Source: Siphonodentalium dalli (Eukaryota; Mollusca; Scaphopoda; Gadilida; Siphonodentaliidae). Taken from it: DNA of 64,000 nt. Positions 1 through 64,000 of the stretch are shown piece by piece. Position numbers and translations under genes: made by a program. The stretch lies in contig CP136069.1 in the NCBI GenBank assembly GCA_032622095.1, forward strand, positions 40,400,194-40,464,193, in the 5' to 3' direction. The notes beneath the pieces are model-generated. The model worked only from the letters and a program-made list of their open reading frames with translations, was not told the DNA's origin and made no database searches. How positions within the stretch are numbered: the first letter of the stretch is position 1; every line of letters starts with the position of its first letter.

Positions 1-455
1 TGTGTACACGGTTCTAATACAGCCGTTCCTGGCTCTGAATATAAACCCATGTGTACACGGTTCTAATACCGCCGTTCCTGGAGCTGAATATAAGCCCATG
101 TGTACACGGTTCTAATACCGGCGTTCCTGGCTCTGAATATAAGCCCATGTGTACACGGTTCTAATACCGCCGTTCCTTGCTCTGAATATAAGCCCATGTG
201 TACACGGTTCTAATACCGCCGTTCCTGGCTCTGAATATAAGCACATGTGTACACGGTTCTAATACCGCCGTTCCTGGCTCTGAATTAATATAAGCCCATG
301 TGTACACGGTTCTAATACCGCCGTTCCTGGCTCTGAATATAAGCCCATATGTACACGGTTCTATTACCGCCGTTCCTGGATCTGAATATAAGCCAATGTG
401 TACACGGTTCTAATACCGCCGTTCCTGGATCTGAATTAATATAAGCCCAGTACAC
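1..455. repeat. 49/53-bp minisatellite, block 1
   Basis: About nine tandem copies of a 49-bp unit with the core GGTTCTAATACCGCCGTTCC followed by TGGCTCTGAATATAAGCCCA. Some units carry a 4-bp insertion (GAATTAATATAA instead of GAATATAA), giving 53 bp. The array starts before the window. The same unit recurs at 2646-3233 in the same orientation. The open frames across it only reflect the period. Confidence 0.95.
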
Positions 456-610
456 TCTAAGAATTAGGGGTTCTTTGGGGTTCTTTGAAGAACTCAAGGG
501 TTCTCTGTAAGAACTCAAAGGTTCCTCGGTGTCAGAAAAGGTTCTCTGTAATCGATAGGGTTCGTCGGTGTGTAACTAGGGTTCTCTTGGATGCTGAAGG
601 GTTCTTCATG
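456..610. repeat. Degenerate GGTTCT/AGAACC short repeats
   Basis: The end of the 49-bp array passes into irregular short repeats of GGGTTCTTTG and AAGAACTC type. The same sequence type occurs at 2290-2645 directly before the second minisatellite block, so the two blocks probably belong to the same element family. 611-1628 shows nothing I can support beyond AT-rich DNA; the frame at 1256-1621 has no recognisable protein features. Confidence 0.6.
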
Positions 611-1628
611 ACCAAACAATAATGCAGTTGATACATGTGTCATGGAGCCGAATTGAGTGATTAACATGAATAAATCATCAACCAGAGAGAAAGGAGTACG
701 TGTTTGTTCGCAGGGTTGGGGCATGGTAATAGAATAATAGTAATGCATTGCAATGCATTACATTTTCTCAAGTAATGCAAAGTAATGTGAACTGCACACT
801 TTTCTGCATTATATAAGCAAATAATGTAGGCCTACTACTAACCTAAATGGTGAGTAAGTCAAATACAATTTGAATTACATGTGTGATGTTTGCCTCTTAA
901 AATGAGGACTGCTTTCTTTAATTCTTACCAAATAAACCTTGAAATAACAGTGTTTTCTTTACGACTGTTGGTGTTAGTTATCTTTTATAAATATTGCTGC
1001 ACCTGTTGTTCTCCATATGTATAATACACTGACCCAGAGGCATGTAGCCTATAAATATGCCATATCAAGGGATTTATTGCTGCATTGTTTGTTACTTTGT
1101 GCGACGATGATTTGTTGTTTTATTTTGCGTTCTTCAATGCATCATATATTTTCCTATTTGCTGAAAATATTGATAATGGTAATTGTGATGCACTTCATGT
1201 AATGGTAATGTATTGCTTTATATCTTGATTGTAATTGTAGTGGTAATTTTAATTAATGCACAAAATGGAAGTTAATGGTAATGTATTACATTCCAAAGTA
1301 TATATTGGAACCATCCCTAGTTTGCTGCAATTAAGACAGATCGAATCAAGAAGTTACTTTGCCTACATCATACAGAAACATATGATGGCAGAATTCGCGT
1401 TTCTGATGAAAAGGTTACCAAGTTTTCTCCACTCGATTTTCTTAAAATGCACCCTAATCGGTCAAATTCTTTCGATAATTCTATCTAAATACATCTTAGC
1501 TATTATTCGGATCAGCTATCCCCGTCGAAAAAGTGATAGTTGGACCAAAACGACACTTGAGAAAAGTTTGTTTACAACAACGTCATTACACGTTCTTCCT
1601 GTATTCGTAAAATATACATAAATATGTG

Positions 1629-2074
1629 TTAAAGGTACTCAACCCGTAAAGAGGGTCCCCATCTCAACAGATTCCAACAACAACAATCCGATCAGAGGGT
1701 CCTATATTACTATTTCTTTGGCTTTGGGGGTAAAAAATATTTGATTCGAGTCGAGGAACCCATCAAACAAAGCTCAGAGTTATTAGATATTGATTTTTCA
1801 AATTTGTTAACTGCTCGAGATTAGTACTAATAACTGCCGTAATCTGCTCTGGATGTGTACTCCAAATCTATAACTCCGTAATTTTAACGCAATTTTGTCT
1901 GAGTTCTGGGCCAGATAGTATTCCCGATAATGAAAAATAATAGATTTCTAAAATCGATATCTAACAAATCTGAGCTTTGATGGGTGACTTCCTCGACTCG
2001 AATCAAATATTTTTGACCCCCGAAGCCATTGAAATAGTAATTGAGAGGAGTTTTATCGGGTTGAGTACCTTTAA
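1629..2074. mobile_element. TTAA MITE, family 2 (AGGTACTC ends), copy a
   Basis: Flanked by TTAA on both sides, with terminal inverted repeats AGGTACTCAACCCG and CGGGTTGAGTACCT. It has no coding capacity. The interior holds subterminal inverted segments around ATTTGATTCGAGTCGAGGAA. Near-identical to the copy at 22635-23111, so these two look young. The TTAA target and short TIR are the signature of piggyBac-type transposition (family knowledge); assignment to that superfamily is inferred. Confidence 0.85.
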
Positions 2075-2289
2075 AGTGCAGGCTAATTTACCACCTTCGT
2101 GTACTCAAGAATATGAATCACACCAAAATTAAGCGAACTGTATGCGGAATGTGCAGATATAAGCTGACATGTACATATCATTCCCCAAATGCTTCAATAT
2201 CATAACAATCTATTAGTTATTATAACAAAACCCCAAAGTGTTCGCAACGCCGCGATATAGGCAACGTGGCCAACATCCTATCTCTGAAT

Positions 2290-2645
2290 AACCATGTTGG
2301 GGTAGATTATGGTTCCCTTAAGAACGCTGTTCTGATATACGAAAGGTTCTCTGAAGAATCCTCGTGTGACCCTTATGATGGGGTCCCCCGAAGTACCATC
2401 TGGGGTTCTTATAAAGGTTCCCCGAAGAACCATGTTGGGATATATTATGGTTCCCTTAAGAACCCTGTTCTGTTATGAACAGGGTTCTCTGAAGAACCCT
2501 CTTGGGGTTCTTCTGTGGAACCTTATGATATGGTTCTTCAGTAGAACCTTATGCTGGGGTTCTTTTAAGCACCAAATAAGGTGCTCCTATTGTGACAAGG
2601 TGAAGAACCTTTTTGGGTTCTCTGAAGGACTTCTGGTTCTAAGAG
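2290..2645. repeat. Degenerate GGTTCT/AGAACC repeat tract
   Basis: Imperfect repeats of GGTTCCCTTAAGAACCCTG type; units contain both GGTTCT and AGAACC, so the tract can fold on itself. It leads directly into the 49/53-bp minisatellite at 2646. A peptide duplication seen in one frame is a by-product of the repeat and is not evidence for a gene. Confidence 0.7.
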
Positions 2646-3233
2646 TGCACACGGTTCTAATACCGCCGTTCCTGGATCTGAATTAATATAATCCCATGTG
2701 TACACGGTTCTAATACCGCCGTTCCTGGCTCTGAATTAATATAATCCTACGTGTACACGGTTCTAATACCGCCGTTCCTGGATCTGAATTAATATAAGCC
2801 CATGTGTACACGGTTCTAATACCGCCGTTCCTGGATCTGAATTAATATAAGCCCATGTGTACACGGTTCTAATACCGCCGTTCCTGGCTCTGAATATAAG
2901 CCCATGTGTACACGGTTCTAATACCGCCGTTCCTGGATCTGAATTAATATAATCCCATGTGTACACGGTTCTAATACCGCCGTTCCTGGATCTGAATTAA
3001 TATAAGCCCATGTGTACACGGTTCTAATACAGCCATTCCTGGATCTGAATTAATATAAGTCCATGTGTACACGGTTCTAATACAGCCATTCCTGGATCTG
3101 AATTAATATAATCCCATGTGTATATACACGGTTCCAATACAGCCGTTCCTGGATCTGAATTAATATACCCCCCCCCCCATGTCCACACATACAGCCATTC
3201 GTGGATCTGAATTAATATAATCCCCCTGTCCAC
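2646..3233. repeat. 49/53-bp minisatellite, block 2
   Basis: About eleven tandem copies of the same unit as at 1-455, mostly the 53-bp variant. It ends with a C-tract (about 3169-3178) and two diverged units. It lies only some 35 bp upstream of the first exon of the acyltransferase gene. Confidence 0.95.
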
Positions 3234-3269
3234 ACGATCCTTTGATTACTTTCCATTCTCTTTTCCGAG

Positions 3270-3366
3270 TGCTCAGCGAATACGAAGTTAGCAAACTCGT
3301 GAAGCTTGGTTTCGCTACTTGCCAGAATCTTCAGATGGATTTCGACACCCGTGCGATAGCATCGAT
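3270..3366 (+). CDS. NRF-6-like gene, first exon in window (end of NRF domain)
   Basis: Residues 1-32 by my numbering, reading LSEYEVSKLVKLGFATCQNL and onward. A strong pyrimidine tract precedes the acceptor CCGAG at 3265-3269, and the donor is AT|GTAAGT. The exon leaves AT, which exon 7715-7905 completes with G to give Met, so the phases agree. This position corresponds to the segment just before the first membrane helix in NRF-6 proteins. The first codon is split (x|TG), so at least one more exon lies upstream; I could not find it between 1 and 3269. Confidence 0.75.
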
Positions 3367-6300
3367 GTAAGTATAAATCACTTAATCGCGTTAAAGGCCC
3401 ACTTAATTTTCGAATGACCAGATTACATTATGCACAACATATCCCATATTATATACCATTAGAATGACCAGATTACATTATGCACAACATATCCCATATT
3501 ATATACCATTTGGAAGAGGAACCAAATATATATATATTCCACCAGAATATGGAACAGCTGTGGCATTGTAGAGTCCACCAAGTGACAGAGATTCTCAGAT
3601 TCATTCCAAGACTCCCCCCTTGTCAACACAGAATGCATCATAATTCAAACTAAGAGATAGAGTTATTCCCCTTCCATTGAGAATAATAGACTTTATAGTT
3701 CAGTTCGGATCACAATTAATCACAGAACACACCTCAGTACCTCGACAAAAACAATATTTTCCCAGTTTATTTGACCGAATCATTTGCCAATACAATGTAT
3801 TGGAGCTTCCTCTTTCAAATGGTATATAATATGGAATATGTTGTATATAATGTGATCTGGGGGTTCGAAAATTAAGTGGGCCTTTAATCGCGTTAACATA
3901 TTATTAATTTAAAAATCCACGGTCCGCTATGACACTACATATCATCTATACTATATATTTTGAGACTTCGTATATGTGTACTTCATAGAATCCAAAACGC
4001 GTGTACATATTGAGCTCAAACTTCCTATGTAAGTTTCAAATCACACCGACACGACCGTGGTCGCGGTTTAGGGAAGCTCAGAGCACCCGTTCTCCAATTT
4101 CAAATCACCGCAAAGGCACGGCGTGTGTTAATCAAGTGATTATTTAATGAGCGTTTGTTTTTGACGCATCTCTATAAAGAGCGTCTGTTTCCCATTCAAC
4201 GTTATTTGCATCTGCAGAGTTATACGCATTGAGTGCTTACCTATGCGGGGAGATTTATTGGAGCTCTTACAACATCATTGTTATAGTATGTATGACACTT
4301 AGGTCAGGGCTTAGGGGGGGGGGGGGTAGTTATAGGCATAATGCTTCTCAGAAATCCCGGTTACAAACCAACACTCACAATTTCGTATTTACGCAAACGT
4401 TATCGCTCGAAATTTATTCCCTGCGAGCACGGATGGCGCGCTTTGTTTTTACAGTATATACCTTCGGTATATACCGAAATCATCCCAGATAATCACGAAT
4501 ATAGCATCAGATTTCTCCCCAGATATACCGTTATAAAGCTACTGGAATCTGCCAATCTCATATATATTTTGAAGACCTCTGTCTGTTTGTTTGTCTGTCT
4601 GTCTGTCTGTATGTTTGTCTGTATGTGTGTCATTAATACAAATCTACGATTCTCGACCGATCGGGACGAAACTTGGTACGTGTGTGTAGTTTGACCAGGC
4701 GGTGGACGTTGTCGTATTGGCGAGCCCGTGCGGCGCCCGTGCAGCGCATGCGCAGACGAGATCTCGGAAACGGATGGAGCTATCGACTTGAAATTTGGTA
4801 TGTGAATGTATCTTGCCCTGGATACGAATTTTATCGGGTCGCCGAGTCCGTGCGACGCCAGCTTCGCGCATGCGCAGACTAGATCTCGGAAACGGGTGGA
4901 GCTATCGACTTGAAATTTGGTATGTGAATGTATCTTGCCCCGGGTACGAATTTTATCGGGTCGCCGAGATCGTGCGACGCCAGCTTCGCGCATGCGCAGA
5001 CCAGATCTCGGAAACGGGTAGACCTATCGACTTGAAATTTCGGGTTGGGTAGAGCTATCGACTTGAAATTTGGTTTTTGAGTAGCTCGGACAACGTCGGG
5101 CTCATCGGCTAGTCTCATATATATTTTGAAGACCTCTGTTTGTCTGTCTGTCTGTATGTTTGTCTGTCATTGATACAAATCTACGATTCTCGACCGATCG
5201 GGACGAAACTTGGTACCAGTGTGTAGTTTGACCAGGCGGTGGACGTTGTCGTATTGGCGAGCCCGTGTGGCGCCCGCTTCGCGCATGCGCAGACGAGATA
5301 TTGGAAACGGGTGGAGCTATCGACTTGAAATTTGGTATGTGAATGTATCTTGCCCCGGATACGAATTTCATCGGGTCGACGAGCCCGTGCGACGCCAGCT
5401 TCGCGCATGCGCAGACGAGATCTCGGAAACGGGTGGAGCTATCGACTTGAAATTTGGTATGTGAATGTATCTTGCCCCGGATACGAATTTTATCGGGTCG
5501 CCGAGCCCGTGCGACGCCAGCTTCGCAGACCAGATCTAGGAAACGGGTACAGCTATCGACTTGAAATTTGGTTTTTGAATAGCCCGGACAACGTCGGGCT
5601 GGGTAGAGCTATCGACTTAAAAATTGGTTTTTGAATAGCCCGGACAACGTCGGGCTCATCGGCTAGTCTCATATATATTTTGAAGACCTCTGTCTGTCTG
5701 TCTGTATGTATGTCATTAATACAAATCTACGATTCTCGACCGAACGGGACGAAACTTGGTACGTGTGTGTAGTTTCACAAGGCGGTCGTCGTTGTCGTAT
5801 TTGCGAGCCCGTGCGGCGCCCGCTTCGCGCATGCGCAGACCAGATCTCGGAAACGGGTGGAGCTATCGACTTGAAATTTGGTTTTTGAATAGCCCGGACA
5901 ACGTCGGGCTCATCGGATAGTCTCATATATATTTTGAAGACCTCTGTCTGTCTGTCTGTTTGTCTGTCATTTATACAAATCTACGATTCTTGACCGATCG
6001 GGACAAAACTTGGTACGTGTGTGTAGTTTGACCAGGCGGTGGACATTGTCGTATTGGCGAGCCCGTGCGGCGCCCGCTTCGCGCATGCGCAGACGAGATC
6101 TCGGAAACGGGTGGAGATATCGACTTGAAATTTGGTATGTGAATGTATCTTGCCCCGGATACGAATTTTATCGGATCGCCGAGCCCGTGCGACGCCAGCT
6201 TCTCGCATGCGCAGACGAGATCTCGGAAACGGGTGTAGCTATCGACTTGAAATTTGGTATGTGAATGTACATGTATCTTGCCCCGGATACGAATTTTATC

Positions 6301-9300
6301 GGGTCGCCGAGCCCGTGCGACGCCAGATTCGCGCATGCGCAGACCAGATCTCGGAAACGGGTAGAGCTATCGACTTGAAATTTGGTTTTTGAATAGCGTC
6401 GGGCTGGGTAGAGCTATCGACTTGAAATTTGGTTTTTGAATAGCCCGGACAACGTCGGGCTCATCGGCTAGTCTATTATATATTTTGGAACTTCTGTCTG
6501 TATGTGTGTATGTGTGTTTTAGACTTATTTATTTACCACTTAATTTTAGAGTTATCCATCTTTATCTGCAAGACCGTCCGTTTGACCTCATGCTTCCTCG
6601 TGCTTGTGGCCCAAAAACAATTGAAATAATAAACTTCAAAAATCGATATCTGATCACTCTGAGCTTTGATGGGTAGGTTCCTCGACTCGAATCAAATAAT
6701 TTTTACCCCCGAAGCCAAAGAAATAGTAATTTAGGAGCGTCTGATCGAATTGAATACCTCTAACAAGCATCGTTATGCAAAAGTATGCCACGCAAGTGAA
6801 GATTACAGCAATTTAGTTGGCTGACAAAAAATAAAAACGTGTTAAAACATCCTCATTTGAGAGTCGATATCTGTCCAGTAGAACCTCATATTAATGGGTC
6901 CGATCCAACTACTGTCTGGTATATAACATATTGATACAAATTGTGGTTTTATAGTGTCAAATGAGACAGAACATCTTTATTGTGTGTATATATAGTGGAT
7001 GCCTTCTGGCAAATTATCAGTCGCTGCATATTCATGTACGCCTGGACTTTTTTTTAGTTTCATGAAATATTGGGTTTGTCGGCTTTGGAATGCCAGTTCA
7101 TTCGCCATAGTCTTATATTTATCATTGATAAATCTGAAATAACGACATTTTGTATGTTGATTGGCAATTGCAATTCAAATTTGTTTGTGAACCTGTTTTT
7201 CACATATATATATATACTCTGCGAAGGCATTCGGTCAATTTAACCCGTTCATGAAGGGAGATTCCTGAATTTTTGCGTTTGTGCCAATGCATTGTGCCAA
7301 TGCATTTTGCGTTGTGCCAATGCATTATTTTCTTATGTAGGCGAGTCGACCATAGGTCGCCTCGGATATATAAGAGAATGCATTAGCCTACCAAATTTTA
7401 TATTATTATTTTATAATAAAAGAATGTAAGAAAAAATGAAAAACAAATGATAAATTTTTTTAAAAGAATGTAAGAAATAATGATAAAAATGACAATAATT
7501 TTAAAGACTATAAGAACAAATTATAAAAATTGATAAAGAATGTAAGAAATAATGATAAAAAATTATAAACATTGTTAAAGAATGTAAGAAAAATGATAAA
7601 AATTGTTAAAGAATGTTAGAAAAATTGCTAAAAAATTATTAAAAAAATTGTTAGGCCAAAGCATTCTCTTATATATGTGAGGGCCTTTAAAGTGTTAAAA
7701 TGTCCCCATTACAGGACAGTGTTTAGTGTGATTGGATTACTGATGATCATTGGTACCGCCATCGATGTCTGGTTTCAGAGGCGACACAAAGACACGCATG
7801 CAGACGACGTGTTGGGATTTTCGACTATCGCGGTCACTCGAAGTCTACCATCGAACCAGAATTACAAAGGCCTGCTGGAGAAACCAGATCCTACTAAGAA
7901 TGCAGGTAAATACCATATCTCACATGAGGTTTAGTTTAAAGGTACTCAATCCGATTCAACGTCCTAAATGACTATTTCTTTGGCTTCGGGGTAAAAATAT
8001 TTGATTCGAGTCGAAGAACCCACCCATCAAAGCTCAAAGTGATCAGATATCGATTTTTGAAGTTTGTTATTTCAATTTTGTGTGGCCCAGAAGCACGCCG
8101 TCAAATGGATGGTCTCGGACAAACTTGCGGATGAAGATGGATAACTCTAAAAACAAGTGGCAATACGGTCAAATTTCGTGATACTTTAGTGATAATACAG
8201 CCATATTTTGTTGAACAAAATGTTGATAAATAACAAGTTTTGGGAAATTTGATACCATAGTTGATAGCGGTTAGCATTATTTTGTTGCAATAAATCGATT
8301 CTGATAACTAAAGCGTATTTTGAAGAAATGTTGTTGTTGTTGTATCTTGATGGTATGCGGACCGTCTGATCGGATTGAGTACCTTTAAACAATATTTATT
8401 CAAACATCGATATGTATAATTTCACAATCAAAATGACATTAAGCTAGCACAACATAAATGTTACTTGGATAGAAGATTGTATTGATGAAATGGATTGAAA
8501 AGTACTTGACAACAAACACGGGTCCTGATATTTACCCAGCTGCAAAACAGAGTTCAGTCCCCTCGCTATGACTGAACGCTGCCGGAACGTGTGTTTTCTT
8601 AATGAAATCTAACATTAAGAAATTGAAGTGTTTATCCAGTTACAATTCATTCTGGCTTGATCTAGACCATTTTAAAATGAATATGGACAGTTCAGTTTCT
8701 AAGAATAATGCAAAATGAATTGTAACCTACACAAATCTCGAATAAATAAATGCGACATTTCTTCACATTACGTGAAGGTGCGGTCAGCAGTAAGACCTGC
8801 GTAGGGGACTGAACCTACACGGAACTCGATATTTATCATCTCCTCAAACAAGAAGTAGACGAGAAAGAAATATAGTACAGATTGGGACGGATAACATAGA
8901 AGAAGTATTGATTATTGGTCTTGCTTTTAAGTTGAACGATGACTGTTAAAATTGTCCTAACACATAGTGTGGCTTTAAATATTTTCTAATTGCATGTCAC
9001 AGGTAAGAAAGTAGGCCAGGGCATGGAAGAGTGAAACTATTCCATGTTTTGGACAGAGAGCATGAATGAGTGAATGTATTTTGTCTCTTTCTTTTGTTAT
9101 TATTCTTCTTTATCAATAAACAAATTATAAAAAAAAAAAAAAAAAAAACATAGAAGAAGAAATTACAAATGCTCGAATTTAAAGGAAAAACTCACAGAAA
9201 CCACTTTATATGTCAGCTTCATTGTGATATCCTGTTTATATCTCAGCTTCATTGTGATATCCTGTATTTGCTGAAAGCATACATTTGGTTCAATGATTGG

Positions 9301-12300
9301 TTTATTGGGAAATAAATCTGCACTTTAATATGGCTGTGTTAGTTGCTATTCAAGTTCCCAAGTTGCATAGCGTTTTGTTATGCAAAACAAGACAGTCAAT
9401 CCTGCAAATAGTATGTCTGTCATTTGCAGAATGAGGTCCCCAGAGGGTTAATTTAGTGACGCTATCTCGCACGGCGGGCTAGCGTCGCCAAACTCCCCCT
9501 TTGGGAACCTCATTCTGCTTAGACATCAACTGCTATATATGGGAGACCGAGGATCAGATTGAAGTTCCCCATTTGAAGCTGGCGATGTTCACCCAGTATT
9601 CACCTCGACTATGCATATTATCTCCTACAAATTAGGGGATATAGAAACTCAACAGAGGAGAAAAAGTAACTAAAACAAAGTTAATTTGATACTATAGATA
9701 CTTCCTAGAAGATGAAGCCTAAGCAAAATGAGGTCACCCTCTGCAGACCTCATTCTGTATATGACAACCACACTATTTGCAGGCGTGAAAACAGCTGTTT
9801 TACTCCACGTTAACCTTTTCCTTATTAACCCTTTCAGTGCCAAGTCCGATTTTTTTATCAACCCATATTTCCTTGATCATTTTTCATTAAACACTCATTG
9901 ATGGGTAGTTCCTGAGGAAATGTTTAGATTATAATAAGTTCAACAAACAGCCTCGTTTGTTGAAATTATTATATGAACATTTCCCACCAAAGAAAATGAA
10001 TTATGTACTGGTATTAGCTTTTCGTCTGCCTGTCGTCTGCTTTTGTTACCTGAACATCCCTGCAAATGAATAATAGATAATTCCAATGTATACTGTATAC
10101 AATGTATTACTGATGGATTACTCGATTTAGCACAGAAATAGTTAATCTATGCATTATTGAACAGAGTTCAAAATACACACCGTATGGCAAAAATGATCTA
10201 GTACCATTGTCTTCTTCCAGGCTGTCTTGCAAGATTCTTACTATCGTTTTCTCTTTACACAAACGGGAAGAAAATACTGAATATTAATCATGGGTGCAAC
10301 ACGCTCAATTGTGTCCACGGAATCCGGGTAATGAGCCTGTCGTGGGTCATCCTCGGACACACCTACTCGAATGCCATGGGGGTCGGAGGTATGCTGAACT
10401 CTCGAAAAGTATACGCATTCAGTAGTACGGTTAAGTACATCTATCACGTGTTCTGATGTTGAAATAAAATGACGTAATTTCCAAAAATATACAGAAAAAA
10501 AAGTGTAAGGCTCACCCCGTATAGTAATGTTATGGTGACGAGCATGATCAAATATACTTATAACATACATGTTGATGCACCAAATATACTCCGAACATAC
10601 ATGTTGATGCACCAATTATGGCGAATAGTTGGTCTACAATTGGTTTAAAATGGCGGAATTTGAAAAAAAGAACAGCGTACATAAATATAAGCATTTATTG
10701 ACAAAATATACCCACGCGGGGAGTTGTGATATACAGATCATTTAAACACAAGCAAAGACAACTTCATGTCAAATATATGTAGAACAATGGAACATGTATC
10801 TGTAACTCAACACTATATATTCTCAATCGATTGCGAAAAACTGCCGAACCATGTTACAGATCAGATTGCAAATGCTCGGGGTTTCAGCTTTCATGAGTAA
10901 TATGAATTTTTCACGAAAATTGGTTGCTGAAATTTAAGTTCAGTGAAAAATCTTTTCTGCAAATAGTTATGTTTTTCACATCTCATTATAAAGTGTTCTT
11001 CCGTTTCAATTTCATTTGCTTCACAATTTTTACAAAGGTATTTTTGGCTGTGCATATCGCCCAACCTCTACCTGCAACTTTTGATTGCTTACTCTAAGCT
11101 GACTGAAACACGAACTCGTATACAAATTTGTAATTTGGAGTAAATATGGTTCAACAGATCGATTTCTTATAAAGTATATACATGTAACATTTATAGCGAC
11201 GGGCTAATGTGAAATTACAATTACATCTGAGCACGTTTATACTCCATTTGTGTGCAGAAATACACATGCATACTCGCTAGTTTTGTCTACCATTCGTACG
11301 AAAGTTCCCAAATAGAAGCGCAAATGCTAATCCATCGATTGGAAAATTTGGAAAGAATGTTAGAACAAACCACTGAGTACAATTGTATTTCGGCACAAAA
11401 ATGGAGTATAAACGTGTTCAGATGTAATTATAAGTTTCAATAAACCGGTCCCCACAAATGTTACACGTATATATGCTTTATAAGAAATCAAATTGTTAAC
11501 AAGAATATACGCTGTTTATCTGTCAAATTCCGCCATTTTAAATCAACTTTAGACCACGTGATTCCTGACTTTGAATTGAAACTCGTCTGCATCGGAGACC
11601 GTACACATCTCATGAATGCACAGATGTCATATCTGTGTTATTAGTATGCCCCTAATTTCTCGAATCTCTGAATATAAACAGAAACCATTTGTATTTGGAC
11701 CCTAATGGCAATGTTATATTTTACAATAATATGTTATTCATGTATTCGCAATGCAAGACATTTATCTTATGTCTTCATCTTGATATGGCTTATATGATGA
11801 AACGATGCTAAACCGCCATTCAACCAATCAACATCTTGCATATCTTCCAGTGAACGTGTTCCAAGCCTTTGATTGGACGAAACGATTCACGTTCCAAGCT
11901 GTTGACAACGAGTCTGTATCCGTAGACTCATTCTTCACCATGAGGTATGCACGCCACTAACATGGTTAATTTTGTCCGCGGCCAAATTGGTCAATGGCCA
12001 GAATTTTAGAAGCTACATTTGTCCAAACTTTGGCGAAATTCGTCAAATAAACTACCGTTCTAATTATCCATTATGTCAATAAATTTTAATGTGGGAATTG
12101 TTCTCAAAGCACATAGGAAATTTGACTTTGGGGCGATCGGTTTCGCCTTGGTTGGAAAACCACAGACTAGTACCCTGGTTGGTGAGTCAGAAAGGAAGTA
12201 TGACTAGTGCTCTCTGGTAGAGGTTAGCATACTCATTGGACCTAACTTATCATTTTCCCCATTTTGCCGCCATATTGGGCCATAGTTATATTGTTTTCAT

Positions 12301-15300
12301 CTATTGAGATGTAATGCAGGTAATGGTACGCCTCACTTATCTCATCCTGTTCTGCCCATTTCATTTCTGCCCACGTTAAAAAAAAATCGGAAGGAGCTAA
12401 CACAAACAAACTAACATATTGCATTGCTCAAATCATAATGACCAGTTAACATAAAACATGAAAAATAGAACCACACTGTCTCACCAGTTCCTAACAGCAG
12501 AAAATGATTAGATATAAAGATAGTTATTTGTGAAAAATATTAACGCTTTCGGAAAAAATATTAAATTTTCCACTGTCGGTGGCCATTTTGGCGGCAATCT
12601 TAGGAAGTTGCAATGTTTCCAGAAAGATGGAATTATGTCTTAGCTTCACAAGCAGATGTACATTCTTATATATTTGATATTATTTTTCTCACTAAAATCG
12701 ATTCATCCTGATTATATAGTGGTTCGTCGAAAAAACGGACGCCTTGTTTGGTGAGGATTATTTGAAATCCAATCGGGATTTTCAGACGGGATTCCGGTCA
12801 AAATCCCCCGGAATTCCTAGAAATCTCGATCAGAATCCGGTTGTATATTCCCTCAGTAAGTCCAAGAAATCACGGTCGGGATAATGGATATACTACTCAA
12901 ACACCGGCCGACATCAATACAAATCCCTTTCAGAATTTCGTTCAAATCCCGGTTAAAAAATCGCTAAAATCCGTCCAGAATACGGCCCAATCCCGGATAT
13001 TATTCCGTCCAGATTCCGATAAAATCCTATATAAATCCCGGTCGTATTCCGATATCCGATTATGTGTTTGCCGACATTATAAATATCGAGATAATGTCGT
13101 ATTTGCTCCCCCTATTCTTATGGTGTTTGGACGAATATGTTTTTTGAATGTCACTGGAATTTGTCGTAGCATATAATCCGACGAAAGGCAAATCTTTGAG
13201 TACAGGTTTACATACTGTGACATTGAGGAGCCGGGAAACGATCTTATTACTATGTGGTATATTTGTGAGTTTTGTTGAAAACCCATAATCGTAACAACGG
13301 ATAGGGTAAAACAACAACGAATAGAAAGAACACAAATTATGGTGACGTAGTACCCTATTCATAATAATTATCTGTTGTCGTTCATTGATTGAAAGGAGTC
13401 TAATCAATAATTACGCAAGCAGACACCATGACAACATTGAAAAAGTTGTTATTTTTCTTTCTATAGTGGACTGCTGCTTACTTACCTTGCTTTGGTTGAG
13501 ATGAAGAGCAAGAACGGCAAACTGAACTGGCCCATGTTCTACATCCACCGATATTGGAGGTTCGTTTTGAGCAAGGGCGTGGCTACTTATAGGGGGTTGG
13601 GCACACGTATATCACGAGCACTAGCTGCTTCAATCTAAGCCTGAACTTTACCCAACAGAACGGCCTTGTGCCAATGCATTCTCTTATATATGCGAGTCGA
13701 CCATAGGTCGCCTCGCATATATAAGAGAATGCATTGGCTTAACACATATTAAAAATGATAAAATTGTCAAAGAATGTAGAAAAATAATATAAAAATTGTT
13801 AAAAAAAATGTAAGAAAAAATTATAAATTGTTAAAGAATGTAAGAAAAAATGGTAAAAAGTTTTTTTTTTTTTTTTTTTTAGGCCAATGCATTCTCTTAT
13901 ATATGCGAGGCGACCTATGGTCGACTCGCATATATAAGAGAATGCATTGGCACAGGACATAACTGTAACCATCACAATGTGGTCAATGAACCGGTTCCAA
14001 TGATATCCATATTTGTATGGTGTTATTGAGACAGACCGAAGATATTTTAGGCTGTTGAAGCTTTATTTGGGCGTTTTTGGCCGTTTTGTTGGGTAAAGGG
14101 TTAAACAGTTCGAAATATGTGTGCCTCACACAACATTATAGTATGTCCAAAAATACATTGAAATGTTTCTCATAGCTTGATTTTCCCGCCAGTATTTGGT
14201 GGTTTTTAGACAAAAATATAATATTTTCCTTCTTTCGGTCATGTTTTTGGTTTGGGATGACCACTTTTTGGAAAAGTTCGAACCTAGCTCATACGGGATA
14301 GTATGTTTCCATCAGTTGGATGGAAAGCTTGAAATTTCAAAATGGATATTTCTGTCTGGTTCACGGATGTGCATTTGGAAATTCCAAGTTAGACGCCACA
14401 CGAAGACCCTGTATCCACGTTCACACGAAGACCCTGTATCCACGTTCACCGAAGACCCTGTATCCACGTTCCGGGCTGTGAGGGAGTTTATTATGAACAT
14501 TCACAAGAAAAATCATTTATACCAAATTAGTAGTGGTTGAGACCGAGTCCAACTGTCAAGGGCAAACATTCCAATGGAAATTCTAACTATAAATTCGCAC
14601 GGCAAGTTCAACTTTGAACTTATATCTTAAATGCCAATAAAACAACTTCCACCGAAATCCCATACGCAATGTAACAGGATTCCCGTTTCTTTGTTGACGA
14701 TATATTTGCACGTACAGATATTTCTAGGGCCTACATCTATGGGTATATATGGAGACCCACACATGACTAAGTTAGTAAAATGCCCGACACAGTATAGGAC
14801 AAGATAATCCGTCTAGCGATGGCGAAGTTGGTTCCAATCCCAATCAGCCCGGATTTATGATCCACCCACAGTACCGGAAATGTTATTCGTGTATCTGGAC
14901 AACAGTTTGTCAGTTGCTTTCCGGTGGTCAGTTATTTCTATATACGTGCAATGGAATAATTTCCCCGCTGAAAAAACTAACAACGTCGTGATATGGGCTA
15001 TAGGCTAATCCCCAAATAAACCAACCAACCGATATTAATGAGTATATGCAAGCCCCCTCGCCATAGTTCGTGTATTTCGTGTCTGTTTACAGGCTGACGG
15101 CGCCCCTGGGCCTGGTCATGCTGTTCTATATACCACTGTTCCATTACTGGTATGATGGACCATTCTGGCCAGAGGATGGGATCGAGTCAAACTACTGCAA
15201 AGACACGTGGTGGTACAACTTGCTGTACATAAATAACTTCACCACGAAACAGGTGAGTACCCGTATATGTCAATACAACATAAAGCATGCATGCCAGATG

Positions 15301-16485
15301 GTGTTAGCAGGGACGTGACTAGAATGTCTATGTTGGGGCAGTGTCCAGAATTTCAAAAAGAACCCCCTGAACCATGCCGAAAGTTCGGTAAATTCTATAA
15401 GCTCACCCCTTGCTCGTGTCGGTAGTTTCCAAAAGTGTTTTGGTACCATAAGCTTTCACAATTTTGAAATTTCCAACCGAGTATTAGTAAATATGTGGAT
15501 ATATATGTGTTGCAATATGTGGACATCCTCCCGTTTGCTGATCCATCGCTATATAAACCATAGGATTACGCAATAAGCGAGATCACTGATCACGGGAGAG
15601 GAGGTACTCATAAGTGAGTCAGCACATATCCTCCAATCCCATTGGCTGTATAAAAATGAATGTGTCATGTCCTATGTGTTATTAGTTAGACAAACAAATA
15701 TGTTTAAACTATTAAACTGAGTCGCGTCTGTATCGGCGATGAACGATACCCACCAATGACTTTTTCCAGAAATTAACGATTTTGGTAATGCGAGACCCGA
15801 GGCTAACTCGAACTTATTTACCAACATTGTTGGTGTTAAAATTACAACATCATACCATATCTCTACTTGATAGGAAAACAGTTTGATAATTTGGATTTTC
15901 CTGCCATTTGGAACCGAAACATTTATTTTTTGCTGAAAAATCGCTCTTTTTCACATAAATATTGTATTTCAAACATTATCATTCAAACGGATATTGCGAG
16001 AATGTTGAAATAATTAATCCATGTGGTGTAGTATTTATCTGATAAGCAACATAAACAGAATTTAATAGATATTTCGAACGGTTTGCGAGATACTAGATTT
16101 TAGATACCCCTCCCCCAAACACGTTTTTTGGTTGAAAAAGTTGCATATATTTATGAGAACGATTTTACAACATTTTCTAATTAGTGTAAACATATTTTTA
16201 TTTCCAAATCCAAACAGTTGACATAATACACATATGACATAAATATTCAACATATACGAGTTAATTTGGGAAATGAGGATCAGACAACAAGCCCGAGGGC
16301 TTATATGAAGTCTTCTCCTCTTTGGCGACATGTCCATTCCCCAATAAGTGAAGGAGGGTATCGATCAGACGGGAAGGGATTGAAATAATGGTTTAGGAGA
16401 AGTGGAGAGATATAACTAAATTTGAGTTAGGGATGGAAAAAGGAAGAATATAGTGTTAGGGATAGCATGATGTAGGGAGAAATGG

Positions 16486-16536
<51 letters not shown>

Positions 16537-16542
16537 TGGAGG

Positions 16543-16604
<62 letters not shown>

Positions 16605-19600
16605 AGAAGACGTGAGGGACAGATGAGTCGTGAAATGATGACAGTGGTGGGGAATTTTCAATAATTGAGTTGTTACGTGGTTACAATTTTGCTCGTCTAG
16701 TAAGTTGCATGCGTCAGAAGCCATGTTAGGGGGTCAATCACATTGGCTGTTAACTGGTTCCATCCGTCAAAAAGTAATTAATTAAACAGACACACACGGC
16801 TACGAGTGTTCATAATCAAAGTATGTCGTGGAATATCTAACTTTCGTGAGAACAAGTACGTATTCAGTAACACTAACCCGAAACAGGACAATTCCTATTT
16901 CAAGGGTGTTCACTGTGAATTTCGGAGCATCCCTCATGTGGAATCGTTGCATGTATGTGCAGGCTAATAGCAAGTAAGTAATATACAAAGTAATCGTTAT
17001 CGGAAGGCATTTAGTGCTATATATATTCTGGGGGATATCTTGCTGCCGCATAACGCGACCGGAATCCAAAGCAATTTGTTACTCGTTCAAATCATGGGAA
17101 TCTTTTTGTTCTCATAATATATGTCTGTACTGCATTAAATATTTGTTTGTTTTCACGAAGACTAAGCTCCCTTGATCCCCGTAATAGAGTATTCTCAGAT
17201 AGGACAACATTTGGTAGTGAATCATATAGTTCTCTTCTGGCCTCTTGATAAAATGTACACTCAAAGAGATAGTGGTAAGTTGTCTCGAGTTCCCCACATA
17301 AACAGAAGGGGAATTGTTTTACATGATTGTCTGTCAGGTCACAACTCAGGTGGCTGCAGTTCAGTCTTAACCGGGTATGAAGGATATGAGATTTACAGCT
17401 TTTACTATGATACAAATATGCAGGTGGACGTATATTGTCACTGTTGAGTTTCTTTTTGAAATCTTCGATTGTACTGGTGCCCTTTGTAGTTTCCGGCAGT
17501 TTGTTCCATTCAGTAATTGCAGCTGGTAAGAAAGAATCCATATAATAGTCATAGTTAATATTCGAGGGTAGTCTTATATGTTCAAATCTGAAGTTATATC
17601 TGGTATTATTTGCCTGGATTGGTCGTACATAATTTCTTAAAATTTATGGAGCAGTTCCACGTATCATTTAAAAAAATTGTCATAGCTTGTGTTTTCTATG
17701 ACGTGAGGAGAGGAGTTCCCAGCCAGTTTCTGATAAAAGACGCTCGTTACTCGTACTGATGGTTGCACCTGTTACTATTCGGGCCATTTCGTACTGAACC
17801 TTTTCAATGTCATCACTAAGATAATTAGGGCAGTTATCACACACAGGGGAGGCATATTCCAGTATTGATCGGACAAATGTGTAATGTATTTTTTCAAGCG
17901 TTACTCTGCTTATCCTGTATCTGTGTTTACGTACTAAGTTTACTCGACTCCACGCTTTATCAAGCATAGATTTGATGTGGATTCCCCATGAGCCCATGTT
18001 GTCGAAAGTAAGTCCCAGGTGTTTATGGCTGTCAACCTCAACAATTGTCACGGCTCCCATGGTCAGAGGTGGATGATATACTGGTGTTTCTTTCCTGGAT
18101 ATTAAGAGAGCTTCAGGTTTTAGGGGATTGAATTTTACAAGCCATTCTGATGCCCAACACATGAGAGTGTCGAGGTCATCATTGATTAGTTTTGCGGCCA
18201 TAGTGGGGTCTTCGATAGTGAGAAATAGAGAGGTATCATCTGCAAATAGACGAATGTTGCACCGTATATTTTCGGTTTTATCATTAATATAAATTAAAAA
18301 CCGAAGAGGGCCTAATATTTAGACTTGTGGGACACCGGCTGTTACATCTTGTAATTCCGAATGTGTGCCGTTTATGACAACTTGTTGCTGCCTACATTCA
18401 AGATACGATTTCATTAAGTTATACAAGTTTCCTCTTATACCCATTTTCGTCAGTTTGTTCAAGAGGCCACGGTGCCAGACTTTATCGAACGCTTTACTTA
18501 TGTCGCAGAATATACACCGGACCTCTTTTCCGTCGTCTAGTGATCGACATATATTGTCATATATTTCGGTAAGTTGGAAAACTGTTGAGTCATTGCACAT
18601 GAAACCAGCTTGGTAAAAGGATAGGAGTTTGTTTTCATCAAGAAATTCCCATAGATATTTATAAATGCATTTTTCATAGACCGTTGAAACGCAGCTTAGT
18701 AAGGAAATTGGTCGATAATTTGATATAAGACTGGGATAACCGCTCTTGAATATAAGTGTAACATGGGAATGCTTCCACTGAGGTGGGTAGTACTGTTGTC
18801 GGTAAATATTTAAAAATAGTATTGAAGAGTTTCACAGAGCGAGGAGGCGCAATTTTTCAAAACTCTCGGACTTATTCCGTCGGGCCCACTTGACTTAGAT
18901 ATTTTGAGACCTTTTAACGCTTTGTAAATGTCAGGGGTTGTGATTTTTATATCGCTTAACGTGGATATGGAGTTATCAGGATCGAACACTGGTAGGCGTT
19001 TCCCGACATCATCAACTGATGAAATATTACAAAAATAGGTATTGAATGCATTTGCTTTTTCAGTTGGTGAGATCAGGAAGTCGCCGTTTATGTTTAAGGG
19101 GAGTATTAATCGATCTCTGGTTGAAAATACTACTTTTTGAAGGGTTTTCCACCAAGATGACTGGTCATTTGATGGGTTATTCAGTGTATTTTAATTAGTG
19201 GTGTCATAATCACGTTTGCTTTTTCTAATAGCCGATGTAGTTTCATTACGTTTAGATCGAAAATTTGCCCATGTTTGTGGTGTGTTTTGCTTTTTAGCTA
19301 TCTTATGTAATCGATTTCGTTGCCTCATTAGCCTCCGTACATTACACGTAAGCCACTGGGGACTGCCTTTTCGGATCAGTACTATCTAATTGGGGATATT
19401 TTCGCAGCATACCTTCTCAATTTTTGCAATCAAGGTATCTGCATGTGCTGATAGTTCAGATTGTGTATTATCATAGTTCCAGCTCAAGAAGTCATCGTTC
19501 ATGGTATCGAAGTCAGCCAGATTATAATTCCAGACACGTCTAGTGAGCGTTTTCTAATTGATCTTAACCCTTTACCCAACAGAAGGGCCCTGTGCCAATG

Positions 19601-22600
19601 CATTCTCTTATATATGCGAGTCAACCATAGGTCGCCTCGCATATATAAGAGAATGCATTGGCTTAACACATTAAAAATTATAAAATTGTTAAAGAATGTA
19701 AGAAAAAATGGTAAAAAAAGTTTTTTTTTTAGGCCAATGCATTCTCTTATATATGCGAGGCGACCTATGGTCGACTCGCATATATAAGAGAATGCATTGG
19801 CACAGGGCATAACTGTAACTATCACAATGTGGTCAAGGAGCCGGTTCCAATGATATCCATATTTGTATGGTTCTATTGAGACAGACCGAAGATATTTTAG
19901 GCTGTTGAAGCTTTATTTGGCCGGTTTTGGCCGGTTTGTTGGGTAAAGGGTTTTAATGGGACCCAATATGAATTGTGTACTGAAAGGTTGATCCAGAGAT
20001 ACCGTTTACTTGATTGCAAATGTGTTCAACCTTCCAGACCCCCAGCTAAAACTACAACATTTTATTGATAACAAGTAACTTTGCAAGCATTAACATCGAT
20101 GTTGTAGTACCAAAATATTTGTTATAAACAACACGTGATAAACTATATCATGCATATGGCTCAGTGGTTATCTGGACCTAACAGGTATGAATTTAACAGA
20201 AAGTTTGAACGGTTTGCGAGATATTGGTTATTTGCTACCGCTCGCCCGAACACGTTCTTGTAATTTTTTTTTTACATAATTATGATAACAACACACACTT
20301 TTTAAAATTATTCTAGACCGGCTTCCAAATCCCCAATTACAACAACAAATTTTATTTATAACATGCATGCAATTGTATAATAATATATAGCGACGTTGTA
20401 GAACTGAAGTATTTGTTATACACGACATATAATACAGACTAACATATACATAACAAAATCATTGTTTCTGCCATAGTTATTGTTGGTATCCCTCTAAATC
20501 AACCAAAATATAGAAAAACGGATATTTTGTTTTATATCTCATAAACTATTCTAACCAAGGTGGCAAGCGTTAGCTCAAACACGTTCTATTTTAAAGGTCC
20601 CCTACACTATTAGAAGTATTGAACACACCACGAACTGAAACTATTGCATCAATATTATATGAACCGAAGCTGTGGACAAAGAATATAATAGTGTATATAA
20701 GAAATTGTAATACGACCCTGCCTAACTATGCTTAAAAGTCATGTCCTGATTGGCCAGTGGCCCGAGTTACCATGGCTATCTCGTTCCAGTTTTGTGGTAC
20801 AATTCTACTTTTTCCAATTGTACCACGAAAAAAATCGGTTTATTCAGATCGCCGCACGCGACTTTTCCCGTCTTTTCTAACTCCGCGCAAACGGGGCATC
20901 AAAGGAGTACACCCGCACCCGTAACCCTTTGAATTTTGCTACATCTTGACAATCTTGCGAATTGTCTAGCGATTTGTCGCTTGAAAGCAGTTTGGTTGCC
21001 AATGAATATGGTCCAGATGATGTTATGGTATATTGATATATGTTACGACCAAAGAAAGTTACTTAATAAGTATATTTAATGACAAAATAAATCGGTAAAA
21101 TTGTATTTTCCATGGGGCCGGGCTGTGCATTCGTCGATTCGAATCTCGATCATATTCGATATTTCGGAATCAAGTTGAAACTGAAAGCGTTTGTTCACCA
21201 GAAGGGAAATAAGATTTAGTTTAGTAAACTAGATCATTTAGATCGCTTTGTGTAAGGAAAATGGTCCATAGTCGATGATCATATTCATGTTGTCCCAACA
21301 ACGTTCAACACAGAAATGACCGCAATGAGGTATGTGATTTGGGGGGCTAACCCCGGGATGGTCGGATAGACCGAGAGGTCTACCCCTTCACCCCTCATTT
21401 TAAAGCTTTATTTCAAAACATAAGAAAAAAAGAGCTAATTTTTAGATTTTCTTTTTGTCTTCATTTTCTTCTTCTTGTGGTGGTAAATGTTTTGAGCAGG
21501 TCATCTGCATCTGACCTTTTGTCGACTTTTGTCGACTTGATTGTGACGATTCCCTCTGTAGTCGTTCAGCCACATATGTTTACTGTTACCAAACCGACGG
21601 ATGAATTCTGAGTTGTATATTTTGAAAGCCCAATCAATACCCATTCCAACGATGTATGATAGCCTTTGTAAAACGGTAGCTTTATATCAATAAAACATGA
21701 AAGTATACAATTTTGTTTTTTACATTGAAATGTTACGCCATAGCATTTCGAAGGTATTTGGGGTTCAAAGTTCGAAATTGTTTAAAGTTTGGATGCCGCG
21801 CAGTTTGATTTGTGCTGTTCGATTTCTATAAAATACTTCATTTCTGGTCGTATATGTGAGTCAAAACTATCAATGGTATAAGATAATATAGAAAGGGTGT
21901 TCTTTCATATTTGTCAGACAGGTCGTAGACTTGGCGATCCCTCAGCAGGAAGAATTCGAAGTTGTTAAGGTGGTAGGTCTTTCCTGCTGAGTGATGTGTC
22001 ATTATCGACGCCTTTATTCTTGATCTTTCGTTTTCAATCTCGGTCCTGCTTAGCAACGCCGGCCTCTCCTCGTACCTCGGCGTCGCAGGCGCGGAGGTGG
22101 TGCTTTCCGCCCCTGGTGGAGTCTGGCTTGGTGGAATAGCCATCTCCACGTCGAAGACAGCGGCAGGAACCTCCGGGGTGACTTCGGTGTTCCTGGTTCC
22201 GCTGTCCTCGCCGACGACAGGGACATCCGGGGTGACATCGGCGTCCCTGCTCCGTCTGGTGGTGGTAATATCATCTGCTGCCGGCTGATGTTGCTGCTGG
22301 GCGGCCAAGTGGGGAAGAACTGGGCGTCTCTCAGTTCCTCCTCTTCTCCACTTGGCCCTCCTCTCGGCATCCCTACGGCGCTGTGAAGGTGTCTTCGCCT
22401 TCCTCTTCCTCCCGGACTGTGTCCTCTGGCCAGCTCCAACCGAGTCACGGCCGGTGGAGGGTTCCACCGGGGTAACTCGATAGTCCAAAATCACCTGCAG
22501 TCGGCCCGCGTTAGAGAGCAAAGTCCATCCAACACAATGAGCCGACTGCAGGTCGCTCAGCACGAGACAGACTTGGCGGGGGATTAAATCCATTCCGCCA

Positions 22601-25600
22601 AGTCCGATAGAAATAGTCACGGAACGCTCACGGCTTAAAGGTACTCAACCCGTAAAGAGGGTCCCCATCTCAACAGATTCCAACAACAACAATCCGATTA
22701 GAGGGTCCTATATTACTATTTCTTTGGCTTTGGGGGTAAAAAATATTTGATTCGAGTCGAGGAACCCATCAAACAAAGCTCAGAGTTATTAGATATTGAT
22801 TTTTGAAATTTGTTATGTTCTCGAGATGAGTACTCATAACTGCCGTAATCTGCTCTGGATGTGTACTCCAAATGTATTCAAACAGACAAGGATGAATAAC
22901 TCTAAAATCAAGTGGTAATTTTAACGCAATTTTGACTGAGTTCTGGGCCAGATAGTATTCCCGATAATGAAAAATAATAGATTTCTAAAATCGATATCTA
23001 ACAAATCTGAGCTTTGATGGGTGACTTCCTCGACTCGAATCAAATATTTTTGACCCCCGAAGCCATTGAAATAGTAATTGAGAGGAGTTTTATCGGGTTG
23101 AGTACCTTTAACTCGTCGAGCATAAAATGCGACCATCCCGCGAGCGTTCCGGAAGCAAAGTGGAAATGACCGCAATCGTGTTTCCTGTACAATTTAAATG
23201 AAAGGCACGGGCGCCGCTGAAAACACATCCTTTTTTAGCCAATCACAACGATTATTTACGCAAACAAATTACCAGAGTACTACGTGCAAAGAAATCGAGT
23301 ACGCCCAACAAGAATTACACCACGAAATGTTTTCTCACCTGAGACCGAAAAAGCGCAGTATTTCGTTGACTATTCAGTCGAATTATGACCAGAAACTTTC
23401 AGTCGTATTACAAAAGAAATAAATACACGGTGTATCGGTGTGTATGGTCAAGTTGTACCACAAAAAACTGATTGTAGGACTCCGCTACGCGTCGTCCTAC
23501 AATCAGTTTTTTGTGGTACAACTTGACCATACACACCTCTACACCGTGTATTTATTTCTTAATTACACAATGTTTATGGATTGCTTGGTTCCCGAGATAA
23601 TATGGCACTTTACAGAACTCGGATAAAAAGATGATATTTTTATTTTTGAAAACACTCTACCCGATTTAAAATCTTGAACACAATACGTACTGGATCTATA
23701 TGTTCTCTACATTAACCGAGATTGAACAGAACGTAGTTCTATCAGGGAATACATAATTTGTATGGGTGGATTGTTTCCCGAAAGGCTGTGTCGATTAACA
23801 CAGAGCGGCTGATAAATAAGAAAGACGAATTTGCTATGCTGTGAGGACCCCCTACGCAATTGAAGTGTTAAAGTTACTAAAATGATTGTTGTCAATATTG
23901 AATGATGATGTGGGTAAAGCTATGGTAGTAGTATCAGGTCATACACAATATGTATGTATGGGTGCATGGTTTCCGAAAGCCTTTGGCACCTTAAACAAAG
24001 CGGATGGCAAATGGTATTCAAAGATAAACTATTTTTTGTTTTGTGGGACCCCTTAACCCAAATTAAACTCTTGATCACAACATACACTGAAGCTGTATTC
24101 TCTTAATATTAACTGACAGTTTGAACGATAGGTAGTGCTATCAGGGAATATACAATGTATATGGGTAGTTTTGTTCCCGAAATCCTAGGGTACTTTAAAA
24201 AAGGCGACTGACAACTACTAAAGTTGAATTTCTTTGTTTTGAGGCACCCTATCCCATTCAAAGTCTAAAACACATCTCGAACTGAAAGGATTTGCTCCCC
24301 ATATTAACTGAGGGTATAGGCACGTGGTAGTTATATCAGGAAATACACATATTTAAGGGGTGGGTTGGTTCCCGAATGTCTGGAACACTGGAGAAAGGCG
24401 AATTGTCACTGTTTAGGGGGACCCATTAACTAATTTGAACTCACCATGAACTGAAGTTATATACTCTCAAAATTAGCTGAGTGTGTGTATGCAAGTTCAT
24501 TCTAGCAGGAAATTATCAAATGATATGAGTCGTTTGGATCCCCCGAAACATCGGGTACTTTACAACAAGTGGTTGGCAAATACGAAATGCGAATGTTCTA
24601 TTTTTTGAGGACCCCAACCCACTATCTTAGACACGCCACGAACTGATATGATATGATCCCAATTGTAACTGAGTGTGCGGACAAATGGTAGTATTATCAG
24701 GACATACACATCTGTTATGGACAAGATGGTTCCCGAAAGCCTATAATACTCTACAACAAGCAGCTGGCAAATGAAACAGTTAAATTATCACTGCATGTCT
24801 TAGGGGACCCTATCCCTATCTGAAGTCTTGAACACACCACTAGCTGAAGGGATATGCTATCAGCATCACAAAAGCATGTGGCACCTTACAAACGATAAAG
24901 GAGAATTTTGACTGTTTCGAAGGCCCCCTACCACATGTAAACTGTTGAACCCATCACGAACTGAATGGATGTGCTCCTAATGTCAAACGATGGTGTGGAC
25001 AAATGGCTATTCTACCAGGAAATATACAATTGTTATTGATGTGTTAGTACCCGACAGCCAGGGACACTTTACAAAAATGGCTGGCAAATAAAAATGCGAT
25101 TTTCACTATTTTAGGATCCCCTACCCAATTTGAAGACTATAACTCACCACGAACTGGAACGATATCCTCTCAATATTACTGAATGTATGGACAATGGGTA
25201 GCTGCACAAGGAAGTGCACAATTTCTATAGATGGATTGGGTTCAGAACGCATGAGCACTTTACGAAAGGTGGCTGTTTTAAGGACCCCCTACTAAATGCA
25301 CGAATCTTGAAGAGATGCTGTTAGATGTAACTAATAACATAGTTATGCTCCCCTGCCATCGTCAAAAGACTGCCGTAAATTGTAAAATCTGAGACCGATT
25401 TCCAAAATTCACGGTAAATAAAAATGTGACAAAATCAGACACTGAAATTGTGTGAGAATTGGCACCAATGTTCGATATAATATAATAAATAATGAATGTA
25501 TTGTCGTTGACTATGCCAAAATAGTGGATAACTATTTTGGCATAGTCAACTCCAAGCCATTTGGGCATTATTGCAATATCCATTTCAATGATAATGTTTG

Positions 25601-28600
25601 AAATTTTATTTTTTTTGGAAAAAGAGCGATTTTTCAGCAAAAAATAACTGTTTCGGTTCCAAATGACCGGAAAATCCAAATTAACCAATACTTTTTTCAT
25701 ATCAGGTAGAGATATGGATGATGTAGTAATTTTAACAACAACACTGTTGGCAGATAAATTAGGGCTTAGTCGCGGAGCTCGCTTTACCAAAATCGTTCAT
25801 TTCTGAAAAAAAGTCACTAATGGGTATCGTTCATCGTCGATTTGACAATAGCCACCACCGATTCCGTTATTTTTCACTATCATTTTCGTGAACAATAAAT
25901 ATTTCTTCTTTGAAAAAAGTTTGTTTCAACTTGTTCTACCGTGGATAGGGGTATCTCGAAAACTAGAGCTCTTTTACGATTTGGCCGCTGCAGTATTATT
26001 GGACACTTATCCTATCCATTGACGTGTTTTGATACTAAAACCCCCAAATCCCTGTCCAGTAACTCTAATAAAGACATATCTCCAAACATATGGTACATCG
26101 ATAAAGTAAAACTGAATGCGGGCAGGAGTAAACCACGAGGCGGGCAAACATCGTGCCCGCATTGCACTCAGAGTGTAGCAGAAAACACACACAATTGAAA
26201 CATGAAAGCTTATTTTCACAATGCATCGAACAATACGTCACTTTATGGAGCTTTGTTCGTCGAACTGTTGGCATATGGTTGAAGCTGGGTTCACCAAGCA
26301 CCTTGAGAATCCGGAGTTGTGTCTGAAGAAAAACAAAACAATTAATAAAAAAAATTCCCTCAAAACAAACCTACATGTAGTCTTCACTCGTGACTGAAAC
26401 GCGGTTTAATCAAAATTTGCCCGCAGTGTATTATGACCAGCGTGGTATATCTATACTCTATATTTCAGTGTATGTCATGGACGTGGTATTTGGCGAACGA
26501 CATGCAGTTCTTCGTGGTCAGCCCTCTAATCATCCTTCCACTGTACTTGTAAGTAGTAGCATGATTAGCATGGCCAGGAACCTATACGTCCCTATAATGT
26601 AGTCTCTAAACCGTCGCTTCAGATGTTCTGATATCTGTTATCTGGAACTCCTGCAGTGGATCGATGAGCTAGCTATTTGTTGTTGGGGTTATTGGCTTAC
26701 GCGTGAAATGGATTATGTGCTTTTTACGAACTTCCATTAAAGTGATGTGAAACATTCCGGTAAGGTGATCAAATAGAACCGGAGAAAAATATTGTTTAAA
26801 GCAGGGGGGGGGGGGGGGGGGGGTCAGAATTTTTTTCCAGGCACGTATGATGGGGTGGGTGGGTGTCTCTTGGGTACAAAAAGCAGTTTTTTCCATATGC
26901 CAAATTTTTTTCTCCATTCCTGCTATTGAGTCTTATTTTGATGTGTTTTGAACAGAAACGGGTCATATATAGTTAATAGTAATGCTATACTACATATAGA
27001 GGTTATCAGAAGTTGGATCAGTTGCACAATGGCCAACAATAACCCAAATTCAACTTGATAGAACTAGAAACTGCGCTATTGGAAAAATAAAATTTAATCA
27101 GGATTCCATCTACTGATACAACAAAATAAGAATAACTATGCAGAACTCAGCTGAAAATAAGTAATAAAATGAAAGCACATTTGACCATATGTGACATGGA
27201 AATAAAGATATAATAAATAATGGAATAAAATAGACTTTTGACAACGTAAAACATAAAATCTTAACAAATAAATTGAAGGCCAGCCGGGCCAGCTTGAACA
27301 ATTTCACATTGTTTTCCATGTTAATGTGGATCAGCTTGTAATGTTAATCACAGTAACGAAGATTGTATCGTCACTGATATCGTGAGCAAAAAAAGAAGTA
27401 AAATTGGCCTATCCATCCATATTATTCCCAATTATTACGAAGCCTATTACTTCAGGCAGTGGCTACCAGCCTGCCATTACACGCTATAACATGTTTCCTC
27501 AGTTCTGGTTTCTGAGATGCCCCAAGAAGAGTAGCGCGGTTATATCATGGTTATGTTTGGTATTAGCATTATTCTTCAAACTGGGATGAACTGGGTTGAA
27601 CAGTTGTATTTCCACATGTTTTGATAAACAATTTGATTCCAGCAATACAGTAATGCCCTAATTAAACGACTCCATAACCACAGCAGAATAATGAGTAATT
27701 TTTCAGGATTTAGTCGGAAATATGGCTTGATGCATCTCATATGAACACCCATATGATGCCCAGCATCGAGGACATCTCCTTACTTGGAATGCAAAGCTCT
27801 AACCCTTTCTAGAGCTTTCCGATGAATGACAACAAGCCATATTTCCGACTAAATCCTGAAAAATTACCTATTATTCTGCTGTGCTTATGGAGTCGATTAA
27901 TTTGGGCATTACTGTATATCACATAGCAAATATCAAAATATCAAATAATAAATAATAAATTTGTTGTACCGGTACCATGTATTATGTAGAATACTCAAAT
28001 GTGATTATGTGACTAGATCATGTGACTATATATTATGAAAATGAATGTTAATAAAAACTTTGGCACTCTGTCTATATATCCCTTGAAATGTGATTATGTT
28101 GACACATTTCTTGATTAATGACACTTATATGATAAATTCAAATAGTATCGTTATCTCATTATGCACTGTTCTATTCAAATATCGCGCAATAAATTATGAT
28201 AATGCAGGATAATCAGCTATTTGGTTGCTCAATTGATAATTTTCTCAAATTTAGGGGGGTGGGTGTCCAAAACTGACCGGAAAAAACTTCCTGAAACGGA
28301 AAAAAAAAGGGTGGGTGTCCAAAATTGCCTGGAAAAAAAGGACGGAAACGGAAGAAATTGGGTGGGTGGGTCCCCCGAGGCCGGAATTTTTTTAAATGAT
28401 CATACGTGCCTGGAAATTTTTTCCGACCCCCCCCCCTGTTTAAAGTAGTTATTTTTACGCATATTAATCAAAATTTTCAGTACCCACACGTCATTCTTAT
28501 ATATTAATTAAAGGTAATGACTCTCGTTGGCGAAATAATTTGCGTTAGTTTATCGCCGATCGCAGTGTACCGAATCGAGATGTAAATATGTACACTTAAG

Positions 28601-31600
28601 TGTAGTTCAGACACTGATATCTATGGAGCGTTATGGTTTATTTCTTTGAAATTTTCGGTAATGCTTGTAGAATGCCATATTCCCACACTTGGCATAGCGC
28701 CTGAGTACTAATTTATCAGTTTCTCGCACCGAACAAGTCCATAATATGTCTTTAATTGGTTTGAGGTGTGCCCGCTTTTAAAGGCCCACTTAATTTTCGA
28801 ACCCCCAGATTACATTATATCAAATATATGCCATATTATATACCATTTGGAAGAGGAAGCTCCAAAACATTGTATTATCAACTTATCCGGTAAAAAAAAC
28901 TGTGGACATGTTGTTTTTGTTGAGTTGCCAACGCGTTTTGTCATCTAGATTGCAGTAAAAAGCAGTATTATTTTCAATGCAGAGGAAATAACTCTATATA
29001 TTAAAGATAGAGTTCTTCCCCCTTCCATTGAACAAGTTTGAATTCTGTTGCATTCTGGGAGCCAAAAAAAGGGGGGGGGGGTCATTCTACGATTTCAGCA
29101 GTTTTCTATTTCTCTGCATGTGGGCATCTTCTGAGACACAGATGTTTCAAAAAGTGATGAATTATAGTATTTTAATCATATTTTATGGCATAGATTGTTA
29201 TTAAAACCGTATATAGAGTCACTATAACAAAAATAATCGGCGACTCGAAAATTAAGTGGGCCTTTAAATCTGGTATATACAACGTCATCCGGATCCGGAT
29301 ATATACGTATCCGTGAACAAGAACATCTTCGGATCAAATCCGTGTCATCTGCAGGGTCCGCATCCGGAATCCGGGCCGTGTTCAAGCATTCGGCAAAACT
29401 CGACATTTTCCGTTACCGTATACATATAGCTGTGCATAAGAGGTCAAATGTCGATGATCAAGAATGGGGGTCAAGATCAAATTGCAAGGCACAATTCAGC
29501 CCCATCGCTAGGCGCTTGTTATGTCAGAACAGTATACGTGCCAGCACGTATAAAGAATATAAACAAATCTTGCATGGTATATAGGAATAATATTGTCCGC
29601 CCGTCCGCCCGACTGTGTTAGCAGCTTTGTCCGAGCTTGTGATCCTACTTTTTTCAATCAATGTTTTCTTAATTTGGCCAGCCATTTAGCACAATGGGAA
29701 CCTGTGTATATCTGCGATTTGAGGTCCGTCCGATTTGTTTTAGTGTGTTATCCTCATTTACGACTTTTTGTTCGCATCGCTCATGCATTAAACATTGCAT
29801 TTGTTCGAGCTTGTATTCCAATATTGTTCAATATTTTAAAAACTTGACAAGACAGTTCCCACTATGCTATGCACCTACGATTATCAGCCCGATCAGACTT
29901 TTTTTTAGTGAAGTTATCCACCATCCACTTTTCGCAACATGCATATAAACAGATACATAGCCCAATTGTGGTTATATCCTTAGTCTCTTTGGGACAGTAT
30001 CCTTTCAGTCTAGTTTATTCAAGACTATTGTCGGTCACATTTCACTCTGCATTATTCTGAGAAATTGAACTTTCCATATTACTTTGGAAATTAGCCGGAT
30101 CGAATCAAAATGAATTGTAACCGAAAAGTCTTAACTAAAAATGTAAGAGTGATTTTAATTTGTATACATGATGGTAGTGTTCAGACCAGCGTATACCGAG
30201 GGGACTAAACTCTGCCTTTAAGTTTGACAGTTTGGTTCAAGATATACCGTACTCGCGTACATTGTGCATATATAAGTATACTTACAACTTCCCGATCTTT
30301 ACAGTAAGCCTGTTCTTGGATGTATCGTCCTCTCGGCCTTCATGATCGCAACGACAATAACGGCGGGAGTTATATCGGCAAGCCGGGGAATAACTCCCAG
30401 TTTTATTCAACAGTAAGTCAGGTCTCTATAGGTTACAAACAACTAATTATTTTCCATAGGCGAGTGTTAACTATAAGTCCCGCCGGTCATGGGTTAAGCA
30501 TATCTTTCATTTCCACAACTACCCCATTTACTGCACAAAAATCAGCAGCATAAAAAATACCCAGACCACTTCCGTAATTTAGGAACCCCACCAGACTCTT
30601 CATGGCCACCTAAACAAAAATGATCGCCATAGTTACGTAGGCTATGATATGATTTTCTGTTCCCGCTTAGGGAAATTTCCCTCAATGATAATCAACCAAT
30701 CAGCAGCCAGAATTTGTTTTATGCTGACTGGAGTTTCCCCTACACAAATTCAAGAAGCGTAACTCTATATAATGTGTTGTTTGTAACCTTAATGGTGTTA
30801 CCAGCCAATACGCCAAGAATGATAACATATGATAGAAAAATGAAAGTGTCAATGCCAATGTAACTTATCTCGACCTACTGCTGAAATTATGACATTACCG
30901 CAACAATATTATGACTTAAGTATTTAAATAAGATGACTACCAAGGCCATCATTTTGGGCGGCCGACCGGAACCAAAATAGGACGTTATCGTCAAGTCATT
31001 GGCACAAACCAGCATATGGAATTTGGTGGTGCATGATCGAATGAGAAATACGGCATGTAGACTGTGCTAAATGAATCGCGAACCGACTCGCAGACTTCCG
31101 CACACTGGACGTCAATAGTTTACTTTGACTTTGTCAAGACAAGCTGACCATGCTCCGAGGTCCACAGGCCACCCCATTAAACCAAGCGCTTATTGTAAAT
31201 CACAATTAACATATCCAGGGAGGGGGCGGGAGGACAACGTCAAGAGATATATCGGAGAGGGGCAGTGATGCAGCTCTTGATCCACTAGATGCACAGCTAC
31301 CTTCTACACAGCACTTGCAGTCTAATATATATTTTGGGACTTCTGTCTGTTTGTGTGTTAGCTATGGCCGGGAAAACTGCCGGACGGATTTCGACCAAAC
31401 TTCCTATCTACGGATAAAATTTCACATGAAGTGTCGTCGCATTGATTTTGAGAAGCTCCGGGCACTCATTCTCCATTCCCACTGCCGCCGTCTTGGAATT
31501 GTGGGGGTTAATCGCGTGATAGTTAAAGAGCGTTCGTATCCGCAGTGTCGTTGATAAAGAGCGTGATGTGTCCAGACATGAGCGTGTTGTGTCTGTGTCC

Positions 31601-34600
31601 AGACAGGAGCGTGTTGTGTGATCCTTATGTCTGTGTTCGTACTTAAGGGTTCCTAGGAATGGGGGAGATTTTCATCGGGTCAGTTTTTCCGCCAGAGGTG
31701 ACCTTCACCTTGAAACGGGTACCCACAAATTATATATATGTATGTGTGTGTCCGTTATAGACTCGAAAACGGCCCTACCGATGGAGTCCAAACTTGCTAC
31801 CTAGGGCAACTTTTGTCCGGGAACTCTCATGGACCAGTCAAATTGTGACCCCGACCTGACCTTGACCTTCAAAATGATCAATTCAAGGTCAAAGCCCGGA
31901 CGAAGTCGGTAACCTGCTAGTAATATATACTGCATAATATTAGACAAATCGTATACGATTGAATTCGGTCCGTCAAAAAATGGAGCATGTTCTATTTTAT
32001 TCGCACGGACAGGAACAACGTTTACGAACTTTTAGCGTACACGTATAGGTGTGACCACACCGACGGAAAGCTATAGTTTTCATTCCAATCCGATGACGTA
32101 TACGACTGACATATCAATCATCGGATCCTTGACGTACGATGGTGTGACTGTAGCCTTTAACCCTTTCAGTACCATTTTTTCTTATATTGTTTAACAATTT
32201 TATAATTTGTAATGTATTAAGCCAATGCATTCTATGGTCGACTCGCATATATAAGAGAATGCATTGGCACAGGGCCCTTCTGTCGGGTAATGGGTTAAGA
32301 CAAGCTTTGCATTACAATCAACATATGCACATATATATATGCGTAAAGCACCGGTTCCATATCCCCGATTTCCCACCCCGAATGTTCCCGAATGACTCCC
32401 GAATCATAATTTTGCAAAAATCGTGGAGTAAGTTCGGGACGAGTCGGGACAGTGAATTTTTACCCCCGAACATGATCGGGGATATCGGTGCTATCGGGGT
32501 CGATTCGGGACAATTCTGGACTCGCTCCCGACAGTTTTGAAATGTTCAAAACTATCGGGAACCAAGCCGAATCGCTCTCGATTTGTAAATCATCGGGAGA
32601 AATTCGGGAGCAATTCGGCACCTATTCGGGAGTAGTCGGCAGTATTCGGCAATATTCGGATGGATATTCTGGAGTAGTCGGCAGTATTCTGTAGGTTATT
32701 CCCGAATTCGCCATATATGGCTGCTTTTATACTGAGATCGGTGTATCTGCAAAAATTGGCATCGATTCGGGACGTTCGGCAGCAATTGCATACCAATTCG
32801 GTATCTATTCGGCATCAATTCGGTACCAGTTCGGCATTGATTCGGGGTATTCGGCAACAATTCGGTGTAAGTCGGTAGTAATCTGGGCAATTTGGTAGCC
32901 ACTCGCACGAAAGTTCGGGATAATTCTTGATCATTCGGGAAGATATTCGGAAGCATTCTGGAATACTCGGCAATGTTCGGGACGATTAAATTATGTCATA
33001 ATTCGGCATCAGTTCGGCGGCTTTTTGGAATAAAACTCGTCCAGAATTCTCTCGAATGCTGCCGATTTGGTCTGGTCCCGAATTTGTGCCGAATATACTA
33101 CTTCGGGATAGAAATTCGGGAATTTGGAACCGGGGCTTAACTATAAAGAAACAGAACAATCTCTATAGAGTGAATTGGAATTATATCAGAATATTACAAA
33201 ATCGTTCAGGTTTATACACACTGAATTAAAAACGAATATTACTCATCGGAAAAAGAGGACATTTAATCTGACAGACTCGATTCTTTAATAAAGATGATGA
33301 TTTAAAGATGCATAATCCGATTAAGCGCCCCTCAATTACAATTTATTTGGTTTCGGGGGTAAAAAATATTTGATTCGAGTCGAGAAACCCACCTGTCAAA
33401 GCTGAGAGTTATTAGATTTTTGAAATCCATTATTTTTCATCATCGAGACGTATTAATGGATCAGTAAATAGCCAACGAGCCGATGGTCTCGGACCAAGGG
33501 TGGATAACTCTATAATCAAGAGGCTTTGTGTTGATAATAAGGCCAAATTTCGTCGAACAACATGTTGATAAATAACACGTTTGGGAAAATGTTATACTAT
33601 ATATAGTTGGCAGTCATTAGCATTATGTTTGGGCAATTAATCGATTATAATAACTGAAGCGGCATGTCTAAAATGTTGTTGTTGTTGGAATCTGATTATA
33701 TGTGGACCATCGAATCGGGTTGAGTACCTTTAATGACGATAAAGCAGTTCTATATGCGTTCGTATTTTAGAGGATTGGGGCGTGGGGATATGGGCATGAA
33801 TGATTATTACTCGAAGCCTTGGTGTCGCATGGGTCCTTATCTAGTCGGAATGATCGCCGGATATATGCTATACAGATACAATTGCAGATTTAAAATACAC
33901 AGGGTAAGTTGATTATGAATAGAAAACGGCCATTTGCATTTACATTTATGTAAGAGGCCATTGAGTTCCATTACATGAGTTTGCTGTTGTATATGATATT
34001 TTATCTTACACCGGTTTGATGTTATACTGTGTATTCTAACTGCACTTAAGCCAATATACCCCCTGAAACATCACATATTTGCGGGGGGTTATTCATCGAT
34101 AACCTGTCGTAATGTATAGTCCGGTTCACCGCTTCAATGTTAGATATTCCTACGCGCCAATATTGCCGTCAGCTAAATTCCTAATCTCCTCCCTCGTGGT
34201 GTCCATGCCCAATCCAGCTCCGCACACTATTCCGTTTCTCTCCGTGACGTCACCCTTACGCAGTACGTGTCGGTGACGTTACGGAGTAGATGTATAGAGT
34301 AACGGGTCTACTGACTTCCGTTACTAGCTCGTTGCTATATAAACAAACCAGCGGCATCGCCTTTGTCGAAATTTGACTGTCAGTATATTCGCCCTGCATA
34401 CATGTACTTTCAGAAAGCACTAAACACCACGATATATCCCATTAATATCATTGTTTCGATATCATATGACCAAATTTCTTGACATGAAACCGCGAAAAAT
34501 ACGGCTTGAAATACATCTCATTGAGTAAAAAATTGTCCATTGTTTCAAATTCAATTCAACTTCAAGTTCGCGGTAAAATAAAAACCGCAATTTGTAAGTG

Positions 34601-37600
34601 ATAACATTCTGAAAAAGACATCAACTACATGCAGAAACTAATTGTTGTGCATATTTATTTCTATTCGAGATGGCAATTTTTCATCTTTATCAGCATTTTT
34701 AACGATAAGAGCGATGTTAATTGGGGGGGACTATATTTTATCTAGCGCATTAAATTTAAAATAAAAAGTCGTTAATTGGCTGAGTGTTTTCTATGGCCGC
34801 ACATTTCGTTGATAATTACGAGGCATTTGTTTGTCTAAATAACGTTTTAAGTTCGAAGAGCATTAGAATGGGGATAACAGTGTGGTGTTTTGTGATTTCG
34901 GAAATGTACAGGGCGAATATACTGTGGCAAATACCCGTTAATGGGCTCCGGCTCCGTCGTCGCCCATTAACTAAATTTGCCACAGTATATTCGCCCTGTA
35001 CCTTTCCGAAATCACAAAACACCACACCGTTATCCCCTAATTAAATTTTAGCTATATCTTACATATGTGTATTATAATCCAAGAAATGACTATGCACAAC
35101 GTGACCTTTCACCTCACGACGTTGCTGTCTTGGCGACGTATCAACAAAAACTCTCGCCTCGAAATTGGGTCACATCTACTTTAGCATTTCGGATGGTTTA
35201 AATAACGAATAAATTAATGTATACAAGTGGAATAGAATAGTAATGTAGCTAAATATTCGATGAAACATGATTAAATGTCCCTAGATTTTAACTTTCACTG
35301 TTCTGTTCCCATTTTTTAGACGGCTTGCACCGCACAAAATTAGCAAAATTTACGATCATAACGATGTACCCTTTTCTCAGAATTGGCGTGGTTATTTTCA
35401 ATCTAGCGAATTCTGAACTATAACAGTTTGAAATAATTCGCTTTTTGTTTGAGAACATTGACATTTGATTGAAAGAAATTTCACAGTTCCGATTTCTGAA
35501 CATAGATTAATATTAAATCAGGATTTATATCTTGTTTATTGCTGACAAATCACCCAAGTGTTCCATAAATCCGCGACCTTGCGCATTCATGCGTAACGGG
35601 AATTTCTCTTCGAAATTACCAAATTATTCTTCGAAATTACCAAAATGTAGGTTGTTTTTGTCTCAAAACTGACTTAAATTTGGCTTAATTTAACAAAAAA
35701 TGGTAGTGTCGGTTGGCATAAGATAAATACAACAATAGCATAGTGTGTTTTGAGATGTGTTTTATCTCAACTCGTTAGAAGTATCGTACTCCTAACTCAT
35801 TGAGATAAAACACATCTCAAAACACACTATGCTATTATCGTATATATATTATGACAGTTAATTAATCTCAGGATCTCTAAATTTGTAGTAGATAAGAAGG
35901 TTCTCCTTGAACGATGCATATTTGTCTTGGTCAAATATATACAACTACTGCAACTGTTTTTTTATTTATTATATTTTCATCAACTTTTTACGTCAAAATA
36001 TAAATTATATGCCCACTCCCGGAAGACTGAACGTGTAATATAAATCCTACACTCAAGAAGTTATAACCTCCCCTCAACACTGCGTTATGACGTAAATTTT
36101 TGCGTCATTCGGTATCTTTGCGTGTTATTTTAACATAAATGTCTGGTGTTGTAGCTTTAAGAACATATTCGGTCTAACCGTGTGTTTAACCCTTTACCCA
36201 ACAGAACGGCCCTGTGCCAATGCATTCTCTTATATATGCGAGTCGACCATAGGTCGCCTCGCATATATAAGAGAATGCATTGGCTTAACACATTAAAAAT
36301 TATAAAATTGTTAAAGAATGTAAGAAAAAATGGTAAAAAGTGTTAAAATGCCAATGCATTCTCTTATATATGCGAGGCGACCTATGGTCGACTCGCATAT
36401 ATAAGATAATGCATTGGCACAGGGCATAACTGTAACTATCACAATGTGATCAAGGAGCCGGTTCCAATGATATCCATATTTGTATGGTTCTATTGAGACA
36501 GACCGAAGATATTTTAGGCTGTTGAAGCTTTATTTGGCCGGTTTTGGCCGGTTTGTTGGGTAAAGGGTTTATAGTAGTCTGGGTCGTAACAAACTGGTAT
36601 AGAAAATATAATAGACAACTTTCGCAAAATGAACGACGACAAATAATTATTACGAATGGGTACTACGTCACTAGAATTTGTGTTCTTTATATTCGTTGTC
36701 GTTTTCCATATTCGTTGTTAAGATTACAAGTTCGGATTTTCAACAAAACTCACAATACATGATATAGTAATAAGTTCGCAATCGTTTCTCAGCTCCTCTA
36801 GGAGTAGCAAGCACGATTGTCTCACAAACGGACTCGTTGTTCTCAATTCAGCGAAAATGTTTTGGACCGCGCGAAAACAAATTACGACAACAAAAAGTTA
36901 TTCGTAATAAGTATATGTCGTCGTTCTAAATACGAAAGGTGTCCAATAAACACATCCATCAGACTACTGTTCTTCATAAAAATAATCCTCCGCATCTCAC
37001 TCAGAACAGTTAACTATTGTCTATTTTATTCAAACAAAAGCTATTTGTAGTCTTGAAATCGAGTTTTATAAAAAAATTAATGTTGTTACTGCAATTTCCC
37101 GGAGGAGACACGACATCTTTAAATTCGCAGTACATTTGTATATGCATATGTCTTCTGTGTATAACTACTAGATTATCAACATCGTGTGCTGGTGTGTTGC
37201 TATATCAATGGGAATGGCGGTTGTCTATGGTTCCCTTGGTTACCTGCGTGGTTACTATGACGTTGGGGTGACAGAGACTGCAGTGTACAACGCTCTTAAC
37301 AGAACGACATGGGGTTTGTCTCTGAGCTGGATCATCTTCGCTTGTGTCACCGGAAATGGAGGTAATCGATGCCATATAGTTTCTAGATGGGGCCTTACAT
37401 GGTGTAAAGTCCCAGGTCATATCTGTGTTGTGCATTACATAGTGTTCATAATCATAGCCTGAAGAGCTTGTGGTGCTTGTGGTTCAAATCGACTGCTTAA
37501 AGGTTAGATCACAGAGGTTTGTCGTTAAGAAAGCGAGTAAAAATCCAAAAAAAAAAAATGAGCGTCACTTTAACAAATGTATCATCAATGTAAAGCATTA

Positions 37601-40600
37601 TGTTTATATAGCGATAGGTTTGCTAAAATTGTTATCTATTTATTTTATATTTTATTCTCGATCTTAAAGGGGTACCTTACAGTAAATCCGGCCAGTTATG
37701 GGAACTCCAACTCCCTTTATACACAGCAGAATACATGTATATGCAACAAATGAATGAATTTGAGTCATTCTTGTGCTCAATGAACGATGCAAACAACATG
37801 GTAATTATAAAGAAAATTAATTTATTACTCTAGCCATTTATGCTAATTCATTATAATTACCATGTTGTTTACATCGTTCATAGAGCACATGAGTGTATTT
37901 TGCACTAAGCCATGTCTCAAATTCATTTATTTGTTGCATATATTATGTTGAGTATAAAAGGAGATGATCCCATAAATGACCGTATTTAGTATACAGTACA
38001 CCGTTAAGGACGAGCCCTGTATGAAAACCTAGTTTCATAACGTTATAATAATAATTCGTCTTTTATACATGTATAAAACCTATATATTCCCATTCCACAT
38101 ACACCTGATCCAAGAGATATATTATATTCATGGGAATAAAAACTAACCTTGCAGTCTATCGCCATTCGCCACTGAGATGGAATTTGGGATTAAAAAGACA
38201 GACACACATTGGTTATATTTTAATATGGGAGGTAATCAGATTCACGATATACGACAGTATGTGATAGAAGTGTCATTTCAGACAGTATTTAACCCTTTAC
38301 CCAACAAAACGGCAAAAAATGCCCAAATAAAGCTTCAACAGCCTAAAATATCTTCGGTCTGTCTCAATAACACCATACAAATATGGATATCATTGGAACC
38401 GGTTCATTGACCACATTGTGATGGTTACAGTTATACCCTGTGCCAATGCATTCTCTTATATATGCGAGTCGACCATAGGTCGCCTCGCATATATAAGAGA
38501 ATGCATTGGCCTAAAAAAAATCTTTATTAACACTTTTTACCATTTTTTCTTACATTCTTTAACAGTTTTATAATTTTTTCTTTCATTTTTTAACAATTTT
38601 TATAATATTTTTCTACATTCTTTGACAATTTTATCATTTTTAATATGTGTTAAGCCAATGCATTCTCTTATATATGCGAGGCGACCTATGGTCGACTCGC
38701 ATATATGAGAATATGCGAGGCGACCTATGGTCGACTCGCATATATAAGAGAATCCATTGGCACAGGGTAAAAAAATCCCGACTTCCGTTCTGTTGGGTAA
38801 AGGGTTAATTATAGCTTGTGAAAAAGTTAATCTTTGTAGTTTGAGATCCGCGGCTCCTTACATTAATTCTAAAATGCTAAAACTTCAGACGTAAACTTTA
38901 TATGTCAGACAGTGGATTAGATTAAAACAATGCAATTCAAGAAATAACTAGTGTGCAATCATACCATAAAACGTATAAAAGTAATACAGGAATAGATAAT
39001 AAATAGCAACTAAAGAACACGAAGTTACCACGGATCCATATCGAAATACGTAAAGCAGCTTTTAAAATCAGATTTTGAGAGTCGAAACGTTTGAGTGAAT
39101 TTGACGATCTGTTTCGAAGCAACAGGCGATTTTTCTTTTGGAACAATAGGATCAAGTTACATAGATTGTTTCGGAGGAAATGTCTCAACGACAGAATATG
39201 TATCCACAACCTGCGCCACAGATTCTGGAACAGGAATAGTAATAATATCAGTCTCATCACATATATAGAGGATCTCACATGAGTTTCTATTTTATACGGA
39301 ATTTATCAACCGAGTTCACTAAATTCGATTTGAGCCGAGGTTTACCGAGGCTCAAATAGAATTTAGTGGACGAGGTTGATAAATTACGTATAAAATAGAA
39401 CGAGTTTGAGATACCTTTTATCACATGATCAAATAAACCCGAAGCAACGCGCAATATTCATCGAAAACAACAATCATAAACTACAGCGATCGCAAGTTAT
39501 TTGAAGAACGCCGTGACGTCATCGCACGCGCTGATATTAAACGTGTCTATTACCGATAATTATGAAACTGCTTTTATGGCCAAATTATGTGATAAAGTGA
39601 TATACTGACGAGTTTGGTTTGACTTTGTGTCTGAGTGCTGATATCAACACACTTTTTTGTAGACACAATTGCTGAGTATGTTACCTGTGGAATGTATGGT
39701 CGATGACCAACTATTTTCTTAGCATCTGTATATGAAAGATGCTTCTCAGCTTTACATCGTTGAATCTTGAATGCGTAATCCCAAATGGGACATGAACGAT
39801 CCATTACAGCATGTGAACCTTGACAGTTCGAAATTTTTTAGGATCCTTTTGATCATGACCAGAAACAGAACAGCGCGCACATGTGGTTTCTTTACTTCTA
39901 CAATGTTCCTGGCCATTTCCCTGGTATTTAAAACATCGTAATGGATTTGGTACACATGTACTTATATCTATCTTCATGTACCAAACCTTCGATATCGGTG
40001 GATGTTCACACAAATTGAAGGTCAGAAGATAACTATTCAGAGGAACTCTTAGTCCATCAACATTCTTTGTAAATCTACCTACGAACTTATGTAACACCCT
40101 GCGGTGCCAAATCCGTCAATATTTCTGATTCCGAAGAATCAGCTATATCGCGGGTCTGCTACTATTCAATGTCATGTGAGGAGTAACCAACACTGGTGTC
40201 TGTGCAATAATTGTTAACTGCAACATAGCATCAGACTGAACTTTCTTTGAACATTCAATCAAGAGACAGAGAGAGAGAGCCACTTATTGGCCCAGTCCTG
40301 ATTGGTTTAACGGATTTCAATTGTCCAGCAATGCTTTGTAGCGTTTTATCAGTGACAAAGATAGAAGGTCTTTTCACATTTGTGTCAAAGCCAAGAATCA
40401 AGTACTGAGAGAATATCACAGCATCATTGGAACTTGGTGAGTCATCATTCTTACAAGCAATACGTTTTGGTTTGAGTATATATACTGGGTATGTATCGGT
40501 ATACATGTCATTTTAGTTTACTATATATACTGGGTATGTACCGGTATATGTGTGATTAGTTTACTATATATACTGGGTATGTACCGGTATATGTGTGTTT

Positions 40601-43600
40601 AGTTTACTATATATACTGGGTATGTACCGGTATACATGTCATTTTAGTTTACTATATATACTGGGTATGTATCGGTATATATGTCATTTTAGTTTACTAT
40701 ATATATACTGGGTATGTACCGGTATATGTGTGATTAGTTTACTATATATACTGGGTATGTACCGGTATACATGTCATTTTAGTTTACTATATATACTGGG
40801 TATGTACCGGTATATGTGTGTTTAGTTTACTATATATGGATTACGTCAGGTCATGCACTCATCATCCATGCAGGCTCAATTTCATCCATCAGTGCACATT
40901 TATTCACATTTCTGCAAAAAAAAACATGCTACAGATTTATAGAAGCAAATCTGCTGGAATTGTTTTCCATGTGCTTCTTATAGGAGCAATACGTATTTGA
41001 CTTGCCATACGAAAAGCAAAAAACCCACAATTAGCCCAGCAGCCGCCATGGACTAGCCTTCGAATTCTAGTCGGTCCAAGGACTGGTACATAGCTGAAGC
41101 GGTGACCAATTTAGCCACTGCATATAGCAGCCTCTCGGTATCTCTCCATAGTGAGACAGGCGTGAACAATACAGAATTCAAAACTCAACAATCATCACGA
41201 CGAACACAAAAGAGACAGGAGAGAACACAAACATCATACGTGGAAATATATAACAAACATAAACAAAAATTTAATCGGTAACACCGTGGTCAACTCAATC
41301 ACCCATCTTTAAGAGATGTAGGACCAAAGAGGACCATGAGCTAAGCCGTATGCGCGGGTCGATGCCGCACAAGTTACAACCGCCCTAGAACCTCCATATA
41401 CCACACATCACGGGATGCACCACACGGCAAACAGGGTGCCACATTAGGGGATGTTTACCCCTCGCAGTAGGGCGGTAGGCACATTCTACACAGAGCGGCC
41501 CACACTGGCGAACATACTAGAGACTGCTGAAATCAACATGTATTTGCAACATTGAAAAGAAAGTTAGTTTTAATTTTAAGTAATATGAGACATTGTTTTA
41601 GAGTCTCAATCTGAGCATATATTCATAACTCATCTGTGTCGCGTTCCGGTGGTCCAAATAGTTCGAAAGATAACTAAAATATAGCGAAATACTCATATAG
41701 AGAATGTATTCTCTGTAAGATATAAAGAAGTGATAGGAAGTGATATTGGCTGTTCTTAAAGTTATCTTTTACCACGTCAAGTATACTGTTCACGCATGTT
41801 TAATCAAGACGAAATTGGACAGTTGGTTAATTGATTAAATTTGGTAAATAATCACCCACCGCCGCCTCAACGTCCGTCTATCCGTCCACAACTTTAAGAT
41901 AATAGACTGCTCATAATTTAGTTTAGTATAGATGCGTAACTGGATGGCGAACCCGACCAAGCTTATGGGTTATTGTATGTCCCTTTGGTTGGCCACTTCA
42001 ACCTGCGAAGGAGACAACCACCATCCAGGACATACAATTTTGGGGGGGGGGGGGCTAAAAAAGGTCAATCTGGTCTGTTAGAGCTTTTGCCAGATTTGCC
42101 TTTGTTGGCTTCCGGAGAGCTTGGTCCTTGAATAAGGCTGTTGATATTACTGCAAGTTCATATTCGAAGTATTTTACCATATCATTTTCCCTCTGAGCAA
42201 TAGCTATCAGACGAGAAAAGAGAAGGTTTGTGTCAATTTGTACTCTATGATTGTCGATGACGCCCGGTTGTAGGTGCTCGAGTGTGCGAACTTGCTCACT
42301 TTTGATTGAAGCATCAGTGACACACACACGTTGTCGAATAGCTTCTGCTTCTGGATTTTTAGCTCCAATGATATCCGTATTATGATAAATCACCCCATCG
42401 TCGCCACTAGATGTTAAGCCAGAAGACAAGGAGCGCAATTGTGGATCATTATGGTCGACTGATTCAACGTTCGTTGAACCACTGCTCTATCCTGACCAAA
42501 TTTGTATTGTCACGATTGCACTTAGAACTGCTTAAATCGACAAGCTGATTATATGTCTAATATCAGTCAAACTTGTCATGGCACGATGGATCTCTGCACA
42601 TTTATGCATGATGTATGTCAATTGAAGACGAACGGATGCAGTCATCACCCTGCCCATTGTCATGCATCCTCGACTTTTAATCGATCGCATAAGAACCAGC
42701 TCAATGACCAGCTCAACTTTTTGCGTAATTCACACGACCCGTAGCAGCAAACAAATTCAACATTTTTTCGGTTGCTATCATAGTTAGATGCCAATCGCCA
42801 ATCCTTTCTGCCCGGATAAATGTCTTAATATGTCTTCAAAAATACCTGTCGAATGAAGGATTTGTATAAGATCCCTTTCCGTGGTCAGGCAGATAGGGGA
42901 TGTGCGGTCGGAATCTTTTTTGGTTTTGCTTACCTGGTGGAACCGGCCGTAAGTTATGAGTTAACAATGGTAGTTCCGTTCGAGATACAGACTTGGCGAA
43001 TGGAACAGGTCTACTCTGCACGATAGTTAAATGAGTATCTTGTTGGGACTGCTGGGTCGTACCGTCGGTGCGGTCGGGTACTGTCGAGTGCGGCCCGCTT
43101 TTAGTGGGACACAAGTCTTCAGCCAAAACATTATTTGACGAGAAAGTGGTATGTTCATTCTGTTTCTATTTGAATAATAACTTGTTTGTCGGCCCTTACT
43201 AATAACTTGTTTGTCGCCCCTTACTATATGACGAGTTTAGCGCCATTAAAACAAGGAAAGCGGATCTCAAGCTACAAAGATCAGATCTTGTTGTAACGTT
43301 TTAACGTTTTAAACAAACAGGGGAGCGTATAACAATGTAGGGATCGGTATGTGGTGTAGTAGACTTGGAGTTCTATATCAATTAAATGATTGTTATGTCA
43401 ATCGAGGCTATGTTTATTCATTGCTATGTATTTACAGGTGCATATATCGATATGAATTATTAATAAAGAGGACTAAACAGTAAACATTATTGATACAAAC
43501 CTTCATTAATGGAGACTAATAAATTAATACATTTTGCAGGGTTCATCAACTCATTGTTATCATGGTCGCTGTTTGTGCCGCTGGGTAGAATCTGCTACAT

Positions 43601-45615
43601 GGGATATTTGATACATCCGGTCGTTATTGAATTCTACTACAAATCCAGGAGGACCGCATTCTATGTCACCGATGTGCACATGGTTAGCTTATAGCAACGC
43701 AGAGTTCAGTCCCCTCGATACGCTAGCTGGTCTGACCACTGCCATCACGTATATAGCCCACATATTGTAAAGACATCTGGCATTTTTTATTTACGACTTT
43801 TGTCAGTTACAATTCATTCTGCATTATTCTGGAACACTGATTTGTCTATATTCATTTGGAAATTGGCCAGATTGGGTCAAATAAAAATGGAACCCACAAA
43901 AGTCTTAAATAAAACAGGTTAGATGCCCTCACATTTTGCATACACGTCAGATATGCAAAGGGACTGAACTCTTGAAATTAGATATATTTACATAGTCTGT
44001 TACACTAAAGTCTGTACCGTGGTTGGTCAACAGTCAAAATGGTCATGCGTTTCATATCCCCATAAAACACACCATAACACGTACCGACGTCACTCATTGT
44101 TGAACTATAGATAAATGCGGTCGATAGAATAACTGGGCGTGTTTTCTACGTACGCACCATAGACTAATCGATCAGTAATTCACGGGTAGAATATTGGGAT
44201 AACTTACAGTGTTGCATGGTATAATATCCAAACTGCTGACATGACAGAACAAAATATCAGCTGAGTTTTTATAGAGATTAATAAGGAAAAGGTATATAAA
44301 TATAAGAAATGAGTGTAATTTGAGAGTGTTTTATTGAATGGTATGTCGCTGTGGTCTTTGGGGTACATTTTGTGTGAATCGTGCTGTTCACACGACGTGT
44401 CCTTCGGCCATAGTGCTATATACCCTCCATTAAACCCACTAAATAAACATTCATTTCTTAAATCAACGCATTTCTTTGTGGGTGATCAGTTTCCGCCCTC
44501 ATCCATCATTCCCCATTTAGCTGGCAATTTGAAAGAAATATGTATGGCCAATTTTACTAAAAGGTCGATACATGACAAATGTGGGTCAAATTCAGCCGCC
44601 ATTAATTTCACGGCTTAGAAACACCGCGCTATCATAGCATATTTCGATAACTTTCGTCAAAATTTAAACGGATATGGCTCAATTGAACCTCAAAATTATA
44701 CGGTCGACGAATACACGAAACATATAGCCATTATATATACTCAAGAAAAAAAAACTTGCCATAGCAACGTCATTTGGAGTTTCGAGTTGCTTCGATTTTC
44801 GCACACAATTTAGACGCACGCACTTTATTTTTACTATATCAGGTGAACTAACACGAAGCTCTCTTTATGTTCCATGTTCCATGTTCCATGTTCTCAATCG
44901 AGTCCAATATGACATTTTATCGGGACCCCCGTGACGTCACGAAGTAAAACTATTGCCAAATGAATCGGTTAAATTTTCGGGAGTCCGGATTATCATGGGA
45001 CGGCTTTTACCCAATCAGAAGTAGTGTTAGTTAACCCTTTACTCAACAGAAGGGCCCTGTGCCAATGCATTCTCTTATATATGCGAGTCGACCATAGGTC
45101 GCCTCGCATATATAAGAGAATGCATTGGCTTAACACATTAAAAATTATAAAATTGTTAAAGAATGTAAGAAAAAATGGTAAAAAGTGTTAGGCCAATGCA
45201 TTCTCTTATATATGCGAGGCGACCTATGGTCGACTCGCATATATAAGAGAATGCATTGGCACAGGGCATAACTGTAACTATCACAATGTGGTCAAGGAGC
45301 CGGTTCCAATGATATCCATATTTGTATGGTTCTATTGAGACAGACCGAAGATATTTTAGGTTGTTGAAGCTTTATTTGGCCGGTTTTGGCCGGTTTGTTG
45401 GGTAAAGGGTTAAGGGATTACAATAATACATCGCCATTTTACTTGTTGCTTTGAGATCGCATCATTTTGCTGTGATCTTCTTTCTTTTACAGGTATTCTC
45501 GTATGTCGGAATTGTCGTTATTTCTTTCGCCGCTGCATTCGTGCTGACACTGTCCATTGAATACCCAATGGTTGGATTGGAAAAGATCATGTTTAGAAGA
45601 GAAAAGAGGACATAA
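3270..45615 (+). CDS. Nose resistant to fluoxetine (NRF-6)-like acyltransferase, 12 exons, 5' incomplete
   Basis: Multi-pass membrane protein of the acyltransferase-3 family. In C. elegans, NRF-6 relatives act in uptake and transport of lipids and drugs; the enzymatic substrate is not known. Exons, read directly: 3270-3366, 7715-7905, 10221-10388, 11851-11944, 13467-13559, 15093-15252, 26469-26548, 30305-30412, 33771-33903, 37172-37361, 43540-43682, 45493-45615. Every intron is GT..AG and every junction matches in phase, giving 525 residues plus a stop. About eleven hydrophobic segments are visible. Family landmarks: an Arg-X10-His pair (R131 in HGIRVMS, H142 in VILGHTY), SVDSFF, FYIHRYWR, GPFWPEDGIE, SWTWYLANDMQF, KPWCRMGPYLVGM, GYLIHPVV. 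The R/H pair corresponds to conserved polar residues of this fold. The signal peptide and most of the cysteine-rich NRF domain are missing and should lie left of the window. Introns reach 11 kb and are filled with mobile elements. Nothing in the exons suggests a pseudogene. Confidence 0.93.
3391..3887. mobile_element. TTAA MITE, family 3 (AGGCCCACTTAATTTTCGAA ends), copy a
   Basis: Terminal inverted repeats of at least 20 bp, TTAA at both ends, about 497 bp, no coding capacity. A segment of about 50 bp containing ACCAGATTACATTATGCACA is repeated in tandem at 3416-3510. It starts 24 bp downstream of an exon donor. A 9-bp direct repeat TTAATCGCG flanks it on both sides, longer than the four bases expected for a TTAA target. 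Confidence 0.85.
3944..4555 (+). mobile_element. Diverged Helitron-like 5' end and body
   Basis: Starts with TCTATACTATATATTTTGAG, matching the start of the elements at 4556 and 31321. The body contains ATAAAGAGCGT-type motifs shared with 31500-31570. I see no matching CTAG end before 4556, so it is truncated or decayed. A G-run lies at about 4313-4326. Confidence 0.4.
4556..5112 (+). mobile_element. Short non-autonomous Helitron-like unit 1
   Basis: Begins with TCTCATATATATTTTGAAGA preceded by A, followed by a CTGT-rich tract. Ends with a hairpin around GGACAACGTCGGGCT, about ten bases, then CTAG. TC...hairpin-CTRR is the terminal signature of Helitrons (family knowledge). The interior has repeated units of about 125 bp carrying CGCATGCGCAGA and GAAACGGGTGGAGCTATCGA. 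No Rep/helicase. The many overlapping open frames on both strands come from this GC-rich internal repeat. Confidence 0.75.
5113..5666 (+). mobile_element. Short Helitron-like unit 2 (head-to-tail)
   Basis: Starts at TCTCATATAT immediately after the CTAG of unit 1 and ends at the next CTAG. The 3' hairpin is AGCCCGGACAACGTCGGGCT with a perfect six-base stem. A second copy of the hairpin about 60 bp earlier suggests a duplicated end. Confidence 0.75.
5667..5920 (+). mobile_element. Short Helitron-like unit 3 (internally deleted)
   Basis: Same TC start and same hairpin end, but only 254 bp because the internal repeats are reduced to one. The terminal motif reads ATAG instead of CTAG. Confidence 0.7.
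5921..6471 (+). mobile_element. Short Helitron-like unit 4, then a truncated fifth start
   Basis: 551 bp with the same TC start, internal repeats and hairpin-CTAG end. A fifth start, TCTATTATATATTTTGGAAC, follows at 6472 without a gap but diverges after about 60 bp. Four boundaries joining CTAG (or ATAG) directly to TC make this a true head-to-tail array. Confidence 0.75.
6540..6765. mobile_element. TTAA MITE, family 2, truncated copy b
   Basis: Right half of a family-2 element: the GAGCTTTGATGGGT and CTCGACTCGAATCAAATA motifs, then a decayed end GAATTGAATACCTCTAAC. The left end is missing. 6766-7275 contains nothing I can support. Confidence 0.65.
7276..7682. mobile_element. TTAA MITE, family 1, partial copy a
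   Basis: Shares the hairpin-forming CCAATGCATTCTCTTATATA modules and the AAAGAATGTAAG-rich AT spacer of family 1 but lacks both CCCTTTACCC ends. It stops about 30 bp before the acceptor of the exon at 7715. Confidence 0.75.
7715..7905 (+). CDS. NRF-6-like gene, exon 2 in window (first membrane helix)
   Basis: Residues 33-95. Contains the hydrophobic stretch VFSVIGLLMIIGTAIDVW, which matches the first helix of NRF-6 proteins, then a polar loop ending at KPDPTKNA. Acceptor CCATTACAG, donor GCAG|GTAAAT. It is boxed in by a family-1 MITE on the left (gap about 32 bp) and a family-2 MITE on the right (gap 30 bp). Confidence 0.88.
7936..8388. mobile_element. TTAA MITE, family 2, copy c
   Basis: TTAA flanks, TIRs AGGTACTCAATCCGAT and ATCGGATTGAGTACCT, about 450 bp, non-coding. 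It starts 30 bp after an exon donor. Diverged from copies a and d inside but with the same terminal order. Confidence 0.85.
8548..8816. mobile_element. Interspersed repeat with AGAGTTCAGTCCCCT ends, copy 1
   Basis: Starts with CAGAGTTCAGTCCCCTCG and ends in the inverted form GTAGGGGACTGAACC. Inside is GTTACAATTCATTCTG and its complement. Related copies lie at 29491-30213 and 43700-43972. Non-coding; superfamily not determined. Confidence 0.7.
8893..9159 (+). mobile_element. Retroposed insert with poly(A) tail and 13-bp target duplication
   Basis: The direct repeat AACATAGAAGAAG lies at 8893-8905 and again at 9147-9159. Just inside the right copy is a run of about 20 A, and nine bases before it is AATAAA (9115-9120). 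This is the classic footprint of LINE-mediated retroposition. The insert is about 240 bp with no open frame of note; it reads like the 3' untranslated end of an mRNA, 5'-truncated. The parent gene is not identifiable from this window. Confidence 0.85.
9400..9784. mobile_element. Foldback element, CCTGCAAATAGTATGTCTGT ends, copy 1
   Basis: Inverted arms carrying GCAGAATGAGGTC and GACCTCATTCTG close a single-copy centre. A second, better preserved copy is at 56888-57330. The arms contain a nested smaller palindrome around GGGTTAATTTAGTGACGCTA. Confidence 0.8.
10221..10388 (+). CDS. NRF-6-like gene, exon 3 in window (R-X10-H motif)
   Basis: Residues 96-151. Reads FSLYTNGKKILN and then HGIRVMSLSWVILGHTY, the hallmark start of the acyltransferase-3 domain. 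R131 and H142 are eleven positions apart, as in bacterial OafA-type enzymes (family knowledge). Acceptor CTTCTTCCAG, donor GGAG|GTATGC. The exon was found by looking for this motif between exons 2 and 4; both junction phases fit. Confidence 0.93.
10631..11555. mobile_element. Long inverted-repeat element with nested palindrome
   Basis: The outer arms GGTCTACAATTGGTTTAAAA and the inverted form ending CTTTAGACC at 11555 enclose about 920 bp; the arms include TGGCGGAATTTGA and its complement. A nested palindrome runs 11161-11490, with arms of roughly 100 bp such as GCACGTTTATACTCCATTTG and its complement. The short frame at 11252-11443 lies in the loop and is not convincing. Confidence 0.75.
11851..11944 (+). 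CDS. NRF-6-like gene, exon 4 in window
   Basis: Residues 152-182, reading NVFQAFDWTKRF then SVDSFFTM. The SVDSFF motif is typical of the third helix in this family. Acceptor TATCTTCCAG, donor ATGAG|GTATGC. Confidence 0.92.
12762..13063. repeat. Degenerate AATCCCGGT-type minisatellite
   Basis: Irregular short units of AAATCCCGGTC, ATTCCGGTC and AATCCGGT type, about 12-20 bp each, over 300 bp. It resembles in style the ATTCGGGA array at 32345-33138, where units read the other way. 11945-12761 otherwise shows nothing I can support. Confidence 0.6.
13467..13559 (+). CDS. NRF-6-like gene, exon 5 in window
   Basis: Residues 183-213, reading SGLLLTYLALVEMK and NWPMFYIHRYWR. The junction Ser-Gly completes the conserved SVDSFFxxSG block. 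Acceptor TTTCTATAG, donor TGGAG|GTTCGT. Confidence 0.93.
13643..14104. mobile_element. TTAA MITE, family 1, copy b
   Basis: Left end decayed (GAACTTTACCCAACAG), right end intact (GGGTAAAGGGTTAA). Two hairpin modules CCAATGCATTCTCTTATATA flank an AT spacer with a T-run. Begins 84 bp after an exon donor. Confidence 0.85.
14397..14473. repeat. Three tandem copies of CGAAGACCCTGTATCCACG
   Basis: A unit of about 25 bp repeated three times. The rest of 14105-15092 is AT-rich intron with no supported feature. Confidence 0.7.
15093..15252 (+). CDS. NRF-6-like gene, exon 6 in window
   Basis: Residues 214-267. Reads LTAPLGLVMLFYIPLF (helix), YDGPFWPEDGIE and CKDTWWYNLLYINNF, all strong landmarks of the family. 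Acceptor GTTTACAG, donor CAG|GTGAGT, phase 0 at its end. Confidence 0.95.
15710..16010 (+). repeat. Interspersed repeat, also at 25555-25860 (inverted)
   Basis: Shares GATGAACGATACCCA, TTACCAACATTGTTGGTG and GCTGAAAAATCGCTCTTT with the complement of 25555-25860. Non-coding, class unknown. About 65 bp further on, GAACGGTTTGCGAGATA (near 16076) recurs at 20208. Confidence 0.65.
16485..16603. repeat. (GA)n microsatellite
   Basis: Nearly pure GA repeats interrupted by a G-run at about 16528-16547. The Arg-Glu and Leu-Ser open frames here are repeat artefacts. Confidence 0.97.
17092..19562 (-). mobile_element. Non-LTR retrotransposon remnant (jockey/CR1-like RT), degenerate
   Basis: Minus-strand fragments line up in order as a LINE reverse transcriptase. 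From about 19530: WNYNLADFDTMNDDF and SPQWLTCNVRRLMRQRN linker sequence; KSSGPDGISPRVLKNC (about 18890); the central domain DISKAFDKVWHRGLL (about 18500); GVPQ followed by a stop near 18320; the catalytic FADD in RLFADDTSLF (about 18245); then KHLGLTFD and a C-terminal WNKLPETTKG and cysteine-rich tail CLCGELETTYHYLFEC ending at 17092. Stops and frameshifts break the frame several times, so it is inactive. The endonuclease domain is missing; the left (5') side is bounded by the family-1 MITE at 19564. It lies antisense in an intron. Confidence 0.9.
19564..19956. mobile_element. TTAA MITE, family 1, copy c
   Basis: Complete: TTAACCCTTTACCCAACA at the left and TGTTGGGTAAAGGG followed by TTAA at the right. 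Contains two hairpin modules, then the unique tail GAGCCGGTTCCAATGATATC and TTTATTTGGCCGG. It abuts the 5' end of the LINE remnant, which may be interrupted by it. Confidence 0.9.
20010..20710. repeat. Diverged repeats related to the 24-kb satellite
   Basis: Two related segments (about 20090-20130 and 20390-20430) share GTTGTAG...TATTTGTTATA. The part at 20593-20690 matches a monomer of the ~195-bp satellite at 23570-25310 (GGTCCCCTACACTATTAGAA, ACACACCACGAACTGAAACT). 20711-21837 shows only a small inverted repeat around TTGTACCAC (20793-20828). Confidence 0.5.
21838..22620 (-). CDS. Possible transposon-derived ORF, 260 aa, unknown function
   Basis: An uninterrupted frame, clearly more GC-rich than its surroundings. 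It has a basic central patch (SGRKRKAKTPSQRRRDAERR), then low-complexity Pro/Thr/Ala sequence and an acidic-mixed C-terminus with SRTEIENERSRIKASI. Such RKAKTPSQRRRD-type patches occur in ORF1-like proteins of invertebrate retroelements; this is recall and inference, not a search result. Its start codon lies 15 bp from the TTAA of the family-2 MITE at 22635, which may have cut off the true N-terminus. It lies antisense in an intron. It could also be an exon of an unknown gene. Confidence 0.45.
   Translation of the reverse strand: MTISIGLGGMDLIPRQVCLVLSDLQSAHCVGWTLLSNAGRLQVILDYRVTPVEPSTGRDSVGAGQRTQSGRKRKAKTPSQRRRDAERRAKWRRGGTERRPVLPHLAAQQQHQPAADDITTTRRSRDADVTPDVPVVGEDSGTRNTEVTPEVPAAVFDVEMAIPPSQTPPGAESTTSAPATPRYEERPALLSRTEIENERSRIKASIMTHHSAGKTYHLNNFEFFLLRDRQVYDLSDKYERTPFLYYLIPLIVLTHIYDQK
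22635..23111. mobile_element. TTAA MITE, family 2, copy d
   Basis: TTAA flanks, TIRs AGGTACTCAACCCG and CGGGTTGAGTACCT; near-identical over long stretches to copy a at 1629-2074, with some extra internal sequence (TCAAACAGACAAGGATGAAT) missing in copy a. Confidence 0.9.
23414..23560. repeat. Near-perfect 147-bp palindrome
   Basis: The left arm runs from AAGAAATAAATACACGGTGT to CTGATTGTAGGAC, the right arm is its complement, with about 15 bp in the centre (TCCGCTACGCGTCG). Only a few mismatches are visible. It can form a cruciform or a long RNA hairpin. Confidence 0.93.
23565..25310. repeat. Diverged ~195-bp satellite, about nine copies
   Basis: The marker GGTTCCCGAAAGCC (and variants) recurs near 23588, 23772, 23966, 24173, 24369, 24541, 24729, 25049 and 25240, so the step is about 170-200 bp with one larger gap of about 320 bp. 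Each monomer also holds GGACCCCCTACCC, CACCACGAACTGAA and ATCAGGGAATACACA. Copies differ by many substitutions and indels, so the array is old. Confidence 0.85.
25506..25550. repeat. Perfect hairpin with 20-bp arms
   Basis: GTTGACTATGCCAAAATAGT, a 5-bp loop GGATA, then the exact complement. Confidence 0.97.
25555..25860 (-). repeat. Interspersed repeat, inverted copy of 15710-16010
   Basis: Carries the complements of the motifs at 15710-16010 in reverse order, such as AAAGAGCGATTTTTCAGC and TGGGTATCGTTCATCGTCGA. Confidence 0.65.
26469..26548 (+). CDS. NRF-6-like gene, exon 7 in window
   Basis: Residues 268-293, reading CMSWTWYLANDMQFFVV and SPLIILPLY. The WYLANDMQF motif is diagnostic for the family. 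Acceptor CTATATTTCAG, donor ACTT|GTAAGT. It follows the longest intron, 11.2 kb. Confidence 0.95.
26794..28446. mobile_element. Large foldback element with G/C-tract arms
   Basis: The left arm GTTTAAAGCAGGGGG then CCAGGCACGTATGAT has its complement at 28398-28446 (ATCATACGTGCCTGG ... CCCCCCTGTTTAAA). About 1.65 kb, no coding capacity seen. A nested inverted repeat lies at 27646-27917. Related arm sequence is at 49930-50075. Confidence 0.75.
27646..27917. repeat. Nested inverted repeat
   Basis: The arms contain TACAGTAATGCCC, CAGGATTTAGTCGGAAATAT and complements; the centre is about 100 bp. Confidence 0.85.
28778..29267. mobile_element. TTAA MITE, family 3, copy b
   Basis: TTAA flanks and TIR AGGCCCACTTAATTTTCGAA, about 490 bp, same length and terminal order as the copy at 3391-3887. 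No extra target duplication beyond TTAA is visible here. Confidence 0.88.
29491..30213. mobile_element. Interspersed repeat with TTCAGTCCCCT-type ends, longer copy
   Basis: The left end ATTCAGCCCCATCGCTA and right end ACCGAGGGGACTAAACTCT resemble the termini of the elements at 8548-8816 and 43700-43972. The interior right part shares CTGCATTATTCTG and GTCTTAACTAAA with the latter. The middle (GTCCGCCCGTCCGCCC onward) is extra and may be a separate insert. Confidence 0.5.
30305..30412 (+). CDS. NRF-6-like gene, exon 8 in window
   Basis: Residues 294-329, reading PVLGCIVLSAFMIATTITAG, a membrane helix, then ISASRGITPSF. Acceptor GATCTTTACAG, donor CAACA|GTAAGT. 30413-31320 shows nothing I can support. 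Confidence 0.9.
31321..31920 (+). mobile_element. Helitron-like element, single copy
   Basis: Starts TCTAATATATATTTTGGGAC followed by CTGTCTGTTTGTGTG, like the units at 4556-6471, and ends with a decayed hairpin AGCCCGGACGAAGTCGGT, nine bases, CTAG, then T. Exactly 600 bp. Inside, from about 31730, a second CTCGAAAACGGCCCTACCGA block resembles another short unit, so this may be two elements merged. The 79-aa frame is not a gene. Confidence 0.6.
32157..32298. mobile_element. TTAA MITE, family 1, internally deleted copy d
   Basis: Begins TTAACCCTTTCAGTACC, keeps one hairpin module and ends GGGTAATGGGTTAA. Only 142 bp remain. Confidence 0.8.
32345..33138. mobile_element. Element with short inverted ends and an ATTCGGGA-type array
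   Basis: The ends AAGCACCGGTTCCATAT and TTGGAACCGGGGCTT are imperfect inverted repeats. Between them is a degenerate array of roughly 10-20 bp units such as GATTCGGGAC, ATTCGGTACCA and ATTCGGCA. Units near the left end read partly in the other direction (CCCGAATGACTCCCGAA). Confidence 0.65.
33302..33733. mobile_element. TTAA MITE, family 2, copy e
   Basis: TTAA flanks; the left end is the variant AGATGCATAATCCGATT, the right end AATCGGGTTGAGTACCT. It stops 37 bp before the next exon. Confidence 0.88.
33771..33903 (+). CDS. NRF-6-like gene, exon 9 in window
   Basis: Residues 330-374, reading DYYSKPWCRMGPYLVGMIAG then YMLYRYNCRFKI. KPWCRxGPYLVG is a strong family signature. Acceptor CGTATTTTAG, donor AGG|GTAAGT, phase 0 at its end. 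Confidence 0.94.
34868..35036. repeat. 169-bp palindrome
   Basis: Arms of about 70 bp (GGGGATAACAGTGTGGTGTT ... GTGGCAAAT) with a short centre around GGGCTCCGGCTCCGTCG. Few mismatches. Confidence 0.92.
35732..35837. repeat. 106-bp palindrome
   Basis: AATAGCATAGTGTGTTTTGA and onward, with its complement at the right; centre about 25 bp. 33904-34867 and 35838-36185 show no other feature I can support. Confidence 0.92.
36186..36571. mobile_element. TTAA MITE, family 1, copy e
   Basis: Left end TTAACCCTTTACCCAACA complete, right end GGGTAAAGGGTTTA with the last TTAA mutated. Same internal order as copy c. Confidence 0.88.
37172..37361 (+). CDS. NRF-6-like gene, exon 10 in window
   Basis: Residues 375-437. 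Reads IINIVCWCVAISMGMAVVYG (helix), then a loop, then TTWGLSLSWIIFACVTGNGG (helix). Acceptor AACTACTAG, donor GGAG|GTAATC. Confidence 0.94.
37664..38007. mobile_element. Possible TTAA MITE, relative of family 4, with internal foldback
   Basis: Left end TTAAAGGGGTACCTTACAGT, right end ACAGTACACCGTTAA. The interior 37737-37945 folds back on itself through ATGTTGTTT and AATTATAAT segments and their complements. Confidence 0.55.
38289..38808. mobile_element. TTAA MITE, family 1, copy f (opposite orientation)
   Basis: TTAACCCTTTACCCAACA at the left and TGTTGGGTAAAGGGTTAA at the right. The GATATCATTGGAACCGG block, which is near the right end in other copies, is at the left here, so it sits inverted. 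One hairpin module is partly duplicated at about 38700-38760. Confidence 0.9.
39271..39412. repeat. 142-bp palindrome
   Basis: The arms read TTCTATTTTATACGGAATTT and the complement near 39385-39403; the inner arms GAATTTAGTG and CACTAAATTC also pair. Confidence 0.9.
39574..40506 (-). mobile_element. LINE ORF1 (gag-like, zinc-knuckle) remnant
   Basis: Minus-strand fragments fit the order of a jockey-type ORF1 protein. From the right: VKRPSIFVTDKTLQSIAGQL and LKSVKPIRTGP; then NVDGLRVPLNSYLLTFN, MKIDISTCVPNPLRCFK and a zinc-knuckle-like CxxxH-C region (CFKYQGNGQEHC, CARCSVSGHDQKD); then CPIWDYAFKIQR and LSYTDAKKIVGHRP. At least two frameshifts and a stop separate the pieces. ORF1 proteins of this type bind nucleic acid. 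No RT from this copy is visible. The N-terminal part runs into the 44-bp repeat array. It lies antisense in an intron. Confidence 0.75.
40474..40838. repeat. 44-bp tandem repeat, about eight copies
   Basis: The unit ACTGGGTATGTACCGGTATA followed by TGTGTGATTAGTTTACTATATAT, in steps of about 44 bp; two tail variants (TGTCATTTTAG and TGTGTTTAG) alternate. Confidence 0.95.
41030..41520. other. Unassigned GC-richer intron segment
   Basis: Has a higher GC content than its surroundings (CCGCCATGGACTAGCC, CCGTATGCGCGGGTCGATG, CCCTCGCAGTAGGGCGG) and no long open frame. It may be untranslated sequence of a retroelement; no family recognised. 41521-42054 shows nothing but a G-run near 42045. Confidence 0.25.
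42055..42438 (-). CDS. ORF of an unnamed, probably repeat-associated protein family (127 aa)
   Basis: A clean frame ending in a stop, soluble in character, with VQIDTNLLFSRLIAIAQR, KYFEYELAVISTALFKD and LRKPTKANLAKAL. I recall similar LFxRL...YEL...TALFKD..LRK blocks in uncharacterised invertebrate proteins that are multicopy, but cannot verify this. Probably a fragment of such a gene, antisense in an intron. Function unknown. Confidence 0.4.
   Translation of the reverse strand: MRSLSSGLTSSGDDGVIYHNTDIIGAKNPEAEAIRQRVCVTDASIKSEQVRTLEHLQPGVIDNHRVQIDTNLLFSRLIAIAQRENDMVKYFEYELAVISTALFKDQALRKPTKANLAKALTDQIDLF
42836..43126 (-). CDS. Hypothetical 96-aa ORF
   Basis: A Pro-, Gln- and Arg-rich frame without recognised domain. 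Mentioned because it is on the same strand as, and 400 bp upstream of, the frame at 42055-42438 and may belong to the same unit. It may equally be random. Confidence 0.2.
   Translation of the reverse strand: MAEDLCPTKSGPHSTVPDRTDGTTQQSQQDTHLTIVQSRPVPFAKSVSRTELPLLTHNLRPVPPGKQNQKRFRPHIPYLPDHGKGSYTNPSFDRYF
43540..43682 (+). CDS. NRF-6-like gene, exon 11 in window
   Basis: Residues 438-485, reading GFINSLLSWSLFVPLGRICY then MGYLIHPVVIEFYYKSRR. The YLIHPVV motif is strongly conserved in the family. Acceptor ATTTTGCAG, donor CACATG|GTTAGC, phase 0 at its end. Confidence 0.95.
43700..43972. mobile_element. Interspersed repeat with AGAGTTCAGTCCCCT ends, copy 3
   Basis: CAGAGTTCAGTCCCCTCG at the left and GGGACTGAACTCT at the right, with GTTACAATTCATTCTGCA inside. 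It starts only 17 bp after an exon donor. 43973-45030 otherwise holds only AT-rich intron and a GTTCCAT triplication near 44876. Confidence 0.8.
45031..45413. mobile_element. TTAA MITE, family 1, copy g
   Basis: Complete ends TTAACCCTTTACTCAACA and GGGTAAAGGGTTAA and both hairpin modules. Very similar to copies c and e. Ends 79 bp before the last exon. Confidence 0.92.
45493..45615 (+). CDS. NRF-6-like gene, terminal exon
   Basis: Residues 486-525 and a TAA stop. Reads VFSYVGIVVISFAAAFVLTL (last helix), then SIEYPMVGLEKIMF and a basic tail RREKRT. The E-x-P-x-x-x-L-E-K motif closes the acyltransferase-3 domain in this family. Acceptor CTTTTACAG. Confidence 0.95.
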   Translation, partial: VFSYVGIVVISFAAAFVLTLSIEYPMVGLEKIMFRREKRT

Positions 45616-45748
45616 AGCGGCATGATTGTTTAATAATTTGACTTCAAGATCATAAAATGCAGATTTTGTCATTACATTGTTTAAAACATTACTACTGAAA
45701 TACTCGAATATCTGTCAGTTTAGTTCACTCCGAACAGCTCCGAACATA

Positions 45749-45754
45749 AATAAA
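45749..45754 (+). terminator. Polyadenylation signal AATAAA of the NRF-6-like gene
   Basis: The AATAAA hexamer lies about 135 bp after the stop codon, a normal spacing for a short 3' UTR. The cleavage site is not determined. 45755-46397 shows no further feature. Confidence 0.55.
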
Positions 45755-46397
45755 ATGCATGAACACATTGCATAAGCAATCACCGCCATGTAAAATCACA
45801 TACGAAACACCTGTAATATATAGGTAGTCAGTGGTGAAAATTCTAATAATAGACAAGAACAATGCTTTACGTCTTAACCAAAGCATTCCAATATGACCTC
45901 CAGGGATATGTTTATCAAATTTTAAAACTGGTAGAGAAGTATAAAAAATGTCACAAAACTCACAGAAAACAACTAGCAATCTTATCATATGTAGTAAATA
46001 ACACTATACTGGAAGCAGATTAAAAAAATATGCGGCACTTACTTACCAACCGAAATCTGACTTTGTGGGCAAGTACATACATAACAGACAGATAATTTGC
46101 ACAACAGAAAGTATATTTTGATTAAAGAGAATTCCATAAGAAATGTTTTGTTGAGAAATCAACAGTTTATAGTACCGAAACGTATTTAATTTCAATGTTC
46201 CAAAGTGAGGGCATGAATTGTAACTCAACTTCACCAGAAAGTAAACGGCTATGTTTGGCACCGACTGTAGTGTCTGGTTAATACAGTGGACCGGGTTCAC
46301 TCAACTACCCAAGCATATCATTTAACATTGCCAACCTGGTCCAAATCTCAATCATGATTAATCAAGAGATTGGTTGATGAATTCGGTTACGTAGCGT

Positions 46398-47585
46398 TTT
46401 TCCGAAGACCCATAACTCCGAACGTCCGATTCTCCGAAGGTCAGATTCTCCGACGCCCCGATTCCCCGAAAGCCCATAACTCCGAAGTACCGATTCTCCG
46501 AAATCCCATAACTCCGAAGACCCATAACTCCGAAAGCCCATAACTCCGAAGGCCTATAACTCCGAACGCCCATAACTCCGAAAGTATATAACTCCGAAGG
46601 GCCGATTCTCCGAAGGTCCGATTCTCCGAAGGTCCGATTCTCCGAAGATCATGTTTTATCGCTTATTAAATAGTGTACAGTCCAGTGGCGGGGTCAATGG
46701 GGCCCTATGGAAGACCGCCCCCCAAAAAACGTGTCAAATGTCATGTAAACGTCAGGAAATCCCTCCTAGGCATTCAAATATTCACAGTGTTCCTGCCCAG
46801 GGGAGCCCCCGGACCAACGATTGGGGGCGACCCCTCCCATGTATGCGCTCCCCAAATCAGGCTTTCGTGATATGCTTTCGGCATATCATATGCATGATAT
46901 ATCCCCCACATATTCCCCACATATGCTAATTAATGTGCACGCCTAAATGGGAACCCTGGCCCCGCCACTGGTGTGCACCGGGTATATTATAACGAAACGC
47001 TGCAAGAATGTCAGAGTAGCCTAACATGCACAGGGGCGACAAGTTCTTCCCCGTTCACCCCTGTACATTTTACTCTGGCATCTCATGGGCCAACGTAACG
47101 TTATAGTATCTGGTGTATAGTCAGTGGCGGGCCAGGATTCCCATTTAGGTGGGGGCAGTAGGAAAGTTTGAATATTTTGATGCCCCATGAACGATTTCCG
47201 GGCGTTTACATGACATTGGACATGTTTTGGTAGGGGCCCATATTGTCTGAACTAGCAAGTAGAGGTTTAATGGGGGCAGTGGGAATTTTGGGACCCCTTG
47301 GCTTCGCCACTGGACTGTACACTATTTAGTAAACGATAATACCCCGATAAAACAAAATCTTCGGAGAATCGGACCTTCGGAGAATCGGACCTTCGGAGTT
47401 ATGGGCCGTTGGAGAATCGGGCCTTCTGAGTTATAGGTCTTCGGAGTTATACGTCTTCGGATCTTCGGCCCTTCGGAGTTATGGGCTTTCGGGGAATCGG
47501 ATCTTCGGAGTTATGGGCCGTCGGAGAATCGGGTCTTCGGAGTTGTGGGCCTTCGTAGTAATAGGTCTTCGGAAAACCGGTCTGA
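46398..47585. mobile_element. Foldback element with minisatellite arms (TCCGAA type)
   Basis: The left arm 46398-46648 is an array of units of about 18 bp such as CCATAACTCCGAAGGCC and CGATTCTCCGAAGGTC; the right arm 47355-47580 is the same array inverted (CTTCGGAGTTATGGGCC). Between them a separate unit has its own inverted ends GTGTACAGTCCAGTGGCG (46674) and CGCCACTGGACTGTACAC (47306). Non-coding. Confidence 0.88.
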
Positions 47586-48094
47586 CACCGATGAATTCCC
47601 ACTGGCAGGAAGAAACTGAATAGAGTGATAGTCAAACTGAGCTGTGTGATATTTCAAATCTCAAACACGTACTTCAAAACATGAGAATAAAGTCATGTTA
47701 TGTGGCATAATGTATGAGTTTCTCGACAAAACGTTCTTGATAGAGATATCCCAAATCAGGATTTACTTTTATTTATGGAAATTGCTCAACTACAAAACTT
47801 GTGCCTTCGTACAAAGTCGGATTTCAATTGTGAGGAAAGTATAAACTATTTCCAATTTCTTTCACAGTTAAAGTGTTATTTACTGTATATAATGCATGTA
47901 TAGTTGTTTTTAGCCACTCCTGCAAAGTTTGTGCCATTTATTTTCTATTTTAAAATATATACAAATTGTTCTCGGAGTCTATATTGGAGTGGTTTGGTTA
48001 AACCCTAAGCTTCCATATTACTCACATGTCTTGATGCAAACAGTATCCATGATGCACGTATAATCTGGTATATTACGAAAGCACATTATGGCCA

Positions 48095-48970
48095 TCCGAA
48101 ACCCTACAGCACGCCCAAATATACAAGTACACAACTCGTTAGGGCCATCTGAAACCCCACGGCACCCCCAAATATACAAATACACAACTCGTTAGGGGTC
48201 ATCCGAAACACGACCGCACCCCCAAATATACAAATACACTACTCGTTATAACGACTTGAAAGTGGTTATAACGACTTCCAACAACTCGTTATAACGACTT
48301 CCAACAACTCGTTATAACGACTTCCAAGTCGTTATAACGACTTACTACTCGTTATAACGGCTTCCAATTATTAATAACTCTTTATAACTTCCGGCAAGCC
48401 GTTATAACGACTTGTAGCAATAAAATAAAAACAAGTCGTTATAACAACTTGTAAAACTACTTGTTTTTATTTCTAAAAGTCGTTATAGCGACTTGCAAGT
48501 CGTTATAACGAGTTGTAAATCATTATAACGACTTGGAAGTAGTTATAATGAGTTACTGGAAGTATAGTTATAACGACTTTCAAATCGTTATAACGAATTG
48601 TAAGTCGTTATAACGACTTGGATGTAGTTATAACAAGTTGTTGGAAGTCGTTGTAACGACTTGCAATTCGTTATAACGACTTCCAATAACTCGTTATAAC
48701 TACTTCCAAGTCGTTATAATGACTTATAACTTATAACTCATTATAACGACTTGCAAGTCGTTATAATGACTTCCGGCAAGTCGTTATACTGAGTTGTCGG
48801 AAGTCGTTATAACGACTTGTAGCAATAAAATAAAAACAAGTCGTTATAGCGACTTGTAAACTACTTGTTTTACTTCTACAAGTCGTTATAACGAGTTGTA
48901 AATCATTATAACAAGTCGTTATAACGAGTTGTGTATTTGTATATTTGGACATGCGTTGTGTTTCAGATGG
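48095..48970. mobile_element. Foldback element filled with AAGTCGTTATAACGACTT-type repeats
   Basis: The outer inverted sequence is ATATACAAATACACAACTCG at the left and ACGAGTTGTGTATTTGTATA at the right, with GAAACCC/TTTCAGATGG remnants. The interior 48235-48930 is an array of units of about 20 bp built on the palindrome AAGTCGTTATAACGACTT. The left end region is itself triplicated (48095-48250). Confidence 0.85.
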
Positions 48971-49929
48971 CGCTAATGCGCTTTCGTACGTATGTGACTA
49001 CAGACATCTGACAATCATGTACTTATAATAAATTCAGTCAGAAAACACAGATAATAATAAATAGCGCTCACCCCTGACAAGAGCATGTAATCGATCAGTT
49101 CTTAAGGGTCAGATGCACGTTTTGCCAAAATTTCCTGGTATTTCAAAATGTATTTTCTCATAATCTGTCAGGAATATCTTTGTGACATTTGTTACAAGCG
49201 ACTATTGTGGCACAATGTTTATGAACAATCCATTGGATAGTATAACTTAATTTACTTTACTTTAGGGGATGCAACATATTTAAAAGTTCACTATTTTCCG
49301 GTAACTGCACGCTTTATTCTTCATTATAATATAGGGGGTATGATGTTATAATACGCAATTAAAAATCTAACTCAACATTATGATACAAATGAAGCATCAT
49401 CAAATAGAGCCAAGACAATAAGCGATTATGTGATTTGAGTGTTGTGTGAAATTATTAATTATTCTAGCAGTTCTTGGTACCGAAAGAGACAAAAAAGAAC
49501 ATTTTATTGTCAACCTCTGAAATGTATTAAAATCCATTGTTTTTATCGTCTCTTAATAATTGATCAGATTCCATATACAACGACGATGATGATATGTGCA
49601 ATTCAAGATTTTTCGCGAAATCTATCCAGAGAAATTCTTTGTTGAAAATATCTTGCCATTTTTGGCTCAATCGTGTGTCTCCCCCTTAACATAGTGATAC
49701 AAACAGGTCAAAACACTAAACACAGGCAGTGGAGTTAGTGCTACCTTGAGCTTCAAATTACTACGACACTGAACGACATACGATATGTTGGTAGTTATCA
49801 TTACAATAAAACAATTATGGCTTCAACTTCTATTGTTTTGAATTAGTTTGCCATATTTATACTTAGAGACTTATTTAGTTAACATAGAATGCACCGAAAT
49901 ATATTGACAGTGGAGTTTATTCCGAGAGT

Positions 49930-50075
49930 TTTTAATTTCGTGTTTCTATGGGGATGGTGTCGAATAACGGTCGGAAAAACTTCCAAAAAAGGAAATAAAA
50001 ATTGGGTTGCGGGATGGGTGGGTAAAATGTTTTCCGACCACCTCTGCCTTCCTTATTTAAACTGTACGGTGCTGT
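49930..50075. repeat. Fragment related to the arm of the 26.8-28.4 kb foldback
   Basis: Shares CGGTCGGAAAAACTTCC, GGGTGGGT and TTTTTCCGACC-type motifs and ends in TTATTTAAACTG. 48971-49929 shows nothing I can support. Confidence 0.45.
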
Positions 50076-50303
50076 GATGTCAATTAAAAATTAACAACTA
50101 TAGCTTGTTACTGTTAATAAAAATTGGGGAAAATCTTAATTTGAATATTGATCAGCTGGCTGATGTCAACAGAAAGAGGCGAATAACTAAATGACATAGA
50201 AGCACATGTATTTCTACGCATGACTCATATTCACACATTTGAGTATTTAGGTCAGTCAGTATGGGGATACATTTTAAACGTAACGAACAGAGTAGCGATA
50301 CTA

Positions 50304-50634
50304 TGAACATGACTTTCGGAACTTATTCCCTATTCCTTATTCGCAAAAAATGTACTTTCGGTCAATTTGACGGCATGGTTGGGTGGCCCGCCCCAAATAT
50401 CCCATATAAACATCCAACCCTCACCCCGCACCACCGGGTGTTACCACCCCGAGGGGATGAAATTGGTGTAAGGATCATTTTCGACAACTGACTGAGGGGT
50501 GGGCTGTTTCTTGTGGGTATTTGGGGCGGGCCACACACCCATGATGACATCAAATTGACAGAAAGGTACACATTTGCGAATAAGGAATAAGGGATAGGGG
50601 ATAGGGAATAAGTTCCAAATTTAGTCATGTTCAT
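50304..50634. mobile_element. Foldback element, about 330 bp
   Basis: The left arm AACATGACTTTCGGAACTTA then TTCCTTATTCGCAAA, and the right arm TTTGCGAATAAGGAATAAGG ... AGTCATGTT; inner arms share TGGGTGGCCCGCCCCAAATA and its complement. Confidence 0.85.
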
Positions 50635-50727
50635 GCAATACTAGTAATATAATTTGTTTATTCTCTGCTATATATGTTATCGTTCGCGATGTCTATCGCT
50701 ACTATAACAATGTCACAGGGAATACAT

Positions 50728-51035
50728 TTAAAGATGTATAATCCGATTAAGCGCCCCTCAATTACTATTTATTTGGTTCTGGGGGTAAAAATCTTGATTC
50801 GAGCCGAGGAACCCACCTATCAAAGCTCAGAGTTATTATATATCGATTTTTGAAATCTAATATTTTTCACCATCGAGACTTATTAGTGGCCCAGTAAAAA
50901 GTCGACGAGCCGATGGTCTCGGATCGAATTTCGGATGAAGATGGAAAACTCTAAAATCAAGAGGCTTTGTGTTGATAATAAGGCCAAATTTCGTCGAAAA
51001 ACATGTTGATAAATAACACGATATTTATCGATATA
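50728..51035. mobile_element. TTAA MITE, family 2, 3'-truncated copy f
   Basis: Left end TTAAAGATGTATAATCCGAT, closely similar to copy e through GCCAAATTTCGTCGAAAAAC, then stops near 51035. Confidence 0.8.
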
Positions 51036-51184
51036 ATGTTGGCATCCGGTCTCAAATTGGTAGCTGTGCTATACATTGCATATGATTGTGTTTATACAAT
51101 TATCTAGCTTCCATTTTATCACGAAAATAATCTATGGGCAGCCATTCGGTCGGAAATTACATGAAATAAAAGTTAATGGTGGCT

Positions 51185-51850
51185 TGTAAAAACAATAGTC
51201 TTCATTTTTAAACCAATGGTCGTTCTTTGATTCTATAAGAGACAATTCCGTTTCAATAGATATAGATTCAAACCCAATAGTCTCCATTTTCAAACCAATG
51301 GTCGTTCTTGGATTCTATAAGAGACAATTCCGTTTCAATAGATATAGATTCAAACCAAATAGTCTCTATTTTCAAACCAATAATCGTTCTTGGATTCAAT
51401 AAGAGACAGTTCCGTTTTAATAGATAAAGATTCATGAATAATCAATGTTGACCGATGCAAAATTAATGTTCTATTTTAATTTAATAGCGTTCACTGTTCA
51501 ACTAATATCTAATAACACACAATTAGTAAGATTCGCGCATATTCAATAAACGAACATTCCGTTTCAATGGCCATATTTTCTTAATCAATAAAGATATTTC
51601 AACATCCAATAGTCTCCATTTTCAAACTAATAGTCGTTCTTGGATTCAATAAGAGACATTCCGTTTTAATAGATATATTTTCTTAATCAATAGAATCTAT
51701 TTCAAAACCAATAGCCGTTCCTGGATTCAATTAGAGACAAATCTACTATTTCCGGTCAAACCAATGAATAATAATTGAAGATTATTAACATCCGTTTACA
51801 AACCAATGATCATTTCTCGAATTAATAACATCCGTTTACAAACCAATGAT
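51185..51850. repeat. ~82-bp tandem repeat, partly decayed
   Basis: AAACCAATGGTCGTTCTT recurs at about 51210, 51292 and 51374 in steps of 82 bp, with decayed copies near 51630 and 51700; each unit holds AAGAGACAATTCCGTTTCAA. 51851-52270 shows nothing but a C-run near 51970. Confidence 0.88.
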
Positions 51851-52283
51851 CAATTCTTAAACCAATGAACGCTAGGGTCGCCACCAATCTCAAATTAACG
51901 ATAGGAGCGCCACCATGAATCTTGTTGGAGTCACCAAACTGTAAACTTCGTGACGTCAACATGGGATACCCCCCCCCCCCCTGCCAACAAAAAATGCATG
52001 TTCTCGAACATTTTCGCGTCAGAAAGTGACCCTGAACATGAAAACTGCGATGATATACGGACTGTGGACTATATCCTGTACCTGTAGCAGATACCGAAGG
52101 TCCAGTTGAGAGCTTGTTTTTAATATTGTCATTATTATTGAAGATCTGACTTAAGCAACCGAATTTGAGGACTGTACTAGTATGATGTTGTTCACTTGAT
52201 GTATCACTCATTCACAGTTCACTGTCAGTATCTGAAATCACTGTCAATATTACTGTGATTATCACTGTTCCCAACTGACCTAC

Positions 52284-52995
52284 ATGTACCAGCTCAGAAA
52301 CCAGATCATACAAAGCGTCACTCAATCACCATATCTTGGAGTCATGCTCTCAAACGATATGAAATGGTTGCCACAGATAGACAAGATCACGAAGAAGGCT
52401 AACAGCACGCTCGGCTTCATCAGAAGAAACCTTAGGAAGGCACCATTCAAGAGTAAATGCGTAGCGTATGGGACACTCGTAAGATCGTCGCTGGAATACG
52501 CAGCCGTCATGTGGGATCCTCACCAGCAGCAGAACATCGACGCCCTGGAGAGAATACAGAGAGGAGCTGTACGGCTCATGACCGGCAATTACCAATCGAA
52601 GGACATGGCCAAACTGATGAATGACTGCGAGATAAGACCACTCGAAGAAAGAAGGAACGACCACTTTGACCAGAGGCTGGAGCTCTTTCAAAAGATGGAT
52701 AAGGGGCAGGTGTCGGCTGTAAACACTCAGTGCTTAATTAAACCAAAAATGGTGGGCAGAAAAATCCGAGCCAAGAAATTTGCAGATTTCAGTGCCACAA
52801 ATATAGTCTCAAAACAGGAATGTAATAATTCACTGTCCTACCGGTAAGAGCCACTGGTCACAAACTCTGCTGAATACTCAAATTCATTCTTCCCACGGAT
52901 AATTATTCAGTGGAACACTCTAAACGAGATGGACGCATGCGAAATTCAAAATAGAACAGCAGCGGACAACTCAACAGTCCCGCAAAGAACATAAT
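52284..52995 (+). mobile_element. LINE reverse-transcriptase C-terminal fragment
   Basis: An intact 187-aa frame (52284-52847) plus an in-frame continuation after one stop. Reads SPYLGVMLSNDMKWLPQIDK, LGFIRRNLRKAPF, LVRSSLEYAAVMWDP, ALERIQRGAVRLMTGNY, then SFFPRIIIQWNTL after the stop at 52845. This is the thumb/connection part that follows the RT active site in jockey/CR1-type LINEs; the catalytic domain is absent. A 5'-truncated dead copy, not a host gene. Confidence 0.88.
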
Positions 52996-53350
52996 TCTCT
53001 CTCTCCCGGCGTTCTACACATCTGCGAGGATCATACGCCGTACACCATCCAGATCCAGATGCAGGGATTGTCTGTCAAAATCCGGTGGATAACTTAGGAT
53101 GTGTTCGACAAGTACTAACAACAGCAGTATGAATATGATTATGTCAACAATAACAACAACAACAACATCTCTAACACCGTAAGATAATCATTCGATCTAC
53201 TGTGTAGTGCGTACTAGCACTGTACATTGCGACGACTTCTTCTGAAAACAACCATTGAGTGGAACCGCTTCAAACAGTCAGATGTTGATTCAGGCGATCA
53301 GTAATATTGAATGTCTGAAGGATTTATTAAATATGGATTCTATTTTCTAG

Positions 53351-53483
53351 ACGTTTCATACGAGCGTCGTGGAATCGGATTCTGAACATTGCTGGAGTAT
53401 TGATCAAGTAAACCTGACAGTGCGAAGAGCACTTCAGAACTCAATCATAAGCCAACTAGAACAGAGGTCATGTCAACTTACAG
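53351..53483 (+). CDS. Candidate exon of an unknown gene
   Basis: An open stretch between a good acceptor (TTCTATTTTCTAG) and a weak donor (ACAG|GTTGCA), encoding about 44 residues reading TFHTSVVESDSEHCWSIDQV and onward. Hydrophilic, two Cys, no recognised family. No partner exon could be joined in the window. It could be a first NRF-domain exon of a second gene or chance. Confidence 0.25.
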
Positions 53484-53639
53484 GTTGCATTATACATGCA
53501 TATATTGTGACCACATAAATCATATATACAACTGCAGTGACTTCTTCATTATTTCAGTATTTGATACCATAACCATGGTCGTTCCATAGTAATCCATACC
53601 ATAATTTTTGGTTTTACATAACGGTAGGGTACCGGATTG

Positions 53640-54620
53640 TTTGGTTACTTTTTTTTATTTTGTACTTTGTAGAAAATCATTTATTTGTTTCCATATGGTG
53701 TGACATACATGTAGTAACATGGTACAAAATGACCAATTGATTTCCTACATGGTACGAAACGACCAAACAATAAGGTATGAAACTACCAAAAATATGGTAC
53801 GAAACTACCAAAAATATGGTACGAAATGACTTAAGATGATACAAAACGTCCTGTACCCATTTACATCTCCTCGGCAAGGGGAACAACGAGACATTGACCC
53901 TGTAGACTAGCAGCGCCAACATCGTTGGTTTGATATAAGGCCCTATATCACCCTGATGTAACCTCATATCACAATCAGCCTGACGACGAAGGTTGATATG
54001 AGGCCATTGAGGACTGAAATCAGGCCTATAATATCAAACCAACCAAGTAATACCCTACATGTATCTATTAATTACGGTAGTTCGCCTCTTAGTAACAGTG
54101 TAATATTGACAACTTTTTCTAATGAGTGACATCACAAAAAATTGGTATCTATGCCTATTCTAATAGTGAAATAGAATTACACCATGTCAAAGCCATACCG
54201 TGTATTACTCAGATCGTGATGTCATAAAATGATATTACTCGATTTAGGGCAAATTGAAGTGATATTCAGCTAAGTACAAATGGAGTTTGATAACAAGCCA
54301 TATCGTGCAAAAATGTCATATCTAATTAATAATTTTCGAACAAATTTTGGACCGATATACTTTTACCCTGTAGCCATCTGTAGGAAACTTCCTTCCAAGG
54401 GGGTGCTGTCGGAACATACATGTATCAAGGTGGACCCCCTCCCCAATGGGAGACTCGTATCCATGCCCATTGGAAATAAATGATAATGTGCAATGGATGA
54501 ATAGGTTGCTGGCATTTCATACCATGGAAGTTTGACATGGAGATGTTTCGCACCAGGGTTCTGGACATTTCATACCAGTTCCTGTATCATTTCGACAATT
54601 CGTACCTTTGAGTATACCGG
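53640..54620. mobile_element. Foldback-like element with GGTACGAAA-type arms
   Basis: The left arm 53690-53850 repeats ATGGTACGAAACGACCA and relatives in steps of about 20 bp; the right arm 54510-54610 has the complement type (ATTTCATACCAG, CATTTCGACAATTCGTACC). About 650 bp of single-copy DNA lies between. A related fragment is at 55270-55320. Confidence 0.6.
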
Positions 54621-54642
54621 TATTATTTAAAAAAAAATGACA

Positions 54643-55080
54643 TTAAAGGTACTCAGTCCGATTCGATGGTTCCCATATCATCATATTTCAACAACAACAA
54701 CACCATTTTTTTAAATGCCACTTCGTTTACCAGAATCGATTAATGCCCCAAAAATAATGCTAACCAGTCAAATATAGTATACAATTGCCCAAAACCTGTT
54801 ATTTATCAATATTTTGTTCAATGAAATTTTGCGGGTTTGTCAAATATCTGACACAACAAAAGCCACTTGCTTTTTGAGTTATCCATCTTCATCCGTCCTC
54901 TTTCGACTTTTTATTGGGCCACTAAAAATTATCGATGGTAAAAAATAATAGATTTCAAAAATCAATATCTGATCATTCTCAGCTTTGATGGGTGGGTTCC
55001 TCAACTCAAATCACATATGTTTTACCCGAAGCCAAGGAAATAGTAATATTCAAGCGTTAATTCGGATTATGCATCTTTAA
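54643..55080. mobile_element. TTAA MITE, family 2, copy g
   Basis: TTAA flanks; left AGGTACTCAGTCCGATTCG, right the variant CGGATTATGCATCT. The orientation is opposite to copy e, which has the GATGCATAATCCG end at the left. Confidence 0.88.
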
Positions 55081-55683
55081 CTTTGTCGCGACAATTTCGA
55101 TTGGTTCATTTTGTTTCGAAAAAAAGAAAAGAAATATGTTAACATGTAAATGTTGGGTTGTCATCATCACGAACGTTAAATCATGATCATGTACACTCTC
55201 ATTAAGTTAACACGATTAATATAATTTTTCACATGTACGAATGACCATTCATCATTTTTGGGAATCAATGAAACATACCAATATATGGTGTGAAATGACC
55301 AAAAACATGGTACGAAACAATTAAATGTGTCATTCAAATCAAGGGTACAAACTGGCCATAGTAGGAAAAGTCGTTTGAGCCATCCAACAGACCTGGGTGA
55401 ATCGCTTGGGCGATCGGTTTTCCACAGTAAGGATGCATCTTGGAAGAGGGGAGTCAATCTAATTAACTGTTATCTATAACCAATACTTAAAAACAATAAC
55501 ATTTTATTCTGATTTTTTTTGAAACACACAGAATAATTATTTATTGAGAATATTCAATATAAACATATACAAATTCTCAAACAAAGGGAATTTCAATGTT
55601 CAAGAAATTTAGAGTCCCCTCTTACTTATGGGAGGCCCTTTTCACATTTATTATTTATTTGCGCTCAAGCACAAATATTAAGC

Positions 55684-56276
55684 TTAAAGGGGTACTGTAC
55701 GCCATTTTCATTAAATTTCCGGTGACAACAACGATCTAATATCGATAATATATAGAAACATAAGTAATTTGAGTCGAAGATGTATTCTGTAAACGCTCAG
55801 GTTAATAGGCTATCTTAAAATTTAATAATTTAAAAGTTAAAATAATTTGATATAAATTGAATTTATGACTGGAGCCATAAAATGGCGTCAATTACATTAC
55901 GAATTTGCGTAATCAAATAAAGTAAATGAGGGATACTGGCTTGTTAAACCGATCGCACACACGATCGCTTAAAATATTATGATGATACGGGGAGAACACT
56001 CAAGCCACTCACTGACTAGCGACGATACAATAACTTAAATGATTATATGGGACTAGTATGCCTATAATATAACTTTTATTTGATTCATTTGGTTGAAAAC
56101 TGTTCAAAAATTACTCAACAACGACAATTTGTATTTTTGCATTCCGGTAAATTTGTCATCCGTAACACTACTTCGTACTCAACAGACTTTCAAATAATGA
56201 AAAAAGTGTTACCTTATTCTCAGACTCGGAGACTATAGAAACCAACAACAACATTTGGCGTACAGTACCCCTTTAA
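55684..56276. mobile_element. TTAA MITE, family 4 (AGGGGTACTGTACGCCA ends)
   Basis: TTAA flanks, TIRs AGGGGTACTGTACGCCA and TGGCGTACAGTACCCCT, 593 bp, no coding capacity. It is inserted in a GCTTAAGC site inside a CGCTTAAGC-repeat region: AAGC precedes it and GCGAATG follows. 55081-55683 holds only AT-rich DNA and one TTTGCGCTCAAGCACAAA motif. Confidence 0.88.
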
Positions 56277-56400
56277 GCGAATGTCATTTGCGCTTGAGCA
56301 CAAATATGTGTCTATCAATTTGTTTGCGCTTAAGTGAAAATCATTTGCGCTTAAGTGTAATTGCTTTGCGCTTAAGTGCAAATACCTAACACTCCTTTAC
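56277..56400. repeat. TTTGCGCTTAAGTGCAAA-type repeats, block 1
   Basis: Imperfect palindromic motifs TTTGCGCTTAAGTGAAAA, TTTGCGCTTAAGTGTAAT and TTTGCGCTTAAGTGCAAA in close succession; further copies at 55658-55680, 57333-57385 and 63840-63950. Confidence 0.85.
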
Positions 56401-56479
56401 TTCCCTCTGATTGTGAATGATGGAGTCCATCTCATAGTATATTATTATGGGCCCATAGTAGTAGCCCATACAGACTCGA

Positions 56480-56870
56480 AAGTTGAAAAGTCAAAAGCAT
56501 CTCTGTCTCTGGTGTCCCAAAAATTGGTGCCTCATTCCCAAAGCTCTAGTATATTTTATTAAAGGGACATCTCCTGCACAAATATATACCATTTCCATGG
56601 TCATAGAAGGGGAATTAGGGGTTACTGGTGGCTTGCTTCCCTCGTGGTGTACATGTACATGTACTTATTGAACAGAAATAGGGGAAAAACATATTTTCAT
56701 ATTATCAGCATCCCTGTCCCTAAGAATTTGTGCCTCCATCCCAGAGATCTATTACATTTTATAAAAGAGACATATTCTGTACAGATATATACCATTTCCA
56801 TGGTCATAAAAGGTACTGGTATCTAGGGATCACTGGGGATTGCTTCCCTTGTATGATGGGCCTACAGGTA
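56480..56870. repeat. Diverged ~220-bp tandem duplication
   Basis: Two copies share ATATATACCATTTCCATGGT (56581 and 56785), AAAGCATCTCTGTC/ATCAGCATCCCTGTC and CCCAAAG/CCCAGAG starts. No coding call. Confidence 0.7.
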
Positions 56871-56887
56871 TATAGACTTGAGTGCAA

Positions 56888-57330
56888 GCCTGCAAATAGC
56901 GTGTCTGTCATTTGTAGAATGAGGTCAACAGAGGGTGAATATAGTGACGCTACACCGCATAGTGGGCTAGCATCACTAAATTTACCTACCCTCTGGGGGC
57001 CTCATTCTGCTTAGGGCCCTCAACTGCTATGGCAGTCCTAGGATAAGATTGAAGTTCCCCAGTTGAAGTTGGTGATGTTCACCCATTTGGAGCCTCGATT
57101 ATGGATTTTATCTTCTGCAAATTAGGGGATATAGAAACTTCCCAGATGGGAAAACGTAACTAAAACAATGTTAATTTGATACCATAGTTACCTCCCAGAA
57201 AATGAGGCCTAAGCAGAATGAGGTCCCCAGAGGGTGAATTTAGTTATGCTAGCCCGCTATGCAGGGTAGCATCACTAAATTCACCCTCTGTGGACCTCAT
57301 TCTGCAAATGACAGACACGCTATTTGCAGA
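56888..57330. mobile_element. Foldback element, copy 2 of the family at 9400
   Basis: The arms CCTGCAAATAGCGTGTCTGT ... GAATGAGGTC pair with GACCTCATTCTGCAAATGAC at the right. Each arm holds a smaller palindrome around GGGTGAATTTAGT and GGGCTAGCATCACTAAAT. The centre matches 9540-9700 closely (GATTGAAGTTCCCC, ATTAGGGGATATAGAAACT). Confidence 0.9.
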
Positions 57331-57332
57331 CT

Positions 57333-57385
57333 TAAGCGCAAATGATTTGTGATTAAACGTAAAATATTTGCACTTAAGCGCAAAA
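57333..57385. repeat. Further CTTAAGCGCAAA motifs
   Basis: Three copies directly right of the foldback element, so the foldback is also embedded in this repeat. 57386-57790 shows nothing I can support. Confidence 0.75.
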
Positions 57386-57799
57386 ATTCATATGTAATTG
57401 TATGTCATAATTTGCAAAGTTCTGTCCAATTCTTGTTAAAATATGACTAGATTCATAATGGTGATATTTGGTTAAATTTCATACCGAGTTATATATAATC
57501 GAATTGTTGAGGGATCGCGGGAGGGACTTGGATCATACGAATGACATATATTCATTGCTCCAATTATCTCTTAACATGAGCAATACAAAATGAAGTCACA
57601 TTTCCGAACCAGTTCCATACAGCAGAACCTGATCTAGAAGATATTAGCGAAAAAACGTCAAATTCCCTCTTTCAGCTGTCATTTTGACGACCATCTTGGG
57701 CGGGGAGTTCCAATTTACCCTTAAAATGTGGCATTATATCTCTCAGAGTCATACGAACTGAATATGCCTAATTTTAAATCGTATATTTCATGGTGAGAT

Positions 57800-59925
57800 T
57801 AATTGCGACATTTATTAAATAATCTACGTGCTTTACTGGATGGTCATGCGCCTTTAGTCACACGCAAAATTCGATGTCGTCCATCTACCCCGTGGTTCAA
57901 TGATGAAATAAAGAGTGCCAAAGCTGATAAGCGGCATGCTGAGAGGAGATAGCGAAAATCCGGTCTGACAGTTGATCGTCAAATCTATGTTGAAAAGAAC
58001 AACCGTATGAATCAAATGACTAGATCTGCCCGTTCGGAATATTATAACTCTAAAATCGCGAAAGCTAAATCAACAAAAGTCATCTATTCCATAACCAACG
58101 AACTAAGTGGTAAGAAAAAAGTACCAATTCTTCCTACTAATGTTAAAGAAAGTGAATTACCGGATGCTTTTGGTGAATATTTCCGTGACAAAATTGCAAA
58201 CCTGCGTTACCAGCTAGATGTATCAAATACTGAAGCAGAGTTCAAACCGTTCGTTGGTGACAGTCTTAGTTCGTTCTGCAAGCTTACATGTGATGAGGTC
58301 AATGAACTTATTTTATCATCCACTTCAAAAAACATGTGTTTTGGATCCCATTCCAACTTCTTTACTGGTGGACCATATCGATTTTATATTAGAACCACTC
58401 ACAAGGCTCATAAATTGGTCTTTGTCTGAATGTGTTGTTCCTGACTGTTTTAAGGAGGCCGTTGTGATTCCCCTGATTAAAAATAATTCTCTGGATGCCG
58501 ACTTGCTAAAGAACTATAGGCCCATCCCAAACCTTCAATTCGTCTCGAAGCTGTTAGAAAAAGCTGTCCTCAAACAACTGAGAAATCATATGGAGAAACA
58601 TTTCAGTCAGCGTACAAACCTGGTCACAGTACTGAAACTGCATTGTTGTGTATCACTTCAGACCTTCTTCTTGCCAGTGATGATAACAAGTTTTCACTAG
58701 TATCCCTGCTTGACATGAGCGCAGCTTTCGATACTCTTGATCACGAAATACTGTTGAAGCGATTGGAAATTTCTTTTGGGATATCTGACAGCGCGCTCAA
58801 ATGGTTCGGTTCATATCTCTCTAATCGTGTTCAGAGGATTCAAATTGGCAGTGCGTTTTCCAAAACCTTTCATCTGCAATATGGAGTCCCTCAGGGGTCT
58901 GTCTTGTAATTAATCTACACCAAACCACTTGGTGAGATCACCAGGCGACACAGTGTCTCTGCGCACATGCATGCTGATGATACACAGCTTTACATTTCTG
59001 GTGATAACCCCTATTTTCTTCTCACTGTAATGGAAAACTGCATCGGTTCTGTGAAATCGTGGATGTTGGCTAATAAACTAAAATTAAATAGTGACAAAAC
59101 TGAAGTAATGTGGGTGTCTAAGCCGTCATACATAGAAAAGGTGGGCATAGATGTTATGACTATTGATGGTAACCAAGTTTATTTCTCAGATAGCGCGAAG
59201 AATTATTTTTGGATAGATCACTCTCTATGACATCACATATTAGCCAGATATGCAAGACAATAGACATTGAACTTCGAAAACTGGGTCAAATGAGGAAATA
59301 CATAAACACTGACTCAGCTAATAAACTTGCTTCATCTCTGATTCTCAGTCGACTTGACTATTGCAACTCTCTTTTGGCTGGTATACCATATATCCAAATT
59401 ACCAGGCTCCAGCGTCTGCAACACACTGCTGCAAGGATAGTTCTGTGTCGTAAAAGATCTGACGACACAGATGAAATGTTGCAAGAACTACATTGGCTAC
59501 CTGTGACAGATAGGATTATTTATAAACTTGTTACATATGCATATCAAGCAACCCATGACCCAAAATCTCTTCCAGCATACTTCAGTGATATCCTTGTTCC
59601 GTATGTCCCACACCGATCACTTCGTTCAGAGGACAAACTTCTTTTGACACCATCTGGTGCTAATTTGATCACGATTGGCTACCGATCTTTCAAAGTAACA
59701 TGCGCAAATGCATGGAATCCTCTGCCATTGAACATAAAAGAGTCACCATCTCTTGACGACTTTAAAAAGTCATTGAAAACTTACTTGTTTGCGCGGCGTT
59801 TCAGAAAGTGACTTTGATATTGTGTATATTTATATTTCTTATTTATGTTTATGTCAAGCGCTTAGGGCCCGCTTATTGGGGATAAGCGCTATACAAATAT
59901 TATTATTATTATTATGTAAATCTAC
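57800..59925 (+). mobile_element. CR1-like LINE, 5'-truncated and frameshifted, with 3' tail
   Basis: In order on the + strand: a linker TRKIRCRPSTPWFNDEIKSA (about 57858); EYYNSKIAKAKSTKVIY; a frameshift near 58330; LLKNYRPIPNLQFVSKLLEK; a frameshift near 58640; LLDMSAAFDTLDHEILLKRL (RT domain, first catalytic Asp); YGVPQGSVL then a stop (58907-58909); MHADDTQLYIS (second catalytic pair, His in place of the usual Tyr/Phe); ANKLKLNSDKTEVMW; then a long intact C-terminus with SRLDYCNSLLAGIP and QRLQHTAARIV ending at 59811. After it comes a short UTR with GATAAGCGCTATACAAATAT and an ATT repeat (59900-59914), a usual 3' end for such LINEs. Not active. Confidence 0.92.
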
Positions 59926-59964
59926 TAATTGTGAATCACACAGATGCAGTGTACATAAATACAT

Positions 59965-60080
59965 AATAGTTATGCAGGTAGTTCGTGTATTTATCGACAT
60001 AGTTCGGTACAGGGACAAATTCAAAAGCGAATATTATTATGTGTATTCAGGAGCGCAAATCGCCTGGTGGCTTTAAATAT
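59965..60080. repeat. Dispersed repeat, also at 62735-62850
   Basis: Shares GTATTTATCGACATAGTTCG, AATTCAAAAGCGAATATTAT and GGAGCGCAAATCGC with 62735-62850, same orientation; both areas also hold TAAAGAGCGTTTATA. Non-coding as far as I see. Confidence 0.7.
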
Positions 60081-60708
60081 ACCGGCGGCGTTGGCGGTGG
60101 GTATGCTGTTAAAATATTCACGTCCGTCAAAAACCGCCATAAACCGAAAGAATAGTAAAATATAGACAGACTTTATTTTTATACCAATCAGAAATATGGA
60201 ATAAACAGTATGTTATTGTCAAATGTTTTTCCTTTGTTATGTAAACAAAAGCAAAAAACGTTACAGAACATAGCTTTTGTTTAGATCCGGATATGGTAAA
60301 CATAAAGAGCGTTTTTGTTACTATTTTCCTGATATGGAAATAATAAAGAGCGTTTATATCATTTCTGTGTGATAAACCAATATAATTGAGCTGTGTTATG
60401 TAAACAGAAGCAAAACTTCTGTAACACGAGCAGGCTCGTGTTTACGTACTCCATCGTACGTCTTGACGACAATATACTATTTACTCGCTGATTATGTTTG
60501 GCATATGAACAAAACTATATATATTTTAATATTCCTTCTGTTGATGGCAATTTGAACAAATATGAATATTTCTGCAGCGAACGCCGCCCGTGCCTTTAAG
60601 CAATTTCAGAACTCGTTGGAAATATATGCATGCTACTCATGCATATCTCAACATAATTGTAACCGTTAATTATAATAGTGATTTCGAGAAAGCACTCGAT
60701 TGACGAAC

Positions 60709-60951
60709 CTTCAAAGTTGACTTTTCCATCTCCACTAATATTGGCTCCATTGATCATTTGGTCGGCCTCCATGGCCGTCATATTTTCGCCAAGAGTTGCC
60801 ATCACTTGACGTAATTCGGCAGCGGTGATGAAACCATCACCGTCTGTGTCGAAGGCACGGAACGCTTCTTTTATTTCACTTTCACATGCAGTTGCGTTAA
60901 TTTTCCTGGCCATGAACGTCACGAATTCGGGTAAGGTGATTGTCCCGATCC
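60709..60951 (-). CDS. Calmodulin-like EF-hand protein, single internal exon
   Basis: 81 residues aligning with the middle and C-terminal half of calmodulin: [15 protein letters not shown] (end of EF-hand 2), [20 protein letters not shown] (EF-hand 3), [14 protein letters not shown], then [11 protein letters not shown] (EF-hand 4). Loop 3 is canonical (D-D-D-F-T-E). Loop 4 starts with Asn and has Ser in place of Asp at position 3, so calcium binding should be weak. The visible end of loop 2 has Ile and Thr where calmodulin has Asn and Asp. The acceptor CTTCAG follows a pyrimidine-rich stretch and the donor is GAAG|GTTCGT; the last G can start the Glu codon at loop position 12. I found neither the N-terminal half to the right nor the final short exon to the left. 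A member of an expanded calmodulin-like group is more likely than calmodulin itself. Confidence 0.85.
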
Positions 60952-60989
60952 CTGAAGACAAACATGGACTCATCGGGTCAGGAAAACAG

Positions 60990-61143
60990 TATGGTACTTG
61001 TCACGTGTAGAACAAAGAATAAATTTAAAGCGATACAAGAGGTTGCACGAGCGATGCTGGCATTACAGGGTGGTACTTGTCACGTGTAGAACAAAGGATA
61101 AATTTAAAGTGATACAAGAGGTTGCACCACTGGTGCTGGCATA
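60990..61143. repeat. Tandem duplication of ~77 bp
   Basis: GTACTTGTCACGTGTAGAAC, then AATAAATTTAAAG and GATACAAGAGGTTGCAC occur twice in a row, about 77 bp apart, just upstream (minus strand) of the calmodulin-like exon. Confidence 0.95.
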
Positions 61144-61149
61144 CCACCA

Positions 61150-61150
61150 T

Positions 61151-61183
<33 letters not shown>

Positions 61184-61184
61184 A
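61150..61184. repeat. (ATC)n microsatellite
   Basis: About eleven ATC units. The His- or Met-rich frames here are artefacts. Confidence 0.97.
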
Positions 61185-61189
61185 CTGTT

Positions 61190-63830
61190 TACTAATATTC
61201 TTGTTCTGTGCGAATACGCAGCATGATACCTAATAAACATATGACAAATTGAAACATGGGTAATAGGACAGAAACCATAACAGAAACAAAGACTAACCCT
61301 AAAAAGGAAGATGTAAACATCACTAACTCCTCATTGTTAGTCATTGTGAGGAATATCCAATCCAAATTTTATTGAGATCATATGGCCCATGACTGAGATA
61401 CTCAGGAGGACGACAAGACATTACATCCAGGCAAACAAGGAAGAACCTAAACTGCAAACAACCTAATTGGGCATGATTTTGAAAGAACGCTCGATGCCGA
61501 ACCTCCATACGAATGTTTTGTTTATGTTATTGACATCAGACCAACCATTTCTGCGATATATATGCGCGGACAAAACACCATTATTTACATTTTAGCAAGG
61601 ATAATTATATAACGGCAAATGTATCACACGGCACTGAAATTCAAATTGCAAGATTGATTAAAAAAACAATTCAGAACAATATTGGTAGGTCAACAATAAA
61701 TATGTTCATATTTTTTTGGATCGCATTTATAGTGTCCACATATATATCTGCATGTATATGCGCTCATATTTATTTTCTTAATCCACGACAATTAAACGTA
61801 CTGATATATTGACGTTTCTGTTTATTTGTAGCCACGCTTTATCCTAAGCATCACTATTAGAATACACACACAACTTCGACTTCAAGTTATAGAATGACTA
61901 AAACATACCAGACTTTGTCCAGACGATATATTTTTTACAAATTCGAACTTAATATGTCTGTAGCTCATGTGCCCCATCGTCTCAAGTCAACATTTATACA
62001 TTTATGTATATGCATATCGCTATGACAGTATTCCTGTGTAAATGACGCGAGTGTATCAAATAAATAGATAGTATGTAAATATAGTAACGGGCACATCCAC
62101 TCTGTTTTGGGTGGATGTGCCTTCAATGAGTGCATTAATATTACATAATTATACTATTATGTGCTTTTGTCATGTATTTGTATTTAAATTTGTATATCTC
62201 ACATACCATGTTTATTGGTTTATTGAGACAAAAGAATTTCAGTTCCTCATATCGTCGGATTCCTTATGTCATTTTGCATTTTTGGTTTGTTAAACGTGAT
62301 CTGAAAATGGAATATGGATGCCTAGTATGCGTATTTTCAGGATCCAGTTAGTGACGTGGTTCTAATGTCATAGGTGGACATTCAAGTTATGTTTCAGTGT
62401 GGTTTCTTCATGTGCAACATCATAATTATGTGACACTGCCTGCAATTGTTATTTGCCAGAAAATGAAATCAAACTTATCTTATTGCTATGTAGGTTTAAT
62501 GGTTATATATATATATATCGACTTTCAAGATGCATATTTAACACGCGTGTTGACTCTTCAAAAAGTTAAATGGTTGTTTGTAGTAAAGAGCGTTTATAGT
62601 ATCGACAACTGGTTCCAGTCTGAATTCCTTGTTCCCAAATAATAATATGGCTGTTTGTTTGTTTTTTTGGAACCCAAACATCGTGTTCAATTTGTATTTT
62701 TATGACTTCCATCCGTCTTACTGTGACATGTAATACTTGTAGAAAGGTTGTTCGAGTATTTATCGACCTATTTCGACACTGGGAAAAATTCAAAAGCGAA
62801 TACTATTAGGTATATTTTGGAGCGCAAACCGCTAAGTCGTTTTAATATATCATCACACATGTACATGTAAGTGTCTGGTAATCTGCCTCATGTTTCAATT
62901 ATTCGCGTTAGTGTGTTTATTTGTACTTTGTTTGTATGTTCCGTTATGTTAAATATATGTCAACGCCCAATTCTCTGTTCTGTTATAACTACTAGCGCTT
63001 ATTTTCGAGTATAGAGATAGTCTCGTCAGATATATGGCGACACGAATCTGTTTTCAATATGAAAGGAAGGGATAGGTCGGTAGATTCGAAAGCGCTTGTC
63101 TATGATGAGAAGAACAGGTGTATGTATATACCCAATTCAGACGGATGTGTCTGTGAGTTTGTGTCGTTGGTAGAATTTACATGACAACATCGAGTGAGTG
63201 GATCGTGCCGCCAAGGAGGGGGGGGGGGGGGTTAATGGCCTTGATACATAGTTATTGACATAAGCGTGATACCCCATTATGACTGCTCTAATTACACCTG
63301 AAAACATATGCCATTCACACACAGGTTATAAACCTTTCGTCAGATTTTAATTGTGATAGCTTTTACGAGATTTGTGTCTCGTGATGTATAACATAATCTC
63401 ATCTAAGAACTATATATGACCAATTATCAGAGTGGGTGGGTATAACGTATGCAGTGAGATTGATTTGCGTTCATATACATACATTAATAATCACAACAAG
63501 AAATTCAATTAATTGAGGAAAAACACCCACTGTCCCGAGTGGTATTGTTAAGCTATTGGAGGGTCTTCCACTTCGCATGCAAAATAGCAAAATATTATTA
63601 ATTGATGACTGATGTACATGTACAGTACACACATAGTAATAACAATTAACGTTATGATTTGAAACTAACCATGATAGGATATTGACAGTAAGGTGGTATT
63701 AACTACTACGAGTGGTATTAGTAATAATAGTACCATTCTAGCATAATATATGTGTACATGATGTATGGGAAATATTAAAGGACAAAACAATAGTTACAAT
63801 ACAATTAGAACTTTTTTTTTTATTAATCGC
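61190..63830. other. Intergenic or intronic DNA without supported genes
   Basis: AT-rich. I see the dispersed repeat at 62735-62850, a TA run at about 62502-62518 and a G-run at about 63218-63231. No exon of the calmodulin-like gene could be recognised here. Confidence 0.5.
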
Positions 63831-63834
63831 AAGA

Positions 63835-63960
63835 AGAGCTAATTGCGCTTAAGCACAATAAGGGAATCTCTATTGTGCTTAAGCGCAATAAGGATATATT
63901 TAACTGTACTCAAGCGCAATAATGGAATTTACAAATTGCGCTTATATAATAAAACCCAAT
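63835..63960. repeat. TTGCGCTTAAGCACAAT-type repeats, block 2
   Basis: At least four copies of the palindromic motif (AATTGCGCTTAAGCACAATA, ATTGTGCTTAAGCGCAATAA), separated by AGGGAATCTCT-like sequence. Same type as 56277-56400 and 57333-57385. Confidence 0.85.
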
Positions 63961-64000
63961 AAGGAATCTCTTAATAAGGAATATATTATATATAGTACAT

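Follow-up and report, generated by a model that had tools for sequence, protein, structure and literature searches.

The window analysed here, a 64,000-nucleotide stretch of contig CP136069.1 of the scaphopod mollusc Siphonodentalium dalli, contains two facing arrays of short tandem units that share the motif TCCGAA. This raises the question of whether such a structure is a local rearrangement or a copy of a mobile element and, if the latter, what kind of element it is. A sequence-only reading had described a foldback element at 46398 to 47585 whose arms are inverted minisatellites with units of ~18 bp. A two-unit pattern (up to three mismatches) has 28 matches in the window, 15 on the forward strand (46401-46646) and 13 on the reverse strand (47360-47573), with no matches outside the two arrays and a mean of 0.06 (maximum of 1) in 100 shuffles of the window. 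The inverted arrangement on opposite strands is therefore borne out, but unit starts lie exactly 16 bp apart in both arrays rather than ~18 bp. Two unit types occur, A (TCCGAAGGCCCATAAC) and B (TCCGAAGGTCCGATTC). We conclude that the structure is very probably a non-autonomous DNA transposon of the Mutator superfamily, of the Phantom/Muta type, with foldback terminal inverted repeats (TIRs) built of tandem repeats.

The element is real, with ends slightly further out than first proposed. It occupies positions 46385-47589 (1205 bp; Table 1) and is flanked on both sides by the 9-bp sequence GATGAATTC, directly repeated outside 16-bp tips that start with GGT. A repeat of at least this length occurs in 106 of 20000 random, equally spaced pairs of 40-base stretches. 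Sequence alone would also allow a left tip that starts with CGGT, accompanied by a 7-bp repeat; we prefer GGT because in most other copies 8-9-bp repeats directly abut a tip with this start.

Table 1. Features of the window element and of three larger relatives (A1-A3)
Feature	Window position, or length	Strand	Remarks
Left target-site duplication GATGAATTC	46376..46384		direct repeat outside tips
Left tip GGTTACGTAGCGTTTT	46385..46400	+	881 genome matches to 23-base tip pattern
Left array, 15 units x 16 bp	46401..46640	+	ABBBABAAAAAABBB from outside in
Left terminal repeat, inner part (linker, CAGTGGCG module, inner linker)	46641..47038	+	A1 alignment
CAGTGGCG...CGCCACTG module, left copy	46683..46970		288 bp
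Internal-deletion junction	47038..47039		element 655/654 join = A1 3000 / 7507
Right terminal repeat, inner part	47039..47365	-	element 654-1196 = A1 7507-8081, 86.6%
CAGTGGCG...CGCCACTG module, right copy	47122..47313		192 bp, inverted relative to left copy
Right array, 13 units x 16 bp	47366..47573	-	AABABABAABABB from outside in
Right tip, inward reading GGTGTCAGACCGGTTT	47574..47589	-	861 genome matches to 22-base tip pattern
Right target-site duplication GATGAATTC	47590..47598		direct repeat outside tips
A1	6015 bp		outer repeat AGTATGGT
A2	6099 bp		outer repeat GTTTGAGAC
A3	spans 7828 bp		outer repeat GGGATATA; transposase ORF interrupted

The foldback character proposed earlier is supported by the predicted structure of the element as a single DNA strand, which has a folding energy of -359.2 kcal/mol as compared with -163.6 +/- 3.8 in 20 dinucleotide shuffles, and in which 168 of the 240 left-array bases are paired with the right array. 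The three longest ungapped pairings between the arms of the window copy are 205-233 nt long and 71-78% complementary, while the two arms of one copy have a mean identity of 88.9% across 51 copies (gaps allowed, not counted). The element thus has the long inverted repeats with internal tandem units of a foldback-type TIR. As the sequence-only reading had also noted, the centre has inverted parts of its own, with left-to-right identities (gaps not counted) of 90% for the linker, 76% for the CAGTGGCG...CGCCACTG module and 79% for the inner linker. No coding capacity was seen in this single copy of a mobile family: it has no MULE ORF, and its longest frame (117 aa stop to stop) has no Pfam match. 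Rfam and tRNA scans of the window gave no match.

Several other repeats lie in the same window. A second foldback-like repeat at 48075-48987, 0.5 kb from the element, has inverted ends ACGAAAGC...GCCATC.GAAAC (inner part aligned, outer part recognised by eye), three 53-bp tandem copies of its left end, an interior of ~20-bp self-palindromic units (AAGTCGTTATAACGACTT) and, by eye, no clear target duplication. A third repeat at 32343-33141 combines inverted ends of 40 nt (GTAAAGCACCGGTTCC...) with 10-11-bp ATTCGG units that share one strand. Additionally, the intervals 17095-18831 (-), 58218-59808 (+) and 60599-61000 (-) hold retrotransposon-like reverse-transcriptase frames, recognised by eye with no Pfam match in the pieces tested, and an EF-hand frame that has Pfam EF-hand matches and is calmodulin-like by eye. 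Related-looking AT-rich minisatellites of ~31 bp occur at 7417-7653, 13751-13851 and 38527-38641, one of them on the strand opposite to the other two.

The tips of the element recur many hundreds of times in the genome of the species. Allowing one mismatch, the 23-base left tip pattern has 881 matches and the 22-base right tip pattern 861 in the 2.2267-Gb, 9-contig assembly, whereas reversed control patterns for both tips have none. Among the best 40 of 1640 candidates scored for the left 316 bases, the window copy matches at 100% and the 39 others at 98%; the best 40 of 1237 candidates scored for the centre are full-length and include the window copy. The first 100 places were listed for each tip pattern. 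The 100 left tips listed are all on contig C1, and 73 of them have a listed exact, in-register right tip within 8 kb, at lengths of 890-1601 in 72 cases and 4018 in one (median 1252). The remaining 27 exact left tips are without a listed right-tip partner. By these matches the element is a non-coding mobile element of an animal genome, present in many hundreds of dispersed copies. An assembly artefact was ruled out, as the arms differ from each other and the copies are dispersed. Exact arm patterns found no match in viral contigs and prokaryote genomes, and blastn against phages gave no arm match; two pattern matches (L001, L002) look like chance, and blastn of the window against their sequences returned nothing.

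We examined 57 copies, comprising the window copy, 20 selected by left-arm similarity and 36 by centre similarity, a sample biased to intact copies rather than a census. Both tips are present in 52 and one is missing in five. A perfect direct repeat lies flush with the tips in 44 of the 52 two-tipped copies (8 bp in 33, 9 bp in nine, 10 bp in one and 6 bp in one) and is absent in the other eight; when a group of nine copies with a common flank is counted once, the figure becomes 36 of 44. Target duplications of 8-11 bp, as expected of a Mutator-like element (MULE), are thus a regular feature of the family. A copy of the short element, 1275 bp long and 93.8% identical to the window element over 1-1189, sits in the transposase ORF of the larger relative A3. 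This copy has GTACGGGG on both sides, while A1 carries one GTACGGGG at that place. The comparison with the uninterrupted A1 site is the cleanest support for the proposed boundaries and target duplication.

The larger relatives point to a likely source of mobility. A genome search with PF10551, in which the best 150 of 813 candidates were scored and 30 loci of ~3.3 kb inspected, revealed TCCGAA arrays near the MULE domain at three loci (L053, L056 and L057) and two isolated unit matches at L048; the other 26 had no units within the ~3.3-kb reach. Extended outward, these three loci give A1, A2 and A3, which each have a left tip identical to that of the window element, a right tip with two mismatches, both arrays and, between these nearly identical termini, a MULE-domain (PF10551) transposase. 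In A1 and A2 this is an uninterrupted 423-aa ORF with an N-terminal FLYWCH domain (residues 27-68) and a MULE domain (209-305), as in Phantom. Pfam E-values are 4.6e-15 (A1) and 5.6e-15 (A2) for MULE and 3.3e-5 in both for FLYWCH, the former scoring 56.3 bits against a cut-off of 27.6 and the latter, at 24.4 bits, barely exceeding its cut-off of 23.6. The Pfam scan of the A1 and A2 ORFs found only these two domains, with no PHD finger and no THAP domain. When the 423-aa protein was compared with the genome (99 of 1214 candidates scored), seven loci, mostly interrupted or incomplete, were at least 83% identical over substantial stretches, along with two N-terminal fragments of 45-46 aa; all other transposase loci among the matches listed were at most 52% identical. 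Over the left 4.3 kb, A1 and A2 have 98.8% identity. One observation that speaks against this source comes from C1 (214712325-214725178), where three tandem copies ~5.08 kb apart carry this exact left tip, but the MULE hits ~2 kb away are only 29-30% identical to the A1 transposase; at one of these tips (L119), 301 bases inward match neither the element nor A1.

Alignment with A1 explains the centre. Element positions 11-655 match A1 2327-3000 at 86.0%, and 654-1196 match A1 7507-8081 at 86.6%, so the window element corresponds to both ends of the larger element joined, with ~4.5 kb missing. The tips match A1 in separate pieces (~81%) because the arrays differ in length. With ends that match a coding relative and an interior that is missing, the window element has the structure of a non-autonomous deletion derivative. 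A1-A3 may not themselves be the transposase source for the window element, because its ends are only ~86-87% identical to those of A1 and two right-tip bases differ in all three. On this alignment, the centre consists of the inner stretches of the two TIRs, which meet at an internal-deletion junction at ~47038. We sampled 301 bases ~600-900 inward of 20 left tips, taken at about even steps from the listed C1 tips with already-fetched ones replaced by a neighbour. Fourteen read straight through the window element's junction, three (L104, L106, L122) match only the inner right part, one (L105) has a different breakpoint and two (L111, L119) match neither the element nor A1. L105 (C1:79174423-79174723) retains ~140 bp more of the larger element. 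The genome search that the sequence-only reading had called for does find relatives by the hundreds, but the different centres that it anticipated look uncommon, at least among 20 tips on one contig.

Arms made of tandem units had been expected to grow and shrink, and they do so mostly by whole units. Among 51 complete copies (picked by arm or centre similarity, with a full centre required), array length is a whole multiple of 16 in 45 for each arm. The commonest unit numbers are 15 on the left (range 6-16) and 17 on the right (range 3-23), and the 13 right units of the window copy look like loss of four. The left string ABBBABAAAAAABBB occurs in 30 of the 51 complete copies, 17 of which were picked by left arm. 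Unit number also varies among the nine copies that share a flank and duplication (L013, L015, L017, L018, L027, L081, L083, L085 and L099). Compared with L013, their left 200 bp are at least 99.5% identical and their right flanks 83-100%, while among 47 other copies no left flank exceeds 54%. We infer that this group is one insertion amplified with its surroundings, inside another repeat. Its left arrays have 13 (L081) or 15 units and its right arrays 15, 16 or 17, apart from L015, which is off register, and L018, which is mostly deleted. Since unit numbers differ among copies with the same flanks, arm length seems to change after insertion.

The expectation that such arms keep their pairing is correct to the extent that a unit can pair with any other unit, but the arms do not mirror each other's order. 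We compared 50 copies with L017. In all of them the left arm is nearer the reference left arm and the right arm nearer the reference right arm, with mean identities to own versus opposite arm of 0.993 versus 0.894 (left) and 0.979 versus 0.890 (right); these copies give no sign of conversion between left and right arms. Because the arms keep separate orders with no conversion seen, those of the window copy are not collinear, and the comparison of left and right unit order proposed earlier gave nothing beyond shuffles (229, 377 and 290 of 2000 at three gap costs). Adjacent units are no more alike than shuffled ones (731 of 5000 left, 4511 of 5000 right), and array order is therefore without sign of recent local duplication. 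Nor do we read the unit numbers as a sign of coordinated change of the two arms. The correlation between left and right unit number is weak (Spearman 0.31, p=0.028, and Pearson 0.13 in the 51 complete copies; Spearman 0.39, p=0.024, in 33 centre-picked copies), and a few truncated copies may drive it.

Within the unit, variation is concentrated in a spacer. In the window, 30 of 45 within-type mismatches fall at positions 7-9 and 11, an unevenness matched by 3 of 20000 uniform draws. When distinct variants are counted, 12 of 27 fall at positions 7-9 (P=0.002), although the distinct-variant test lacks significance when extended to all 16 positions (7975 of 20000 draws). Positions 7-9 hold 27 of 46 mismatches in A1 and 28 of 48 in A2, with distinct-variant P values of 0.003 and 0.0009, respectively; these tests are not independent, as the units have a common origin and A1 is closely related to A2. 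The unit thus comprises a conserved core of ~11 bp, in which ATAAC or GATTC precedes TCCGAA, and a spacer at positions 7-9 that varies.

These features are consistent with a mechanism in which the transposase of an A1-type relative would bind the arms and move the short element in trans, each 16-bp unit being a putative binding site with the ~11-bp core, and in which arrays would expand and contract by whole units through slippage or unequal exchange. More tentatively, and with the balance leaning against it, the arms might act as a digital dosage of binding sites, with cores at a strict 16-bp pitch, site number set after insertion and ends carrying unit "barcodes" that do not interconvert. 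If so, left and right ends would be distinguishable and copies traceable by their arm code. For testing site number and spacing, the family provides hundreds of naturally varying arms behind fixed tips, and also relatives with uninterrupted transposase genes and same-flank copies that differ in unit number.

Other explanations of the locus were weighed against a Mutator-type transposon. The lack of arm matches in the viral, prokaryote and phage collections would suit a local inverted duplication of a minisatellite at a single locus, but hundreds of dispersed copies, fixed tips and differing 8-9-bp duplications refute that origin and leave it virtually no probability. The sequence-only reading had attributed the nested centre to insertion of one element into another. 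A composite of this type, a minisatellite foldback element with a second CAGTGGCG element in its centre, draws on the presence of CAGTGGCG...CGCCACTG modules in both halves, with ends that look hAT-like. However, the modules occupy mirrored positions in the two arms, and the same inner terminal-repeat parts that bear them also flank the transposase gene at both ends of the larger relatives; no flanking duplication was seen at the module by eye. We consider such a composite improbable, although an ancestral terminal repeat may have captured the module long ago, before the arms diverged.

It is still less probable that the element is moved by another superfamily (P-like, as for Galileo, or hAT) and that its link to MULE is accidental. 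Duplications of 8 bp suit hAT or P as well. Foldback ends have arisen in several superfamilies, as discussed in PMC3169594 and PMC4079207. Against this, tips and arms nearly identical to those of the element enclose a MULE gene in all three of A1-A3, each of which is flanked by a repeat of its own; the ORF is uninterrupted in two of them. The THAP-domain P transposase of Galileo has no counterpart in the A1 or A2 ORF. A Rehavkus-type element, a minisatellite-bearing MULE outgroup, seems to us similarly far-fetched. A 9-bp duplication and a minisatellite are among the Rehavkus traits listed in PMC6446971, but the Rehavkus transposase is given a PHD finger and its minisatellite precedes the 3' TIR, whereas the family described here has FLYWCH and arrays inside both terminal repeats. 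On domains, target duplication and structure, we assign the element to the Phantom group as a probable foldback-type, non-autonomous member. The kind of element is known; the family may be new, the literature having been searched by element kind and by one eight-base end motif.

Inverted repeats of short tandem units also characterise the TU elements of sea urchin and FB of Drosophila, which we liken to this family by description and not by sequence. The closest parallels are among MULEs. Muta1 and Muta5 are MULEs of Aedes aegypti, and Muta1, which transposes in yeast, is termed a "type2 Foldback" (PMC5225508, in part). PMC6446971 groups Muta with Phantom (group 20), gives target-site duplications (TSDs) of 8-10 bp, and tabulates the domain accompanying MULE in Phantom as none, FLYWCH or SWIM. 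According to the Muta1 account (PMC5225508), a short terminal motif is followed by nine 12-bp repeats separated by spacers of 3-4 bp, at a 15-16-bp period, and there are >300 putative non-autonomous derivatives, whose TIRs often have variable repeat copies. The scaphopod family shares 8-9-bp TSDs, a short tip followed by tandem units and non-autonomous derivatives with Muta1, a likeness of plan. In contrast to Muta1, it commonly has 15 and 17 units per arm, a near-constant 16-bp pitch and a long inner inverted region. Internal sequence varies among most Muta1 derivatives, whereas the derivatives sampled here mostly have one centre.

Tm1, a Mutator/Foldback element of Meloidogyne, is also similar. 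As presented in sections of PMC3169594, it has composite TIRs with short tips and a variable number of ~14-bp motifs that differ between ends, 9-bp TSDs in most elements, and both MITE-like and transposase-bearing classes. Its FLYWCH (5-66) and MULE (197-294) domains are placed close to those of the 423-aa ORF. That source counts 61 Tm1 elements in two species, as compared with 881 left tips here, and its Motif C is 14 bp long in 191 of 334 M. incognita units, whereas arrays here are multiples of 16 in 45 of 51 copies per arm. Tetris of Drosophila virilis is likewise a non-autonomous foldback element whose TIRs contain tandem repeats and whose TSDs measure 8-10 bp, but its repeats are 220 bp long and no transposase partner was found, in the account given by PMC4079207. 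Galileo of Drosophila, a member of the P superfamily, resembles the family in its long TIRs, and the sites in its repeats, bound by the THAP domain of its transposase, are a model for the repeated transposase-binding sites proposed here; it differs in having a P-type transposase with that domain and thus belongs to a different superfamily (PMC3688188, in part). The same source, in 2013, called a role of Foldback and Phantom end repeats as binding sites untested. This family, with its arm variants and uninterrupted transposase genes, makes that role directly testable.
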